Shown here: piece after piece, positions 1 through 64,000 of the stretch | Position numbering within the stretch: the stretch's first letter is position 1 | Layout: each line of letters opens with the position of its first letter | Source of the DNA: Orenia metallireducens | GTDB taxonomy: Bacteria > Bacillota > Halanaerobiia > Halobacteroidales > Halobacteroidaceae | Assembly (NCBI RefSeq): GCF_003001995.1 | Contig: NZ_PVNB01000006.1 | Coordinates: 62,001-126,000 of the forward strand | Reading direction: 5' to 3' | DNA: 64,000 nucleotides | The notes under the pieces: generated by a model | The model's input: the letters and a program-made list of their open reading frames with translations, nothing else | What the model was told of the DNA's origin: nothing | Databases searched by the model: none | Made by a program: the position numbers and the translations under genes

Positions 1-916
1 CTGAATATAGAGTATCATATAATAGCACATCTACTAAGAATACAAATGGAGCTATAATCTTCTCTGCTTGGGTAAAATTAAAGACCGTCTTATAAATAGC
101 CATAGCTGGTAATAAAATCTCTGATTTTTCTGGTGATAGGTTGTACATATTAAGGAGTTGAATTGGAGTCTTATCTTTAATTTGATCATAAAAGTTCTGA
201 AATTTATCCTTGGGAATATACCATGACTCCTTCTCTTTCTCTACCTCACATAAGTTAGCTATCATCTCTATCTCTTTTCCACAGACAACAAAATGAGAAA
301 TATTCATTATAGGAAAACTCTTCTGCAACATATAAGTAAAGCTTCTTAAATACTCTTCTAGGACTAGATAGAATTTATCTGTCTTCTCTTGAATCTTACC
401 TAATAGCTCACTTAATTTCAAAGAACCTATTCTAATATTTTGATTGTATTTGATATTCCCTTTAGAGTATAATGATACCCCTAATCTTCCTGTTCCAATA
501 TAGCACATTAATGCTTGTTGATCATTTAACCCCAATTTTTTAAGCTTTTTAGACATCCCTTTATAAATATGTATCTTCTCTTCAGAATCATCTAATACTT
601 CTACCTGCAATCCAGTCTTTACCTTAATCTGGTCTAAGATATAATCTCTATTTTTGGCCTCTCTAATGGCAGTGGTAGCTACTGTTTTGATCTTCTCTAT
701 TCTATACTCATCAGTTAATTTCAAAAAACCTTTGAGTACTCTACAGGTTTCATCTACCTTCTCAAAGCTGATCTTATCTTTTTTAAAGGTATCGTGACCT
801 AAACTTAGTGGATATTCAAGAGATTCTAAGATTTTCATATTATCAGCTCTCTTTTCTCCTATCTTTAAATATAATGCACTAGAGCCAATATAAATAACAG
901 CAGCTTTTTCACTCAT
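1..916 (-). CDS. Ppx/GppA-like protein, divergent (partial, C-terminus beyond the window)
   Basis: Starts at ATG 916 behind GGGAGG and stays open to the window edge (305 codons seen). The N-terminus VIYIGSSALYLKIG matches the first phosphate-binding loop of the Ppx/GppA/actin-like fold (normally DIGSNS), and ATTAIREAKN near residues 60-70 matches the second conserved block. The third loop, normally DIGGGSxE, reads YIGTGRLGV, so key acidic and glycine positions are altered. Known members hydrolyse polyphosphate or pppGpp. This one may be catalytically impaired or regulatory. It is divergent from a canonical paralogue at 1406, so the two may share a control region. The family assignment is fairly sure; the activity is not. 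Confidence 0.7.
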   Translation of the reverse strand, partial: MSEKAAVIYIGSSALYLKIGEKRADNMKILESLEYPLSLGHDTFKKDKISFEKVDETCRVLKGFLKLTDEYRIEKIKTVATTAIREAKNRDYILDQIKVKTGLQVEVLDDSEEKIHIYKGMSKKLKKLGLNDQQALMCYIGTGRLGVSLYSKGNIKYNQNIRIGSLKLSELLGKIQEKTDKFYLVLEEYLRSFTYMLQKSFPIMNISHFVVCGKEIEMIANLCEVEKEKESWYIPKDKFQNFYDQIKDKTPIQLLNMYNLSPEKSEILLPAMAIYKTVFNFTQAEKIIAPFVFLVDVLLYDTLYS

Positions 917-1405
917 ATCAATTCCTCCCAAATAAGTGTGTTTAATTTTTAACTATTTATAATAAAATTAATCGAAATAAATATTGAGACATTTTAGTAA
1001 CAAGTACTAGATAACGAGTACATACTTTTTCTCGTTATTGCTCACTGCTTGCTCATCACTCATTACTATCTGAATATCTCTGTATAAGATAACTTTAAAT
1101 TAAATTCTAGAATTAGAAATTTATAAATATAAGATATTATCAGCTAATCTTTATTCGTCGAAGAGAAAACACTTTAAAAATCAATTCTCAACATAAAGAT
1201 CTATCTTTTACAGTATTATAACATATTCCTGCTGTACACTTGTTAACACAATGTTAATAATCATTAAGATCAAGTTAAAAAGTAATTATTTAACTATTAT
1301 TATTTTTAGAAATAATGTATAATTATAAGAAATAATTTCATAATAATATAATTAATTATTTTTGCTATTTTTTTTAAAATGCTTAGAAATAAAGGGAGGA
1401 TTTTT
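917..1405. other. Divergent intergenic region with a degenerate repeat element
   Basis: This 489-bp AT-rich gap separates the two divergent Ppx/GppA-type genes and so holds both promoters. I see a possible extended -10 (TGTATAAT, 1316-1323) for the rightward gene but no clear -35. Positions about 985-1090 hold a member of the fold-back repeat family, listed separately. I see no gene. Confidence 0.5.
985..1090 (+). repeat. Degenerate TIR-bounded fold-back element (copy I)
   Basis: The left end reads TTGAGACATTTT, close to the family end TTGCGACACTTTTT. The right flank AATATCTCTGTATAA is close to the family right flank AATCTCTCTATATTA. The core contains a perfect 8-bp hairpin, ATAACGAG...CTCGTTAT (1011-1038), followed by a run of TCACT/TCATT words (1040-1070). 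The same words recur at 56967-57003. Membership is inferred because both ends carry mismatches. Confidence 0.45.
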
Positions 1406-2944
1406 ATGAGAAATATTGCTATTATTGATATCGGTTCAAATTCTATCAAATTAGTCTTAGCAGAGATCAAAAAGAACAACTCTTTTAGGATAATTGACGA
1501 GCTAAAGGAAACTGTTAGATTAGGCGAAGGAATGGAGAAAGATAATAAATTGCAGGAAGGGCGCATTAAAGTAGCTATTCAAACCTTGAAGATGTTTAAA
1601 AACTTATGTGACGCTACTGAGACTAAAGAGATTATAGCTGTTGCTACAGCTGCTGTACGCAAAGCTGATAATCAAGAGGAATTTTTAAATAGAGTAAAAA
1701 AGGAAGTCGAACTTGATGTGCAAGTATTATCAGGTGAAGAAGAAGGTTATTATGATTACTGGGGAGTTGTAAATAGCATTGATCGAGATAATGGGCTGAT
1801 TATGGATATCGGTGGAGGAAGTATAGAACTTATTTGGATGAAAGATAGAAGGATAAAGGAATGTATTAGCTTGTCCTTTGGTTCTCTAGATTTAACCCAA
1901 CAGTTCAATCTTTATGATAGCATCACTAGCGAACAAGAGGAGCAACTGCTAAACTTCTTAACAAAGTCCTTTAATGAAGTTAATTGGCTAAAAGATATAG
2001 ATTGTGACTCTTTAATTGGAGTTGGTGGTACTATCAGAAATATTGCCAAAATAGACCAGAGAAATAATGATTACCCTCTGGATTTGCTCCATTATTACCA
2101 AATGAATGAAGCTACTGTTGATAGTATCTATAAATTAGTTAAAGACAAGGATTTAAAGGAAAGAAAGAAGATTAGTGGACTATCTAAAAAAAGAGCAGAT
2201 ATCTTTATTGGAGCCGCTGCTGCTGTAACAACATTGATGAACTTCTGTAATCTAGAGGAGTTACTTATTAGTGGTAAAGGGATTAGAGAGGGATTAATCT
2301 ATAATTATCTCTATGAAGATAAAGAGCCTACTCCCAATGTATTGGACTTTTCTATAAATAATATTATAAATAATTTAAATTTAAATAAGAAACATGCAGA
2401 ACATATATATAAGTTATCCAAAAAATTATATCAAGAATTAAACCCTTTATTCAAACTTGATGAAAATCAATTTGAAGGAGATGTTGACAAAATCCTAAAG
2501 ACTGCCACTATGCTCCATGATATAGGAAAAAGTATCAACTATTATGATCATCATGAGCATTCCTTTTATATGATTCTTAACTCTGGAATAAATGGGTTGT
2601 CCCATCGAGAATTATTGATTAGTGCCTATATTTCAGCCTCGCATCGCCATGACAAATATGATTTAAGAAAATATAATTTAAATCGCTCCCAATTTAGCGA
2701 TGTAATAGATAAAAAAGGTGATGACAAAGAGATAATCCGTAAGTTTGGTATCCTAGTTGAAATTGCAGAGAGTTTAGATAGAAATTTAAATGCTTTAATA
2801 GAGGATATCGACTGTTATTTAGAAAATGATAAATTTGTGATTAAGACTATTTCCAAAGAAGATGTAGAACTAGAAATAAATGATGCCCTATCAGCTAGTA
2901 AGGGCTTTGAAAAGTTATATGATAAAGAGTTACAAATATTATAA
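1406..2944 (+). CDS. ppx: Exopolyphosphatase / Ppx-GppA phosphatase with C-terminal HD domain
   Basis: Start chosen at ATG 1406 because AGGGAGGA sits five bases upstream; an earlier ATG at 1379 has no such site. The 512-residue protein carries the canonical family motifs: DIGSNSIK near residues 8-15, VATAAVRKA near 65-75, SGEEEGYYDYWG, then MDIGGGSIELIW, and GVGGTIRN. The C-terminal third has an HD-type signature (LHDIGKS and a following HHEHSF/SHRHD region), as in long exopolyphosphatases. It should release orthophosphate from polyphosphate or convert pppGpp to ppGpp in the cytoplasm. It is transcribed away from the degenerate paralogue at 1-916, and no polyphosphate kinase is visible here. 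Confidence 0.88.
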   Translation: MRNIAIIDIGSNSIKLVLAEIKKNNSFRIIDELKETVRLGEGMEKDNKLQEGRIKVAIQTLKMFKNLCDATETKEIIAVATAAVRKADNQEEFLNRVKKEVELDVQVLSGEEEGYYDYWGVVNSIDRDNGLIMDIGGGSIELIWMKDRRIKECISLSFGSLDLTQQFNLYDSITSEQEEQLLNFLTKSFNEVNWLKDIDCDSLIGVGGTIRNIAKIDQRNNDYPLDLLHYYQMNEATVDSIYKLVKDKDLKERKKISGLSKKRADIFIGAAAAVTTLMNFCNLEELLISGKGIREGLIYNYLYEDKEPTPNVLDFSINNIINNLNLNKKHAEHIYKLSKKLYQELNPLFKLDENQFEGDVDKILKTATMLHDIGKSINYYDHHEHSFYMILNSGINGLSHRELLISAYISASHRHDKYDLRKYNLNRSQFSDVIDKKGDDKEIIRKFGILVEIAESLDRNLNALIEDIDCYLENDKFVIKTISKEDVELEINDALSASKGFEKLYDKELQIL

Positions 2945-2988
2945 TATCTTACTGTTAATAGAAAACCTGATAGGATTGAAGGATAAAA

Positions 2989-3088
2989 GGACATTTTTGG
3001 CATTAGGTAGCTAGGTGGTTTGATAGTTTGGTTAAACCCTAAATACCTGACCCCTAGCTACCCAACCACCAAAATAAAAAAGTTTGGC
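2989..3088 (+). repeat. Degenerate TIR-bounded fold-back element (copy E)
   Basis: The left end GGACATTTTTGG and right end AAAAAAGTTTGGCAAAAATT are mutated versions of the family ends GCGACACTTTTT and AAAAAGTGTCGCAATATT. The core is an imperfect hairpin: GGTAGCTAGGTGGTT on the left against CTAGCTACCCAACCACC on the right. Its words resemble the element at 25249. It lies just after ppx and before the convergent VOC gene, where it could also act as a terminator-like structure. Confidence 0.5.
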
Positions 3089-3115
3089 AAAAATTACTAA
3101 ACGATAACCAATTTT

Positions 3116-3502
3116 TTATCTTTCATATAGCTCTAAAGGTAGCTCATCAGGATCTTTAAAAAAGGTAAACCTCTTTTCTGTAATTTCATCGATTCTTATA
3201 TCTTCTACAGCAATCCCTTGCTTTTCTAGATCTTTTACTGCTTCTTCTATATCATCAACCTCAAAAGCTAGATGTCTAAGTCCCCTAGCTTCAGGATAAC
3301 TTGGTCTTTTGGGTGAATTTGGAAAGGAGAATAACTCTATTTGACTGTGCTCTCCAATAGCTAAATCTAATTTATAAGAATCCCGCTCTTCTCGATAAGT
3401 CTCTTTAATCACCTTCAAATTAAGGATATTGACATAAAATTCTTTAGATTCTTGATAATTAGAACATATAATTGCAATGTGATGAATTTTATTTAATCTC
3501 AT
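3116..3502 (-). CDS. VOC (glyoxalase/bleomycin-resistance) family protein, YaeR/GloA2-like
   Basis: A 128-residue protein, the usual single-chain size for the family, with two beta-alpha-beta-beta-beta modules. Candidate metal ligands are visible at His7/His8 (HHIAII), Glu56 (QIELF), His77 (RHLAFEV) and Glu124 (LELYE), matching the H-E-H-E pattern of metal-dependent VOC enzymes. The ending FFKDPDELPLELYE is typical of the YaeR-like group. The substrate is not known from sequence. ATG 3502 follows AGGGAGGAG. It lies 20 bp after the ACT-domain gene and is probably cotranscribed with it. Confidence 0.8.
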   Translation of the reverse strand: MRLNKIHHIAIICSNYQESKEFYVNILNLKVIKETYREERDSYKLDLAIGEHSQIELFSFPNSPKRPSYPEARGLRHLAFEVDDIEEAVKDLEKQGIAVEDIRIDEITEKRFTFFKDPDELPLELYER

Positions 3503-3522
3503 ACTCTCCTCCCTCTTAAATC

Positions 3523-3900
3523 CTAATTTTTGATTATGTTCTCTTTACTTAGAACTCTAATAGCTTCTCTCAAATCTTCCTTCTTTACTAAAATATAATC
3601 GGTATCATAGGTTGAAATCACAAAGATACTTATCCCCTTTTGAGCCAAAGGTGATGCAATGGAAGCCAAAACACCTACCATTGAAAAATCTAAAGGACCT
3701 TCAACCTTTAAGGCTCTCCAGCCCGCTTCACTCTTTATCCCTACTGGCACATCCTCCTTTGAAGAGACTATTGATAATTCATCCTCAGTTCTGGTAATTG
3801 AAAAGAATTCACTGGCTGCTGCCCAGTTAGGTATTTCACTACTCTCATCCAAACGGGATACTGCCAATTCTGCTGCCATTACAGTTAAAGTCAACTTCAT
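3523..3900 (-). CDS. ACT-domain (CASTOR/ACT_7-type) amino-acid-binding protein
   Basis: A 125-residue cytoplasmic protein. The C-terminal half, from GWRALKVEGPLDFSMVGVLA through GISIFVISTYDTDYILVKKE, is the hallmark of the small stand-alone ACT proteins that bind amino acids. The N-terminal half, with TRTEDELSIVSS, completes a tandem ACT fold. No catalytic domain is attached, so a sensing or regulatory role is likely and the ligand is unknown. ATG 3900 follows AAGGAGGTG. A perfect 44-bp palindrome lies directly upstream of the ribosome-binding site, between this gene and the ABC exporter. Confidence 0.75.
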   Translation of the reverse strand: MKLTLTVMAAELAVSRLDESSEIPNWAAASEFFSITRTEDELSIVSSKEDVPVGIKSEAGWRALKVEGPLDFSMVGVLASIASPLAQKGISIFVISTYDTDYILVKKEDLREAIRVLSKENIIKN

Positions 3901-3913
3901 CTTTTCACCTCCT

Positions 3914-3957
3914 TATATAGTCATCCAACTTTAAATTTAAAGTTGGATGACTATATA
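3914..3957 (-). repeat. Perfect 44-bp palindrome upstream of the ACT-gene ribosome-binding site
   Basis: The arms TATATAGTCATCCAACTTTAAA and its exact complement meet at 3935/3936 with no spacer. It lies eight bases after the ABC gene stop and abuts the AAGGAGG of the ACT gene. There is no T-run after it, so it is not a classic terminator. A half-copy, AAGTTGGATGATTATA, occurs at 8139-8154, and weaker relatives occur near 19556 and 43190. It may be a repeat, an operator or an RNA stem controlling translation of the ACT gene. Confidence 0.7.
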
Positions 3958-3965
3958 TTTGAATT

Positions 3966-5777
3966 CTAAACAATCTCTTCCTTCATAAATTGATTGGTAT
4001 AAAGCTTATAATAATATCCCTTAGTTCTTAATAGCTCTTGGTGATTACCTGCTTCAATTATCTCACCATCTCTAAGTACCAAAATTCTATCAGCAGAACG
4101 AATAGTTGATAACCTATGAGCAATAATGAAGTTAGTTCTTCCTTTTAATAACTTATCAATGGCCTCTTGGATGATCTGCTCCATCTCAGTATCTATAGAA
4201 GAGGTAGCCTCATCAAGCACAAATATCTTAGGATCTGCTAACACTGCTCTAGCAAAGGAGATTAATTGCTTCTCTCCAGTAGATAAACTACCTCCACCTT
4301 CACCTATTTTAGTATCATAACCTTGCTCTAGCTTCTTAATAAGCTGATGGGCATTGACCAACTTGGCTGCTCTGATTATATCCAAATCACTTGCCTCTAA
4401 ATTACCATAACGAATATTCTCTTTAATCGTTCCACTAAAGAGATGAGGTGTTTGCAGTACATAGCCTATATTAGAATGTAACCAGAGTTGAGACCGTCTC
4501 TTATAATCTACTCCATCAATCAATATTTCTCCTGCTATTGGCTCATAGAACCTACAGGCTAAATTAACAAGGGTACTCTTACCAGAGCCAGTTTCACCTA
4601 CTAATGCGATAGTCTCCCCAGCCTTGATCTCTAAATTAAAGTCCTCTAAAATCCGTTCTCCATCTTCATAAGCGAAGGATACATTTTTAAAGGTAATATC
4701 TCCTTTAAGCTCCTCCCAATTCTCAGACTTAGGATTAAAGATATCACCATAAATTTCAACAACATCTTGAGTATCTTGAATATCAGGTTCAGTCTCTATC
4801 ATCGACATAGTCCTTTCGGCTGATGCTTGAGCCGACTGCAACTCAGCAAAGACTCGTGCTAATTGGCTAATCGGTTCGAAAAAGTGAACTGTATAAGAGA
4901 TAAAAGCAACTAAGGTTCCATAGCTGATAGTAGTCAAGAGGACATCCTTACCTCCAAAAACTAAAGCAAAGCTAGTTCCTATACTTCCCAAAGTTAATAC
5001 CACTGGCAGATATAAGGCAGAAAAGATAGCTGCTTTAACTGATGATTCTCTCATCTTAGCCGTCTTAGCTTCAAATTCCTTTAAGTTTTCTTCCTCTCTA
5101 ACCAAGGTCTTAGTAGTCTTAGCTCCCATAATACCTTCATTAAAAGCCCCTGTAATTGTTGAATTAATCTTTCTTACCTTACGATAGGCTTTTAATATCT
5201 TCTTCTGAAAATAGATACTCAAAACCGCTAAAACTGGTACAACCGATAAGGTAATCAGAGCTAATTTCCAATTCAAATAGAACATTATCACCATAGTTGT
5301 TAGCATCATCGTCATTCCCCAAACTGAATCTACAAAGCCCCAAGAGATAACTTCACCCAACCTTTTAACATCAGAGGTCATTCTTGCCATCAACCATCCT
5401 ACTGCTGTCTTATCATAATAAGAGAAGGATAACTCCTGTAACCTTTGAAAGCCAGCCTTTCTAATGTCATAACTCATTGTAGTCTCTATTCTACCAGCAT
5501 AATCTATCAGTAGCCAAACATTAATAGCCTGCACAATTACTAACACGCCATAGGCTAAACTAAACTTTAATAGACCATCAATATTACTAGCAACAACAAA
5601 TTTATCGACTGCATATTTGGTCATCAAAGGAAAGATTGCATCTATTCCTCCAACTCCAATCATTACAATAGCTAAAATCAGTACTTCTTTCTTTAATGGT
5701 TTGAGATAATGAATAAGCTTCTTCCATAAGCCAAAGTCAAACTCTTTATTATAATCTTGTTCTCTAAACTCTGCCAA
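3966..5777 (-). CDS. Heterodimeric ABC exporter subunit (BmrD-like) with degenerate signature motif
   Basis: A half-transporter of about 600 residues: a six-helix membrane domain (about 1-310) followed by an ATPase domain. Walker A is GETGSGKST and Walker B is FVLDEATSS with the catalytic Glu intact. The ABC signature is SLSTGEKQ instead of LSGGQ. Its partner at 5779 has the reverse defects, which is typical of asymmetric heterodimeric drug or lipid exporters such as BmrCD. I prefer the start TTG 5777, one base after the partner's stop and nine bases after GGAGG. TTG 5786 abuts the same Shine-Dalgarno and is unlikely. The substrate is unknown. Confidence 0.9.
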   Translation of the reverse strand: MAEFREQDYNKEFDFGLWKKLIHYLKPLKKEVLILAIVMIGVGGIDAIFPLMTKYAVDKFVVASNIDGLLKFSLAYGVLVIVQAINVWLLIDYAGRIETTMSYDIRKAGFQRLQELSFSYYDKTAVGWLMARMTSDVKRLGEVISWGFVDSVWGMTMMLTTMVIMFYLNWKLALITLSVVPVLAVLSIYFQKKILKAYRKVRKINSTITGAFNEGIMGAKTTKTLVREEENLKEFEAKTAKMRESSVKAAIFSALYLPVVLTLGSIGTSFALVFGGKDVLLTTISYGTLVAFISYTVHFFEPISQLARVFAELQSAQASAERTMSMIETEPDIQDTQDVVEIYGDIFNPKSENWEELKGDITFKNVSFAYEDGERILEDFNLEIKAGETIALVGETGSGKSTLVNLACRFYEPIAGEILIDGVDYKRRSQLWLHSNIGYVLQTPHLFSGTIKENIRYGNLEASDLDIIRAAKLVNAHQLIKKLEQGYDTKIGEGGGSLSTGEKQLISFARAVLADPKIFVLDEATSSIDTEMEQIIQEAIDKLLKGRTNFIIAHRLSTIRSADRILVLRDGEIIEAGNHQELLRTKGYYYKLYTNQFMKEEIV

Positions 5778-5778
5778 C

Positions 5779-7575
5779 TTAGCCAACCTCCATTTCTTGC
5801 TCTAAAGAATTTTGAATCTCCCAAACTCTCTTATACATTCCCTCTTTATTAATTAAATCTTGATGAGTCCCTGCTTCTACAATCTTACCATCATCTATTA
5901 CCAATATCTTATCAGCTTCTGCTAAGGTATTGATCCGGTGAGAGATAATAAAGGTTGTAGTATTCTCTTTTTTCTTTTTTAACTCCTGACGAATAGTAGC
6001 ATCAGTTTCAGTATCAACTGCACTTAAAGAGTCATCAAAGATTAAGATTGGGCATTCTCTGATTAGAGTTCTAGCAATAGCCACCCTCTGTTTCTGACCA
6101 CCTGATAGAGAAACTCCTCGTTCTCCTACTATAGTATCATAGCCCTTTTCAAAATCGAGAATAACATCATGAATAGCTGCGTTATTTGCAGCCTCAAAGA
6201 TCTCTGTATCTCTGACATCACTTCTTGCTAAGCCTATATTCTCTTTAACAGATTTAGCAAAAAGAAAAGGCTCTTGTAATACAAGACCTATATGTCTTCT
6301 TAGCCACTTTTTATTGATATCCTTGATTTCATAACCATCTATCTTAATTGAACCCTGTTGATAATCATATAATCTAGCCAAGAGATGGACCAAAGAACTC
6401 TTTCCAGAACCAGTTGCTCCTAAAATTGCTATGGTTTCTCCTTCATTGACCTCAAAGGAGATATCTTTAAGTACTCCTTTGCCCTCTTCATATTCAAAAT
6501 AGACCTTTTCAAATTTAATATTTCCTCTAAGTGCTGGCTTAAAGTCACTATCATTCTCTTCTTCTCTAACTTCATCTAACACTTCTTGAATCCGCCCTAA
6601 AGCAACTAAGGTCTTACCCATATCTGTTAAAATACGCCCTAGCTGACGAACTGGCCATAATAACATCCCTTCATAGGTGACAAATACAACCAGAGTTCCT
6701 AAGGTTATACTACCTTCAAAGGCCCAGTAAGAACCAAATATCAATACAATTCCAATCTGAAGCATACATAAGAAATCAGATACCGACCAGAACCAAGCCA
6801 ATAATCGTAATACACGATAACATTTAGCTCGATAACCTGAACTTTCTTTATCAAATTTATCTATCTCATAGTTCTGCCTAGCAAAAGCTCTAACTACTCT
6901 AACCCCTGTTAAGTTCTCCTGTAATACAGTAGACATCCTTCCTTCAGCCTCATCAGCATCTTTGAAGGATTTCTTAACCTCTTTATAAAAGAAATAAGAG
7001 AAAGCTAAAATAATAGGCACTACTCCAATAGCTACTAGGGTTAGCCTCATATCTAAAGAGAACATAATAATAGCTACAAAGGTCATCATAAAGATAGCAC
7101 GACCAACCTCTACAAATTGTACTGCCAAAAAGCGACGAACAGTATCTACATCAGAAGTACAACGCTGAATTAAATCACCAGTCTCAGCCTTAGTATGATA
7201 TTCATAAGGTAGATGCTGCAAATGATCATATAGTCTCTCCCTTGTATTCTTAGCAATTGATTCTGCCGCTATAGCAGACCATTTACCTTTAAAATATAAG
7301 AATATCCCCTGTAATAGGGTCAAGCCAACCATTATTACCCCTGCAACCCATAAGTTCTGCTCTAGAACTTCTTTACCACCAAACCCCTTTATAACCTCAC
7401 CTATTAATCGAGGTAAATCTAAAGGCTTATCACCAATTATAGAATCTATCGTTACCCTTAATACCAGTGGATTGAGAATTGAAAAAAAAGTTGCTAATGC
7501 TACACTGACCAATGCTCCAATATACAATAATCTATTACCTTTCATATAACTCCAAAACAACTTTAAACTACTCAA
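5779..7575 (-). CDS. Heterodimeric ABC exporter subunit (BmrC-like) with Walker-B Asp substitution
   Basis: A 598-residue half-transporter with membrane domain first and ATPase second. Walker A is GATGSGKSS and the signature is canonical LSGGQKQ. Walker B reads LIFDDSLSAVD, with Asp where the catalytic Glu belongs. Paired with the next gene, this gives one consensus and one degenerate ATP site, as in BmrC/BmrD, TM287/288 and LmrCD. Starts at TTG 7575 behind AAGGGAGGT. The two subunits are translationally coupled. The sequence alone does not decide between drug and lipid export. Confidence 0.9.
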   Translation of the reverse strand: MSSLKLFWSYMKGNRLLYIGALVSVALATFFSILNPLVLRVTIDSIIGDKPLDLPRLIGEVIKGFGGKEVLEQNLWVAGVIMVGLTLLQGIFLYFKGKWSAIAAESIAKNTRERLYDHLQHLPYEYHTKAETGDLIQRCTSDVDTVRRFLAVQFVEVGRAIFMMTFVAIIMFSLDMRLTLVAIGVVPIILAFSYFFYKEVKKSFKDADEAEGRMSTVLQENLTGVRVVRAFARQNYEIDKFDKESSGYRAKCYRVLRLLAWFWSVSDFLCMLQIGIVLIFGSYWAFEGSITLGTLVVFVTYEGMLLWPVRQLGRILTDMGKTLVALGRIQEVLDEVREEENDSDFKPALRGNIKFEKVYFEYEEGKGVLKDISFEVNEGETIAILGATGSGKSSLVHLLARLYDYQQGSIKIDGYEIKDINKKWLRRHIGLVLQEPFLFAKSVKENIGLARSDVRDTEIFEAANNAAIHDVILDFEKGYDTIVGERGVSLSGGQKQRVAIARTLIRECPILIFDDSLSAVDTETDATIRQELKKKKENTTTFIISHRINTLAEADKILVIDDGKIVEAGTHQDLINKEGMYKRVWEIQNSLEQEMEVG

Positions 7576-7747
7576 AACTATTACCTCCCTTGATAAAACT
7601 ACTTATAACACAGAAATTAATTATTCAATCAGACATTATAAAATCATTATTAAATAAACCCTTTCCACATTTTTAGCTTATTAACCTCACTAATAAGTAA
7701 TCGCCTCCCCAAAATTACTCTATAATTCAATATAAATATAAACAAAA

Positions 7748-7777
7748 AACCACAGATGATATTAATCACCTGTGGTT
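7748..7777 (-). terminator. Intrinsic terminator, second of a tandem pair
   Basis: On the minus strand the stem AACCACAG...CTGTGGTT is extended inside by TGAT/ATCA around a TAAT loop and followed by TTTTTTG. It shares its CCACAG/CTGTGG stem with the hairpin at 7828-7856. Confidence 0.75.
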
Positions 7778-7827
7778 AAAGATATAATGGCCTACTAATA
7801 GACATAAATTACCTATTGCATAATAAA

Positions 7828-7856
7828 AGACCACAGGCCTTCATAACCTGTGGTCT
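7828..7856 (-). terminator. Intrinsic terminator of the 35-aa peptide gene
   Basis: A perfect ten-base stem AGACCACAGG...CCTGTGGTCT with a nine-base loop, followed on the minus strand by TTTATTA. It starts about 30 bases after the stop of the micro-gene. Confidence 0.8.
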
Positions 7857-7886
7857 AAGCAAAAAATTTATGTAATCTTGATTAGA

Positions 7887-7994
7887 TTAGATAGCAATCC
7901 CCAAGCAGGTCATAAAGATATATTTATTTTTAATACTTCCTACACCAATTAACAATAAAATAATTAACAACATTACAATTACTAAATTATTCAT
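7887..7994 (-). CDS. Small hydrophobic peptide (35 aa), unknown function
   Basis: ATG 7994 sits nine bases behind AAAGGAGG, one of the best ribosome-binding sites in the window. The product begins MNNLVIVMLLIILLLIGVGS and ends KNKYIFMTCLGIAI: a single transmembrane helix (about residues 4-20), then a short basic patch and a Cys-containing tail. Its own terminator follows, so it is probably a monocistronic transcript. I recognise no family. Possible roles are a membrane micro-protein accessory to the neighbouring exporter or a type I toxin-like peptide; neither is shown. Confidence 0.7.
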   Translation of the reverse strand: MNNLVIVMLLIILLLIGVGSIKNKYIFMTCLGIAI

Positions 7995-8163
7995 TCTTTA
8001 TGACCTCCTTTCAAAATTTATTTTATATTGAATTATCTTTTATTTATTATATATTTAGTATATATAGGTTTATATTACATGTCAAGGATTGATTTCAAAT
8101 TAATATTATTTCATTACTTTGTATAAATATTAATTCTCAAGTTGGATGATTATACTTCTTAAA

Positions 8164-8616
8164 CTAATCTTCCAAAATAGTAATTCTAGGCTTAAATCCA
8201 TATTTGACATAGAACTTCCATACCTCTTCATTACCATATGCGACAGCTATCTTCTTTGAATCCACTTTTTCTTCAGCTAACCATCTTAAAGCACCCTTCA
8301 TTAGCCTATCTCCTAAATTCATTCTCCTATATTCTTTCTTTACATAAATTGAATCTATCTCTCCAATCTTTTTAGAACTAACTGAAGAGATAGAGTAAGC
8401 AACTAGTTCCTCCTTAGTTATATCCTCTACTACTTCGATTCTTAACAGAGATTCTGCTCTATTTAACTTTCTAATTCTATTCTCAAAGGTATTCCTGCTA
8501 AAATCCTCTTCAAAATAGATTGATTTTGCTTGATGATATCGGTTCAGTTCAACCCATAATGGCTTAATCAGCTCTATTTTATCCTTATCTATCAAATAAA
8601 ATTTTAAATTATTCAT
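8164..8616 (-). CDS. GNAT-family N-acetyltransferase
   Basis: Start set at ATG 8616, behind AAGGAGATTATACT; an upstream extension to 8715 would overlap the methyltransferase gene. The 150-residue protein has the GNAT order: N-terminal helix (IKPLWVELNRYHQ), central strands, IDSIYVKKEYRRMNLGDRLM forming motif A with an R/Q-x-x-G-x-G/A-like acetyl-CoA loop (RRMNLGDR), and YGNEEVWKFYVKYGFKPR as motif B. It transfers an acetyl group from acetyl-CoA to an unidentified amine. It lies at the end of a run with the methyltransferase and tautomerase genes. Confidence 0.82.
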   Translation of the reverse strand: MNNLKFYLIDKDKIELIKPLWVELNRYHQAKSIYFEEDFSRNTFENRIRKLNRAESLLRIEVVEDITKEELVAYSISSVSSKKIGEIDSIYVKKEYRRMNLGDRLMKGALRWLAEEKVDSKKIAVAYGNEEVWKFYVKYGFKPRITILED

Positions 8617-8662
8617 AGTATAATCTCCTTGCAGATTAATTTTTATCTGATTCCAATTAAAA

Positions 8663-9442
8663 TTATTTCCTAGCCGATACATTAATCCTCCTAAAGGTCT
8701 CAAAACACCTTCCATCTTCTAGCTCAGTACTTTCTAACATTCTCTTAATCACAATATTTCTAAAGGATTCAGCATCTTCTTCTGCTATAAATTCTAAAAA
8801 TGGTACTAAAGAAGGATGCTCAATCCACTTGACCAATTCAGCAGAGTTAGGAAAATTCCAATCAGCATTCTCTTCCCAAACCTCTATCTGACTGAATTTG
8901 CACCCTGCAATTAACTCCTCATAATGACTGACTTTAGGCATATACCAAGGCCATTCAAAACCATTGAAGTACCTTCTATATCTAGCTTCTTTAATCGTTC
9001 TTCTGATCACCCCAAAATAGTTGGAGCAATTACCATCAGCAGCAAAATTAAAACGAATTGTTCCTTTAGGTTTTAATGCCTTAAAGCAGTTATTGAGTAA
9101 GTTATTATGGTCTTTCACCCAATGCAAAGCCGCATTAGAAAAGATAAGATCAAATTGCTCTATAAAGTTAATCTGATTGATATCCATTACTTGAAAGTCT
9201 AGATTCTCTTTAAGCAATCTAGTAGCAGTCTTGACCATCCCTAAAGAGGCATCAATACCTAAAACCCTACCCTTGGGAACAGCTTCAGCCAATTGAGCAG
9301 TCAATACTCCATCACCACAGCCTAAATCGAGGATAGTCTCATCTCCTTTTAAGTCTAGCTCTCCTATTAATCTTCTTCCCCATTCTTTCTGATGTTTAGA
9401 AGCCTTCTTATACTTCTCACCATCAAATTCAAAATTTTTCAC
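8663..9442 (-). CDS. Class I SAM-dependent methyltransferase (trans-aconitate methyltransferase-like)
   Basis: A Rossmann methyltransferase: motif I ILDLGCGDG, acidic motif II VLGIDASLGM, and NAALHWVKD, a signature often seen in Tam/BioC-like enzymes. The C-terminal half, with WPWYMPK and a DWNFPNSAELVKWI segment, resembles trans-aconitate methyltransferases. The substrate is inferred only from this likeness. GTG 9442 is preferred because AAAGG lies ten bases upstream; GTG 9451 is a single base from it. It is probably cotranscribed with the tautomerase gene upstream. Confidence 0.82.
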   Translation of the reverse strand: MKNFEFDGEKYKKASKHQKEWGRRLIGELDLKGDETILDLGCGDGVLTAQLAEAVPKGRVLGIDASLGMVKTATRLLKENLDFQVMDINQINFIEQFDLIFSNAALHWVKDHNNLLNNCFKALKPKGTIRFNFAADGNCSNYFGVIRRTIKEARYRRYFNGFEWPWYMPKVSHYEELIAGCKFSQIEVWEENADWNFPNSAELVKWIEHPSLVPFLEFIAEEDAESFRNIVIKRMLESTELEDGRCFETFRRINVSARK

Positions 9443-9457
9443 TACAAACACACCTTT

Positions 9458-9715
9458 CTACTCTTCTTTTAGGCTCAATAATTCCTTTCCCACCTTTTCT
9501 TCTACACCCATCTTTCCACATCCTTCACCAAACTTGATAGAATGTAACTCTCCTCCTGTTGCCCAATTACTCCTATCATATTCATCAATTATCACTGTAA
9601 CCCATTCTGCTTTAACATTTAATATCTCGACTGCTTCCTTAGTAATGGCTTTTACAAATCTTTTCTTCTGCTCTATAGTTCTTCCTTTAGCCAATTTCAG
9701 ATTAATATAAGGCAT
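9458..9715 (-). CDS. 4-oxalocrotonate tautomerase family protein
   Basis: Begins MPYINLKLAKGR; after Met removal Pro1 would be the catalytic base typical of the tautomerase superfamily. The segment RTIEQKKRFVKAITKEAVEIL is the family helix, and WVTVIIDEYDRSNWATGG matches the second strand region of the PptA-like group. At 85 residues it is longer than the 62-residue classic enzyme because of a C-terminal extension. The substrate is unknown. ATG 9715 follows GGAGGTG. Confidence 0.85.
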   Translation of the reverse strand: MPYINLKLAKGRTIEQKKRFVKAITKEAVEILNVKAEWVTVIIDEYDRSNWATGGELHSIKFGEGCGKMGVEEKVGKELLSLKEE

Positions 9716-9760
9716 CTTAGCACCTCCATAAATAATATTAATTTAAATTATTTTAAATCA

Positions 9761-10420
9761 TTAACAGAATCTTTCCACAAAATCATAGATTAGCTCTGCT
9801 GTTATCCCCCAAATAATTCCTTGCTCAGTCTGATAGAGATATATCTTATGATCCTTTCCACTCCAAGGCTTAGTATAGCGCTGAGGCAGTCCTAACTCTT
9901 TAGCTGGAAAGGTTATTACCTCTTCGCCATTTTGATTAAAATAGCTAGGCTGTATCTCTAGTCTGACCTGATACTCCTGAGGACTATTATCTTTAAAATA
10001 AGCTATGGGAAGAGTAAATACTTCAGCAACCTCTCCTCGATTTATCTCTAAATCCTCTAAGCTATCTATCTCTAAAACTCCTACAAAGGTATCGATAGTT
10101 GCTCCCATAGCTGCCACTAAGGTATCTAGCTTACCTATAATCTTAATATTCTCCTTAATAACCCCCAACTCTTCCATAGTCTCTCTAATAGCAGTATCCT
10201 CATAATTTGAATCAATCCTGGGGTCATATTTACCACCTGGAAAACAGACCTCCCCACCTTGACTGATATTAGCAGCCCTTCTTTCAAAAAGAAGATGATA
10301 CTCTCCATCTATCCAATATAGTAACAATAAGACAGCTGAATTAAAGTACTTGTCCTTTCTATGTATCCCTGGGAATTTAGGTAGCTTATCCTTTAAATCA
10401 TCTAAAAATTTATCATGCAT
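9761..10420 (-). CDS. Nudix hydrolase, NudL-like CoA pyrophosphatase
   Basis: A 219-residue protein with a complete Nudix box at about residues 62-86 (GGKYDPR...EDTAIRETMEELGV), supplying the REXXEE metal site. The preceding LLFERRAANISQGGEVCFPGG matches the extra motif of the UPF0035/NudL group, which splits CoA into phosphopantetheine and 3',5'-ADP. It is cytoplasmic. ATG 10420 follows AAAGGAGGA. CoA specificity rests on the motif and has not been tested. Confidence 0.87.
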   Translation of the reverse strand: MHDKFLDDLKDKLPKFPGIHRKDKYFNSAVLLLLYWIDGEYHLLFERRAANISQGGEVCFPGGKYDPRIDSNYEDTAIRETMEELGVIKENIKIIGKLDTLVAAMGATIDTFVGVLEIDSLEDLEINRGEVAEVFTLPIAYFKDNSPQEYQVRLEIQPSYFNQNGEEVITFPAKELGLPQRYTKPWSGKDHKIYLYQTEQGIIWGITAELIYDFVERFC

Positions 10421-10612
10421 CTATGATTCCTCCTTTAATAGCTTATTGACCTATTTTTAATATATCTCTATACTTAGCTTATATTATAAATTCAACTCTT
10501 GATTTATTAAATTCAGTATTAGTAAAGATATTCCTGCTATAATTAACTATTGGAACCTTATTCACTGTATATACTAAAATAAGATTTTAATATGAAGTAA
10601 TATAGAGATAAT

Positions 10613-10729
10613 GCGACACTTTGCAACTAAGTATAAGGCTAAGATTAAGTTTGAGTAAATCATAAAAACACTGCTTAAACTATCCTTAGACTTATACTTA
10701 ATCTTATACTTAAACTCAAAAAGTGTCGC
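10613..10729 (-). repeat. TIR-bounded fold-back element, copy A (117 bp)
   Basis: Bounded by GCGACACTTT and AAAGTGTCGC-type ends; the core is an imperfect hairpin of TAAGTATAAG/CTAAG/ATTAAG words. The reverse complement is identical, base for base, to 41668-41784. Outside the ends lies a right-type flank on the low-coordinate side (TATAGAGATAAT). On the other side, at 10730-10754, lies the conserved left-type flank ATATTCCCATTAAGTCTCAC, which is also found beside the copy at 59555. The 442-bp gap 10421-10862 otherwise holds only this element and a terminator. Confidence 0.9.
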
Positions 10730-10824
10730 AATATTCCCATTAAGTCTCACTTTACATTTTTAAGATATAATTGCATCCCCCAAATAATTAGGGAATTTTA
10801 ACATCATTCTCTATTTAAAAATTA

Positions 10825-10852
10825 AAAGCTACCAACCAAAGTCGGTAGCTTT
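10825..10852 (-). terminator. Intrinsic terminator of the envelope glycosyltransferase operon
   Basis: Perfect nine-base stem AAAGCTACC...GGTAGCTTT, followed on the minus strand by TTTTAATTTTTA. It begins about ten bases after the stop of the last gene of the island. Confidence 0.85.
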
Positions 10853-10862
10853 ACTCAATAAT

Positions 10863-12509
10863 CTAATTATTCATTGTTTTTATTAACAACATATCATTAC
10901 TTCCAACCTTATACTCCCTGACTAGCCAACCTTCTTTAACTTCAAAGGAGTTATAAAATTTATCCTTATCAGAGACAATTAAAATTACACCCTTGGAATT
11001 ATCTAAAAATTTCTTTACTTCTTCTTTACTTTCAAAGATATAATCATAATAGATTCCATTATAAAAGATAAATCCACTATCATTATTATGAGAACCCCAT
11101 AGTCCCACCTCTTCATCAGCTACTTGCAAAACAGCTAGATCATCGGCCAAATATCGTTCACTCTTAACAAAATTAACACTTGGCATAACTATGGTTTTCA
11201 TTAATAAAATCAATACTACTGAAAAAGTTAAGGTAACTGTAAATACTCTCTTACTACTCTTTTGGAATATTAAAGAGAGGAAAAGAAGTCCCCAAATAAT
11301 AAAGAATAATGATAAAGATTTAATAACAGTAGTAAAGCCATATTCTCTTATCATAGAAGTGCTAAACTCTTTCTCTAATAGATCAAAGCCTTGTAATGAC
11401 AAGAATATTCCCGCTATTAAAATCAAGATACCAAAAATTAATACTGGAATCTTTAGCCCCTTTAAAGATTCTATCTGCTTCTTAGAAAATTCACTGAAAT
11501 ACCACCCAATTAAAAGAGCAAAGGCTGGATATACCTGTAACAAGTATATTCCCCGCTTACTCCCTACAAAACTCAATATAATCAAAATACTCATAAACCA
11601 GATACAATTAAATTGTATTAACTTAGGTAAAGTATCTCTCTTCTTCCACAGATAATAGGCTGCTGGAATTAAGAATATAGTCCAAGGCAAAGCTTCAATT
11701 GGGAAGTTAATCAGATAATAATAAACAGGATTGGGATGACCTTGTGCTCCAGTAGAATACTCAAATAACTGGTCTATTACTGTTACTTTAAAATAATTAT
11801 ATCCTGCGACTTTAAAGACCAAAGCTATCCAAATTCCAACTACCACAGCAAAGAATATAAACCCTTTAATCCAGGCTATATTCTTCAGCTTAGCTAATTC
11901 TTTACTTATAGCTGCATAGACTAAAATAACAACTACTGGTAATAAGGCTACTGGGCTTTTGACTAAAGAAGCAACCCCCATTAACAAAAAAGCTAAACAA
12001 GACTTCCAACAACTATCTTTATCTTCTAATTGTTCATATAATAAAATCATAGCTATAGTAGTACAGAAGATAAGTGGAATATCTAAATTGACCCTCATGG
12101 CAAACCAGAAGTAATTACCAATAGTTGCTAAAACAATTCCCATTAAGATTCCAACTCTTCTTTCTAATTTACTCCCGTAATAATAACTAAGTATTCCAAC
12201 TAACAGACTTCCCAAAATAATCCCAGGTAATCTGACCGTTGTAACAGTTATCTTGCCAACTAGTGCTGAAAAAGCTGCAATTATCCCAAAATATAATGGT
12301 GGTTTCTCATAATAAATCTCCTGATTTAAATGAGGAATAATCCAGTTTCCTTCTGCTAACATCTCTCTAGCTACTTCTGAGTAACGTGGCTCATCAGGAG
12401 ACCACAGATCATAATTCCAAATATTAAAGAGATATAAGCTAAAAACAATAACAGTTAATATTAAAGTATAGATTAAGAGCTTTTTATCATAGTTAATCCT
12501 TTTAATCAA
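10863..12509 (-). CDS. GT39-family (ArnT-like) membrane glycosyltransferase
   Basis: An integral membrane protein of about 548 residues with a dozen or so hydrophobic helices. After helix 1 comes WSPDEPRYSEVAREM, the acidic DE motif in the first external loop that binds the metal and lipid-phosphate sugar in PMT/ArnT enzymes, then EKPPLYF. It should move a sugar from a polyprenyl-phosphate carrier to a lipid or protein on the outer face of the cytoplasmic membrane. TTG 12509 is chosen because GGGGAGGA lies nine bases upstream; TTG 12545 has no comparable site. It is a paralogue of the next gene and last in the island. Confidence 0.85.
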   Translation of the reverse strand: MIKRINYDKKLLIYTLILTVIVFSLYLFNIWNYDLWSPDEPRYSEVAREMLAEGNWIIPHLNQEIYYEKPPLYFGIIAAFSALVGKITVTTVRLPGIILGSLLVGILSYYYGSKLERRVGILMGIVLATIGNYFWFAMRVNLDIPLIFCTTIAMILLYEQLEDKDSCWKSCLAFLLMGVASLVKSPVALLPVVVILVYAAISKELAKLKNIAWIKGFIFFAVVVGIWIALVFKVAGYNYFKVTVIDQLFEYSTGAQGHPNPVYYYLINFPIEALPWTIFLIPAAYYLWKKRDTLPKLIQFNCIWFMSILIILSFVGSKRGIYLLQVYPAFALLIGWYFSEFSKKQIESLKGLKIPVLIFGILILIAGIFLSLQGFDLLEKEFSTSMIREYGFTTVIKSLSLFFIIWGLLFLSLIFQKSSKRVFTVTLTFSVVLILLMKTIVMPSVNFVKSERYLADDLAVLQVADEEVGLWGSHNNDSGFIFYNGIYYDYIFESKEEVKKFLDNSKGVILIVSDKDKFYNSFEVKEGWLVREYKVGSNDMLLIKTMNN

Positions 12510-12592
12510 AATAAATTCCTCCCCAAAATTATTCGAATCTTCCAATTAATATTTTGATATGTTTAAGATTCTCCAAAACCCCTCTCTTCCCT

Positions 12593-14215
12593 TCATTGTT
12601 CTTGCTTTAATAATAAAAGATAATCATTTGATGAATATACTTGCTTAAAGTCATCAGCTAATTTATTCTTAAAATTACTCCAATGATTAATGTTCATAAT
12701 TATTAAAACCTGTTTGTTATTTCTAATATAACTAAATAAATTCTCTTCTCCCTTTATATCAGGAATGATAAATCCAGTATAGACTGCTAAAGTTTCAGGC
12801 TGTCCATATTCGTAAGCAACAATATTATTTAAGCCTTGCTCTTTAAATTTTTTCATTTTATTAGCAATAGGTCTTTTAGTATAGGTAGCACTTAAAGGTG
12901 GAACTACTCCCCATGAAAAATTAACCAAAAAAATAGAAATCAATAATAAAAACAGATACGGAATAATCTTATAGCTCTTCTTAGCTAGTGAAAATAATAT
13001 AATTAGACTTAATCCAAGCATAGAAATGACTGTAGGCATTAATATATGCCTTAAGTCAATGCCTTCTATAGTTTCAGGAATTAACAGAGTAATTATTATA
13101 AATAAGATAGCAGCCATAGCTGCTGGAATAACTAGATAACTGTTATTTGTCCTCTTCTCTAAAACTTTTTTGAATAGCATTGCTACTAATAGACTAGCTG
13201 CTGGATAAATAGGAAGCAGATAAATATCTAATTTACCACTGATCATAGAAAAGAGTAAAAAAGGCATCCAAAACCAAGCTAATAGAAATTTAAATTCTCT
13301 GCTTAAATTTCTTCTATTCTTAAGAGCATAGACAAAACTACTAATTAAAAACATAGACCATGGTAAAAAAGTCAAAGGGAACATAATAAAGTAATAATAA
13401 AAGGATCTTTGATGAGCAAAAGACTTAACTGAACGACCAAAGGTCTGTACAATCAATAGCTCATAAGCATATTCTTTACCACCACTAATAATAGCTGGTA
13501 TAATCCATAATAAAACTACTATAAAAAAAGTCATAAAACCTTTAAATATATTCATCTTCTTCAATTCAGCTAAATTACCTTCTAACAAGAGAAAGAAAAA
13601 AACTATTGATAACGGGTCTAAAAACCCAGCTGGTCCCTTAATAACTGTAGCAATTCCCATTAACAAGAACATCAATTGATAGTATCTACCCTTAACTTCC
13701 TTATCAGTAGAATATCCAATAAAAAATAATAATAGAGCAGCAGTGATAAATAAACTCATCATCATATCCATTCTGACAAAAATCGACATTCCAAAAAATA
13801 AAAAACTAGTAGTCAAGATCAATGAAGCTAGTAATGAATATTTGTTTTTCATAAATACACTGCCAATAAAGAAGGTCAGTATTACAACCATTATTGAGCT
13901 AATTATACTAGGTAGAACCATAGCCAGTGTTGAATAGGTTCCAAAGATAACTTTAAATAGATTCAAAACCCAAAAGTAAGCAGGAGGCTTATCTGAATAA
14001 AACCTTCCTGCTAACTGGGGAACTAACCACTGGTGGTTAACTAACATCTCTCTAGCAACCTCCACATATCTCAATTCATCACGATAATGTAAATCACGAT
14101 TGATTGCTGAAGGAATATAAATAAATCCACAAAATATAACTATTACTAACAGGGACAATAAAATCTTATTTTTAGTAATATTATTGTTTTTAATATTAAT
14201 CCTTCTCCCTTTCAC
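12593..14215 (-). CDS. GT39-family (ArnT-like) membrane glycosyltransferase, second copy
   Basis: A 540-residue polytopic protein with the same architecture as its neighbour: NRDLHYRDELRYVEVAREM carries the external-loop acidic motif, then SDKPPAYFW. The C-terminal domain follows the last helices. GTG 14215 overlaps the LAB_N gene by 20 bases and lacks a good ribosome-binding site of its own, so translation probably depends on coupling; the true start is uncertain. Two tandem copies suggest two acceptors or two sugars, or a pair of partners. Confidence 0.82.
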   Translation of the reverse strand: MKGRRINIKNNNITKNKILLSLLVIVIFCGFIYIPSAINRDLHYRDELRYVEVAREMLVNHQWLVPQLAGRFYSDKPPAYFWVLNLFKVIFGTYSTLAMVLPSIISSIMVVILTFFIGSVFMKNKYSLLASLILTTSFLFFGMSIFVRMDMMMSLFITAALLLFFIGYSTDKEVKGRYYQLMFLLMGIATVIKGPAGFLDPLSIVFFFLLLEGNLAELKKMNIFKGFMTFFIVVLLWIIPAIISGGKEYAYELLIVQTFGRSVKSFAHQRSFYYYFIMFPLTFLPWSMFLISSFVYALKNRRNLSREFKFLLAWFWMPFLLFSMISGKLDIYLLPIYPAASLLVAMLFKKVLEKRTNNSYLVIPAAMAAILFIIITLLIPETIEGIDLRHILMPTVISMLGLSLIILFSLAKKSYKIIPYLFLLLISIFLVNFSWGVVPPLSATYTKRPIANKMKKFKEQGLNNIVAYEYGQPETLAVYTGFIIPDIKGEENLFSYIRNNKQVLIIMNINHWSNFKNKLADDFKQVYSSNDYLLLLKQEQ

Positions 14216-14459
14216 TATTTTTCTTGATTAAAATTAAATTTCTTAGATAGATAAATGAACCAGCAGCTTGCCCTAGAATAAAGACAGGATCTTTTTGGTG
14301 AATCGCATAACTTAATAAAGTAAGACTGCCTGCAATACTTAAATACCAGAATACATTAGGGATCACACTCTGTTTAGCCTTCTCAGAAGCTATCCATTGT
14401 ACAATAAATCTCAAAGAAAAAATCACTTGCCCGATTAATCCTATCACTATCCACAACAT
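14196..14459 (-). CDS. Lipid-A-biosynthesis N-terminal (LAB_N) domain membrane protein
   Basis: An 87-residue protein with three hydrophobic segments. FSLRFIVQWIASEKAKQSV and PNVFWYLSIAGSLTLLSYA are the signature of the LAB_N family, small membrane proteins found alone or fused to lipid-A enzymes and often next to GT2 and GT39 genes. The exact role is unknown; a carrier, flippase or scaffold function for the lipid-linked sugar is plausible. Its ATG overlaps the GT2 stop (TAATG), showing tight translational coupling. Confidence 0.85.
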   Translation of the reverse strand: MLWIVIGLIGQVIFSLRFIVQWIASEKAKQSVIPNVFWYLSIAGSLTLLSYAIHQKDPVFILGQAAGSFIYLRNLILIKKNSEREKD

Positions 14460-15184
14460 TAATTATCTTCTCCCTTAATTTGATAATCTATCTGCCTTTT
14501 CTGCATCCATCTTACAGCTAAGGTATCCTTCAAACCAGCCCACAAACGATTACTAATCCCATACTTAGAACTACCCTCATGTCTAGGATAATGATTGACT
14601 GGAACCTCTATTACACTATACCCCTTCATCTTAGCTAAAGTAGGAAAGAAACGATGCATTCCTTCAAATAAATTATAGTCTTTAACTACTTCACTTTTAA
14701 ATAATTTCAAAGGACAACCTGTATCAATAATCTCCTCATTAGTTAGCCAATTTCTGACACCGTTAGCAATCTTAGAAGATATCTTCTTAATAACTGTATC
14801 CTCTCGGTCTACCCTTACTCCACAAACCAAATCATACTCTTCAATCTTTGTTAATAGCTTTAAAATATCTGTTGGATCAACCTGCAAATCAGCATCTAAT
14901 GTAGCTACCAACCTTCCTTCCGCCTTCTCAAAGGCTGCTGCAAAGGCTGCAGTCTGTCCATTATTCTCTGTAAAATGGTATACTCTAACCTCTTTATACT
15001 CTGCAGCTAACTGATCAAGCAACTCACTACTTCCGTCAATACTTCCATCATCAATATATATAATTTCAAAGGATTCAACCTCATCGGCTATTGCTTGTAT
15101 GATTTTTTCAGTCAATGGTCTTAAATTACCATATTCATTATAGACTGGTGCAACTACGGATAACTCTACTTGATAATCCTTCAT
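14459..15184 (-). CDS. GT2-family glycosyltransferase (polyprenyl-phosphate sugar synthase-like)
   Basis: A GT-A fold enzyme with APVYNEYGNL at the start, IDDGSIDGS, and the DADLQVDP metal/nucleotide motif; TGCPLKLF and PTLAKMKGY fit the DPM1/ArnC group. It would transfer a sugar from an NDP donor to undecaprenyl phosphate for use by the adjacent GT39 enzymes. It lacks the two C-terminal transmembrane helices of ArnC, which the LAB_N protein next door may replace. ATG 15184 is chosen for AAAAGGGG seven bases upstream; 15217 would overlap the epimerase gene. Confidence 0.87.
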   Translation of the reverse strand: MKDYQVELSVVAPVYNEYGNLRPLTEKIIQAIADEVESFEIIYIDDGSIDGSSELLDQLAAEYKEVRVYHFTENNGQTAAFAAAFEKAEGRLVATLDADLQVDPTDILKLLTKIEEYDLVCGVRVDREDTVIKKISSKIANGVRNWLTNEEIIDTGCPLKLFKSEVVKDYNLFEGMHRFFPTLAKMKGYSVIEVPVNHYPRHEGSSKYGISNRLWAGLKDTLAVRWMQKRQIDYQIKGEDN

Positions 15185-15209
15185 AACACATCCCCTTTTC
15201 TTATAAAAT

Positions 15210-16154
15210 CTATTCATATATTTCTTTAAGCCATTGAATTTCTCTTTCTAAACCTTCTCTTAAGCCTATTTTAGGTTGATAGTCCAGTCTCTTTCTAATC
15301 TTACTCTCATCTGCTTCAGTATGTCTAACATCACCTTTAGCTACCTCTTTGTATTCTCGCCTAGCATTTTTACCTATTATTTCTTCCATAATATCAAGCG
15401 TCTGATTTAAGGTAACCCGCTCTCCTGCTCCACCTACATTAAATATTTCACCTTCTATATCACTTAAAGCCGCTAAGATATTTGCTTCTACTATATCACT
15501 AACATAGGTAAAATTACGAGATTGTTCGCCATCACCAAAGATTATCAACTTTTCACCTTGTAAAATAGCCTTAATAAAGATATGAAAAGCCATATCTGGT
15601 CTCTGCCTCTCTCCAAAAACAGTAAAGTATCTTAATGATATAGTTGGAACACTGAAATTCTTCCAATATAAATAACATAAGTTCTCTGCTGCCAACTTTG
15701 CTACCCCATATGGGGATACTGGCTGTAAATAATTGCTCTCTTTCATTGGTAATTGATCAGTATCACCATAAACCGATGATGATGATGCATAAATAAACTT
15801 TTTAATCTTAGATTCTCTAGCAGCCTCTAATAATTGTTGGGTCAACCGAATATTATTATCAGTATAGATATCAAAATTACTTCCCCAACTAGATCTCACA
15901 CCAGCCTGAGCTGCTTGATGATATATGTAGTCAACCCCTGTTAATAAATCTACTAGATCCATCTCTAATAAATTGGCTTCAATAAAATTAAAATTCTTCT
16001 CCTTAATAATAGTTTCTAAGTTCTTCTCTTTTAATTTACGTGAATAATAATCAGTAAAACAATCTATTCCAATTACCTTCTCTCCTCTTTTTAACAATTC
16101 TTCAGCCAAATTTGAACCAATAAAACCTGCTACTCCTGTTATTAAATGAACCAT
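15210..16154 (-). CDS. NAD-dependent NDP-sugar epimerase (UDP-glucuronate/UDP-glucose 4-epimerase-like)
   Basis: A 314-residue short-chain dehydrogenase-type epimerase: ITGVAGFIGSNLAE is the NAD-binding loop, YASSSSVYGD and the catalytic SPYGVAKLAAE (YxxxK) are intact, and RYFTVFGERQRPDMA is the usual substrate loop. The DCFTDYYSRKLKEKNL segment after the first strand resembles UDP-glucuronate 4-epimerases. It probably makes the sugar nucleotide used by the GT2 enzyme immediately downstream. ATG 16154 follows AAAGGGG. Confidence 0.87.
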   Translation of the reverse strand: MVHLITGVAGFIGSNLAEELLKRGEKVIGIDCFTDYYSRKLKEKNLETIIKEKNFNFIEANLLEMDLVDLLTGVDYIYHQAAQAGVRSSWGSNFDIYTDNNIRLTQQLLEAARESKIKKFIYASSSSVYGDTDQLPMKESNYLQPVSPYGVAKLAAENLCYLYWKNFSVPTISLRYFTVFGERQRPDMAFHIFIKAILQGEKLIIFGDGEQSRNFTYVSDIVEANILAALSDIEGEIFNVGGAGERVTLNQTLDIMEEIIGKNARREYKEVAKGDVRHTEADESKIRKRLDYQPKIGLREGLEREIQWLKEIYE

Positions 16155-16232
16155 TTATTAATACACCCCTTTATATCTCAATAAATTAAAATAGTTAAAA
16201 ACTATAATTAATATCTTTCAATTTGGATATTA

Positions 16233-16299
16233 CGATACTTTTTTGCTTTAATGGTTAGGGATTAAAGGTTTACTCTTTATCTAATACATAAAGTATCTT
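16233..16299 (+). repeat. Degenerate short TIR-bounded element (copy F)
   Basis: CGATACTTTTTT at the left and AAAGTATC followed by TTAATCTCTCTAT at the right match the family ends and right flank with a few changes. The core is only about 45 bp (TTAGGGATTAAAGGTT words). It lies between the epimerase gene and the histidine kinase gene. Confidence 0.5.
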
Positions 16300-16344
16300 A
16301 ATCTCTCTATTCTGTAAATTTTATTATTAAGATAAATGAATCAC

Positions 16345-17760
16345 TTAATTGCCTTTTTTATTCTGTGGAAGATAAATAGTAAAAGTACTCCCTTGATTGA
16401 TTTCACTTTCAAGTTCGATAATTCCCTTATGAACTTTTACAATCCATTGGCAGATTGATAAACCTAATCCACTTCCACCACTAGCTCTAGAACGGGACTT
16501 ATCTACACGATAAAACCTATCAAAGATATAAGCTTGCTCTTCTTTAGAGATACCAATACCAGTATCCTTAATCTCAATTTTAATCTGATTATTTTTAGCT
16601 TTAGTGTCAATATATATACTACCTTTAGGATGAGTATATTTAATAGCATTATCTAAAAGATTTATTAACAACTGAGTCAACATACTCTGATCACCATAGA
16701 GATTTAATCCTTGCTCAACCTTAGAATCTATGTTTATATCCTTCTTTAATGCCAATTCCTCCATCTCTTCAATAACTATTTCAACCAATTCTGTGAAATC
16801 TAAATTTTCTTTCTCAATAGGTTGTTGATTCATATCACTACGAGCTAATAATAGTAATTGACCTACTAAATGGCTCATGTAATCGGTCTGCTTGTGGATA
16901 ACCTTTAAGGAATGTCTGTAATCCTTAATAGACCTTTCTCCTTTTAAATTTTCTTCAGCATGAGCTCTAATTATAGCAATAGGAGTCCTTAGCTCATGGG
17001 AAGCATCACTGGTAAATCTCTTCTCTCTACTAAAGGCTTCTTCTAAACGGTTTAATAAATCATTTAAAGTATCTATCAAACGCCCTGTTTCATCATCACT
17101 ATTCTTAGCAATTATTCTTTTGGACAAATTACTATGGCTTATAGCTTGTGCCGTCTTATTAATCTGGTCAATAGGCTTTAATGCTTTATAAGCTAAGAAA
17201 TAACCACCACTACTAGCCAACAATAAAGTTAATGGTATTCCAAATATTAAAATAGTTATTAGCTTATTCAAGGTTGCTTCTTCATCAGTTAAAGAACGGG
17301 CCAATCTTAAATATCCTATAGACTCTTGGTTGTTTTTAGCTATTACAGTCACTACTACCCATTTCTCATCACTTCCCCTACCTTCTAATTCTATTAAAAA
17401 ATCAGATTCAACAGACTCAATTATTTTAGGAGTTACTTTATCAACATCTTTTCCCATAAGTAGTTCTCCCGATTGATTATAAAAAGCACTGATAGTCCCT
17501 TTAAAAACAATCTCCTCCAACTCTTCCTCTAATTTAAGCAAATATGGTCCGCCATCTTCTTCCTGTTCTTTACTTACTTCTCTTAAAACCTTCTCTGCCT
17601 GAATTTGTAGTTGCTCTCTTACTCTATCATGAATATAATTTTCCATACTCCAATAGAGTACTCCATTAAATAATACCAAGACTAAAATTAAAATAATAAT
17701 GTACCAGAAAGTAAGTCTAACCTTAATTCTTGAAAAGAAATTCTTCAATCTAGCCATCAT
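16345..17760 (-). CDS. Two-component sensor histidine kinase (HAMP type)
   Basis: A 471-residue kinase with two membrane helices (about residues 13-33 and 168-190) enclosing an extracytoplasmic sensor of about 130 residues, then HAMP, the H-box SDASHELRTP with the phospho-acceptor His, the N-box LLINLLDNAIKY, G1 KDTGIGIS and G2 GSGLGLSI. The start overlaps the regulator stop as ATGA. It probably senses envelope stress or cations and controls the lipid-glycosylation genes downstream and the PAP2 gene divergently; this is inferred from position. Confidence 0.92.
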   Translation of the reverse strand: MMARLKNFFSRIKVRLTFWYIIILILVLVLFNGVLYWSMENYIHDRVREQLQIQAEKVLREVSKEQEEDGGPYLLKLEEELEEIVFKGTISAFYNQSGELLMGKDVDKVTPKIIESVESDFLIELEGRGSDEKWVVVTVIAKNNQESIGYLRLARSLTDEEATLNKLITILIFGIPLTLLLASSGGYFLAYKALKPIDQINKTAQAISHSNLSKRIIAKNSDDETGRLIDTLNDLLNRLEEAFSREKRFTSDASHELRTPIAIIRAHAEENLKGERSIKDYRHSLKVIHKQTDYMSHLVGQLLLLARSDMNQQPIEKENLDFTELVEIVIEEMEELALKKDINIDSKVEQGLNLYGDQSMLTQLLINLLDNAIKYTHPKGSIYIDTKAKNNQIKIEIKDTGIGISKEEQAYIFDRFYRVDKSRSRASGGSGLGLSICQWIVKVHKGIIELESEINQGSTFTIYLPQNKKGN

Positions 17761-18434
17761 TGCTTTATTCCTTTCAATCTATAGCCCCGTCCCCTAACAG
17801 TCTCTATTAATTTCCTATCAAAATCTTTATCTATCTTCTTACGAAGATAACGAATATATACATCTACAATATTAGAGTTACTACCATATCTATAATCCCA
17901 AACATGCTCCTCAATCTGAGTTCTGTTTAAGACTTGTCCACGGTTTCTCATTAAGTATTCTAAGACAGAATACTCTTTAACTGTCAACTCAATCTCTTTT
18001 CCTGCTCTAGTCACCTTATGGGTAATAGTATCTAAGACCAGATTATCTATCTTTAAGACATTATTACTCTCATCTAACTTCCTTCTAAATAATGCTCTAA
18101 TTCTCGCCCTTAGTTCAGCAAAAGCAAAGGGTTTAGTTAAATAATCATCTGCGCCTAAATCTAATCCCCTTACTTTATCCTCTATTGATTCCTTGGCTGT
18201 AAGAATTAGTACAGGCACCTTATTTCCTTGATCCCTCAATTCCCTTAATACTTCTAGTCCACTTTTTACAGGTAACATTAAATCTAAAATAATCAAATCA
18301 TATTCTATCACTGTAGCTAAATCTAGTGCTTCTTCTCCATTATTAACAGTATCAACTGCATAACCATCTTCTTTTAATCCCTTCTGTAAAACTTCTGCTA
18401 AATGATACTCATCTTCCACTATTAAAAGTCTCAC
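17757..18434 (-). CDS. OmpR/PhoB-family response regulator
   Basis: A receiver domain with acidic pocket VEDE, phospho-acceptor in LIILDLMLP, and Lys in DDYLTKPF. It is followed by a winged-helix domain ending DFDRKLIETVRGRGYRLKG, typical of OmpR regulators. GTG 18434 is chosen because AAAGGAGAGG lies upstream and the protein then begins MRLLIVEDE as expected; an upstream ATG at 18491 would add 19 atypical residues. It is cotranscribed with the kinase. Three 11-bp-spaced ATTAAA repeats in its own upstream region are a plausible binding site. Confidence 0.93.
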   Translation of the reverse strand: MRLLIVEDEYHLAEVLQKGLKEDGYAVDTVNNGEEALDLATVIEYDLIILDLMLPVKSGLEVLRELRDQGNKVPVLILTAKESIEDKVRGLDLGADDYLTKPFAFAELRARIRALFRRKLDESNNVLKIDNLVLDTITHKVTRAGKEIELTVKEYSVLEYLMRNRGQVLNRTQIEEHVWDYRYGSNSNIVDVYIRYLRKKIDKDFDRKLIETVRGRGYRLKGIKQ

Positions 18435-18590
18435 CTTTATTGCCTCTCCTTTCTTTAATTTACTAGTTTGAAATAAGCTCAACAATAACAAAGTTCATGC
18501 TATATCTAACTTAATTATATCTGCTATTTTACTCTTCTCATACTATTCCCTTTAATAAATCAACTTTCCTACATATTTTATATTAAAAGA

Positions 18591-18630
18591 ATTAAATAAA
18601 AATTAAAAAAAGATTAAAATATTTTAATCT
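18591..18630. promoter_or_regulatory. Candidate OmpR-type operator: ATTAAA repeats at 11-bp spacing, plus palindrome
   Basis: ATTAAA begins at 18591, 18602 and 18613, and TTAAT follows at 18624, giving an exact 11-bp period as in PhoB/PmrA-type direct-repeat boxes. The last part also forms a perfect 20-bp palindrome, AGATTAAAATATTTTAATCT (18611-18630). It lies between the regulator gene and the divergent PAP2 gene. The surroundings are AT-rich, so chance is a real alternative. Confidence 0.45.
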
Positions 18631-18755
18631 AAAATATAATTATCTTTCAAAATAATACAATTCTATTTAAATTAGAGAACCTTAATCTCAATTTCATTTC
18701 TCTTTAATATTAATATCATAAGCTTAAAGAAGAAAATACTTAAAGGAGTGATATT

Positions 18756-19487
18756 ATGTTAGCACCATCTATCTATATGTATATTTTATTTATTTTTATT
18801 ATCTACTATTTAATCAAAGAAGACTATTGGAAAGGTTCCTTTAGCAAATTACAGATTATAATTAAAAAGAATTCTAACCTATTTCTCATTGCTCTTATTT
18901 TGACAATATTCTCAATTTCATTCTTAGATTTACCGATTTCAAAATATTTTTCTCAGCAAAATAGTATTAGCTTTTTAAAACCCTTCATTAAAATTATAAA
19001 TAATTTTGGAGACGGGTCTTTTATATTCCCCTTATTTACAACTTTATTAATTGTTTCTTTACTAATTCAACAGGATAAATATAAAAAAATATTATTAATC
19101 TCTCTTAGTTCTTCTATTTACGCAGGATTATTTAATTTGTTTTTAAAGATCTTCTTTAATAGAGCTAGACCTTATATTGATTTAAATCCTTATAAATTAT
19201 TTGTTTATAAGAATATTAATATCTTTAGGGCAGATTACTGGAGTATGCCTTCAGGTCATACTATCGTGGCATTTGCCGCTATAATACCTCTAGTAATTCA
19301 TTTTGAAAACAAACTATTAAAATCTTTGTTAATTACTATATCAATTTTAGAAGCTTTTGCTCGAGTATATCTCTTTAAACATTGGCTCAGTGATGTAATT
19401 ATGGCTGCTTTTTTAGGTACAATAATTGGTATAATAGCTTATCAAAATAATATAACATCTTCTACTAATAAAGAACTTATACAATAG
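18756..19487 (+). CDS. PAP2-family membrane lipid phosphatase
   Basis: A 243-residue protein with about six membrane helices and the three PAP2 blocks: KIFFNRARP (K-x6-RP), MPSGHT, and ARVYLFKHWLSDV (SR-x5-H-x3-D-like). Such enzymes dephosphorylate undecaprenyl pyrophosphate, phosphatidylglycerol phosphate or lipid A on the outer membrane face. It starts at ATG 18756 behind AAAGGAG. It faces away from the two-component genes and the glycosylation island and may recycle the lipid carrier or alter lipid phosphates. Confidence 0.88.
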   Translation: MLAPSIYMYILFIFIIYYLIKEDYWKGSFSKLQIIIKKNSNLFLIALILTIFSISFLDLPISKYFSQQNSISFLKPFIKIINNFGDGSFIFPLFTTLLIVSLLIQQDKYKKILLISLSSSIYAGLFNLFLKIFFNRARPYIDLNPYKLFVYKNINIFRADYWSMPSGHTIVAFAAIIPLVIHFENKLLKSLLITISILEAFARVYLFKHWLSDVIMAAFLGTIIGIIAYQNNITSSTNKELIQ

Positions 19488-19490
19488 CGA

Positions 19491-19575
19491 GATATTGCAA
19501 CAGTTTAATAACAGTGTAAGTGACTTGTCACTAAGATTTAAAATTTTATCCTAAAGTTGAATGAATATATCTAAC
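19491..19575 (+). repeat. Possible remnant of the TIR element (copy H)
   Basis: GAGATATTGCAACAGTTT at 19493-19510 matches the inward-reading right end GAGATAATGCGACACTTT with three mismatches. No matching second end is clear. AAGTTGAATGAATATAT, a relative of the 3914 palindrome arm, follows near 19556. Confidence 0.3.
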
Positions 19576-19616
19576 TACATAAGCCAAAATCATTAAACCT
19601 ATTATCGCCTTATTCT

Positions 19617-19651
19617 AAAACACCTGAAAACATAATGTTTTCAGGTGTTTT
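19617..19651. terminator. Bidirectional intrinsic terminator
   Basis: AAAACACCTGAAAAC and GTTTTCAGGTGTTTT form a near-perfect stem with a five-base loop and T-rich runs on both sides. It serves the convergent PAP2 gene and the envelope protein gene. Confidence 0.9.
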
Positions 19652-19653
19652 AT

Positions 19654-20895
19654 TTATTTCTCTTGATAAAATTTATAACTAACCTTCTGCTCTAATTGAG
19701 CTGGTCCTTGACGATCTTTCTCCCACTCCTTGATATCATCTAAGCTTTTAAAGGAGGTATGGGGACTAACTAGAGACTCTAACCTAAGATACCAAGGCTG
19801 CTCATCTATAACTACAATGGTCTTATCAGGATCTACATTGCCCCAATGGGATAATCTATGTTCATAGAAATTTCTACCCTGCCCATTCTGCCAATATGTA
19901 ATTATCCGTTTAGCTTCAATCTCTCCTACTAAAACTGCACCCTCAGGTGCTTTATCTTTAATACTTCCTATTCTACCTTCTAATAAAGGTAGATGATTGA
20001 CAAAGCCTTCTGGTGAACGGGTATAATCAAAACGAACCTTTCCTAAAAGCTCTGTTACCTTAGAAAAATTAAAAGTAACCATAATTCCTGTTCTGATATC
20101 CCTCTCATCAAACTTTTCATCTAAGAGATTTTCATATAAAGCTCCTACTTTGTATCCTTTCCAGTCAAACCCCAAATAAAAACTATAACCTGGACCACTT
20201 CTACCTAACTGATAGGGTCTTCCCTCTCTTTTAACTGGACCTCCTGGATGGCGCAGGGGTAAATCTCCAGCTCTAGCCTCAAAATCTAACATTCCAAATT
20301 TATCACGATAAAAGATATAGTTTTCTATTAAATTGCTACCATCCCGTTCCCCAAATCCCCAATTTATACCTGTTATGTGATAACCTAAGCCATATTTACT
20401 ATTATAATCTAAAGTTAGCATTTGACCATTATAACCAGTTTCAGCATTCTCATAACGCAAATCCTCAGTTCCTGGTACCTGATCAAAGGTAGATATTAAA
20501 TCTGGATTTGGAAACCTTAAATATCTCATCTTACCTATCTTTAAGCTCCCACTTAAAGTACCTAATTGCCCATAGTGATAACCATAGCTCTCTATGTAGA
20601 GTTCATCAAAGTTAGGGTCAAAGCCTTCAATTGTACCAAGCTTCTTATTAGACCTTAAAATTGAATTCACTCTTATCCCAGGTGCTAAATCAACATTTGA
20701 TTTTAATTGTAGGTTTCTTAATTTAAAATGATCATTCCAAAAATGAGCCCCCACACTCAAATCCCAGTTACCATTAAATCTCCCTATATAAGGAAACCAC
20801 CAATCACTTTCTATCTCTTCTGTAGCACTAGCTCCACCTGCCAATATTACATTTATAATAAAAATTATAAGTACATACCTTATTACTCTTTTCAA
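19654..20895 (-). CDS. Putative outer-membrane beta-barrel protein
   Basis: A 413-residue exported protein: a basic start (MKRVIRY), a hydrophobic core and an AGGASA cleavage-type site near residue 24. The mature part is rich in alternating Tyr/Phe/Trp and charged residues, for example WDLSVGAHFWNDHFKLRNLQ and YSFYLGFDWKGYKVGALYE, as in barrel strands. There are no long hydrophobic helices. I recognise no named family. The C-terminus SYKFYQEK lacks a classic terminal Phe. TTG 20895 has AAGGAG nine bases upstream. If correct, it is direct evidence of an outer membrane. Confidence 0.6.
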   Translation of the reverse strand: MKRVIRYVLIIFIINVILAGGASATEEIESDWWFPYIGRFNGNWDLSVGAHFWNDHFKLRNLQLKSNVDLAPGIRVNSILRSNKKLGTIEGFDPNFDELYIESYGYHYGQLGTLSGSLKIGKMRYLRFPNPDLISTFDQVPGTEDLRYENAETGYNGQMLTLDYNSKYGLGYHITGINWGFGERDGSNLIENYIFYRDKFGMLDFEARAGDLPLRHPGGPVKREGRPYQLGRSGPGYSFYLGFDWKGYKVGALYENLLDEKFDERDIRTGIMVTFNFSKVTELLGKVRFDYTRSPEGFVNHLPLLEGRIGSIKDKAPEGAVLVGEIEAKRIITYWQNGQGRNFYEHRLSHWGNVDPDKTIVVIDEQPWYLRLESLVSPHTSFKSLDDIKEWEKDRQGPAQLEQKVSYKFYQEK

Positions 20896-21068
20896 TCTAA
20901 TTTCTCCTTCCTACCTTTAGCTTGCTCTGCTTATAGTAAACCTAAAAAGATCATAAATATTTCATGAAATTTATTATATAAACCGATAAAGATTTCATAT
21001 TAATAATTATTATGTTAATTTATAACCTAAAGATAAAAACAATTTTTTGCCACCAATTTCACTAATCT

Positions 21069-21148
21069 CCACGAATTATTCCAAGATAAGTTGAAATATT
21101 AAATTAAGATTTTGATTTTATCCGTGTTTCATTTGTGTTAATTCGTGG
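21069..21148. repeat. CCACGAATTA inverted repeat with 'cgtgtt' words
   Basis: CCACGAATTA (21069-21078) and TAATTCGTGG (21139-21148) are exact complements about 60 bp apart, with TCCGTGTTTC and TTTGTGTTAATTCGTGG words on one side. It lies in the 300-bp gap upstream of the envelope protein gene and downstream of the DUF362 gene. I see nothing else in that gap. Confidence 0.5.
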
Positions 21149-21203
21149 CTAAAGAAGTTAAAATTTTTTCGTGTTCTCTATAATATAGATATTTAAATTT
21201 AAA

Positions 21204-22355
21204 CTACTTCCCAAATAATAATCTTCCTAAAAATGGTCGATGAATGTCAACAGCCTCTTGAGGGCATAGCTCTTGGCAGCAGAAGCAACGAATGCACTCA
21301 TCCAAATTTGCTTCTACACAATTGTCAGTCTTAGTAATTATTTTTGGTGGACAGCTTTGAATACAGACTCCGCATTGTACACACTTATCCTCTTTAAAGA
21401 TCGGCTTAGGTCGCATATAGGAAAGCAACCATTTAGCAATTGGAGCAGGTAACCTGAGGGTCAATAATTCAACAGAATCCTGAATAGTTGGTGCCACAAA
21501 GGAATATTGCTCTACCTCTTCACCTAAAAGCTCAACCTCCTCTAATTGATAGATAAGCCCTCTATCCTTAGCAATTTTAATGGTAGGAATTGATAAAGGA
21601 TCTACTTTAGCTACTTTCGCCATTACTACATCTAAAGCAGCAGGATTGGGACTGATTAAGATAGTATTTAATTTGATAGGTTCTCCCCCTGTAGGACCCT
21701 CTCCCTCCATTCCCATAATCCCATCCATAATTGTTAAATCTGGATTAGTAGCCAAGGCTATATCCATTAACGCATTGGAAAAATCATTGATCTCCTGCAT
21801 CTTCATATGGTACTCTGCTTTTAATAGACCTGGAACTGCACCAAACATATTCTTGACCCCACCAGTCATTTTAGTCAAACCATGGCTCTTAAATTTAGGT
21901 AAATTAATTATTACATCAGCATCACTAATAAAGCTACCTAAAGTTATATTCTTCAAGATCTCACCTTCAGTAAAAGTGCTTTGAGTCTCCTCAAAGTTCC
22001 AATTTAGCTCTGCTCCAGTCTTCTTAGCAACCTCTTCCATTCCAGTCTTACGATAAACTCTCTTTACCATTGATTCATTAAAGGGTCCACCAGGACTATC
22101 CCCAATGATCACCTTTGCACCAACTTCCTGCACCAGCTCTGTTACTGCTTGGACTAGAACTGGATGAGTTGTAGCAGATTTTTCTACTTTCTTTGCCATA
22201 ACTAAATTAACCTTTAACAATACTTGCTGGTTAGGCTGAACAAAAGCCTCCATTCCACCCCAAGGTTCTAAACCTCTCTTTAAATTTTTCTTTATTAACT
22301 GAACATCATAATCATTACATTTTAATATCATTACCCGATTATCTTTAAAGCTCAT
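21204..22355 (-). CDS. DUF362 protein with C-terminal 2[4Fe-4S] ferredoxin domain
   Basis: Residues about 1-300 match DUF362: KVNLVMAK, GDSPGGP, NLPKFKSHGLTKMTGGVKN and MDGIMGMEGEGPTGGEP are its conserved blocks. The C-terminal 60 residues have two ferredoxin motifs, CVQCGVCIQSCP and CIRCFCCQELCP, so it should carry two 4Fe-4S clusters. The family function is unknown; redox or cluster-transfer roles are supposed. It is a separate transcript from pgpA, whose terminator lies at 22442. ATG 22355 follows AAGGAG. Confidence 0.87.
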   Translation of the reverse strand: MSFKDNRVMILKCNDYDVQLIKKNLKRGLEPWGGMEAFVQPNQQVLLKVNLVMAKKVEKSATTHPVLVQAVTELVQEVGAKVIIGDSPGGPFNESMVKRVYRKTGMEEVAKKTGAELNWNFEETQSTFTEGEILKNITLGSFISDADVIINLPKFKSHGLTKMTGGVKNMFGAVPGLLKAEYHMKMQEINDFSNALMDIALATNPDLTIMDGIMGMEGEGPTGGEPIKLNTILISPNPAALDVVMAKVAKVDPLSIPTIKIAKDRGLIYQLEEVELLGEEVEQYSFVAPTIQDSVELLTLRLPAPIAKWLLSYMRPKPIFKEDKCVQCGVCIQSCPPKIITKTDNCVEANLDECIRCFCCQELCPQEAVDIHRPFLGRLLFGK

Positions 22356-22441
22356 TATGGTCTCTCTCCTTCAATATAAGATATACCTATAATTTCTAGC
22401 ATTAGATTCAAAATCCCTTTAAATATGTAGACAAGGATAAA

Positions 22442-22469
22442 AAAGTACTATGATTTCTCATAGTACTTT
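22442..22469 (-). terminator. Terminator of the rimO-pgsA-pgpA operon
   Basis: A perfect 12-base stem AAAGTACTATGA...TCATAGTACTTT with a four-base loop, followed on the minus strand by TTTATCC. It starts a few bases after the pgpA stop. Confidence 0.9.
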
Positions 22470-22474
22470 AGCTT

Positions 22475-22933
22475 CTAAGCAAAATGTAGAATAAATTGAA
22501 TTAATAGATTGGCTATTAAACCTGCCAAGATATCATCTAACATAATTCCCACTCCACCATGGAATTTCTGTAGATTACGAATTGGTGGTGGTTTTAGAAT
22601 ATCAAAGACTCTAAATAAAACAAAAGCAGGAATCAACATAGTAACTGGCAGATTATACATAGCAACCAATAAACCTGCAAATTCATCGACTACAATCTGT
22701 GGTGCGTCCTTCTCACCAAAGAGATTTTCAGCATGGTGAGATAGAAAAGTACCAACTATAAATACTATAAATACCAATGGAAATCCTACTAATCCCATGC
22801 CAAACTTGAAAGCAATCCATAGTAAGATAGCTCCTAGCAAAGTTCCTACTGTTCCTGGGGCATAAGGGCTAAGTCCACTGTAAAATCCAGTGGCAAGAAA
22901 TTCAACGACCTTATCGATGCTCCATCCTTTCAT
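22475..22933 (-). CDS. pgpA: Phosphatidylglycerophosphatase A
   Basis: A 152-residue membrane protein with the PgpA signatures FYSGLSPYAPGTVGTLLG, PQIVVDEFAGLLVA (acidic site) and RVFDILKPPPI, then LDDILAGL. It removes the phosphate from phosphatidylglycerol phosphate to give phosphatidylglycerol. Its gene directly follows, and overlaps by four bases (ATGA), the synthase gene pgsA, so both steps are made from one transcript. Confidence 0.95.
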   Translation of the reverse strand: MKGWSIDKVVEFLATGFYSGLSPYAPGTVGTLLGAILLWIAFKFGMGLVGFPLVFIVFIVGTFLSHHAENLFGEKDAPQIVVDEFAGLLVAMYNLPVTMLIPAFVLFRVFDILKPPPIRNLQKFHGGVGIMLDDILAGLIANLLIQFILHFA

Positions 22934-23454
22934 TCACTAATCAACTCCTTAGACTTTAATAAGTAATCTAGACCAGAGATTAAAGTCAATATTACAGCAG
23001 CCCACAATAAAATATTAGCAAAGGGTAAGCCCAAGATTAAAAATATTATAGAAAAAATCTGGGCATTGGTCTTATACTTCCCTAAATTACTTGCTGCAAT
23101 TACAACTCCTTCAGCAGCAGCCAAAATCCTAAGACCAGTAACAGCAAATTCACGGCTGATGATAATCACTGCTGGCCAAGCACTGATTGCCTGCATATCA
23201 ACTAAAGAGATAAAAGCCGCTGAGACCAATAACTTATCAGCTAAAGGATCGATGAACTTCCCTAAATTGGTTACTAAACCATCCCTTCTAGCAATATAAC
23301 CATCTAAGGCATCGGTAATCGCAGCTAGAATAAAGAATCCTAAAGCCAAGTATCTCCCTATATCACCTAAGGATTCCACCAATAAAAAGACCATAAAGAT
23401 TGGTACTAAAGCAATTCTAAGCAAAGACAATTTATTTGGTAAATTTAAATTCAT
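22930..23454 (-). CDS. pgsA: CDP-diacylglycerol--glycerol-3-phosphate 3-phosphatidyltransferase
   Basis: A 174-residue integral membrane protein with the CDP-alcohol phosphotransferase motif at about residues 42-70 (ITDALDGYIARR ... GKFIDPLADK), giving the D-x2-DG-x2-AR-x8-G-x3-D-x3-D pattern intact. It makes phosphatidylglycerol phosphate in the cytoplasmic membrane. Overlaps rimO by four bases and pgpA by four bases. Confidence 0.95.
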   Translation of the reverse strand: MNLNLPNKLSLLRIALVPIFMVFLLVESLGDIGRYLALGFFILAAITDALDGYIARRDGLVTNLGKFIDPLADKLLVSAAFISLVDMQAISAWPAVIIISREFAVTGLRILAAAEGVVIAASNLGKYKTNAQIFSIIFLILGLPFANILLWAAVILTLISGLDYLLKSKELISE

Positions 23455-24779
23455 TCAATCTCCACTCCCACTAAATCATACTCATAAGCCTCCGTAACCT
23501 TAACCTTAATCATATCACCTATCTGAGCTGATGTACCTTCTACATAGATAACCCCATCAACATCAGGAGCATCTCTTCGTGTCCTTCCAACCATAATCAC
23601 TGGTTCTTCTGACTGAACCTCTTCTAATAAGACTTCAACTTCTTTACCAATCCAAGCCTGATTTCGTTGATAAGAAATATCTTCCTGTAAACTCATTACC
23701 CTTTCATATCGCTCTTGCTTTCTCTCTTCAGGAATCTGACACGGCATCTGAGCAGCTACAGTCCCTTCCTCTTGAGAATAAGTAAAGGCACCTAAACGAT
23801 CAAACTCCGCTTCTTTAATAAAGTCAAGTAGAGTCTTAAACTGCTCTTCACTCTCCCCTGGAAAGCCTACAATCAATGAGGTTCTTAAAGTAATATCAGG
23901 TATTCTCTTACGTAATTTCTTGATAGTTCTTAATACATCCTCTTTAGTTCCACCACGATTCATCTGCTTTCTAATCTCATCATCGGCATGTTGAACTGGT
24001 AAATCTAAGTAATTCAAAATCCTCTCTTCTGTAGCGATTAAATCGATTATCTCATCAGTTAAATGGCTTGGATAAGCATATAATAGTCTAAACCATTTAA
24101 TATTATCAATAGTTAGTAACTCCTTTAGTAAATCTACTAATTTTGACTTACCATAGAGATCAATCCCATATTGGGTTATATCTTGGGCAATAATATTGAC
24201 CTCTTTAACACCTGCTTGAGCTAATTGTTCAACCTCTTTTTTAATATTTTCAATTGACCTACTCTTTAAAGCTCCTCTTAATTGAGGAATAATGCAATAA
24301 GAGCAGCAGTTATTACAGCCCTCTGCTATCTTAACATATGCTGTATGATCTGGTGTTAGATTGGTTCTAGGTAGATAGCGATCATAGTCAAATTCAGGAT
24401 TAGTAACCTCTATTCTCTTCTTGCCACCAAAGGCATCATTGATAACCTCTACAATCTCGTCAAAATTTCCTGTTCCTATAATAGCATCAACCTCTGGCAT
24501 CTCTTTTTTGAGTTCTTCACTATATCTTTGAGATAAGCAGCCAGTCACTATTAATAACTTACAATTACCGTCCTTCTTATACTCAGCCAACTCTAAAATA
24601 CTATTAATCGATTCTTCTTTAGCATCAGAGATGAAACCACAGGTATTGACTATCAATACTTCAGCCTCATCATATTTCTTGACTATCTCATGTCCATCTT
24701 CTCTAATTAAACCCAACATAATCTCAGAATCCACTTGATTCTTAGCACAACCTAAACTTAGCAATCCTATTTTACTCAT
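23451..24779 (-). CDS. rimO: Ribosomal protein uS12 methylthiotransferase
   Basis: A 442-residue radical-SAM enzyme with the standard order: N-terminal MTTase domain starting IGLLSLGCAKNQVDSE with three cluster Cys (two later in VNTCGF and VTGCLSQ), radical-SAM CNNCCSYCIIP, and a C-terminal TRAM domain ending YDLVGVEIE. It adds a methylthio group to Asp of S12. The SLGCAKN start separates RimO from MiaB. First gene of a tightly overlapping operon with pgsA and pgpA. Confidence 0.95.
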   Translation of the reverse strand: MSKIGLLSLGCAKNQVDSEIMLGLIREDGHEIVKKYDEAEVLIVNTCGFISDAKEESINSILELAEYKKDGNCKLLIVTGCLSQRYSEELKKEMPEVDAIIGTGNFDEIVEVINDAFGGKKRIEVTNPEFDYDRYLPRTNLTPDHTAYVKIAEGCNNCCSYCIIPQLRGALKSRSIENIKKEVEQLAQAGVKEVNIIAQDITQYGIDLYGKSKLVDLLKELLTIDNIKWFRLLYAYPSHLTDEIIDLIATEERILNYLDLPVQHADDEIRKQMNRGGTKEDVLRTIKKLRKRIPDITLRTSLIVGFPGESEEQFKTLLDFIKEAEFDRLGAFTYSQEEGTVAAQMPCQIPEERKQERYERVMSLQEDISYQRNQAWIGKEVEVLLEEVQSEEPVIMVGRTRRDAPDVDGVIYVEGTSAQIGDMIKVKVTEAYEYDLVGVEIE

Positions 24780-25082
24780 TTTAAAAAGTCACTCCTCTTA
24801 TAACTTATTATCTTATATACTGGTAGATTTATAAACACTATTTTAACTTCTCTAATTATTATATAGCTTTTCACCATCTTAATTAAAAAATCCTTTATTC
24901 ATAACAAGATTTAATACTAACATCATTATATAATTCAATAAATATTAACTATATATAAGATATTGAAGATTTAATATTGATCTATAACTAATAATTCTCT
25001 TAAAAAAATAAAATCTTTTAACAACAAATTAACACCAATTGTACAAATTAGAGCTTAAAAATAAAATTAATAATACTAAATG

Positions 25083-25114
25083 AAGATAAGAGAGCATAAT
25101 TGCTCCCTTATCTT
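25083..25114 (-). terminator. Hairpin, possible terminator
   Basis: A 13-base stem with one mismatch; TTCATTTAG follows on the minus strand. It lies about 270 bp after the amylase gene, beyond the repeat element. Confidence 0.45.
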
Positions 25115-25248
25115 TATAACTACTTTATTATATAATATTTATTTATTTACTTCAAAGAATTTAATCAATTTTAGTTAATTCATACTTCTCAAAATATATA
25201 TTTAACCTTATTATAGATGTCCAACCCTGAAATGAAACTTAATGGTTA

Positions 25249-25335
25249 GCGACACTTTTTACTTTGGTAGTTAGGAGTTAGAGGTTTAGGTAGTGAGGTA
25301 GTTCCTAACCACCTGCCCACCTACCGCCTAAATGC
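25249..25335 (+). repeat. TIR-bounded fold-back element (copy D), right end lost
   Basis: Left flank AAACTTAATGGTTA and end GCGACACTTTTT match the family left end. The core is a fold-back of GGTAGTTAGGAGTTAG words against CTAACCACCTGCCCACCTACC. The right end reads AAATGCCGATTTTTT and no longer shows the repeat. The words resemble the copy at 2989. Confidence 0.65.
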
Positions 25336-25382
25336 CGATTTTTTCTCTATTTTATTACTTTTCTATTGATACAAAATTTATA

Positions 25383-27680
25383 TTAACAACCTAAAATTGC
25401 TCCTGTCAATTTTGGTACTCTCAGCTTTACTCTTCCATCTATAAGACTATATTCTCTATTATTCAATAAACCTCTAAGCTTCTTAGAGTTAGCCAAATTA
25501 TAACTACTTAAATTTACTTCAACCTCTGCTTCCTCTTCTTTACAATTTAAGATAATAAGCAGTTCTTCTTGACCATAGCTCTTAATATAAGCCCAAATTC
25601 CCCTTTGATCATCAACAATTAAATCATCTCTCTCCCCTAAACTTAAGGCTAAATGATTATTTCTAGCACTGCATAAGCTTTGATAGAAATTATACAGTTC
25701 TTTATCCTGCTCTTCTCCCCATAACATAAAGTTGCGGGAATGATCATAGACAATTGCTCCTGTATTATCATCTCTACAGTCATTTACTTGGGATAAGCCT
25801 ACCTCTGTCCCATAATAGATAAACTGGGTTCCTGCTAGGGTAAACTGGCAGGTTGCTGCTAACTTTAATCTGCTTTTATCATCCTCTGCTTCCCATAAGA
25901 ACCGACCCATATCATGGTTATCTAAAAATCTACATAAGATAAATTCATCCTCATAAAAACCATCTAAATAATCTAAATCATCTTTAAATTCTGAAACACT
26001 TTTACTACCATAAATAAATAGCTCTCTAAAGCTCCAAACCAATGAAAAATCAAAACAGCCATCTAACTCTCCAGCAAACCTATTTGTAATTCCAGGTCCT
26101 TCCCAAACCTCGCCAAATACATAAGCCTCAGGCTTAATCTCTTTAATAGCCATCCTAAACTCAGTCCAGAAATCATGGGACAAACCATAAGCATAATCCA
26201 TTCTTAATCCATCGAAGTCATAAATTTTTAGCCATTTCAATAAATGTTCATAAATAGTATACTTCCTTGCTGCAGGATAATCATTATTAATATAAGGTAA
26301 CTCCTTTAATCCAAAAAAACCATCATATTGATTAGGCCAATTAGTAAATTTAAACCAATTATAATATTTACTATCTTTATCCTGTTGAGCCTCAATAAAG
26401 AAAGGATGCTTATTAGAACAATGATTTGGCACAAAATCCAAGATAATCTTCAAACCCTTACTATGAGCTCTATCAATCAACTTGTGAAGTAACTTATCAT
26501 CACCAAAATGCTTATCAATCTCCAAAAAATCTGTTATATGATAGCCATGGTAGTATAATCCCTCATAGAGTGGTGACAGCCAGATAGCCGTTGCTCCTAA
26601 CTTCTTAATATAATCCAACTTATCAATTATTCCTTGCAAATCTCCACCTTGATAGCTAAATGGATCAAGACCTAAATCATAGTTATTAGTTGGATCACCA
26701 TCACAGAAACGATCAATAATAATATGATAGACTATTGCTTCCTTAGCCCATTGGGGAGTCTGATATTTCTGTACTAGATAAGAAAAGTTACTTGCCTCTG
26801 CTAGAGTATCATTATTATCTGCAAAATATGATATTCCCTTCTGACTATTATAGCCCTCAATAATGTATCTAACCCTTATACCCTCTTTTTGGGCATCAAT
26901 CTTGGCTTCCCACCAATCAATCAATTCTTCGTCAGCTGGATTTACTTCTGTATAGCTTCTCTTTAACTCTAAGCAAGTTCCATTAATCTCCTTCCCCTTC
27001 TTACCTTGAGGTAAAGTCCCATCAATAGTATAGTATAAGTACACCTTATCTATTAAGCCACTCTTAGTACTAACCCTAATAGAGACCTTATCATCTATAG
27101 TTGGTAGATTGGGGACATAATTATGATTATGAAATAATTTACTATTAAAAACCGTTTTCTCACTGATGTCAGCAAAAGACCTCATATTGTAGGTATGATA
27201 AGGACTCTTTTTTTTACTCTCATCCCATAATGAAACTGAAGAAATTAAATTATTTAAGTACCTTTCTTTTGACTTATCATCGATTTCTTGATTGATTAAA
27301 TATCTTTTCAACTCATCTTTACTAGGAATCTCTGCTAACTCCTGCTCAGTATAAGTATCATAAACCTTAGTCGCTAGACCATTAGTCATTACCAATATAG
27401 GAGCAGGAGGTGAAAGTAGACGGGAGTAGGATATCATCTTCATCTTTACTCCTTGATTCAACTCTTCATTTCCAGCCCTAACAGAGATAACTAACCCCGG
27501 TAATCCCTCAACTCTAACAAGTACTTCTGCATTAATATAAACCTTCCGTCTACCTTTTTCTACCAACAGTTTTGCATCAGATTCTATATCTGCTGTTTGG
27601 TAGCCAAGTTTATACAAATTAGGAAATAGATATTTCTCTTTAACTCTCTTTCTATACTTTAACCTTATAAGCTTGTTCAT
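25383..27680 (-). CDS. GH13 alpha-amylase family enzyme (cyclomaltodextrinase/neopullulanase-like) with HsdR-N-like N-terminus
   Basis: A 765-residue cytoplasmic protein without signal peptide. The catalytic barrel (about 335-690) has all four GH13 regions: DFVPNH, GLRMDYAYG (nucleophile Asp), GEVWEGP (acid Glu) and FLDNHDM. A beta-sandwich N-domain with YYTIDGTLPQG precedes it (about 165-300), so it should cleave internalised maltodextrins. Residues about 10-125 are unusual: VYINAEVLVRVEGLPGLVIS, MISYSRLLSPPAPILVMTNG and KVYDTYTEQEL resemble the type I restriction HsdR N-terminal (HSDR_N_2) domain, with its usual E-x-K replaced. A C-terminal beta domain ends the protein. ATG 27680 follows AAAGGATGG. 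Confidence 0.85.
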   Translation of the reverse strand: MNKLIRLKYRKRVKEKYLFPNLYKLGYQTADIESDAKLLVEKGRRKVYINAEVLVRVEGLPGLVISVRAGNEELNQGVKMKMISYSRLLSPPAPILVMTNGLATKVYDTYTEQELAEIPSKDELKRYLINQEIDDKSKERYLNNLISSVSLWDESKKKSPYHTYNMRSFADISEKTVFNSKLFHNHNYVPNLPTIDDKVSIRVSTKSGLIDKVYLYYTIDGTLPQGKKGKEINGTCLELKRSYTEVNPADEELIDWWEAKIDAQKEGIRVRYIIEGYNSQKGISYFADNNDTLAEASNFSYLVQKYQTPQWAKEAIVYHIIIDRFCDGDPTNNYDLGLDPFSYQGGDLQGIIDKLDYIKKLGATAIWLSPLYEGLYYHGYHITDFLEIDKHFGDDKLLHKLIDRAHSKGLKIILDFVPNHCSNKHPFFIEAQQDKDSKYYNWFKFTNWPNQYDGFFGLKELPYINNDYPAARKYTIYEHLLKWLKIYDFDGLRMDYAYGLSHDFWTEFRMAIKEIKPEAYVFGEVWEGPGITNRFAGELDGCFDFSLVWSFRELFIYGSKSVSEFKDDLDYLDGFYEDEFILCRFLDNHDMGRFLWEAEDDKSRLKLAATCQFTLAGTQFIYYGTEVGLSQVNDCRDDNTGAIVYDHSRNFMLWGEEQDKELYNFYQSLCSARNNHLALSLGERDDLIVDDQRGIWAYIKSYGQEELLIILNCKEEEAEVEVNLSSYNLANSKKLRGLLNNREYSLIDGRVKLRVPKLTGAILGC

Positions 27681-28052
27681 CTAAACCATCCTTTACTAAA
27701 AGTTTTCCCAAAAAACCTATATACAAAACAAAAACCCCGATTAATTATTAAGAGAATTCTCTTAGTAATTAACCGGGGTTCTTTTAAAAAGATTGCCCTC
27801 AAATTTTTGTATTTAACCTAATTATATAATTTATCATTAATTATATCAATGTTTTGCTATAAAAAATCGAAAAAATTATTTCATTTTAAAATGATAAGTT
27901 ATCATTTCCAAGAGACTAGATAGTAATATAAAATTAAGGAACAATTTAATATTAACTACTATTAGCTATTTTTACTAACATCTTTAATCTAACTTTAACA
28001 GATACTATAAATAAGCCTCAATAAATACCTAATATCAAGGAGGATAGTTAAT
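27681..28052. other. Divergent gap with long hairpin and small palindromes
   Basis: It lies between the amylase gene and a rightward micro-gene. It contains the hairpin at 27733-27780, CATTTTAAAATG (27882-27893) and AAATGATAA-G-TTATCATTT (27889-27907); the last two could be an operator for either gene. I see nothing else. Confidence 0.4.
27733..27780 (-). terminator. Long hairpin with T-run upstream of the amylase gene
   Basis: AACCCCG and CGGGGTT bound an almost complete stem running through TTAATTA and TAAGAGAATTCTCTTA at the apex. On the minus strand GGGGTT is followed by TTTGTTTTG. It lies some 50 bases before the amylase start, so it would end or attenuate transcripts reading into that gene. 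Confidence 0.75.
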
Positions 28053-28226
28053 ATGCTAGACTATACAAATCTAACTGGACTAAAAAAGATAGTAACAGAT
28101 TTAGAAAGAATTCAAACCCATGATGTCAGAAATGTTAGGTATATTAAAGAAGATGAATTAGATGGTGTTATTAATCTCTTACAAGCCATTATCAATACCA
28201 AAGAGTTCAATAAAAAAATTAGATAG
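28053..28226 (+). CDS. Small soluble protein (57 aa), unknown function
   Basis: ATG 28053 lies eight bases behind AAGGAGGA, and the frame closes at TAG 28224-28226. The product MLDYTNLTGLKKIVTDLERI... ending TKEFNKKIR looks alpha-helical, amphipathic and soluble. It is one of few rightward genes here and is followed by a hairpin shared with the convergent membrane gene. I recognise no family. Confidence 0.65.
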   Translation: MLDYTNLTGLKKIVTDLERIQTHDVRNVRYIKEDELDGVINLLQAIINTKEFNKKIR

Positions 28227-28242
28227 CCTTCTTTAAGGCTAC
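28223..28242 (-). terminator. Terminator of the 150-aa membrane protein gene
   Basis: Stem TAGCCTT...AAGGCTA with a CTTT loop, followed on the minus strand by TCTAATTTTTTT. It overlaps the stop of the convergent micro-gene and may serve both. Confidence 0.7.
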
Positions 28243-28248
28243 CTATCG

Positions 28249-28698
28249 TTAATAATAAAAGCTGATCAGTATTAATGCATTGAAAGCATAGGCAAACTCA
28301 ACTAAACCTAAGCAGAACTGTAATCTCTGTTGCTTACGATAATCTCTTCTATTAAGTTTAATTCTCTTCTCAAAATCTTGTACAGAATTTATAGTTACTT
28401 TTTTACTTAACCTAATTATAGTAACAATAATTAGAGTATAACTAATCAAACTGATTAAGGGGTAATTAGAGAAGATAACTATATTAGCCGTATAGTATAA
28501 GACCAATAAAATATAAAGTACAGTACTACTAAATTTCATCATCACAAAGGGGTTCTTGCTCTGACTAACCAATTTTAATTGAAATTTGATCTCTTGATAT
28601 TCGACAATATAATGTTCAAAGCTCTTATCATTGGCTTTTAATTTGGCAATAATAATTACAATATAAATTATTGATAACAATCCTATGTATTCTTTCAT
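28249..28698 (-). CDS. Hypothetical membrane protein (149 aa)
   Basis: Four hydrophobic segments (about residues 4-18, 48-64, 69-91 and 128-147) separated by charged loops; RLNRRDYRKQQRLQFCLGL precedes the last helix. I recognise no family. ATG 28698 is favoured because GGAGG lies eight bases upstream. It follows the LysM protein gene, from which it is separated by a strong hairpin, so its expression may be by partial read-through. Confidence 0.65.
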   Translation of the reverse strand: MKEYIGLLSIIYIVIIIAKLKANDKSFEHYIVEYQEIKFQLKLVSQSKNPFVMMKFSSTVLYILLVLYYTANIVIFSNYPLISLISYTLIIVTIIRLSKKVTINSVQDFEKRIKLNRRDYRKQQRLQFCLGLVEFAYAFNALILISFYY

Positions 28699-28720
28699 CA
28701 ACTAGTCCTCCTTAAACTAA

Positions 28721-28746
28721 GTTCCGAGGGAATTAACCCTCGGAAC
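28721..28746 (-). terminator. Hairpin between the LysM gene and the membrane gene
   Basis: Perfect ten-base stem GTTCCGAGGG...CCCTCGGAAC with a six-base loop; only TTAGTTT follows on the minus strand. It is either a leaky terminator or an mRNA-stabilising stem. Confidence 0.65.
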
Positions 28747-28785
28747 ATTTCACCTCTATTGATTAAAAGATCTTCATAAAAATCA

Positions 28786-29934
28786 TCAGTAAGTTAAAGG
28801 ATCTTCAGAAGGGTTATACTCTTCATAATCACTATCTTCTAAGAAGTCATTATTACTATTTCTCTTATTATTTTCTTTATCTAAACTGGACTTCAACTGC
28901 TGTAATTCTTTCATCAATTCATTGTACTTTGCTTCCATTTCATTAATCTTTTGATCTTGTGTTCTAATCTCTTTGGCTTGGGCTGTAACCTTCTGCTGAT
29001 AGTCTTGAACCTCTATCCCTTCCATAAAAATTTCATAATCCTTTGGATAAGGTATATGAGATTTGTCACTAGTCAATTGATAAGCCCTAAAAACCAACCT
29101 AGTAATATCCTCTTTGCGCTCTTTATTGGCTTGATAAGAAATATTAGATATATAATAAAAGTAAGCTGGATAATTAATAGCCAAAGTACTACGCTTAGGA
29201 ATATATATCTTTTCATTTGGATAAATCAGATTAGGGTCTTCAATATGCTTATTCAAATCTAATAATAAATCCAAGGGAACATTATATTCTTTAGATAAGT
29301 AATATAAGTTATCTCCTCTTTCAGCTGTTATTACAAAGATATTATTAAAGGAGCTTGCTCCCAAGGTCAAGTCCAAATAATCCTTAACCCTCTCAGCTAA
29401 AATTCCATTCTCTAATACATTCAGCCTCTCTTCTGAAATCATATTACCCTCTTTAATGGTATCAATCCACTCTGGGTCATAGTCCCATCTATTATTGATA
29501 AAATCAATATCTAGATTCAATGGTGGAAGATTAGTCAATAAATAATTTGCTAAACCAATCAATGTATCTACCTGCCTTTTAGCAGATAACTTGTAATCAT
29601 TTGCTTTGTTCTTCAAATCATTTTTAAGTTCCCCTTCTTTAAATGAGACCGCCTTCTCACCACTTGTAAAGACCTTCTGTAGCTCTACATCTCTATCTAT
29701 TTTGGCAGCCAATAAGATGGTCTTCAAATAAAGAGATTTTGCTAAATACTCTGAGTAAGATAAATCCTCTAAAATAATCTCATCAAAATATTGTTCAGCC
29801 TCTGACCAATCTTGATTTTCAAAGGATATTAGCCCTTCCTTATATTTTTCAAAGGGTAATCCATTAGCAAAGATAATTGAACTGCTAAAGACAATAGATA
29901 TCACTAAAACAATCACTATTCCAAACTTCTTCAT
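28786..29934 (-). CDS. Exported LysM-domain protein with TPR-like and coiled-coil regions
   Basis: A 382-residue protein with a signal peptide (about 1-23). Residues 30-75 (YKEGLISFENQDWSEAEQYF...) look like a TPR-type helix pair. One LysM module lies near 200-245 (ERGDNLYYLSKEYNVPLDLL through YPNEKIYIPK). A coiled coil spans about 315-360. It is likely anchored to peptidoglycan in the periplasm. No catalytic domain is seen; a structural or division/envelope scaffolding role is possible. ATG 29934 follows GGGAGGAGG. Confidence 0.8.
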   Translation of the reverse strand: MKKFGIVIVLVISIVFSSSIIFANGLPFEKYKEGLISFENQDWSEAEQYFDEIILEDLSYSEYLAKSLYLKTILLAAKIDRDVELQKVFTSGEKAVSFKEGELKNDLKNKANDYKLSAKRQVDTLIGLANYLLTNLPPLNLDIDFINNRWDYDPEWIDTIKEGNMISEERLNVLENGILAERVKDYLDLTLGASSFNNIFVITAERGDNLYYLSKEYNVPLDLLLDLNKHIEDPNLIYPNEKIYIPKRSTLAINYPAYFYYISNISYQANKERKEDITRLVFRAYQLTSDKSHIPYPKDYEIFMEGIEVQDYQQKVTAQAKEIRTQDQKINEMEAKYNELMKELQQLKSSLDKENNKRNSNNDFLEDSDYEEYNPSEDPLTY

Positions 29935-30324
29935 AAAAAAGCCTCCTCCCTCTTATTGCCTTGTCTATAAAAATTATTTTTGTAGATTTAATATATCTAG
30001 GTCTAATCTACAGGCTAGCTTTAAATAAAACCTCTACTTTATTTTCTTGAATTTATTCACGCTTAACCTTATTTATATTTTTAATCATAGAGCTTATTAT
30101 TAATCACAAACTCTTGCTATTAAGAGCCATCTACTATAATTTAATAATCTTTATAACTTCTACTAAGCTTGTCTTATATATTTCTATTCTACATAATAAT
30201 TGTATCTCCTTTAAAATCATTCAATTTGGTATCTTAAAATTAATTGGTTATACTAGATATTTATGTATTAAAACAGACAAATAGTGGCATTACTGGCGTT
30301 AATAACTCAGTAATACCACTAGCC
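29935..30324. other. Gap of 390 bp, AT-rich, terminator at its far end
   Basis: Apart from the hairpin at 30283-30320 I see no gene, repeat or clear regulatory signal. The LysM gene promoter should lie in 29950-30150. Confidence 0.4.
30283..30320 (-). terminator. Terminator of the DUF2103-like gene
   Basis: A 13-base stem AGTGGCATTACTG...CAGTAATACCACT with one wobble pair; ATTTGTCTGTTTT follows on the minus strand. It lies just after the stop at 30325. Confidence 0.75.
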
Positions 30325-30624
30325 TTACTTTACAAATTCTATCTCTTTAATTAATTCCATAGCCTGATCTACATCATCAGTTACTACAAAAACCTCTTGA
30401 ATAGATGAACTATTTTTAGCCAAAATTTTAATTCCACTAGGAGTAGGATATTTTAACTTCAGATGTGGAGGAATTCCACTACCACCACGGCGATTGATTC
30501 TGCCTGGAATTATACTCTTGATTATATTTAATTCTGCTACTTTCTCTAATAAAGGCAGAATATCCTCTATAATAGTATGCTCTTGCTTAATCTTATTAGC
30601 CCTATACTTATTATCTTTTCCCAT
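30325..30624 (-). CDS. DUF2103-like small protein
   Basis: About 99 residues. HTIIEDILPLLEKVAELN, IKSIIPGRINRRGGSG and LKLKYPTPSGIKILAKNSSS resemble DUF2103, a small protein family described as metal-binding and shared with archaea. The function is unknown. ATG 30624 is preferred with AAAGGTG upstream; GTG 30633 lies too close to that site. Confidence 0.6.
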   Translation of the reverse strand: MGKDNKYRANKIKQEHTIIEDILPLLEKVAELNIIKSIIPGRINRRGGSGIPPHLKLKYPTPSGIKILAKNSSSIQEVFVVTDDVDQAMELIKEIEFVK

Positions 30625-30838
30625 CTTCCCCACCTTTCCTTATTTTTTATATAATTATGGCTAGATTTAAAAATATATAGTATAACTATATTATATAGTA
30701 AAACTTTTAATTATCCAAATCATTTGTTAAAAGTAGGGATTAGTTATTATAAAATTTTACAATTAAGAAGAGATAATAAATTTAACCTTTTCTGCTAATT
30801 AAATTTAAATATTAATAGTGTCTTTTTATGGGTATATT

Positions 30839-31126
30839 GCGATACTTTACTTTTAAAAAGTAGACAAATTTCTTAGGTTCCGCCTAAGGGCGGGTTACGT
30901 TTTTCCTTGATGAAAAAGTAACCAAAAAATCAAGAAGAAAATTAAACTCACTACGCAATCAAAATATTAATTATTATCATTAATCATATTCTTTATTTAA
31001 AATTTGATTAAACTATAAATTCCAGCTCAATTTTTGCTTCGTTCAAACAGAAATTTTCTTCGGTTTTAAAGATTTTAACTGTCAACCATCAACTGTACAC
31101 TGTCAACTAAGACACGAAAGTGTCGC
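30839..31126 (+). repeat. Large compound TIR-bounded element (copy G, 288 bp)
   Basis: The left flank ATGGGTATATT and end GCGATACTTT match the family left end. The right end GAAAGTGTCGC with AATCTCTCTATATTA matches the family right end. The long core carries three different modules: hairpin CCGCC-TAAG-GGCGG (30880-30893); a GGTTAC...GTAACC stem around CTTGAT (30893-30923); and GTCAACCATCAACTGTACAC words (31081-31100). The surrounding 640-bp gap holds no gene. Confidence 0.75.
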
Positions 31127-31173
31127 AATCTCTCTATATTATCTTAATCATCGATAAAATAAAGGTATATAAA

Positions 31174-31192
31174 AAGACGCCAACTGGCGCCT
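31174..31192 (-). terminator. Terminator of the DUF350 gene
   Basis: On the minus strand GCGCCA-GT-TGGCGT is followed by CTTTTTATATA. It lies about 80 bases after the stop. Confidence 0.65.
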
Positions 31193-31272
31193 TAGTTATT
31201 ATAATTTTTCTACTATACTCCCTAGCATTTAATAATTATATCTGATTGCAACACTTATATAATTTTTCGAAC

Positions 31273-31467
31273 TTAGATTATTGAGGCTGCTACTATAATA
31301 GCCACTGCAATAAAGATTCCTGATACTACTACACCAGCTGCTGTATTTCCTTTTTGAATTTCATCATCCAACTTAAAAGGAGTAGCAATATCAAAGATTT
31401 TGTAGCCTAATAAGCATAGAACTATACCTATAATTGAATATATTATTGTTGATAAAATTGGATTCAT
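31273..31467 (-). CDS. DUF350 family small membrane protein
   Basis: A 64-residue protein with two transmembrane helices: STIIYSIIGIVLCLLGYKIFD, then AAGVVVSGIFIAVAIIVAA. The charged middle FKLDDEIQKGNTA is the usual DUF350 signature. The function is unknown; the family often occurs with electron-transfer or polyamine-related genes, which are not seen here. ATG 31467 follows AAAGGAGGT and removes a spurious 22-residue extension. Confidence 0.8.
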   Translation of the reverse strand: MNPILSTIIYSIIGIVLCLLGYKIFDIATPFKLDDEIQKGNTAAGVVVSGIFIAVAIIVAASII

Positions 31468-31625
31468 AATTTTACCTCCTTTCTCTTTAATAATAGTTAT
31501 TTTTTTATTTAATCTAATAGAATAAATTACCACTTAAAGCTTAACTATTAATTTCTTTAAAAACATAACAAATACCTTCTTTCAGAAAAATTTAGTAGCT
31601 GATTTCACTCATCTTTGAAAAAACA

Positions 31626-31650
31626 AAGACGCCCTTTTTTAGGACGTCTT
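31626..31650 (-). terminator. Terminator of pepF
   Basis: Nine-base stem AAGACGTCC...GGGCGTCTT (one wobble pair), followed on the minus strand by TGTTTTTTC, about 30 bases after the pepF stop. Confidence 0.85.
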
Positions 31651-31680
31651 AAAAGACTGTCTTTAAATCTTTACTTAGTA

Positions 31681-33507
31681 TTAAACATTACTTGTTACTA
31701 AAACTAACTCCTTCATCTCTTCAACCAACTGCTCAAAAACTTTTAAGGCCTTCTCAATAGGCTCAGGTGTAGCCATATCTACCCCTGCTTGCTTTAACAG
31801 TTCAATTGGATAATCTGAACTTCCACCCTGTAAGAAGGTCAAATATCTATCTACAGCACTCTGACCTTCCTCTAGTATCCTTTGGGATAAGGTGATTGCA
31901 GCAGAGAAACCAGTAGCATATTGATATACATAGAAATTATAATAGAAATGAGGAATCCTTGCCCACTCGATATCAATCTCATCATCTACTACAATACTCT
32001 GACCATAATACTTCTGGTTTAAATTATGATACTCCTTTGCTAATAGTTCTGGAGTTAAGGCTTGCCCCTGTTCAGCTGAGTCATGAATAGATTTCTCAAA
32101 CTCTGCAAACATTGTCTGGCGATAGACAGTTCCTCTAAACTGCTCTAAATGGTAGTTTAAGATATACTTCCTCTTCTCTTCATCCTCAGTTGTCCTTAAC
32201 AGATACTGCATCAGTAAAGCTTCATTTACTGTAGAAGCAACCTCAGCTACAAAGATGCTATAATCTGCATAAAGATAAGGTTGAGTCTGATTAGAATAGT
32301 AAGAGTGCATTGCATGACCCAACTCATGAGCTAAAGTAAATAGATTATCGATACTATCGGTATAGTTCATCAAGATGTATGGATGGGCATCATAACAAGA
32401 AGCTGAATAAGCTCCACTTCTCTTACCCTTATTCTCATAGACATCAATCCAACTATTCTCAAAAGCTTCCTTAATAACTTTTAGATACTCTGCTCCTAAA
32501 GGTTTTAAGGCTTCTAAAATAATATTTTGAGACTCTTCATAAGTAACCTTCATCTCTACATCCTTAATTATTGGAGTATAAAGATCATACATATGTAGCT
32601 CATCAAGCTCTAAAGCAGCTTGGCGTAAATCGATATAACTATACATAGAGTCTAAATGCTTGCTGACTGTATCGATTAAATTAGTATATACCTCTACAGG
32701 AATTTTGTTGCCAGCTAATGATGCTTCCAAGGAACTCTCATAATTACGGACCTTTCTATAAAAGATATTCTTCTTAACATTAGAACTTAAAGTCATAGAG
32801 AGAGTATTCTCCAACTCCTGATAAGAACTATAATATGCCTTAAAGGCATCACGACGGATATGGCGATTCTTATCTTTTAGCAAGTCGATATAGCGACCAT
32901 GGCTGACCTCAATCTCCTCACCATCTTCACCTTTGATAGTAGGAAAAGAGATGTCAGCATTATTGATCATCCCAAAGATATTGCTAGGACCTTGAGTGAC
33001 CTCACCAGCCAAAGCGATAATCTTCTCCTCCTGAGGGCTAAGATAGTGTGACCTTTGGCGCATAATATCATCCAGATAATGCTTATATAACTTTAACTCC
33101 TCTTTCTGTGCTAAATAAGATTCTAATTTATCGATAGGAATCTGAATAATCTCTGGAACCATAAAGGAGCTAATACTAGCAAAATTACTATATAAGGCTT
33201 GGATTCTTGCCTTCATCCCTTGATATTTATTAGCTGTAGTATCCTCATCATTCTTTCTAGCAGCATAACTATAGAGCTTTTCCAAGATTCTATTTAGCTC
33301 CATACTTAAATTCAACCCTGCTAATAAGGTCTCAGCAGATTCACCTAACTTTCCTTGATAGTCCTCCATTTCAGATACTCTACCCTTTATCTGATTAAAC
33401 TCCTTCTCCCAACTTTCATCACTCTCGTATAGCTGACTTAAATCCCACTTATACTCTTCAGCTATTTGATCTCTACCCTTTAAGGTCTGTTTTTTAGCTT
33501 CTTCCAT
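31681..33507 (-). CDS. pepF: Oligoendopeptidase F (M3 family)
   Basis: A 608-residue cytoplasmic zinc peptidase. The HELGHAMH motif (HExxH) lies near residue 390 with the downstream Glu in VAEVASTVNEALL. KRSGAYSASCYDAHPYILMNY and IPHFYYNFYVYQYATGFSAA are PepF hallmarks. It cleaves medium-size peptides, probably for recycling. The length matches the family. ATG 33507 follows GGGAGGA. Confidence 0.95.
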   Translation of the reverse strand: MEEAKKQTLKGRDQIAEEYKWDLSQLYESDESWEKEFNQIKGRVSEMEDYQGKLGESAETLLAGLNLSMELNRILEKLYSYAARKNDEDTTANKYQGMKARIQALYSNFASISSFMVPEIIQIPIDKLESYLAQKEELKLYKHYLDDIMRQRSHYLSPQEEKIIALAGEVTQGPSNIFGMINNADISFPTIKGEDGEEIEVSHGRYIDLLKDKNRHIRRDAFKAYYSSYQELENTLSMTLSSNVKKNIFYRKVRNYESSLEASLAGNKIPVEVYTNLIDTVSKHLDSMYSYIDLRQAALELDELHMYDLYTPIIKDVEMKVTYEESQNIILEALKPLGAEYLKVIKEAFENSWIDVYENKGKRSGAYSASCYDAHPYILMNYTDSIDNLFTLAHELGHAMHSYYSNQTQPYLYADYSIFVAEVASTVNEALLMQYLLRTTEDEEKRKYILNYHLEQFRGTVYRQTMFAEFEKSIHDSAEQGQALTPELLAKEYHNLNQKYYGQSIVVDDEIDIEWARIPHFYYNFYVYQYATGFSAAITLSQRILEEGQSAVDRYLTFLQGGSSDYPIELLKQAGVDMATPEPIEKALKVFEQLVEEMKELVLVTSNV

Positions 33508-33685
33508 AGAGTAATTCCTCCCGAAATATAAATTTTAAGATTGTCAGTTAAATCTTCATAAAAATATAATAAACCCTTTAATTGGAGCAAAAAACTAAAT
33601 TCTAAATATATTATAACACTTTTCTGGTTAAGATAAAAAAAGAATTAAATCTAGTTCAAAATAAGACAGTCTCTAACAGAACTAT

Positions 33686-34216
33686 TTAAATTTTATTCTT
33701 CAAACTATAGAAATAATCATTCCTACTTTGACTCAGCGATTGGAAGGATACTAACGGGTCATTTTCACAGGATTTAATAATCTCTTCTAGCTCTTCTCTT
33801 CTTTCTTCTGCCAAAATCACATTAATAACATCTATTTCATTATCAACACCTTCTGCCCTTACTAATAAATCTGCTTTAAATTCTGCTTCCCTTATTAACT
33901 TTAATAAAAAACAAGGATTATCTTCAATCATAACTGTAGCTTGAAGCAAATTTAAGCTTAAATGATCCTCCAAGTTTAAGCCTAGTATCGTCCCACAAGA
34001 GAAGCCAGCACAATAAGCAATTACATTAAAAATATTACTCGTATCTTGAAGGACCTTACTTACTATCAAGATATAAATTAAAACTTCAAAAAAACCTATT
34101 GTAGCTGCTAGATACCTTCTCTTATTAACAACCATCCTCACCCTTAATGTTCCTAATGCAACATCAATTGCTCTGGATATAAAGATTAATAATGCCCACA
34201 ATATAACTTTTACCAT
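33686..34216 (-). CDS. UPF0316 (DUF5698/DUF2179) membrane protein
   Basis: A 176-residue protein with three membrane helices (about 3-20, 36-55, 62-82) beginning FISRAIDVALGTLRVRMVVN, the family signature, then a cytoplasmic DUF2179 domain (about 100-165) of the alpha-beta type thought to bind a small ligand. The function is unknown. ATG 34216 follows GGGGGGAG. Confidence 0.88.
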   Translation of the reverse strand: MVKVILWALLIFISRAIDVALGTLRVRMVVNKRRYLAATIGFFEVLIYILIVSKVLQDTSNIFNVIAYCAGFSCGTILGLNLEDHLSLNLLQATVMIEDNPCFLLKLIREAEFKADLLVRAEGVDNEIDVINVILAEERREELEEIIKSCENDPLVSFQSLSQSRNDYFYSLKNKI

Positions 34217-34411
34217 AAACTCCCCCCTTTATTCCTTTTTTAATCATAGATAAAATTTTCGATAGTAACATATGACCATCGAAGCTAAGAGTTTATCCCT
34301 AGCTGATTATCATTTTCAATACAGAGTTGGTCATTGAACTTAAATATATAAACCAACTTAGCTGATAGTTTATATATACTGCTTATAATTTTTAAATATT
34401 AATACAAATAA

Positions 34412-34443
34412 GAAGAGACAAAGCCATCAGACTCCATCTCTTC
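34412..34443 (-). terminator. Probable terminator of the metallophosphatase gene
   Basis: Seven-base stem GAAGAGA...TCTCTTC with TTATTTGTATT following on the minus strand. The inner part pairs poorly. Confidence 0.5.
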
Positions 34444-34470
34444 CTAATAATATTATTATTTATCTCTACT

Positions 34471-36036
34471 CTACTGAAATTCAAAGTAAATTTCTGTATT
34501 ATTATCAGCAGATTCATCATGCCAGATTGACCACAAAGCTACTCCCATTGGATCTTCAGAGAGCTTCATATTTGAAATTATATATTGAGTTGTGTCATCT
34601 AAGCTATCGAAATTCTCATCACCTTCATAATGTGCTATCAGAGAAGAGGATACTACAGGAGCTAAAACCTCTATTTGATTTTGCAAAAACCCATCTGTTG
34701 CTAGCATAGCTTCAGTTAAACCAAGCAAGCCTTCCTCAATATATCCTTTAGCATAATCCTGAAATTCTAAGCCACCTGTATCAGCATCTACTTCTGTTAC
34801 TTTATAAGTCTCTACTTCAAGGTTATTATCTGTAAGGGTCAACATCCTATAAGGAGAGGGGTAGGTTACCAAAGAACCAGTCTCTATATCATATAATCTA
34901 TTACCTTCATCTGTGGTTTTTATAGCAATATCATTGGCATGATAATGGCCTGTAAATACTACCTCCATCCCTAAGTCAGCCAACTCTGTAGAGATAGCCT
35001 CCCAATCTTCAACTACATACTCTTCAAATAAACCTTTAGCACTCTGTAACTCAAAATGCTCAATCAATCCATGGTGCATCATCCCAATTACAGTCTTTCC
35101 TTGACTCTTTCCTTCTTTAATCTTATCTCTTACCCACTCCAAAGTACTAGCCCTAAATCTACCTGCTGTAACAGGATCCTCACCATTATCATCATAACGA
35201 CAAGTATCCATAGCAACCAACCAAACTCCAGAAATAGGCTCTACAAGATAACTTAAAGACTTCTTATCCTTCTCTATATATTCAGATTCACTATAGCCAT
35301 TCTCTTGGTAAATACTTGCAAACTCATCGGCTGTTATTGTCTCAATCTCAATAGCTTCATCACCTTCATACCTAACTGCATGGGGATTATTAATATCATG
35401 ATTTCCTGGAGCAACATAAACTTGAATCCCTTCCTTCTCAAGCTCTGCAAAATAATTAGCCAGTTGTTCGTGATTTACCCGCTCTCCATCCTTGGTCAAA
35501 TCACCTGGAATTAAGACTACATCGGGCTTCTGTTCCTTTAAAGATTGAATTGCAGACTCTAATATTGCCTTACTCTCTGCAATCAATTTTCTATCATGTG
35601 CCAAATAATTTTCAAAAGCCGCCCCTTCTGTCCCTAACCTCGGATCAAAATAATGTAAATCTGATAACACAGCTATCTTATACTCCCCTTCTGTTCTAGC
35701 AGTAAAATCAAGAGAGGATGATTCTTTACTTACTCTTCTACTTCCTGGTATAAATCTCCAATTATCCTTAGCTGGGGTAATAACATCAGTATCTTTTACT
35801 CCGTTCTTGCTCCAGTTTCCATCGTGATTGGTTGTAGCTATTCCATCAGTATACTTAAAGTTTAAATTTACACCTTCAAGCCCTACTTGATTTCCCGCTT
35901 CATTAGAATAAACTATCCTTCCTGAAACATCATAACTCTCCTCATGGTCATCATCACTACTACATCCTGCCAATAAAAATAAACTTAAAAGTACTATCGA
36001 TAAGAACTTAATTCTTTTCAACTCATTAAATACCAT
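34471..36036 (-). CDS. Calcineurin-like metallophosphatase lipoprotein
   Basis: A 521-residue lipoprotein: the lipobox LLAG-Cys25 is followed by acidic SSDDDHEE. A small beta domain (about 30-110) precedes the metallophosphoesterase fold with all five blocks: AVLSDLHYFD, IPGDLTKDGE, APGNHDIN, GMMHHGLIE and FTGHYHAND. It should hydrolyse phosphoesters outside the cytoplasmic membrane; the substrate is unknown. ATG 36036 is chosen with AAGGAGG nine bases upstream. It follows a PhoA-type lipoprotein gene with a related leader, suggesting joint phosphate scavenging. Confidence 0.9.
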   Translation of the reverse strand: MVFNELKRIKFLSIVLLSLFLLAGCSSDDDHEESYDVSGRIVYSNEAGNQVGLEGVNLNFKYTDGIATTNHDGNWSKNGVKDTDVITPAKDNWRFIPGSRRVSKESSSLDFTARTEGEYKIAVLSDLHYFDPRLGTEGAAFENYLAHDRKLIAESKAILESAIQSLKEQKPDVVLIPGDLTKDGERVNHEQLANYFAELEKEGIQVYVAPGNHDINNPHAVRYEGDEAIEIETITADEFASIYQENGYSESEYIEKDKKSLSYLVEPISGVWLVAMDTCRYDDNGEDPVTAGRFRASTLEWVRDKIKEGKSQGKTVIGMMHHGLIEHFELQSAKGLFEEYVVEDWEAISTELADLGMEVVFTGHYHANDIAIKTTDEGNRLYDIETGSLVTYPSPYRMLTLTDNNLEVETYKVTEVDADTGGLEFQDYAKGYIEEGLLGLTEAMLATDGFLQNQIEVLAPVVSSSLIAHYEGDENFDSLDDTTQYIISNMKLSEDPMGVALWSIWHDESADNNTEIYFEFQ

Positions 36037-36235
36037 CAATTATTTCCTCCTTATAGACTTATTAAATACTTTCTTAATACCTTGAAATTATTTGGCTCTA
36101 GAACAACATTCAAAGTAAAACTATATTAAAAAGGCATTCACACTTCTTTTAGAATAGTAATGTGCAAGAAAACAATACATCTAAAATCAATGTAAATACC
36201 TTTTATATCTAGTAAAATTTTATTTAAGAATTATA

Positions 36236-38005
36236 TTATTCTTCTACTCCAATCTTCAAATCCAAAATCTTAGCCATAGTCTTAGCTACATCGGTATTAT
36301 CCTCCACTTGACTGAAAGGGTTAGCAGTCAGACCTATAGCAGATAAAGGAACATCAGCATCTGTGTGATAATCAGTTGACCAGGTTACACCAACCCTCTC
36401 TGAAAGTATCTGTGATGCTACCTCAGCTGTCTGATATGGATTATTTATATCATTAGCTTCTGCCTCATTCATAGCCTCTTCCAATCTCTCTTTCTCATCA
36501 GCAGTTAGATTAGACAATCCATAATTTTCAGCAATATACTCATAAAATGCTTCTCTATCACCATCATAGAAATACTGTAAAGATGACTCCCATTTACTCA
36601 GTTTTACATCCTTTAGTATCTCTGCATCAAAATCACCTGTCAACTCTAATCCACCTGTTTCATGGTCAGCAAGTACAACAATTAATGTCTCATATGGATG
36701 CTCTTGATAGAACTCATAGGCTTTTTCAACTGCTTTGTCAAAAGCTATTGTATCATAAGCTGTACCAGCAATATCATTACCATGAGCTGCATGGTCAATT
36801 CTTCCACCTTCAACCATCATAAAGAATCCGTCCTCATCCTGAGATAACAGTTCAATAGCTTTTTGTGTGACTTCAGCAATGCTTGGAGTTTGAATATTAA
36901 GTAGTTCTTCACGATATTCTGAAGCTAGAGATAAGTTCTGTCTATTGATATCATAAGGTAATCCATAGTTAGTAAATGTTGCAAAGACCTTATCTCCTGC
37001 TGCTGGAAGATAATCTATGAAGTCTTCGCTCTCCTCTTCTGATAGGAAAGTTATATATCCTTCATCTTCAAAGCTATCGATTAGATTCCATCCATCTTCC
37101 CTCTCAGAGTCCAAATTTCTGCCAAGATATGTAGTTCCTTGAGGAATGAAGTATCTATATCCTCCACCTGCAAAGAAATCTACTCCACTATCCAGATAAT
37201 CTACTGCAATATCATTATAATTATGCCGACTATCATTATGAGCAGCAAATACTGCTGGAGTAGCATGATTTATTCGTGTAGTAGTCATGATTCCAGTAGC
37301 CATTCCCTTCTCTTTAGCAGCCTCAACTAAGGTCTTTAACTCAGTTCCATTGGGTAGCTCTGCTATCATACCATTATTAGTCTTACTTCCTGTAGCCAAA
37401 GCAGTTCCTGCTGCTGCTGAATCAGTAATAGGCTCATTTGCAGAACGTGTAGTAAATTTACCAGTTACTGGAAAAGTGTTCATAGTTAATTTGGCTGAAG
37501 AGTCACCTTCTATAACCTGTAATAAGCTCTCGCCAAGCTTTCTATGAGCTTCACCCATTCCATCACCTATCATATAGAATACATATTTAGCCTCTGCCTT
37601 CTTTAAGTTGATATTAAAATCGTTGATTTCATCTTTGGTTAGGAGCTTGACATTATCTTGTTCTCCATGAAAGATGACATATTCATCATTGTTGATAGCT
37701 CTTACTTCAACGGTATAATCGGTATTGATTGTCATATCATCTAAAGCAACTATAGCTTTATTATCTTCAATAACCTCTGTATCATTAGCTGATATCAGCT
37801 TAGTACCATCCTTTACATCAACCTCGACCCTAGCTATATCTTCTGCTTCATTAGGAATACTGACTTGTACTTGAAGGATCCCTTTATCATTGGTACTTAA
37901 ATTATCATCATCGTTATCATCACTACAACCTACTAATAAGAATAAACTCATAATAATTGTTACTACTAATAAGAACTTCTTTCTTGGCAAATTATTAAAT
38001 AACAT
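36236..38005 (-). CDS. Alkaline phosphatase, lipoprotein form
   Basis: A 589-residue lipoprotein (LLVG-Cys27). An Ig/BIG-like domain (about 40-135) is followed by the alkaline-phosphatase fold: YMIGDGMGEAHR, nucleophile Ser in TDSAAAGTALATG, INHATPAVFAAH, VEGGRIDHAAHGND, ADHETGG and a final TDYHTDADVPL His block. Metal ligands appear intact. It releases phosphate from monoesters outside the membrane. A paralogue with LysM lies at 43205. ATG 38005 follows AAGGAGG. Confidence 0.92.
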   Translation of the reverse strand: MLFNNLPRKKFLLVVTIIMSLFLLVGCSDDNDDDNLSTNDKGILQVQVSIPNEAEDIARVEVDVKDGTKLISANDTEVIEDNKAIVALDDMTINTDYTVEVRAINNDEYVIFHGEQDNVKLLTKDEINDFNINLKKAEAKYVFYMIGDGMGEAHRKLGESLLQVIEGDSSAKLTMNTFPVTGKFTTRSANEPITDSAAAGTALATGSKTNNGMIAELPNGTELKTLVEAAKEKGMATGIMTTTRINHATPAVFAAHNDSRHNYNDIAVDYLDSGVDFFAGGGYRYFIPQGTTYLGRNLDSEREDGWNLIDSFEDEGYITFLSEEESEDFIDYLPAAGDKVFATFTNYGLPYDINRQNLSLASEYREELLNIQTPSIAEVTQKAIELLSQDEDGFFMMVEGGRIDHAAHGNDIAGTAYDTIAFDKAVEKAYEFYQEHPYETLIVVLADHETGGLELTGDFDAEILKDVKLSKWESSLQYFYDGDREAFYEYIAENYGLSNLTADEKERLEEAMNEAEANDINNPYQTAEVASQILSERVGVTWSTDYHTDADVPLSAIGLTANPFSQVEDNTDVAKTMAKILDLKIGVEE

Positions 38006-38393
38006 GAATTACTTCCTCCTTATAATCTTATTTTTTCCCTTATCCTCCATAATTCATAAACCTTAATTATAGACTAAATCTGAGTATATTTTTCTAATTT
38101 TAAAATATACCCTTCTTCAATTAATTACTTTTTTATCCCCCTTTATTCTTCAATCTTAGCAATAGATTTCCCCATCATTATCACATAATAATATTAAAAG
38201 AAAATCACAATTAAGTTAATGTGTTGTTAAACATTAGCTTTAAATATCATTAATAGAACTAACTTAAATTATATGAGGATAAAGTTATACAAAAAAATAA
38301 GGATATTAAAGTAATTAAAAATTACCTTTTAAACAAAATTATATCTCCTGTAAAATAAAAAAAGATGAAACCCCAAAGGTTCCATCCCTTAAC
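38006..38393. other. Gap of 388 bp, AT-rich, with the metA terminator
   Basis: Only the terminator at 38364-38386 is evident. The alkaline phosphatase promoter should lie between 38020 and 38300; I could not identify a Pho-box with confidence. Confidence 0.4.
38364..38386 (-). terminator. Terminator of metA
   Basis: On the minus strand GATGGAACC...GGTTTCATC (one mismatch) is followed by TTTTTTTATTTTA, seven bases after the stop. Confidence 0.9.
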
Positions 38394-39311
38394 TTATTTC
38401 ATCTCACTTAAATTATATGGTGTCTGTTGATATACATAATAATTGAGCCAATTAGAGAATAAAAGATGAGCATGAGCTCTCCAATTAACAATTGGGTTTT
38501 CAGCTGGATCATCATTACAGTAATAGTTCTTAGGAATTTCAATCTCCAAACCTTTATTTACATCCCTCTCATACTCCCATCTTAAGGTATCCTTATCATA
38601 TTCTGAATGTCCTGTGACAAATATCTGCTTGCCATCCTTACTAGCTACTAAATAAATCCCAGCCTCTTTTGACTCTGCTAGAATTTCAAGCTCATCAACC
38701 TTCTCGATATCCTCTCGTCTAACCTCTGTATGGCGTGATTGTGGCACCAAAAAATCATTGTCAAAACCACGTAACAGTTTCACCTTACTCTTATTGATAG
38801 TATGAGGAAATATACCAAATAATTTCTTATTCAAAGGATACTTTGGGATGCCATAATGGTAATAAAGCCCTGCTTGTGAAGCCCAACAGATATGAAAGGT
38901 AGATGTTACATGATGCAGGCTCCACTCCATAATCTCTTCTAACTCTTTCCAATAGTCAACCTCTTCAAATGGCAGCTGTTCTACTGGAGCACCAGTAATA
39001 ATCAATCCATCAAAATTCTCATCCTTTATCTCATCAAAGGTCTTATAAAAGGTACTTAAATGCTCCTCAGAAGTATTTTTAGCATCATGACTTTTAGGGT
39101 GTAATAACACAATATCTACTTGTAAAGGACTATTTCCTAATAATCGTAGTAATTGAGTCTCAGTAACCTCTTTTAGAGGCATTAAGTTCAAGATCACAAT
39201 CTTTAAGGCACGAATATCCTGATGATAAGCTCTACTCTCCTTCATTACAAAGATATTCTCCTGCTCTAAAATCTCTGCTGCTGGCAAATTATCTGGAATA
39301 TTAATTGGCAT
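38394..39311 (-). CDS. metA: Homoserine O-acyltransferase (predicted acetyl type)
   Basis: A 305-residue MetA with the typical start [21 protein letters not shown], catalytic Cys142 in HICWASQA, and His in VTGHSEYD. Residue 111 is Glu; in published work Glu111 correlates with acetyl-CoA use and Gly111 with succinyl-CoA, so homoserine O-acetyltransferase activity is predicted despite the MetA name. First committed step of methionine synthesis. It is controlled by the SAM-I riboswitch and terminator directly upstream. Confidence 0.95.
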
Positions 39312-39344
39312 TTCTACTCACTCCTTTTAGGTCTTAAAATAAAA

Positions 39345-39370
39345 AATTCTCTTCTTATAAGAAGAGAATT
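39345..39370 (-). terminator. Expression-platform terminator of the metA riboswitch
   Basis: AATTCTCTTC-TTATAA-GAAGAGAATT followed on the minus strand by TTTTTATTTTA, placed between the aptamer and the metA ribosome-binding site. It should form when SAM is bound and stop metA transcription. Confidence 0.92.
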
Positions 39371-39382
39371 GACTTTACTCCT

Positions 39383-39486
39383 CTTATCTCTCAACATCAC
39401 ATGGATATTGCTGGAATTAGCACCTTCCTTTTAAAAAGGGGGTTGCTGGGTTTCATCGGGCCAGTCCCTCCACCACTCTAGATAAG
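39383..39486 (-). ncRNA. SAM-I (S-box) riboswitch aptamer
   Basis: The minus strand has the S-box order: closing stem CTTATC...GATAAG, AGAG...GGTGGAGGGACTGGCCC, GATGAAACCCAGCAACC (kink-turn and SAM core), AAGGTGCTAATTCCAGC, and the terminal stem. It is linked to metA and an intrinsic terminator, the standard arrangement. Confidence 0.96.
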
Positions 39487-39638
39487 AATTATATTCTTTT
39501 TCTACAATAGTAACATATATTATCAACTGTGTCAATTCTTTATTAATCAGCTGATTGGATTCTATAATTAAATTTCTTATCAAATATTTTATTACACTTT
39601 AGAGATAATTATTACATCATAAATAAGCAAAAACAAAA

Positions 39639-39657
39639 AGATAGCTTAACGCTATCT
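39639..39657 (-). terminator. Terminator of the EAL-CBS-GGDEF gene
   Basis: Seven-base stem AGATAGC...GCTATCT, followed on the minus strand by TTTTGTTTTTG. It lies about 24 bases after the stop. Confidence 0.85.
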
Positions 39658-39680
39658 CAAAAATTATAATCAATATTCTC

Positions 39681-41441
39681 TTAGCTTCTACGTAAATCCC
39701 GCTGATAGTTACTACCATCCATCTTCTTAACCCGCTTTTTAACTTCTGCAGCAATATCACTTACCTTCAGATGGCTACATATCTCCCTGTCTTTATTACT
39801 AACAATAGCTATCGAGATACTTACCAAAGGTGTTTTGCAGATATTCCCTTGTCTATCCTTGCTCATAATATATCCCTGTTCTATATCCTTTTTATTAAAG
39901 AACTTCTTAATTTCTAAATCAAATATATCAATTATACTCTGACTGATCAACTCATCCTTTTGAGGATCAGTGACTATTACAAAATCATCTCCACCGATAT
40001 GACCTACAAAGTCACCTTTATTGCCTACATGCATCACAACTTCTTTTAGTAGTTCAGCTGTATAACCGATAACTTCATCACCTTTTTTGTAGCCATAATA
40101 ATCATTATAGGCTTTAAAGTTATCTAGGTCTATATAAAGAACTGAAAAGACCTTATCATTTGAAATCCTTTCTGTAACCTCTCTTTCAATCATCATATTA
40201 CCAGGCAAGTTGGTTAAAGGATTCAAATTTTTGGCATGCTCAATCTTTAATTTCGAGAATTTATCTAGTAAATTTTTAATAGATACTACACCTAAATATT
40301 TATCATCTTTAGTAACTATTATACAATCATACACATTGTCAACATCTCTAATCATAGCCTCAGCAGACACCTTCTCAATTGCTGTGTTAGCATCTATTAT
40401 CAATGGGTTCTTATCCATAATTAAATTAACTGATCTATCAATAAATACAGAGTATCCATAACGAGTTCCCAGCCTAGAAAAGATTTTATTCTTCATTAAT
40501 AGGCCTACTGGCATCTCATCCTCTAAAACGACTATTTCCTGTAAATCATCATTTCCCTCAAACATCTCAACCACTTTATTGGTCTTAGTATCTAAACTTA
40601 CTGACACTTGTCTCTTTACTAATTCTCCAATAACAACTCCAACTAAAGAATTATTTTTTACACTATTATTATTAATGTATTGACTAATATCTAAATCACT
40701 TACTAAATTCTCAGCAGGTTCTGCAATAAAGTGACCTTGTCCATAATCTATTCCTATATCAATTAGGATTTTCAACTCTTCTTCACTTTCAATTCCCTCA
40801 GCAATCACCTTAAGGTCTATCTTTTGAGCAAATTTCACTATTCCCTCTAATAATGATAACTTAAGCTGATCATTATCAATACCATGAATTAAACACTGAT
40901 CTACCTTAATATAACCATAACAGGCTGATGAAATTGTCCTTGCATTAAGCTCTGCTCCTAGATTATCTATAGCAATTTTACAGCCCTGACCTGTATAGAA
41001 ATCTAATAATGTCTTAAATAACTCTTGATCCTTTACAGCTAACTTTTCTGTCAATTCTATAACAATATTCTTTTTTGAAAAAAGCACTAAATCATCGAAA
41101 TTATCTTTAAATTTTCTTAAAAAACCTTGATTAAAGAGAGTATCGGGATCTATATTGATAAATAGCTTTTGCTTCTCTTTAATGCCTTCAGTCTTTAATA
41201 GTGTATTCTTCCGACAGATATTTTCCACATCAGAGACTAGTCCATATTTTCTAGCCACAGAGAATAATTTTGTAGAATTTTCTAAAATATTACCCTCTGG
41301 TCCTTCAGTTAACGCCTCATACCCTAATAATACCCCATCCTTTAAGCTAATAATAGGTTGAAAAAGTATTCTTATATTCTTTGTCCTGATTATCTCCTTT
41401 AGACTCTCCAATATAGGATCTCTGTTAGATACATTATTCAA
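39681..41441 (-). CDS. EAL-CBS-GGDEF protein with degenerate EAL active site
   Basis: A 586-residue cytoplasmic protein: EAL domain (about 15-250), CBS pair (about 275-400), GGDEF domain (about 415-575). In the EAL part, YEALTEG, NIDPD, ELTE, IKVD, AEGIE and GQGHF are present. The DDFGTG loop reads IDNLGAELN, so a metal-binding Asp is lost and phosphodiesterase activity is doubtful. The cyclase motif is GGDDF, compatible with diguanylate cyclase activity. The CBS pair may sense nucleotides. A paralogue with intact EAL lies at 46621. TTG 41441 follows GGAGGG. Confidence 0.9.
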   Translation of the reverse strand: MNNVSNRDPILESLKEIIRTKNIRILFQPIISLKDGVLLGYEALTEGPEGNILENSTKLFSVARKYGLVSDVENICRKNTLLKTEGIKEKQKLFINIDPDTLFNQGFLRKFKDNFDDLVLFSKKNIVIELTEKLAVKDQELFKTLLDFYTGQGCKIAIDNLGAELNARTISSACYGYIKVDQCLIHGIDNDQLKLSLLEGIVKFAQKIDLKVIAEGIESEEELKILIDIGIDYGQGHFIAEPAENLVSDLDISQYINNNSVKNNSLVGVVIGELVKRQVSVSLDTKTNKVVEMFEGNDDLQEIVVLEDEMPVGLLMKNKIFSRLGTRYGYSVFIDRSVNLIMDKNPLIIDANTAIEKVSAEAMIRDVDNVYDCIIVTKDDKYLGVVSIKNLLDKFSKLKIEHAKNLNPLTNLPGNMMIEREVTERISNDKVFSVLYIDLDNFKAYNDYYGYKKGDEVIGYTAELLKEVVMHVGNKGDFVGHIGGDDFVIVTDPQKDELISQSIIDIFDLEIKKFFNKKDIEQGYIMSKDRQGNICKTPLVSISIAIVSNKDREICSHLKVSDIAAEVKKRVKKMDGSNYQRDLRRS

Positions 41442-41667
41442 AATCGATTCCCTCCTATATTAATAACCTTTTTGGCAAATTACCTTCGACCTATATTATA
41501 GTGGGCTTCAACAATAAAACTTCTAGCTGTTAGATAAGAATATCATAACAGACAAATGTTAAGATTTAGTTATAAATAGATTAATAACTTGTTAACAAAA
41601 CTTTAATCGGTATCTTTTTATAATCCTGTGACTCCAGAATTCAAAGATAGGGCTATATGGGTATATT

Positions 41668-41784
41668 GCGACACTTTTTGAGTTTAAGTATAAGATTAAG
41701 TATAAGTCTAAGGATAGTTTAAGCAGTGTTTTTATGATTTACTCAAACTTAATCTTAGCCTTATACTTAGTTGCAAAGTGTCGC
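41668..41784 (+). repeat. TIR-bounded fold-back element, copy B (117 bp)
   Basis: Identical, as reverse complement, to 10613-10729 from end repeat to end repeat. The left flank TATATGGGTATATT is the family left flank; the right flank ATTATCTCTA matches copy A's outer flank. It fills the gap between the EAL gene and the YibE/F gene, where I see no other feature. Confidence 0.9.
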
Positions 41785-41801
41785 ATTATCTCTAGAAGAT
41801 C

Positions 41802-42953
41802 TCATTTTAAATTCACTGATTCACCTTCTCTTGTTTTATTAAATATATCTCTAATATCAACTGAATATATCCATCCAGCAAAAAAGGCTGTAATAGGTGC
41901 TACCAATACCAGACCGATACTTCCTGTTAATGTACGTAAAATTTCTGCAGATACCATTTTAAAATTTAACATCCTACTAAGAGTTGACTCCTTAGTCATA
42001 AATAACATTAATAAAGTAAGATAACCCCCAGAATAAGCCAAGAGTAAAGTTGTTGTCATAGTACCAATTACTGCCCTTCCCACATTAAACCCAGATTGAA
42101 TCAGCTCTTTTCGCTTGATATCAGGTTTCTTTAGCTTGATCTCTTCCATAGAAGCTGCGATATCCATTGCAATATCCATCGCAGCTCCTGAAGCTCCAAT
42201 TACTATAGCAGCATAGAAGATATCCTTCATGTCCAAATCTAGATGACCACTAAACAACAAAGTTTCTGCAAAGGGTGAGGTCATTCCCATCAATCCTAAG
42301 CGATTACCGAAAAAGACTGTAATTGCTATAGTTATAGCTAAACCTGAGATTGTTCCCACAAAAGCAGCTAATCCCTTCTTATTAAAGCCAGCTACTGCAA
42401 AGATAATAAGAGCTGATAATAATAGTAGAATTAGTGAGGATAATAACAAAGGATTTTTACCCTCTAATAATCCTGGAATTAAGAAACTCCAAATCAAATA
42501 TAGACTTGCTATAAAGGAGAATAATGCCTTAACTCCTGTATATCCAGCATACCAGACTAATAATACTACAAATAAAATAAAAAGTACTAATTCCCAATTC
42601 TGTCGATAGATATCTATAGCTTTGGCACTGATAATTTGATTATTCTTCTCCAAAAGAGCAACTACTATCTTATCTCCCTCTTTATAATAATTATCTATAT
42701 CTAGCTTACCAAGTAGATTATTTGAAGCTGATATCTCTTCTCCTTGATATTTACCTTCAATAATTCTAACCTGCAAAATTTGAAAACCAATCTTGGAGAT
42801 ACCTGCTTGAATCATATCACTATTATCAGTATCTAGAACAATAGCTTTAACCTCTACATTTCCCTCTCTATCTTTAGAATTTATATTAAGAAAAAATAGT
42901 CCTGTCATTAATAGAAGCATGACTAATATTACTATTATTTGAAGCCTCTTCAT
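41802..42953 (-). CDS. YibE/F family multitransmembrane protein
   Basis: A 383-residue protein: N-terminal helix, an extracytoplasmic OB-like domain (about 30-115), then about seven helices with LLVWYAGYTGVKALFSF and ASGAAMDIAMDIAASMEE, the YibE/F signature. LAYSGGYLTLLMLF and PITAFFAGWIYS complete it. The family function is unknown. ATG 42953 follows GAGGTG. Only the repeat element lies between it and the next gene. Confidence 0.88.
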   Translation of the reverse strand: MKRLQIIVILVMLLLMTGLFFLNINSKDREGNVEVKAIVLDTDNSDMIQAGISKIGFQILQVRIIEGKYQGEEISASNNLLGKLDIDNYYKEGDKIVVALLEKNNQIISAKAIDIYRQNWELVLFILFVVLLVWYAGYTGVKALFSFIASLYLIWSFLIPGLLEGKNPLLLSSLILLLLSALIIFAVAGFNKKGLAAFVGTISGLAITIAITVFFGNRLGLMGMTSPFAETLLFSGHLDLDMKDIFYAAIVIGASGAAMDIAMDIAASMEEIKLKKPDIKRKELIQSGFNVGRAVIGTMTTTLLLAYSGGYLTLLMLFMTKESTLSRMLNFKMVSAEILRTLTGSIGLVLVAPITAFFAGWIYSVDIRDIFNKTREGESVNLK

Positions 42954-43080
42954 CTAAATCACCTCAGATAAATTTATAAAATTATAAGTATTCCAAAGTC
43001 CTTATAAGAATATTGATATTTTAAGAGTTTTAATCTGTATAACCTTAATACAGCTCTAAGACTAAGTTTAATCTAATTAT

Positions 43081-43108
43081 AAATAGTCGGGGTTAACCCC
43101 GACTATTT
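43081..43108 (-). terminator. Palindromic terminator of the LysM phosphatase gene
   Basis: A perfect 28-bp palindrome (AAATAGTCGGGGTT and its complement) with T-rich sequence on both sides; it lies about 100 bases after the stop at 43205. Confidence 0.75.
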
Positions 43109-43204
43109 ATTTTAATAATAAATTATGGCATTTTATTTTCTAAATTACTGATTATAGTGATTTGCTCTTTTTTTATATAAAATTAAGGTTGGATAAGACA
43201 CTGA

Positions 43205-44770
43205 TTATTTACCTAGTTGAACTGCCATTACTTCTGACATTTCTTTAGCAATTTCAGTATTATCTTTATATCCTCCAAAACTATCTGCTCCAACACCTAT
43301 AGCAGATAGAGGAATTGAAGTTGCGGAATGGGCATAAGTAGTCCATTGTAAATTAGCTCTCTCTGATAGAACATGGGTAGTAGCAATTGCTACTGGATCA
43401 TAGCCACCATACTCTCCAGCAGAACCTTTGTGCCCTTTATCCACCATATCCATATTCTTTTCAATTTCAGCCTTTTCTTTAGCAGTTAAATCTCTTAATC
43501 CTAAATTTTTAGCAATATAATCAAAGAATTTAGCTCTATCACCATCATACTTACCTTCTCCATAGTTTAATACATCTGCAGTAGATACTTTAGCATCTGT
43601 TAATATATCTACATTTAAGAAATAGTTTTTAGCAAAACCTAGACCAACACCACCAGTTTCATGGTCTCCTGCTACTACAATCAAGGTCTCTTTTGGATGA
43701 GCTTGATAGAACTTATAAGCTTTACTAATAGCTCTATCGAAAGCCAAAGTATCATGCACCATCCCAACAGGGTCATTTGCATGGGCTGCATGGTCAATTC
43801 TTCCACCCTCAATCATCATAAAGAATCCATTCTCATATTGAGATAATACATCAATACCCTTTTCAGTCATTTCAGCCAAGCTTGGCACCTTGTTCACATC
43901 TCTATCAACCTCATAAGGCATATGACTATAAGTAAATAAAGCTACTACCTTATCCTTACCTTGTGGTACAAATCTTCTAAATTGACTAGTATCTGCTTCA
44001 GAGATAAAGGTATTATATCCTTTACCTTTAAATTCCTTAACTAAATCTCTATCATCTTTTCTCTTAGACTTTAAATCTCCATTCTTAGGTACAAAATATC
44101 TATAACCACCAGCTGCTAAATATTCAACTCCACTCTCTACATATTGAGCAGCAATTTCATTCTCTTTATTTCTACTATCAATATGTGTTGCAAAGGTTGC
44201 TGGAGTAGCATGGGTCAATCTAGTAGTAGAAACCAATCCAGTAGCCATCCCTTTACTTTTAGCTCCCTCTAAAAGAGTTTTTATCTTATTACCATTTGGC
44301 AATTCAGAGATTACTCCATTATTGGTCTTATATCCAGTTGCCAAAGCTGTTCCTGCTGCTGCAGAATCTGTTACCAATGAATCAGAAGAATATGTAGTAT
44401 TGATCCCTGCTACTGGAAACTTATCCATTACTAATTTAGCATTCTGATCCTTACTTTGATACTTAAAATAATATTCTGCTAACTGACGTTGAGCTGCTCC
44501 TAAACCATCACCTATAAAATAAAATACATATTTAGGAGCCTTAGCATCCAACTTTAAAATTTCTCCAGGATAAATTAAAGTAGCATCATTAATATTATTT
44601 AATTCAACAAGTTTCTTTACACTTACTCCTGTTTTAATTGCAATCTTGGCTAAAGTATCACCTGGCTTAACAGTATATGCACTTGCAGCCAAAGCAATAC
44701 TACTCATTAAAACTACTAAAGACAAAACTAACAAAAATAATGAACTTTTTGATAATAAACCTCTTTTCAA
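43205..44770 (-). CDS. Alkaline phosphatase with N-terminal LysM domain
   Basis: A 521-residue exported enzyme: signal peptide ending near ALAAS (about residue 29), one LysM module (about 32-75, VKPGDTLAKIAIKTGVSVKK), then the PhoA-type fold with FIGDGLGAAQRQ, TDSAAAGTALATG, LTHATPATFATH, IEGGRIDHAAHAND, GDHETGG and TYAHSATSIPLSA. It should be held on peptidoglycan, whereas its paralogue at 36236 is lipid-anchored. TTG 44770 follows AAGGAGG. Confidence 0.92.
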   Translation of the reverse strand: MKRGLLSKSSLFLLVLSLVVLMSSIALAASAYTVKPGDTLAKIAIKTGVSVKKLVELNNINDATLIYPGEILKLDAKAPKYVFYFIGDGLGAAQRQLAEYYFKYQSKDQNAKLVMDKFPVAGINTTYSSDSLVTDSAAAGTALATGYKTNNGVISELPNGNKIKTLLEGAKSKGMATGLVSTTRLTHATPATFATHIDSRNKENEIAAQYVESGVEYLAAGGYRYFVPKNGDLKSKRKDDRDLVKEFKGKGYNTFISEADTSQFRRFVPQGKDKVVALFTYSHMPYEVDRDVNKVPSLAEMTEKGIDVLSQYENGFFMMIEGGRIDHAAHANDPVGMVHDTLAFDRAISKAYKFYQAHPKETLIVVAGDHETGGVGLGFAKNYFLNVDILTDAKVSTADVLNYGEGKYDGDRAKFFDYIAKNLGLRDLTAKEKAEIEKNMDMVDKGHKGSAGEYGGYDPVAIATTHVLSERANLQWTTYAHSATSIPLSAIGVGADSFGGYKDNTEIAKEMSEVMAVQLGK

Positions 44771-44960
44771 ACTTCTTCTCCTCCTTATTGTCTTATCAAT
44801 ATTTTAGTATTTTAAGAAGTTCAAATAACTTCTTAATTTAACTATCATTATTGCATATCCTTATTACAATTGTTTTAAAAAAACATTAATATATTGTTAA
44901 CACTTTCCTCAATTGATAAAAGTTATCATTTTTCCGTTTTATTCAACCTCTTAATAATAT

Positions 44961-44999
44961 AAAAAGATGGCTACTATTTTATTTAGTAGCCATCTTTTT
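44961..44999 (-). terminator. Terminator of the EAL-CBS gene
   Basis: Stem AAGATGGCTACT...AGTAGCCATCTT with T-runs on both sides, just after the stop at 45009. Confidence 0.9.
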
Positions 45000-45008
45000 T
45001 ATTAAACT

Positions 45009-46244
45009 TTATATCACTAACCTTTGAGAGTTTCCATTAAAATAATCTAGATTTAACTTTTCCCTTGAACTTAGATTTAAAAAGAATTTTAGAAGCTCTT
45101 TAATAGAAACTGTACCAAAATAATTATTATTTTTAGTAATGATTATGCAATCATATATATCTACGAAATCCCTTTTCATCGATTTATCGATTACCTCTTC
45201 AATTGCTGTATAGTAATCAACTTTTAATGGATTCTCTTTTATAATAGAGCCTATATCTTTATTTTGATTCAAATTATTGTGTAAAGCTCGATTTCTAGTG
45301 ATTAGACCTATTATTTTCTCATTATTTAAAACCACTAAACTCCCTAACATCTTATCCTCTTTAAAAATATCTATTACTTCGTTGATATCAACTGAGCTAT
45401 CTACAATAATGTTTCTTTTAGCAATCTTTCCAATAATATTTGGCTCTAAAAGCTCTCTTTTCTCCTCATTCTTTTTCAAAATATAATCTATAATATCTAA
45501 ATTATAATCAACCTGCTGCTGGGGTCTAGCGATTAGATATCCTTGACCATAATCAACCCCCATAGCTAAAAGAGTATCTAATTCAGCCATCGTCTCAATT
45601 CCTTCAGCAATGACCTTAGAATTAATCCTTCTAGCAAATCTCATAAAACTCTCTAACAAAGCCTGTTTAATTGGTTCACTATCTATATTTTGAACCAAAG
45701 AACGATCTAACTTAATATAATTATAAGAAATAGAGACTATTGATTGTAAGCCTGAATAGCCAGCTCCTGTATCATCTATAGCAATCTGATAGCCTTGCTG
45801 CTTATAATGGTCTAAAGCCAAGCTAAAACCTTTATAATCATCAATACAAGTTGTTTCAGTCAATTCAATTACTATATCCTCTTGAGAGATATTTATATTC
45901 TCTATAATCTCTTTAGTTATACCACCTTTAAAGCTATTATCATAAATTACCCCTGGATCAACATTTAAAAATAACTTAGTGCCACCACCTATAGTTTCAC
46001 TATTTAACAGAGCCTTCTCTCGACAGACCTGCTCTAATCTAAATAGCATATTGTGCTCTCTAGCTAATGTAAATAGTCTGTAAGGACTTTCTAAGTCACT
46101 ACCTTCAGGTCCCCTGCTCAAAGCTTCATAACCTAATATTTGACCATCTTTTAAATCAATTATAGGTTGGAAAAGAGTTCTTATACTCTTATTATCAATA
46201 ACCTTCTTTAAGCCTTCTACCAGAATCTTATCTTTACTATTCAT
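45009..46244 (-). CDS. EAL-CBS protein, predicted c-di-GMP phosphodiesterase
   Basis: A 411-residue protein with an EAL domain (about 10-245) and a CBS pair (about 265-395) but no GGDEF domain. The catalytic residues are intact: YEALSRG, LNVDP, ELTET, IDDTGAGYSG, IKLDRS, AEGIET and GQGYLIARP. It looks like a paralogue of the 46621 protein that lacks the cyclase domain. ATG 46244 is chosen because GGGAGG lies eight bases upstream. Confidence 0.9.
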   Translation of the reverse strand: MNSKDKILVEGLKKVIDNKSIRTLFQPIIDLKDGQILGYEALSRGPEGSDLESPYRLFTLAREHNMLFRLEQVCREKALLNSETIGGGTKLFLNVDPGVIYDNSFKGGITKEIIENINISQEDIVIELTETTCIDDYKGFSLALDHYKQQGYQIAIDDTGAGYSGLQSIVSISYNYIKLDRSLVQNIDSEPIKQALLESFMRFARRINSKVIAEGIETMAELDTLLAMGVDYGQGYLIARPQQQVDYNLDIIDYILKKNEEKRELLEPNIIGKIAKRNIIVDSSVDINEVIDIFKEDKMLGSLVVLNNEKIIGLITRNRALHNNLNQNKDIGSIIKENPLKVDYYTAIEEVIDKSMKRDFVDIYDCIIITKNNNYFGTVSIKELLKFFLNLSSREKLNLDYFNGNSQRLVI

Positions 46245-46620
46245 ACTCTTTCCTCCCAATTAATAATATAAGTCAGTTTTAATAAACTTAACCATCCTTA
46301 TTAATTATAGAATATCCTGAAATCATATATATTGAAGTTATTAATAAGATCAACTTTTCTATCAATAATTATTATCAGGCTATGTTAAATCTTTAATAGC
46401 ATAAAGTAAAGGGAATAGAAATAATATTTAGTTATCAAAGCTAGTCTAATAAATGCTTTTCAGTGTTATTATTCCATAGTATTGTTAATAGAGTATAAAA
46501 GAAATGTTAAGAATTAGTTAAAATTAATCTCTTTAATGATATTTTTGATTATAATAATCATATAATTTATTTTAACTAATATTTCAACAATTTTGAGTTG
46601 TTATCTCAAGAAAGATAAGC
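46245..46620. other. Gap of 376 bp, AT-rich, nothing recognised
   Basis: I see no gene, repeat element or strong terminator. A weak stem TTATCT...AGATAA lies near 46603-46618, directly after the upstream gene's stop. Confidence 0.35.
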
Positions 46621-48357
46621 TTATTTATTCAATTTAATAAAAGCACTTCCCTCTTGCTTTTGAGCAGACTCCTTTAATTCAAGGGCTATATCACTGATTT
46701 GGCGATAATTTATAATATCATTATTATGATTATTTATGATAGATATCGAAATAGATGTTAATGGATACCTTTGCATATTACCATCTCTATCTTCAACTCT
46801 TAAATAACCCTTAGTTATATCCTCTTCTCTAAAGTATTTAGGAATTTTTTTATCAAAAACTCTAATTATATCTTTACTAATCAATTCATCTTTATCAGGA
46901 GTTGTGATGATTATAAAGTCATCTCCTCCGATATGACCTATAAAATCATCATGATTACCAAGCTTCACTAGAGTATTCTTCAATAAATCTGCAGTGAAAG
47001 CTAAGACCTCATCCCCTTTTTTATATCCATATTTGTTGTTATATGGTTTGAAATGATCCAAATCTATATATAGGACAGAGAATAATTCCTGCTTTGCTAA
47101 ACGAATAGATACTTCCTTTTCAATAGATAGATTCCCTGGTAGACCTGTTAAAGAATCTACTCCTCTAGCCTGTTCCACTTGAAGCTGAGCCAACCTATCC
47201 AATAATCTTCTAATAGAAGCTGTACCTAAATATTGATTATCTCGCATTACTATAACCTCATCATAAATATCTTCAATATTACGTCTCATTGCTAATTGTG
47301 CTACCTGTTCGATAGTTTCGTCTTCATTGACAATTAAAGCATTATCCTCTATTATTGAACTTACCTCTTTATCCACATAGGTAGAATAAGCATACTTTGT
47401 ATCCATTTTAGAATAGAACTTATTTCTAGTTAGCAAAGCAACAGGCTTCTTTTTAGATAAAATCACTATACTTTGCAGATATCTCTTCTCCTCAAAGATA
47501 TCAAATACAGAACTTACTTTATCATTAATTTGAACAGTAACCCCTTCATTAATCAAATGTCCAATCTGACTATAATCTCTGCTTCGATAGAATTCTCTTT
47601 TCTTCTCTAAGATATAATCTACAATCTCTAATCTATCCACTATCTCTTGATTCGGTCTAGCTATTAAATAACCTTGCCCATAATCAACTCCCAATTCAAT
47701 TAAAGTCTTTAACTCTTGCTTACATTCAATCCCTTCTGCTATAACCTTCGCACCAATCTTTCTTGCAAAGTTTATCATAGACTCTAACAAAGAGTACTTT
47801 ACCATATCTTCATGAACATTTCTGACTAGAGATAAATCTAACTTAATATAGTTATACGAAATGGAAACAATAGACTGTAATCCTGAATATCCTGCACCTG
47901 CATCATCTATAGCCACCTTGTAACCCTTAGCTTTACACCTCTGTAGTGCTTCTCCAAACTTATTGAAGTCACGAATATGGGTCTTTTCAGTCAACTCTAT
48001 GACTATATTACCTTGAGAAATCTCTATATCTTTTACATTTCCATTATAAAAATCATAGATCATCGTTGGATCAACATTAATAAATAGCTTACAGTTTAAA
48101 TCAAAAAGTTTAAATCTATCAATCGATTTATCCCTACAAATCCTTTCTAACTCTTCCATCCTATCGGCTTTGATAGCAGTAGTAAACAGACTTGGAGCAC
48201 TCTCTAAAGGACTATCTTTGGGGCCTCTACTTAATGCCTCATATCCTAAAATTTCTCCATCTCTTAGACTGATAATTGGTTGAAATAAAGTTCTAATATC
48301 TTCGTTTTCTATAATTTTATTTAATTCTTCTAATAATGCTTGCTCTTGCCCCATCAT
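46621..48357 (-). CDS. EAL-CBS-GGDEF protein with intact EAL domain
   Basis: A 578-residue protein with the same order as the 39681 paralogue. The EAL residues are all present (YEALSRG, INVDP, ELTEK, IDDAGAGYSG, IKLDLS, AEGIEC, GQGYLIARP), and the cyclase motif is GGDDF with preceding LYIDLDHFKPYNNKYGY. It may make or degrade c-di-GMP depending on ligand binding at the CBS pair. Two ATG codons (48357, 48354) follow GGGGGTG; either may be used. Confidence 0.9.
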   Translation of the reverse strand: MMGQEQALLEELNKIIENEDIRTLFQPIISLRDGEILGYEALSRGPKDSPLESAPSLFTTAIKADRMEELERICRDKSIDRFKLFDLNCKLFINVDPTMIYDFYNGNVKDIEISQGNIVIELTEKTHIRDFNKFGEALQRCKAKGYKVAIDDAGAGYSGLQSIVSISYNYIKLDLSLVRNVHEDMVKYSLLESMINFARKIGAKVIAEGIECKQELKTLIELGVDYGQGYLIARPNQEIVDRLEIVDYILEKKREFYRSRDYSQIGHLINEGVTVQINDKVSSVFDIFEEKRYLQSIVILSKKKPVALLTRNKFYSKMDTKYAYSTYVDKEVSSIIEDNALIVNEDETIEQVAQLAMRRNIEDIYDEVIVMRDNQYLGTASIRRLLDRLAQLQVEQARGVDSLTGLPGNLSIEKEVSIRLAKQELFSVLYIDLDHFKPYNNKYGYKKGDEVLAFTADLLKNTLVKLGNHDDFIGHIGGDDFIIITTPDKDELISKDIIRVFDKKIPKYFREEDITKGYLRVEDRDGNMQRYPLTSISISIINNHNNDIINYRQISDIALELKESAQKQEGSAFIKLNK

Positions 48358-48540
48358 TTTTTATCTTCACCCCCATTACTTATACACATATCTATATGAT
48401 CAAATCTCTTTTTATTCAATAAATTAACTTTTATATCATACAAAATATAACAACCCCAATTCAATTTACCATTCTTTCTTATTATGCTTTATTCTAGATA
48501 AATATATTAAAACCTTCTTGAACAAATAAATTTCTATAAA

Positions 48541-48572
48541 AAATGAGTTGGGTTATATAACCCAACTCATTT
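48541..48572 (-). terminator. Terminator of the HPr-like gene
   Basis: Perfect 14-base stem AAATGAGTTGGGTT...AACCCAACTCATTT with a four-base loop and T-runs on both sides. Confidence 0.92.
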
Positions 48573-48586
48573 TTTATCTTAAAGTT

Positions 48587-49009
48587 TTAAATTATATCTT
48601 CATCCATATCTATACCAATTGATTCCATCGTCTTTCTAACGCCCCTACCAATCATTGAAACAACTTCAGCAGGATTAGGTACAGTATATCTAGCTATCTC
48701 ATCTCCTAATTCCTGGGCTACTGCTTTTTTATCTTGTAAATGGCTCAATATCCTTAGCTTATTCTCAATTAAATCAGCAATTCTATCCACTGCAACTTTG
48801 GCATCATTACCTTCAGCTTGAATAAGCAACTCTTCTCCATCTTTAACAGCTAAACAAATTAATCCTAAGATACTCTTAGCATCTGCTTCTTGATTATCCT
48901 TAATTATCTTAATTCTAGAAGCATACTTCTCTGCTTCTTCTACCAAGATAGATGCTGGTCTTGCATGGAGATTAAACTCATTTCGGAGTTTGACCTTTCT
49001 TTCAAACAT
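48587..49009 (-). CDS. HPr-family phosphocarrier with C-terminal extension
   Basis: Residues 1-88 are an HPr domain: phosphorylatable His15 in NLHARPAS and regulatory Ser46 in DAKSILGL are both at their canonical positions. The protein is 140 residues, about 50 longer than HPr; the extra part (KKAVAQELGDEIARY to the end) looks helical and acidic and matches no domain I know. It may be a PTS-regulatory HPr variant rather than a sugar-transport HPr; no PTS enzyme lies nearby. The ribosome-binding site is a weak GGGGGA. Confidence 0.8.
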   Translation of the reverse strand: MFERKVKLRNEFNLHARPASILVEEAEKYASRIKIIKDNQEADAKSILGLICLAVKDGEELLIQAEGNDAKVAVDRIADLIENKLRILSHLQDKKAVAQELGDEIARYTVPNPAEVVSMIGRGVRKTMESIGIDMDEDII

Positions 49010-49240
49010 CTTTGCGTCCCCCTTTTTTGAAGTAAGCCATCATTAAAAAACCATAACCAAAGTTATTAAGTAATAGTTGGAATGAATATTGATAAGATAA
49101 GAATACTAATATTTTTAATAGAGTTATTATCAGATTTTTGATTAACATATTTAATTTTTTATAAAAATTATCTCTCTTAATTATATTATACATTTGCTGA
49201 TAGAATATTGTCAATATTATCTAAAATTAAGATATATTAA

Positions 49241-49271
49241 AAAAGTAGATCTATTTTTTAGACCTACTTTT
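49241..49271 (-). terminator. Terminator of the YeiH-like gene
   Basis: Stem AAAAGTAGNTCTA...TAGANCTACTTTT with one mismatch, followed on the minus strand by TTAATATA. Confidence 0.75.
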
Positions 49272-49294
49272 AACTATCGCCATATATTTCTTGT

Positions 49295-50293
49295 TTATAA
49301 CATTAATTTAATTAAAAATGTAATCAGAAGTAATTGTCCCAAGAAGATAAATAGACCTGCTATTAAAGCTTTAGGACCCTGTTTGAGAAGACTTGACAAC
49401 TTAATCTTTAAGCCTATTGCTGCCATAGCAATAATTAATAAGACTTTACTTAAAGATTTTAGAAAATTACTGATAGTTTCAGGAATAATTCCAAGGCTTC
49501 CTAACAGGCTGAATATAAAGAATCCAACAATAAATCCTGGTAAGGAGAACTTACCTTTAGAATCAGAATTATTATCACTACTAGAGAAGGTAAATAATAA
49601 AACTACTGGCGCTAACATTAAAATTCTACCCATCTTGACTACAGTAGCTAGTCTACCTATCTTATCATTTATAGAAAATCCTGCTGCTACTACTTGACCT
49701 ACAGCCTGTAAAGTCCCTCCAATCATCAGACCACTACTTGCTTCTTCTAACCTTAGTAGATGTACCAATAAAGGAAGCAGAAAAATTCCAATAGTCCCTA
49801 AGAGGTTAACTACTCCAATAGATAAACCAATCTCCTCTTCCTCCTTAGATACAATCGGTGCTACTGCTGCAATCGCCGATGATCCACAGATTCCATTTCC
49901 TACTCCTAGCAAAATACTAAAGCTAGGTGATAAACCTAATAATCTGCCAAAGATAATCCCCATCGTTATAGTACTAAATACCATAATTATAATAACAATA
50001 ATTGCAGAGAGTCCTAGTTCACCTAAAACAGACAATTCCAGCTTCAACCCCATCAACATAATAGCTAAAGAAAGAAGTTTCTTCTCAGCAAAACGGACTC
50101 CTAACCCATAATTACCATCAAAATCAAAGAAATTACCTATAACCATTCCCAATAAAATAGCAATAGTAACCCCACCTAAATTTGGAATCCAAGTTGCCAG
50201 ATACCTCCCAACAAGAGCAATCACAGTTGCCAAGAATAGACCCGGTATCTTTTGAATTATTAACTCCCATCTACTACTGTCCATACCACTCAC
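49295..50293 (-). CDS. YeiH/UPF0324 family membrane transporter
   Basis: A 332-residue protein with about ten helices. GVTIAILLGMVIGN, FAEKKLLSLAIMLMGLKL and LLGVGNGICGSSAIAAVAPI are UPF0324/YeiH signatures. The family has been proposed to export sulfate or sulfonate-type anions; the substrate here is unproven. Divergent from a LysR gene, the usual partner (YeiE/CysL-like). GTG 50293 follows GGGAG by nine bases. Confidence 0.9.
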   Translation of the reverse strand: MSGMDSSRWELIIQKIPGLFLATVIALVGRYLATWIPNLGGVTIAILLGMVIGNFFDFDGNYGLGVRFAEKKLLSLAIMLMGLKLELSVLGELGLSAIIVIIIMVFSTITMGIIFGRLLGLSPSFSILLGVGNGICGSSAIAAVAPIVSKEEEEIGLSIGVVNLLGTIGIFLLPLLVHLLRLEEASSGLMIGGTLQAVGQVVAAGFSINDKIGRLATVVKMGRILMLAPVVLLFTFSSSDNNSDSKGKFSLPGFIVGFFIFSLLGSLGIIPETISNFLKSLSKVLLIIAMAAIGLKIKLSSLLKQGPKALIAGLFIFLGQLLLITFLIKLML

Positions 50294-50414
50294 CTGAATA
50301 CACTCCCTTTATAATTTTATATTAGTAACTTTTTAACATTAGCGATAACATCATCTTTACTTATATTTTAATATTCAATTTACTATTAGTAAAATAGTAT
50401 GATATTATTAATTA

Positions 50415-50432
50415 TATAAGTAATTACTTATA
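50415..50432 (+). promoter_or_regulatory. Palindromic candidate operator upstream of the LysR gene
   Basis: A perfect 18-bp palindrome TATAAGTAATTACTTATA directly before the GGGGGTCACTG ribosome-binding site. It contains T-N11-A spacing, as LysR-type sites do, and a weaker TACTAT...ATAGTA repeat lies about 20-35 bp further up. It is likely an autoregulatory site covering the divergent promoters. Confidence 0.5.
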
Positions 50433-50443
50433 GGGGGTCACTG

Positions 50444-51352
50444 ATGAATTTAAATCACAAGATTAATTTAAGAGAAATTAAAATTTTTGCAACAGTCTGC
50501 AAGACTACTAGCATGTCTGAAGCAGGTAGGCAATTATACATGACTCAACCTGCTGTTAGTCAAACAATTATAGATTTAGAGGATAAATTACAGGTTAAGT
50601 TGTTTGAGAGGATGAATAAAAAATTAATTTTAACCCATGCTGGAGAGATACTTTTAAAATATAGCAAACGGATAATTTTGATTATGGATGAGGCAGAGAA
50701 CACTCTAGAGGATATAGCTAATTTAAAGATTGGAAAGATAAGGGTAGGGGCTAGTATGACTATTGGTACCTATCTACTACCTTCAATTATTAAAGAGTTT
50801 AATACTAAGTATCCAGAGATTAATTTAAATCTTATTATAGATAATACCAGTGTAATTGAAGAGAAGATTCTAAATAATGATATTGATATCGGGCTGGTAG
50901 AGGGGCTAATTGGAGCTAAAGATATTCTCTTTGACTCCTTTTTCCATGATAAACTCTTTTTAGTCTGCTCTAAGGAGAACTCTTTAGCTAGAAAGAGGAT
51001 AATTGAAAGAGAGGAGATGGCAGATCAATACTTTATCAGTAGAGAAGAGGGGAGTGGAACTAGAGAGATAATTGATAAGATTATGAATGCATATAATATT
51101 ACTTATAACATCAGGCATACCTTAAATAATATCGAAGCAATCAAGAAATCTATTAGAAATAATCTAGGTATCTCTATCCTCCCAGAGATTGCTATCCAAG
51201 AAGAACTTGTAGCAGGTGATTTGCTAAAGCTAGATATAAGAGATATAGAATTTAAAAGAAGTTTTAATATAATTTATCATAAGGATAAGAATTTAACTAA
51301 TCTATTGCAGAAATTTATAGAGCATATCAAGAATCATTCTAGTATTAAATAA
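50444..51352 (+). CDS. LysR-family transcriptional regulator
   Basis: A 302-residue regulator: winged-helix DNA-binding domain (about 8-66, FATVCKTTSMSEAGRQLYMT with TQPAVSQTI recognition helix) and a periplasmic-binding-type effector domain (GKIRVGASMTIGTYLLPSII onward). It is close in type to CysL/YeiE regulators and probably controls the divergent YeiH-like transporter gene and itself. ATG 50444 follows AGGGGG. Confidence 0.92.
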   Translation: MNLNHKINLREIKIFATVCKTTSMSEAGRQLYMTQPAVSQTIIDLEDKLQVKLFERMNKKLILTHAGEILLKYSKRIILIMDEAENTLEDIANLKIGKIRVGASMTIGTYLLPSIIKEFNTKYPEINLNLIIDNTSVIEEKILNNDIDIGLVEGLIGAKDILFDSFFHDKLFLVCSKENSLARKRIIEREEMADQYFISREEGSGTREIIDKIMNAYNITYNIRHTLNNIEAIKKSIRNNLGISILPEIAIQEELVAGDLLKLDIRDIEFKRSFNIIYHKDKNLTNLLQKFIEHIKNHSSIK

Positions 51353-51387
51353 AAATAACAAGGGCATCAGATGCCCTTGTTATTTTT
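51351..51387. terminator. Bidirectional terminator
   Basis: Perfect 17-base arms AAAAATAACAAGGGCAT and complement with a three-base loop CAG, between the convergent LysR and exported protein genes. Confidence 0.95.
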
Positions 51388-51943
51388 AATCTAAACTCCT
51401 ATAAGATTTAACCTCCATCTTAGCCTGATAATTGGTCAGCTCTTCTAAAAAGCCATTGATTACTATCTCTTCACCTAAATACTTATCTAAAGAATGATAA
51501 GTATCAGAATCTAGTCTAATCACCTTCTGCTTTTTAGTTAATAAAACTAAGCCTTCTTTATCCTCCTCTAAAGTTCCTAAAACAGAGACCTCTTTATAAT
51601 CATTACTATACTCGACATCATATAGCTTTACCTTGAGTTTGGCTTGAGTTAGCTTCCCCTCCAAATTCACATCCTCTACCTTTCCGGTTAAAACTAGGGG
51701 TAATCCCTTTAGACTCCTTAACCTATCCTTTAAATCTCCAGTAATTAAATATCTATTTCCATCATAACCTTTAAAGATCAATAAACTAATTGTACCTGTT
51801 CCCTCTTCATAGATAGTTCCTCCTAGGCTATGGTAACCCTCTTTTAGTCCTTCAGTCATTATCTTCGAAGAGCTCATAGCATATATGGTAAAGGTACTCA
51901 ATAGCATGAGTAGTAGACTTATTACTATTAATAGCTTCTTCAT
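51386..51943 (-). CDS. Exported protein with two OB-like repeats, unknown function
   Basis: A 185-residue protein with a signal peptide (about 1-22). The mature part seems to be two similar beta-rich modules: GTIYEEGTGTISLLIFKGYD through VLTGKVEDV (about 42-90), and GTLEEDKEGLVLLTKKQKV through INGFLEEL (about 122-172), each ending in a strand that reads like the 'G-K-V/G-F-L' turn of an OB fold. I recognise no named family. It follows the M30-like lipoprotein gene by 17 bases and is probably cotranscribed. Confidence 0.65.
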   Translation of the reverse strand: MKKLLIVISLLLMLLSTFTIYAMSSSKIMTEGLKEGYHSLGGTIYEEGTGTISLLIFKGYDGNRYLITGDLKDRLRSLKGLPLVLTGKVEDVNLEGKLTQAKLKVKLYDVEYSNDYKEVSVLGTLEEDKEGLVLLTKKQKVIRLDSDTYHSLDKYLGEEIVINGFLEELTNYQAKMEVKSYRSLD

Positions 51944-51960
51944 TATTGTCTTTTCCTCCT

Positions 51961-53487
51961 TTAGTTATTAGCAGCCTTATAGATAACTATCCCTGTTCTT
52001 TCATCTAAATCTATTGTTAAAGTTGTATCTACTCCACTACCATCAATCCTATAGTACTTTACTCCAGTAGATTTAATTGAGAAAATGTCTGAAGTAAAAT
52101 CTTGATTTAATACAGCACGTGCAGGGGTATATTTTAATTCAAAAGGATAATTATAGCGATTAAAACTAGTATTATCATCATCAGTTATATAGTTGGTAAT
52201 CATCCAATCAAGGAATATATCGGAAAAATCACCATAATTATCAGATATTACCTCTATTGGGGCTTTGGAGCTAGAGATTATATCTTTAATCATCCCCTCA
52301 TTAAACCTCTCATAGAGATAATAAGCAAATAAATTACTAGCACCATAATCACTTAATCTATCATTCCAATATAATAAAGACTCCCCTTGTGGATAATAAA
52401 AATAACCACTATCCCCTTCTACATCTATAATTCTTCCATCACCACTATAGCTATAGTATCCATTTAGATATTCAGCCAAGCCAGAAAAGCCTTCATTGAT
52501 CCAAGTATCCGTTAATCTTCTCTTAGCATAAAAATTCTTCTCTATAAAGAATAATAGATGCTGAAATTCATGGGCTAAAGTAGAAATTGATTCTTCTAAT
52601 TCATAATGATTAACTGCCCAAGAGTTGATATAGAACATATCTGCTACATTAGAAGCAGGAATTTCACTAGAACTATATACATCCCAGGGAGCAAAGTAAC
52701 CCATTAATGTCCCGTTACTAGACTCTCCACCCAAGTCTGTCATTAAAATTATGACCTTCTGATTGGAATCAATATCATATTCACCTTCAAAATAATCATG
52801 AGTAGAAAAATATTTAGTATCAGTAGGAAAGATTTGATTGTCAAACTCTTCGGCAAAGCTATCCAATTTATCTGAAGATATAGAGACATTTTCATCGACA
52901 AAGATATAGGCATAATCACTTATCTTCTCAACAGTAGCTGTAACAGTAGGTGGATTTTGTTGATTATAAGTATCTGCTAATTTAAACTCCTTCTCATCTC
53001 CTAGCTGATATGAAAGTGACTGGATTGATAACTGATTATTTGATAATTTTGAGATACTATAATTTTTAAGCAGCTTATTCTCAATCTGACGCATTGAAAA
53101 ATCCTTCTGCTCTTGCTCTAAATTGTCATTATGTCTACTTTTCTTCTCACTAAGCTCTTTTTTGCTACTCTGCTGAATATTCTCAGCTGGAATTGAGACT
53201 ATATTACTATTGCTCTCAAAGTCAAAATCCACTTCAATGCTTCCCCAAAATGTGCTGTTTGATTCTGGATCAAAATCTAAAGGACTGATTGCTACAATTG
53301 CAGATTCACCTACTGCCAAGGTTCCTAAATCCACCTCTTTAATCTCATTTTTAGAGAATATCTTTTTATAGACTCCTGATGAGTTATAGTCGATACTATC
53401 TTTAGAAGTCACCTTATCCTTTGAACAACCCACTAACCCTATCAATAAAATTAACAATAATGCAATGCTTAAAAACTTTTTATACAT
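51961..53487 (-). CDS. Putative M30 (hyicolysin)-like metallopeptidase lipoprotein
   Basis: A 508-residue lipoprotein (LVG-Cys21). The zinc motif HEFQH occurs near residue 305 in ISTLAHEFQHLLFFIE, followed by TWINEGFSGLAEYL, whose Glu would be the third ligand, as in the M30 peptidase family. Upstream VILMTDLGGESSNGTLMGYF resembles the same group. It likely acts on proteins outside the cytoplasmic membrane. ATG 53487 follows AAGGAGGAG. Confidence 0.8.
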   Translation of the reverse strand: MYKKFLSIALLLILLIGLVGCSKDKVTSKDSIDYNSSGVYKKIFSKNEIKEVDLGTLAVGESAIVAISPLDFDPESNSTFWGSIEVDFDFESNSNIVSIPAENIQQSSKKELSEKKSRHNDNLEQEQKDFSMRQIENKLLKNYSISKLSNNQLSIQSLSYQLGDEKEFKLADTYNQQNPPTVTATVEKISDYAYIFVDENVSISSDKLDSFAEEFDNQIFPTDTKYFSTHDYFEGEYDIDSNQKVIILMTDLGGESSNGTLMGYFAPWDVYSSSEIPASNVADMFYINSWAVNHYELEESISTLAHEFQHLLFFIEKNFYAKRRLTDTWINEGFSGLAEYLNGYYSYSGDGRIIDVEGDSGYFYYPQGESLLYWNDRLSDYGASNLFAYYLYERFNEGMIKDIISSSKAPIEVISDNYGDFSDIFLDWMITNYITDDDNTSFNRYNYPFELKYTPARAVLNQDFTSDIFSIKSTGVKYYRIDGSGVDTTLTIDLDERTGIVIYKAANN

Positions 53488-53740
53488 TAGACTCCTCCTT
53501 AGAAAATAGTTGATTTATTATTTCTGAATAAAGGACAAATAGGATAGTTGCCTTTTAAATTCTCTTTAAGAATAACCTTACTCTCTAAACTTCGCTACTT
53601 ACACCAAACTATCCTCTTTATCTCTAACTATAATTTATTTTAAGATAATTATTTAACAATCCAAATCAATACAAAATAATAAGGAAGCTAAGGTTTCCCC
53701 TAACTTCCCTATATATTTATAAATTTAAGGTCTTGTTGAC

Positions 53741-53851
53741 CTAATATCTTTTTTGAGAATGCTCTTCTTCTTTCTTCGCTTTGATAGCTTTAGCAACTCT
53801 TTTAGCCTCTACCACAGTCAACTCACTTTGAAAGTCATAATAATAAGACAC
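53741..53851 (-). CDS. Small basic peptide (36 aa), unknown function
   Basis: GTG 53851 lies six bases behind AAAGGAGGAG. The product begins MSYYYDFQSELTVVEAKRVA and ends KKEEEHSQKRY: an aromatic N-terminus followed by a highly charged helix rich in Lys, Ala and Glu. A small hairpin overlaps the stop. I recognise no family. Codon quality and the strong ribosome-binding site support translation. Confidence 0.6.
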   Translation of the reverse strand: MSYYYDFQSELTVVEAKRVAKAIKAKKEEEHSQKRY

Positions 53852-54032
53852 TTTATCTCCTCCTTTGTTAATTTTAATTACAATCTTTAAAATATATATT
53901 TTAATTTATTCACTAATAGAACTAAAATATATATAAATTAACAGTAATTAATATCTTAAGAAGGAGATGAAAATCTATAGATTTGTGAATTTAGAATTGG
54001 ACTTTATAGGAAAATTGAGACACATTAAAAAA

Positions 54033-54054
54033 AAGATCAAGTAACCTTGACCTT
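54033..54054 (-). terminator. Terminator of the queC-queD-queE-folE2 cluster
   Basis: Stem AAGGTCAAG...CTTGATCTT with one mismatch and a four-base loop, followed on the minus strand by TTTTTTTAATG. Confidence 0.88.
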
Positions 54055-54058
54055 CTTC

Positions 54059-54844
54059 TTATTTCCAGCTTTCTAACATTGCATAAGCATCATGGGGATG
54101 GATAGACTCCTGGTGCCTACTACTTACCCTAAACCAAGTAACCTTAGGATTTATCTTTAATTCTTCTGCTACCAGTCTGACAACATCCTCTACAAAACGT
54201 GGATTTTCATAAGCCTTTTCAGTTACATATTTCTCATCAACTCTCTTTAAGATAGGATAGATTTCACAGCTTCCTACCTCTTCTACTAACTTTATAATAT
54301 CCTCCAAGTAGATTAAATCATTATACCTGATACTTGTTTTGACATAGCCTCGTTGATTGTGGGCTGAATAATTGCTAATCTCTTTAGAGCATGGACATAA
54401 AGTTGTGATTGGAACTTCAACTGTTAAGATCAAGTCATACTCGCCATCTGCTAAAGAACCTTCTATCCTACATTTATAAGGTGCAATCCCACTATACTCT
54501 GAGACTGGAGCCTGCTTCTCTATAAAGTAATCAAACTCAACCTCAAAGTAGGCATTATCACTCTCCATTCGACTTTTGATCTCTTCCAACACCTTCAATA
54601 TATCCTCTTTAAAATCCTCTATAGTAAATCTATCTCGATTTAATTCTGATAATAGCTGGGGTAGCCGACTCATATTAATCCCTTTTAATGACTTAGAGAG
54701 GTTAACAGCCAGAGAAAAATCCCCTACTGTAGCCACTGCCTCCCCACTTTTTGCTTTAATTCTAATAGGATGAATTAAATTATTTACTCCAACTTTGTTA
54801 ATTGCAAATTTATAATTACCTTTAGTATTCTGTACATCCTTCAT
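54059..54844 (-). CDS. folE2: GTP cyclohydrolase IB (FolE2)
   Basis: A 261-residue enzyme of the FolE2 type: VGVNNLIHPIRIKAKSG, EVPITTLCPCSKEIS with the metal-binding Cys, AHNQRGYVKTS and RHQESIHPHDAYA. It converts GTP to dihydroneopterin triphosphate, the shared first step of folate and queuosine. FolE2 can use metals other than Zn. Its place beside queE, queD and queC indicates service to preQ0 synthesis. Confidence 0.95.
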   Translation of the reverse strand: MKDVQNTKGNYKFAINKVGVNNLIHPIRIKAKSGEAVATVGDFSLAVNLSKSLKGINMSRLPQLLSELNRDRFTIEDFKEDILKVLEEIKSRMESDNAYFEVEFDYFIEKQAPVSEYSGIAPYKCRIEGSLADGEYDLILTVEVPITTLCPCSKEISNYSAHNQRGYVKTSIRYNDLIYLEDIIKLVEEVGSCEIYPILKRVDEKYVTEKAYENPRFVEDVVRLVAEELKINPKVTWFRVSSRHQESIHPHDAYAMLESWK

Positions 54845-54860
54845 CTGCTAGCACCTCCTA

Positions 54861-54963
54861 TTTTAGCAGTTTAGAGTTGGTAGTTAAGTTCAAAAATATC
54901 AAGAGTTCTTTATTGTATAAGAGTTTTAACTATACACTATCAATTATCAACTCTCAACTAAAG
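54861..54963. repeat. Fold-back of 'aactatcaactctcaac' words between queE and folE2
   Basis: GTTTAGAGTTGGTAGTTAAG (54869-54888) pairs imperfectly with ACTATCAATTATCAACTCTC (54938-54957). No GCGACACTTT end repeats are seen. The same word type (GTCAACCATCAACTG) forms the right part of the element at 30839. It fills most of the 119-bp gap. Confidence 0.55.
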
Positions 54964-55710
54964 TTATACTCCTTTTGCTTCTGGATCCCAGATAAACTTA
55001 TGGAGCTGTAAGCTTAAGCGAGTCTGCAAATTATTATCTACAAAGTAAGAATTATTCTCCTTTAAAAATTCGACTATAGTTTCAGCTTTAATTGTTTCAA
55101 ATACTGGAGAAAAGTTGATTATCACATCTCCTTTAGCTAAAATATCTCTATATTCATCTATAACTTCTTTAGCATAGTTTAAATCCTTATCATTACCCAC
55201 TACAAATTTCAGCTCATCACCTGAGATCAAGTTAATGAAGTTCTCTGCAAAAATATTATGATCTGACATCTTTGAGCTCGGTACTTTGATATCCAAAGTA
55301 TAATCTAATCTATTAATCTCTTCTGTAATAGCAAATTCTCTAAGCTCCTCTTGACTATAAATTGGACAGCTACCATTACTTTCAATCCTAACCTCATAGC
55401 CTTGCTTTAACAGATATAGGGGTAAGTAACGTTTAACTTTAGTAGTCTCTAAAGGCTCCCCACCGGTACAGATCACCTTATTGCAATTATATCGACTTAA
55501 TCTTTCTAAAATTTCTTGAAAAGTCAGCCATTGATACTCATCATCAGAACCTTGATAACTATAGGTAGTATCACAATAACCACATCTTAAGTTACACCCT
55601 GCTACCCTTAGAAAAGTAACTACTTCACCAGCAGAAATTCCTTCCCCTGAGATACTATTAAAGATCTCAACTATTGGAATCTTTATCTCTTCAAGCTCCC
55701 TTATTCTCAT
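54964..55710 (-). CDS. queE: 7-carboxy-7-deazaguanine synthase
   Basis: A radical-SAM enzyme of about 248 residues: VEIFNSISGEGISAGEVVTF, then CNLRCGYCDT supplying the three cluster Cys, CTGGEPLETT and the C-terminal INFSPVFE region. It rearranges carboxytetrahydropterin to the deazaguanine. ATG 55710 begins one base after the queD stop (TAGTATG), with GAGGAG upstream; an ATG at 55737 would overlap queD. Confidence 0.95.
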   Translation of the reverse strand: MRIRELEEIKIPIVEIFNSISGEGISAGEVVTFLRVAGCNLRCGYCDTTYSYQGSDDEYQWLTFQEILERLSRYNCNKVICTGGEPLETTKVKRYLPLYLLKQGYEVRIESNGSCPIYSQEELREFAITEEINRLDYTLDIKVPSSKMSDHNIFAENFINLISGDELKFVVGNDKDLNYAKEVIDEYRDILAKGDVIINFSPVFETIKAETIVEFLKENNSYFVDNNLQTRLSLQLHKFIWDPEAKGV

Positions 55711-55711
55711 A

Positions 55712-56167
55712 CTATCTCTCTCCTCTAAACTCAGCATAGCTTGTTGGAGTCTCCCAGACCTTAATACTGACTAAATTTATATCAATCCCATTAAATCTAT
55801 CTTCTAGACTCTGAAAGAAATAAATTGACATCATCTCTGCAGTAGGTCTAAAATCCACTGCAAAGACCTTTCTCTCATCCTGTTGTAATATTCTTGCTAT
55901 CTGATGCTCTATCTCATCAGGTGAGTGAGTCCAATACATAAAAGAATGGTCCAAAGGTTCTACTATCTCCTCTTTAACTATCTTCTTTAAATCCTTAAAA
56001 TCAATCACCATTCCTGCCTTAGAACCTTCATCCTCCAATGCTCCTTCTTTTTTAGCCACAGTAACCTCCATCCGATAGGTATGACCATGGAGATTCTTAC
56101 ACAGCCCTTCATGCTCAGCTAACATATGGGACATATCCCAGCTAAATTCCTTAGTTATAGTTATCAT
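55712..56167 (-). CDS. queD: 6-carboxy-5,6,7,8-tetrahydropterin synthase
   Basis: A 151-residue enzyme: the zinc His set in MSHMLAEHEGLCKNLHGHTY, with catalytic Cys in GLCKN, and DFKDLKKIV, LDHSFMY and PTAEMMSIYF. It converts dihydroneopterin triphosphate to carboxytetrahydropterin. ATG 56167 lies six bases behind GGGGGG; the longer frame to 56218 has no ribosome-binding site. Confidence 0.95.
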   Translation of the reverse strand: MITITKEFSWDMSHMLAEHEGLCKNLHGHTYRMEVTVAKKEGALEDEGSKAGMVIDFKDLKKIVKEEIVEPLDHSFMYWTHSPDEIEHQIARILQQDERKVFAVDFRPTAEMMSIYFFQSLEDRFNGIDINLVSIKVWETPTSYAEFRGER

Positions 56168-56209
56168 AATTTCCCCCCACAAATCCCAAATAATAAATAG
56201 ATAGTTAAT

Positions 56210-56243
56210 AAAGAACAAATTTATTCTCTATTATTTGTTCTTT
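56210..56243 (-). terminator. Hairpin between queC and queD
   Basis: AAAGAACAAAT...ATTTGTTCTTT (11-base perfect stem, 12-base loop) begins immediately after the queC stop. ATTAACT follows, so it is a weak terminator or processing stem. Confidence 0.5.
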
Positions 56244-56244
56244 A

Positions 56245-56916
56245 TTATTTATAAATTACCGGATCATCATATCCTGCTTCTTTAAAAGCCTTCAACCTTA
56301 AGACACAACTATCACAGCTACCACAAGCCTGCTCTTCTCCGCGATAACAAGACCAAGTTTGGCTATAATCTACTCCCAGTTTCATCCCCAGCTTTATCTC
56401 TTCAGCCTTGGTCATATTGATAAAAGGAGCATGGATTTTAATAGGCTTACCTTCCTCTGCACCACAGACAGTTCCTTTATTAATTGCCTCTTCCATAGCA
56501 TCGATAAACTCTTGGCGACAGTCAACATAGCCAGAATAATCTACTTCACTTACCCCAATAAAGACATCCTGAGCACCCACTACTTCAGCATAAGAAGCAG
56601 CATAGGATAAGAAGATCATATTTCTAGCTGGAACATAGGTAACTGGAATCTCCTTTCTCTTTTCATCACCCTCTGGCACATCTATCCTCTGATCAGTTAG
56701 AGCAGAGCCACCCCATGCACTCATGTTAGTTTCTACTATAATGTGCTCCTTTACTCCAGCAACCTCAGCTACTTTTTTAGCAGATTCTAGCTCCTTATCA
56801 TGCCTCTGCCCATAATTAAAGGAGATCGCATAAACCTCATAGCCTTTAGACTTAGCCAGATATAATGCTGTTGTTGAATCCAATCCTCCTGACAATAAAA
56901 CCACTGCTTTCTTCAT
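56245..56916 (-). CDS. queC: 7-cyano-7-deazaguanine (preQ0) synthase
   Basis: A 223-residue ATP-dependent enzyme: the PP-loop [14 protein letters not shown] at the start, [11 protein letters not shown], and a C-terminal zinc site [17 protein letters not shown]. It makes preQ0 from carboxydeazaguanine. First gene of the queC-D-E-folE2 cluster. I looked for a preQ1 riboswitch in the 69-bp leader and saw none. Confidence 0.95.
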
Positions 56917-56966
56917 AAATAATTCACCTCTTTAATTTTGATATTTGAACCCAAATAAAAAGCAAA

Positions 56967-57003
56967 GGTTTTTACTCATTACTCGTCACTTGTCACTAAT
57001 CAC
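56967..57003 (-). repeat. 'gtgattagtgacaagtgacg' word repeat overlapping a gene 3' end
   Basis: TTTTTACTCATTACTCGTCA and CTTGTCACTAATCACTG run across the stop codon of the HgdC-like gene. The last residues of that protein (VISDK) and its stop are written by this repeat. The same word type occurs at 1040-1070. Confidence 0.6.
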
Positions 57004-57756
57004 TGCCCTCATCCCATAATAACAACATCCTATCGCTCCATTTAACTGAGGATCATCTAAGAGAAGCAACTCATCATAGTCTCCTTTTAAGTACTCCTGC
57101 AAGGCTTGATTATGAGCTACTCCACCAGACAAGACTAGCCTTCTTCCTCTAAATTTAGTCAAAAGTGGTTGTAGTCTCTTATACATGGAATAATTCACGC
57201 CTGCACAGAGCCTTTCCATCTCTGCACCTTCAGCTATCTGTCCAATTAATTCAGATTCAGAGAAAACTGCACAGGTAGAGTTTAATTCTACAGGATTTTG
57301 ATAATGCTTTGCCATTTCATTTAAAGGGATTTCTAACAAATTGGCCATATTCTCCAAATATCGTCCACAGGAAGCTGCACACTTATCATTTAGCTCCAAA
57401 TCAGTAATTAGACCCTTCTCTACCTTCATCACCTTAACATCTTGCCCACCTACATCTATAAGGATAAAATCCTTAAGACCAGTCTGATAAATAGCTCCAT
57501 AGACATGGGCTTTAATCTCGTTGATCGCTTCAAAGGATTTAAGATCTGTATTATTCCGTCCATAGCCAGTGGATACTTTGATATCTGTCTCTCCTAAATT
57601 CAATTTACTCTCATCAACCACTATCTTACCCTCAAAGTTACAATAATCTTTGTAGAAAGAGAGAGTACTGACTTTTAACTTCTCTATAACCTGATTATCT
57701 TCCATCACAACTACTTTTACCTCTCTACTGCCTAAATCTATCCCTAAAGCCCTCAA
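56986..57756 (-). CDS. Acyl-CoA dehydratase activase-like ATPase (HgdC/BadF/BcrA family)
   Basis: A 256-residue ASKHA-fold ATPase: GIDLGSREVKVVV at the start, LIDVGGQDVKVMK, and the two Cys that hold the shared 4Fe-4S cluster of the homodimer (DKCAASCGRYLE and NSTCAVFSESE), then LVLSGGVAHN. It uses ATP to push electrons into a partner protein, almost surely the overlapping gene 57753. TTG 57756 overlaps the partner's stop. The C-terminal codons come from an intergenic word repeat. Confidence 0.92.
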   Translation of the reverse strand: MRALGIDLGSREVKVVVMEDNQVIEKLKVSTLSFYKDYCNFEGKIVVDESKLNLGETDIKVSTGYGRNNTDLKSFEAINEIKAHVYGAIYQTGLKDFILIDVGGQDVKVMKVEKGLITDLELNDKCAASCGRYLENMANLLEIPLNEMAKHYQNPVELNSTCAVFSESELIGQIAEGAEMERLCAGVNYSMYKRLQPLLTKFRGRRLVLSGGVAHNQALQEYLKGDYDELLLLDDPQLNGAIGCCYYGMRAVISDK

Positions 57757-58754
57757 AACCTCCCCTCCTTTAAATCACCTAGCATATCTAAAAAAGCCTC
57801 TATTCTAAGCTTAGTCCTTGAATCTAACCTATTGAGTTTATCTCCACTAATATTTAAAATCGGAATATCCAACTTCTGCTTGATAACTACATCCTCTATC
57901 TCCCGATAACAGAAGGCTTGAGTATAATGAATTAGACCATCTAGCTTTCTATGTTCAAGCTCTTCTTGAATATACTCCAATCTAAAGTCCAAATCATAAA
58001 CATAAGTATAATCATAATATTGCTGATAGATGTTATTATGGTTAATAGCTCGGGGAAAAGCAAATTCCCGTTGTACTTCATTATAGACAAAGCAGGCGTC
58101 AAAGTTCTCAACATACTGATAAATATCAGCTGTCATTGGAGGAACCCCAATAAATCCTAACCTTAATTTCTTGGCAATTGGTTTACGCTTCTCGATTTCA
58201 GCTATTACAGATTCTAATTCCTCTGTAAATTTTCTAAAGTCTCCGTTAAAATCACTACTACTAACCTGATAAAGATGGTTCTCAAAACCAGTAGCCTTAT
58301 TCTCAAGATATGTCAGTTCATCTAGTTTCTTTACTAAAGACCGAGCTTTATTTAAGTTATCTCTAATTTCTTCTACTACTTCCTTATCTACACTAAATAA
58401 TGACCTGAAATCATCTATAGCCTCTTTAACATCCCTTAATTGATGCCTATGGGGATATGCAAAAGAATAAACCTTGATCCCCTTTAGCTCAAGCACTTCT
58501 AATAATGCTCTTGTATTAGAACAGTCGCCTTCTATGACACCAACTATCTCACTAATCCCTTCTTTTAAGCAGACTCCATAAATTCCTTTAATCCAAGCAC
58601 AACAACTCTTAGGAAACCCATCCCTTTCTGCTAAATCGATATATTCACTGCAATCTTCTGCTGTAACAAAGATATTATTAAGATCTATTACTTGATAACC
58701 TGCCGCTAATAATACCTCTATTGGTACTGTAGTCGTAATCCCAATCTTTTTCAT
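57753..58754 (-). CDS. 2-hydroxyacyl-CoA dehydratase D-component-like (HgdB/BcrC family) protein
   Basis: A 333-residue protein beginning IGITTTVPIEVLLAAGYQVIDLNN, the usual start of the HgdB-type family. Cys residues in DCSEY, KSCCAW, GVCLKEG and EGDCSN could bind an FeS cluster. Only one such subunit and one activase are encoded, and no CoA transferase or acyl-CoA dehydrogenase lies nearby. It may therefore be an orphan low-potential reductase (compare double-cubane-cluster proteins) rather than a fermentation dehydratase. The substrate is unknown. ATG 58754 follows GGAGGTGAG. Confidence 0.88.
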   Translation of the reverse strand: MKKIGITTTVPIEVLLAAGYQVIDLNNIFVTAEDCSEYIDLAERDGFPKSCCAWIKGIYGVCLKEGISEIVGVIEGDCSNTRALLEVLELKGIKVYSFAYPHRHQLRDVKEAIDDFRSLFSVDKEVVEEIRDNLNKARSLVKKLDELTYLENKATGFENHLYQVSSSDFNGDFRKFTEELESVIAEIEKRKPIAKKLRLGFIGVPPMTADIYQYVENFDACFVYNEVQREFAFPRAINHNNIYQQYYDYTYVYDLDFRLEYIQEELEHRKLDGLIHYTQAFCYREIEDVVIKQKLDIPILNISGDKLNRLDSRTKLRIEAFLDMLGDLKEGRF

Positions 58755-58772
58755 AACTCACCTCCAAAAAAA

Positions 58773-58802
58773 TAATAGAGGTACGCTAACGCACCTCTAT
58801 TA
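58773..58802 (-). terminator. Terminator/attenuator directly before the HgdB-like gene
   Basis: Thirteen-base stem TAATAGAGGTGCG...CGTACCTCTATTA (one mismatch) followed on the minus strand by TTTTTTT and, at once, by the GGAGGTGAG ribosome-binding site. Its position marks it as an attenuator for the reductase pair. Confidence 0.8.
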
Positions 58803-58830
58803 TAAGAAATTATATATTCTCTAATAAAAA

Positions 58831-58850
58831 AAGAGGCAACTTTGCCCCCT
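58831..58850 (-). terminator. Upstream terminator, first of the tandem pair
   Basis: On the minus strand GGGGGCAA-AG-TTGCCTCT followed by TTTTTTATTAG. It lies after the candidate structured RNA and 30 bases before the second hairpin. Confidence 0.75.
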
Positions 58851-58955
58851 ATCCATATACATAACACGAAATAACTACCAAATATCATGACGGTAGTTAG
58901 CCCTAGTTTTATTTATAGACAGGATGGTACAAATGAACTGTCTTATTCAATTTTC
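58850..58955 (-). ncRNA. Candidate structured RNA or riboswitch upstream of the HgdB/HgdC pair
   Basis: On the minus strand two clear stems occur in order: AGACAG...CTGTCT around 58918-58945, and TAACTACC...GGTAGTTA around 58876-58904. An ATGGATA linker and the U-tailed terminator at 58831 follow. The inter-stem CTAGGGC is not itself paired. I could not match it to a riboswitch class I know. It may instead be a small RNA gene with its own terminator. Confidence 0.35.
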
Positions 58956-59202
58956 ATCTGCTTTATTATAACATAGAATAAATAGATTAAGCAAGAAGAA
59001 ATAAACATTAAAACCTACTTAGACCTTCTAATCTAATAAATCATAATTATACAAAGCATTGATAATCTATAAATAATTACTTCTTTCTATTATTATATTC
59101 AATCATAGACATAAGTTTTTATTATATTTTAATATTTTACGGGTAATTTATAAATACATCTACACTAGCTAACAAATAAACATCAAAGGTGGTGAGATAA
59201 CT

Positions 59203-59508
59203 ATGCAAGGTATTGACCAAAGAGATAAAACTAGATTTTTTGATAGCCAACTAGATCAAATAAAAGATATTAAGATTCTAATTCATCCTGAAATCGTTCC
59301 TAAGGATGATATCAATGGCACCGTTAGTTTAATATCAAGAATTTATGAAGAGCATGATATTAAACTAGCTGAGCTATTAACCAGTATTGAAGTACATGGC
59401 TTAAGTCTTGAGGATATAGTCCAGATATATTCAACCTTATATCAACAGATTGAAGGCTCTGAAGTGGTTGTAATAGATAGAGAAGAAGATACAAGTATCT
59501 ATCAATAA
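59203..59508 (+). CDS. Hypothetical protein (101 aa)
   Basis: ATG 59203 lies 11 bases after AAAGGTGG. The product (MQGIDQRDKTRFFDSQLDQI..., ending REEDTSIYQ) is soluble, acidic and mixed alpha/beta; PEIVPKDDINGTVSLISRIY and LAELLTSIEVHGLSLEDIV look like helices with a short strand. No signal peptide or metal motif. I recognise no family. It stands alone on the plus strand. Confidence 0.65.
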   Translation: MQGIDQRDKTRFFDSQLDQIKDIKILIHPEIVPKDDINGTVSLISRIYEEHDIKLAELLTSIEVHGLSLEDIVQIYSTLYQQIEGSEVVVIDREEDTSIYQ

Positions 59509-59554
59509 AATAACTTTAGAATAATATTTGAATATGACATTATATAGGGAGATT

Positions 59555-59655
59555 GCGACACTTTTTCATTAGCTACTAGCTGCTGGCTTCTAGCCTTTAG
59601 CTTTTAAGGTCTTAGCTAATAACCAGTAGCTATAAGCTAGTAGCAAAACTGTCGC
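59555..59655 (-). repeat. TIR-bounded fold-back element, copy C (101 bp)
   Basis: Ends GCGACACTTTTT and AAAACTGTCGC. The right-hand outer flank at 59656-59680, AATATACCCATTAAGTCTCA and on, matches the flank of copy A with one mismatch in 25, while the core is wholly different: a fold-back of TAGCTACTAGCTGCTGGC / GCTAATAACCAGTAGCTA words. Family-type right flank TATATAGGGAGATT lies on the other side. It fills the 206-bp gap with no other feature. Confidence 0.85.
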
Positions 59656-59714
59656 AATATACCCATTAAGTCTCACTTTAGACTTGTATATCTATAGTAT
59701 TAACCCTAAATATA

Positions 59715-60968
59715 TTACTCAAAATTTAAATCACAGCACAAAACCCGATATCCTGAAGGAATAGAGAACATCATAGAAATTGTAACACACATATGAGCAC
59801 CAGTTATCGATAGATATGGCTCACTTACCTGTAATTGTTCTGGATGGAGCACAGCTTTTCTAAGATAATGCCTTCTAAACCAGTCTGCACTATCAGCATC
59901 TTCAAGAGGTTTAAAACGTATGTCATTTTCATTAAAGATAGAGTCAGACAGAACTGTATTACCTACCTGTAATCCATCTGACATTAGTAAATAACAACGC
60001 ATAGCAGTGTCATCAGCCAATAGCTCTTGACAAGCCTCAGCTAAGCTTTTCCCCTTGATTAAATTATTTATTGTAACCTCAAATTTAGGATAATAATATT
60101 GGTAGATACTCTTACTATTAGTATCTTGAACCAATACCTCCTGCTTATAATCCTCAAATATCTTATCAAAGGCTGGAAGATTATCTATAGATTTATTTAA
60201 ATCAGTGGTAGGTTTAGCAAAAAAATAACCTTGTACAAAATCTACACCACTTTCCATAGCAATCATCGTCTGCTCTTTAGTTTCAACCCCTTCAACTAAG
60301 ACTAACACTCCAGTCTGATGGAGTAAAGAGACAATTCCTCTTAATACATTTCTTATCTTCTTATCTTCTGTAGCACCAACTACCATGGAACGATCTAATT
60401 TAACAATATCAGGATTTAGCTTCCATATCCGATCAAAGTTAGAGTGTCCAGCACCAAAGTCATCAATTGCAATCAAACAACCTAAGTTTCTATAAAATTC
60501 TATAGTTTCTAATAAAAGATCATTATCACTAATAGGGTACTCAACAATCTCAATCACTACCCGATGGGGTGGAAATCCAGTCTTATCTAATAACTCTGCA
60601 AAAAATTCACCATAATTATTTCCATTAATAACGGTTTGAGGAGAAACATTGAGGAATAACCAATTCAAATCATTTTCTACTTGACTAAAGTTATGTACAT
60701 GTAAGTATCGGCATAACCTATCTAATAAGATACTTTCAACTTGTGTATATTTATTGTTAAATAACTCAGCAGGACTAACCCACCTTTCTTTTATAGCTTT
60801 AACTCTAACTAAGGCTTCATAACCGACAATTCTCTTATGTGGTAAGCTAAAGATTGGCTGCACTGCTGTATGAAGATGATAATTATTAAAGTATCCCACT
60901 AACTGCTCCTCTTGATAATGAACCAACTTACTAATATAATCTACACTTATATTCTTATAAACTGTCAC
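59715..60968 (-). CDS. EAL-domain phosphodiesterase with C-terminal PAS/Cache-like domain (YkuI-type)
   Basis: A 417-residue protein: EAL domain (about 25-260) with intact YEALVR, LNVSP, EIVEYP, IDDFGAGHS, VKLDRS, VEGVET and QGYFFAKP; then a C-terminal domain (about 290-417) with CYLLMSDGLQVGNTVL, ADWFRRHYLRKAV and EPYLSITGAHMCVTISMMF, resembling the YkuI_C PAS-like sensor. It should degrade c-di-GMP under control of a ligand. GTG 60968 follows GGGTGG. Confidence 0.88.
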   Translation of the reverse strand: MTVYKNISVDYISKLVHYQEEQLVGYFNNYHLHTAVQPIFSLPHKRIVGYEALVRVKAIKERWVSPAELFNNKYTQVESILLDRLCRYLHVHNFSQVENDLNWLFLNVSPQTVINGNNYGEFFAELLDKTGFPPHRVVIEIVEYPISDNDLLLETIEFYRNLGCLIAIDDFGAGHSNFDRIWKLNPDIVKLDRSMVVGATEDKKIRNVLRGIVSLLHQTGVLVLVEGVETKEQTMIAMESGVDFVQGYFFAKPTTDLNKSIDNLPAFDKIFEDYKQEVLVQDTNSKSIYQYYYPKFEVTINNLIKGKSLAEACQELLADDTAMRCYLLMSDGLQVGNTVLSDSIFNENDIRFKPLEDADSADWFRRHYLRKAVLHPEQLQVSEPYLSITGAHMCVTISMMFSIPSGYRVLCCDLNFE

Positions 60969-61207
60969 CTAAACCACCCACTTAATCAATTTATATAATA
61001 TTTATAGCAGATATATCATTTTGTGTCAAGTTTATGTTATGTTTTTGGTAATGATATACCTATTTTATTGGATAAAGTACAAATCATTAGATAATTTATT
61101 CTAATCTTTACATCAAGCACACCTCATATGTTAACCAATAATTGTATATAAAAAAAGAACCCACCATCCACTATGAGATAAATAGGTTTTAATACTAGTT
61201 TACTATT

Positions 61208-61939
61208 CTATTTTAAAGCTAACTGTCTACCATTAATTCTTAACCATTCTTTACGCTCTTTATAATCTGAGATAATAGCTTCAACTAACTCCCAAAACTC
61301 ACTAGAATGATTGTGATGTCTCAAATGTGCTAATTCATGAACAACTATGTAATCAACAATTGACATAGGGGCCATAATTATCTTCCAGTTAAAGTTTAAG
61401 TTACCTAGGCTACTACAGCTACCCCATCGCTTCTTCTGCTCTTTAACATTAATTAGATTAGGCTCTACATCTAATTTATGAGTATAATAGTTAACTCTTG
61501 CTTTAATCTTATTCTTAGCATGGTCTTTATACCAATCTATCACAGTAGCTCTAATTGCTTCTCTTCTATTATCTTTTTGAAGGGATAGAGGAACTTTGAT
61601 AATAAACTTACCTTTAATTAGCCCGACTTCTACTTGATTAGTTTCATCAGTAGTGACTACCTTCAACCTATATCTCCTGCCAAGATACATTAATCTCTCT
61701 CCACTCATGAACTCCTTAGGCTTAGGTGGAGCTTTAACCTCTTGTAGTAATCTTTGTTTCTCTGTTATCCAACTACCTTTCTTCTTGACAATTGTTGCTA
61801 TCTCAGCTTCTGCCAAGTCCTTAGGAACTCTAACTATTACACCATCTTGTGGGTCTACTATTATTCCTACTGTCTTTCTTCTACTGCTTCTAACTATGTC
61901 ATATTCTATTCTGCTATTACCGAATTTAATTGCTTCCAT
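61208..61939 (-). CDS. YgjP-like (DUF45) metallopeptidase
   Basis: A 243-residue protein of the YgjP family: SRRKTVGIIVDPQDGVIVRVPK, KRWGSCSSLGNLNFNWKIIMAP and the zinc motif VHELAHLRHHNHSSEFW (HELAH plus downstream His). The family is a SprT/M48-like peptidase of unknown substrate, often next to restriction-modification genes; none is seen here. ATG 61939 follows GGGGTG. A GATAATAGATAAAAGAT word repeat lies just upstream (61962-61979). Confidence 0.9.
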   Translation of the reverse strand: MEAIKFGNSRIEYDIVRSSRRKTVGIIVDPQDGVIVRVPKDLAEAEIATIVKKKGSWITEKQRLLQEVKAPPKPKEFMSGERLMYLGRRYRLKVVTTDETNQVEVGLIKGKFIIKVPLSLQKDNRREAIRATVIDWYKDHAKNKIKARVNYYTHKLDVEPNLINVKEQKKRWGSCSSLGNLNFNWKIIMAPMSIVDYIVVHELAHLRHHNHSSEFWELVEAIISDYKERKEWLRINGRQLALK

Positions 61940-61961
61940 TCTTTCACCCCACTTAAGAACA

Positions 61962-61979
61962 GATAATAGATAAAAGATA
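61962..61979 (+). repeat. 'gataatagataaaagat' word repeat, first copy
   Basis: CAGATAATAGATAAAAGATA (61960-61979) recurs as its complement at 63003-63023, where it forms the 3' end of the hemerythrin gene. Confidence 0.55.
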
Positions 61980-62072
61980 TTAAAATCCCTTTATCTATTG
62001 ATGCATCAACTCTTTAGCCATTATTTAATCGCCCAATAACTAAAATTAATGCTGAAATTGTTTCTTAATTAT

Positions 62073-62647
62073 TTATATCTTCTCTTTCGACAATTGAGTA
62101 TATTTCATGATTTTTTCTATATCTTCATTGTTTTTCAACATCATTTCTGCTATCTCAACATCTCTTTCTTTTTTTCCTTCAGACTTACCAGCTTGATAAA
62201 GATTAGTCAACTCTTTAGTCATAATCTCATCACCTCCGATATTTTCTTTAATATCATCTCTAAACATTAATTCTAAGTCATTAGGTAGAAATAAAATTCC
62301 ACCTAAAAATTCAAAGATATTTATAATCTTTTCTTTACTATATCCTCTCTCTAACAATAACCTAAACAGTTTCTGTTTAAAATTATATCTCAAACTATCT
62401 TTACCCTTACTTCTAAACTATATAATCTTGCTAAAATTACCATTGCAAAAGGATTATCTGAATCTAATAATTCACTTTCCTGCTGTTCTAAAATCTTATA
62501 GTTATTGTAATGATAACTTAATTTTGTACCATGAAAATCATAATCAAAGCTGCTTGGTTTATAACCTTTTCTATCCTCTGTGAAGATAGCTAAAGCCACT
62601 ATCTTCTTATTATATTTATCGTAGATTCTGTAGAAATACTTAAACAT
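62073..62647 (-). pseudogene. Broken Rpn-family (PD-(D/E)XK nuclease/transposase-type) gene
   Basis: Two overlapping frames make one degraded gene. Frame 1 (62390-62647) begins FKYFYRIYDKYNKKIVALAI and reads GTKLSYHYNNYKILEQQESE, the middle of Rpn/'cytosolic protein' sequences. Frame 2 (62073-62393) reads RYNFKQKLFRLLLERGYSKE, the C-terminal part of the same family. The break near 62392 fits a one-base frameshift. The N-terminal third, where the nuclease core lies, is missing. It is a decayed copy of an often multi-copy family. Confidence 0.7.
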
Positions 62648-62821
62648 CCTATCTAAGTATATTTATTCAATAAAATTGTTATAAATCCTACATAGAACGA
62701 AAACTTAGTTTAATATAAAAAGTTAGTCTAGTTTCCCCAAACCACTGAAAATAAATCAGAAAAATAAAAAAACCTACCCCCAAGGATAAGCATCATGTAC
62801 ATTTATTATTTGCATTTAAAA

Positions 62822-62898
62822 TGGTGGGACTAGCAGGAATTGAACCTGCGACCTACAGATTAGGAGTCTGTCGCTCTATCCTACTGAGCTATAGCCCC
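62822..62898 (-). tRNA. tRNA-Arg(CCT)
   Basis: Full cloverleaf on the minus strand: acceptor GGGGCTA/TAGTCCC (one G-U), D-stem GCTC/GAGC, anticodon stem ACAGA/TCTGT with loop CTCCTAA (anticodon CCT, reads AGG), T-arm GCAGG-TTCAATT-CCTGC and encoded CCA. Confidence 0.96.
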
Positions 62899-63002
62899 AC
62901 GCCATTTGCTTCTTTCTGCATAATAGTATATATTATTTATAATAAAATTTCAAGTAGTAATTTATACAAAACATTTTAAGGACGAGCAATAGCCCGCCCC
63001 TA

Positions 63003-63025
63003 TTATCTTTTATCTATTATCTGCC
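63003..63025 (-). repeat. 'gataatagataaaagataat' word repeat at a gene 3' end
   Basis: Complementary copy of the 61960 repeat. It writes the last codons (GADNR) and stop of the chemoreceptor gene and runs into GGGGCGGGCTATTGCTCGTC (62980-62999), another word-like intergenic motif. Confidence 0.55.
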
Positions 63026-64000
63026 CCTCTAATATGCTTTCCTACTTCTTGGTCAATCCCCTTAACATGTTGTACCAACCAGCGAGTGATAGTCTTATTA
63101 AAGTCCATCATAGTAGCTGTATCTATTTGACCACTCTCAAATCTTTCCTTAAAGTTAAGTGCATCCTCTACAAACTGCTCATGTAACTTTTTATGGGCTT
63201 CATAATCAGGATAGCCTGATTCCTGCTGTAATTTTTCTTCATCATTAAAATGTTTAACTGTATAATCTGCCAAGAAATTTAGCACCTTCCCAATCTCTTT
63301 CTTTCCTTTGTTCAACTTATTAGCTCTAATTAAGTCATTAACAATATTAAATAGTTGTTTATGCTGTTTATCAATCTTTTCCACCCCAACAGAGTAACTA
63401 TCATCCCATTTAATCAAACTTAAATCATTATCTATGCTATTACTATTATTAATTAAAGTATTAATCTTCTTAACCATCTCTGCCAACTCTTCAGAAGAGC
63501 TTGATACTACATCAAAAATTCTAGATATTATCTCTGACTCTTCTACCAAACGATCACTATTCTCAGCCAAATCCTGGGCAGCATGAGCAGTCTGTTCAAT
63601 CATCATTGCCGTCTCTTGGCTGGATTCTTCTATCTCAAAGAATACACGGTCTGTCTCTTGAGCAATATGTTCGCCTTCTTTTGCTTTAATTTCTACCTTC
63701 TCAATAGAGCTTAGTACCTCTTGTGACTTCAACTGGGTCTCTTGAACAATATTAATAATATCACCAGTAGCACTAGAGGTCTCTTCTGATAGATGTCTAA
63801 TCTCTTCTGCTACTACAGCAAAACCTTTACCTTGCTCTCCAGCCCTAGCAGCTTCAATAGCAGCATTTAAAGCCAGCATATTAGTCTGATTGGCTATATT
63901 GGTAATCAAATTGATAATCTCACCAATCTGTTTAGAATTTTGATGTAAAGCTTTAATGACCTCTACAGTATTATTTACTGAATCATTGATCTCTTTAATA
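63010..64000 (-). CDS. Methyl-accepting chemotaxis protein with C-terminal hemerythrin domain (partial, N-terminus beyond the window)
   Basis: The frame is open to 64000; about 330 residues are seen. The MCP signalling tip is intact ([37 protein letters not shown]). Residues near the end form a bacteriohemerythrin: [19 protein letters not shown] (HxxxE), HKKLHEQF (HxxxH) and HVKGIDQEV (HxxxxD) supply the di-iron ligands. It probably signals O2 to the chemotaxis kinase so the anaerobe can avoid it. The sensor and membrane part is outside the window. The 3' end is made of a word repeat. Confidence 0.93.

Follow-up and report, generated by a model that had tools for sequence, protein, structure and literature searches.

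The window, a stretch of 64,000 nucleotides from the salt-loving bacterium Orenia metallireducens, contains on the minus strand at 25383-27680 a single open reading frame of 765 amino acids, with its ATG at 27680, its stop at 25383 and no internal stops. Its predicted product consists of an HSDR_N_2-like domain, a linker, an Ig-like N-domain, a GH13 barrel and a C-terminal beta domain, and this full length is kept by each of six genes found in five genomes.

The GH13 part is intact. The catalytic barrel (residues 306-675; 25656-26765, minus strand) was matched by PF00128 at 204.7 bits (E 4e-60, above the cut-off) in a Pfam search of the window protein, and carries the motifs GLRMDYA, FGEVW and FLDNHD, with catalytic D495, E524 and D590 invariant in the alignment of all six orthologues. 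The C-terminal beta domain (residues 676-765; 25383-25655, minus strand) is of the maltogenic amylase type, as PF16657 scores 29.2 bits, above its cut-off. The Ig-like N-domain of the amylase, Alpha-amylase_N or CBM34-like (residues 186-305; 26766-27125, minus strand), was assigned from a weak PF02903 score (15.3 bits versus a cut-off of 23 in the window protein, and E ≤ 0.1 in four of the six fused proteins), beta strands in a full-length model and the alignment of a solved alpha-amylase, 8jnx, which covers residues 180-736 at 425 bits. Maltogenic amylase, cyclomaltodextrinase and neopullulanase structures (1sma, 1ea9 and 1j0h), as well as 8jnx, share the barrel, catalytic triad, C-terminal domain and apparently an Ig-like N-domain with the fused protein, but their aligned stretches hold no counterpart of its first ~125 residues.

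The degenerate HSDR_N_2 domain, a PD-(D/E)XK nuclease fold, occupies residues 1-125 (27306-27680, minus strand). Between it and the amylase lie a helix and a variable linker (residues 126-185; 27126-27305, minus strand), poorly predicted, the pLDDT of the full-length model being low over 146-194. The helix, at 135-153 in the AlphaFold model, and an SLWDE motif are conserved and come after the nuclease-like domain, as seen in the orthologue alignment and the predicted model. No hydrophobic signal was found at the N terminus of the fused amylase, unlike in its closest homologue in genome G005. That homologue, of 817 amino acids (L036:6095-8548), is 43% identical from residue 174 on, has a hydrophobic signal-like N terminus and a different N-terminal region, lacks HSDR_N_2 and lies at another locus. 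The fused protein is best explained by its sequence as a cytosolic GH13 maltodextrin/alpha-glucan hydrolase.

Upstream of the gene, a promoter-like TTGATA-17-TATAAT (27821-27849, minus strand) agrees with the consensus at 11 of 12 positions, although shuffled sequence yields promoter-like sites about as often as this region does, which makes the match weak by itself. Downstream of it and ahead of the start codon, a leader element (27724-27803, minus strand) was recognized by conservation, pattern scan and folding. It comprises a conserved TTTGAGGGCAATC motif and then a long terminator-like hairpin (AACCCCGGTTAATTA...TAATTAATCGGGGTTTTT) ending in T5. The element is conserved in the window genome (G000), G001, G002 and copy a of G004; the pattern of motif plus 5′ arm occurs once per genome in those four, always at this leader, and in 0 of 57 other genomes. 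The leader fold has a z of -4.95. Given the structure, 97.9% of cells are paired in the four sequences and three pairs are changed on both sides, which is modest support, as shuffles average 1.4 and 34 of 500 reach three. No Rfam family matches the element, for which a transcription attenuator and a small RNA are both possible. A leader peptide with a rare start was also considered by eye in this 5′ leader and set aside, its lengths differing between species. Elsewhere in the window, a SAM riboswitch (RF00162, 96.5 bits) lies at 39381-39488 on the minus strand.

The preliminary description, made from the window alone, had seen an HsdR-N-like domain at the N terminus, proposed an HMM search and a structure prediction, and held that another fold would be fatal. 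HSDR_N_2 (PF13588) matches residues 23-118 at 21.0 bits (E 3.7e-4) when the whole window protein is searched, and residues 1-158 alone raise the score to 24.2 bits (E 3.7e-5); the window copy thus ranges over 21.0-24.4 bits, slightly under the Pfam cut-off of 25. Two orthologues exceed it, that of G002 at 37.8 bits (E 4.7e-9) and the second copy of G004 at 29.9 bits, and each of the six fused proteins gives a match. When a profile built from the six fused N-domains was aligned by hhalign with one built from seven ordinary HSDR_N_2 domains, the probability was 97% (E 8.7e-11).

Because a profile search of PDB sequences with the N-domain gave zero matches, a fold comparison was needed. AlphaFold, run on residues 1-154 from six sequences, gave a model with mean pLDDT of 88 and pTM of 0.83, whose elements are H3-24, E32-42, E45-57, E60-67, H76-88, E95-99 and E104-108, followed by the helix mentioned above. 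With this model, the sole Foldseek match under E 0.001 was 3h1t, an HsdR nuclease domain fragment (E 7.3e-5). The same structure ranked top in VIA-align (Z 13.6, rmsd 3.2, 122 residues), ahead of BsaXI (10.9), BpuSI (9.8) and then more restriction nucleases. The full-length AlphaFold run on six sequences predicted the barrel poorly (pLDDT 62) and was not used for domain packing. Sequence family, helix and strand order, the LGY, (S)Y and NG motifs and the predicted fold are all alike in the window domain and the HsdR nuclease domains (3h1t, 2w00). By homology and modeled fold, residues ~1-125 are thus a type I restriction HsdR-N domain, and the original assignment holds.

The partner is different, however, as HsdR nuclease domains are attached to a helicase or methylase, and the window domain to a glycosidase. 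The fused chain lacks a helicase motor domain, its remainder being GH13, and neither hsdM nor hsdS is among the neighboring genes; the protein is not a type I HsdR subunit.

The joining in frame, and whether relatives keep it, on which the preliminary description had also made its claim depend, were examined in other genomes, and here too the claim survived. Full-length fused orthologues are 82% identical to the window protein in G001, 64% in G002, 57% in Halanaerobacter jeridensis (G003), and 59% and 55-56% in the two copies of Halonatronum saccharophilum (G004). Altogether, six genes of five genomes in three genera carry the fusion; Halanaerobacter and Halonatronum we take to belong to the family Halobacteroidaceae. 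In five of the six cases the gene adjoins rimO-pgsA-pgpA, and copy b of G004 sits elsewhere; small membrane or LysM-like genes are further neighbors in the window. That second G004 gene (L034:6451-8748), also full length, lies between a sigma-54-like gene, which it follows, and NRPS-like genes, and the leader element is absent from it. Near the fused locus of Halanaerobacter, L035:302-3472 encodes a large P-loop regulator, MalT/LuxR-like by eye.

Two genes merged as one by assembly or gene calling could in principle look like this, and the amylase part is indeed preceded by an internal methionine, M166. Such an artefact is extremely improbable, since the same uninterrupted frame is present in six genes of five independent genomes, five of them syntenic; by these sequences, an assembly error is excluded. 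Three further Halobacteroidaceae genomes (G005-G007) lack the N-domain, and profile searches with it, covering 151 relatives and 398 phylum genomes, gave no further amylase fusion. A scan of GTDB species with two short peptide patterns, blind to distant cases, found the domain only in Halonatronum (two loci) and Halanaerobacter. The fusion is best explained as having arisen in an ancestor shared by some of the Halobacteroidaceae.

Among the additional profile matches, some of the weaker ones may be chance, and the stronger ones that were read (G359, G286 and G027) are restriction/defence-type proteins. The best match outside the fused proteins in the 398 phylum genomes was G359 L073:7809-10280 (823 amino acids, 64.8 bits, E 2e-17), an HSDR_N plus N6-methylase protein that is the closest unfused homologue found; the match spans model positions 5-135 and includes the IGSRK and EIPSK segments. 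It was followed by an ATPase-type protein of G286 (E 1.9e-8) and then a methylase-type protein of G027, where the methylase and ATPase labels of all three are our reading of the sequences rather than Pfam assignments. The G286 protein (L074:1568-3883) probably serves in defence; its chain begins with an HSDR_N_2-like domain with D...E-x-K, a relative of the window domain. Because the nearest unfused relatives are of restriction/defence type, the N-domain most likely derives from such proteins, as far as sequence similarity can tell.

The active site was compared in an alignment of the fused proteins with six restriction-type homologues. The canonical helix-1 Glu, Asp and (D/E)-x-K read R10, E/D52, S/A/I66 and R68 in the fused proteins, with R10 and R68 invariant, and the window copy has R10, E52, S66 and R68. 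At the position of R10, five of the six restriction-type homologues have Glu, and the G286 protein is poorly aligned there. Thus, HsdR domains present Glu, Glu and Lys where the fused proteins present Arg, Ser/Ala/Ile and Arg, and Asp/Glu52 is the sole canonical residue kept in all six copies, preceded by an invariant GRRK (43-46). The loss of E-x-K suspected from the window sequence is real in all six copies, and the damage goes beyond what was then described, as the helix-1 Glu has also been replaced. The nuclease active site is, as read from the alignment, broken in every copy, and the domain presumably no longer cuts DNA.

Active-site residues are known to migrate within the PD-(D/E)XK superfamily, and every one of the six proteins has acidic residues at positions 15, 52 and 72. 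A rearranged site with carboxylates moved to E15, E52 or E72 would leave an active nuclease and a two-function enzyme. We regard this as very unlikely, because Lys is replaced by Arg in 6/6, the motif Glu by Ser, Ala or Ile and the helix-1 Glu by Arg, whereas the restriction-type protein of G359, the closest homologue, keeps Asp and D-x-K. Asp and D/E-x-K are retained in the G286 protein as well.

If the domain does not cut, it could be a neutral leftover of an accidental fusion that serves no purpose today. Loss of the active site would fit this, and so would divergence faster than that of the barrel in some pairs (39% versus 71% identity between G000 and G004a). For G000 and G001, the one pair relied on for dN/dS as the remaining pairs are near dS saturation, Nei-Gojobori values (dS 0.65) were 0.13 for the N-domain, 0.07 for the barrel, 0.23 for the linker, 0.21 for the Ig-like domain and 0.27 for the C-terminal domain. 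By these rates the N-domain is under purifying selection, more strongly constrained than the linker, Ig-like and C-terminal parts. In addition, 25 of residues 1-120 are invariant between genera, and both Halonatronum copies retain the domain. In each of the six fused proteins, residues 1-125 have a pI of 9.0-9.8, as opposed to a barrel pI of 4.6-4.9. Because the domain is under purifying selection and is basic on an acidic barrel, a decaying relic is unlikely, and we hold a role-free leftover to be improbable. Of the relic suggested earlier, the folded, nuclease-derived domain stands but the decaying leftover does not, given the dN/dS of 0.13 in G000/G001.

Because the N-domain persisted while three genera diverged, although its cutting site was dismantled, it probably does a new, non-cutting job. 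We tentatively favor that a retired restriction nuclease domain now serves a cytosolic amylase as a module for anion binding or assembly, a proposal built on the alignments and the model. In this proposal, the nuclease domain of a restriction/defence-type protein would have been joined to a GH13 hydrolase in the ancestor proposed above, and its metal-binding carboxylates would have been replaced by arginines R10 and R68, beside the conserved basic GRRK. The former nuclease cleft could then bind an anion metal-free, the ligand possibly being nucleic acid, a nucleotide or a phosphosugar, and the binding may tether or regulate the attached amylase. Several observations weigh against it. Charge enrichment at invariant sites is marginal (Lys/Arg make up 8 of the 25 invariant residues and acidic residues 1; compared with the variable positions, Fisher p 0.056, suggestive only), the basic charge could instead pack against the acidic barrel, the N-domain is less conserved than the barrel in the pair mentioned above, and in the gene neighborhood of the fused loci no link to DNA or signaling was found. 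A narrower version, in which a metal-free sensor of a nucleotide, signaling nucleotide or nucleic acid directly controls the glucan-degrading enzyme, is rather unlikely.

The main rival to the anion-binding module is a purely structural role, in which a folded cap without ligand stabilizes the amylase or shapes its oligomeric assembly. GH13 maltodextrinases are known to dimerise via an N-terminal domain. The N-domain here is well folded in the model and under purifying selection, the conserved helix and SLWDE motif come next in the chain, and a basic domain could dock on the acidic barrel. On the other hand, this leaves unexplained why the helix-1 Glu and catalytic Lys both gave way to an invariant Arg, and the Ig-like N-domain, which mediates dimerization in maltogenic amylases, seems still present. 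Such a role is possible, though we consider it doubtful. The position in the chain would also suit a module that binds the carbohydrate substrate of the amylase, as the closest G005 homologue has its signal-like peptide and another N-terminal stretch there. However, residues 1-125 contain zero Trp and are strongly basic, and the invariant Y27, Y85 and Y107 look structural, being found in many restriction homologues too; carbohydrate binding is accordingly hard to credit.

Both kinds of domain are known and common, and their pairing was found nowhere else than in these six sequences of one bacterial family. No text pairing HSDR_N_2 with an amylase was found in a non-exhaustive literature search, in line with the initial remark that no such fusion was known, and neither amylases nor glycosidases are mentioned in a 2007 survey of the nuclease superfamily (PMC1913061).

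For annotation, the comparison of orthologues recovers a domain narrowly missed by single-sequence Pfam searches. A nuclease fold that has lost catalysis, yet is conserved across genera as part of a metabolic enzyme, makes a clean and small test case for the reuse of defence domains, approachable with one purified protein. Should the domain prove to be an anion sensor, carbohydrate breakdown would be coupled to nucleic-acid or stress state within one polypeptide.
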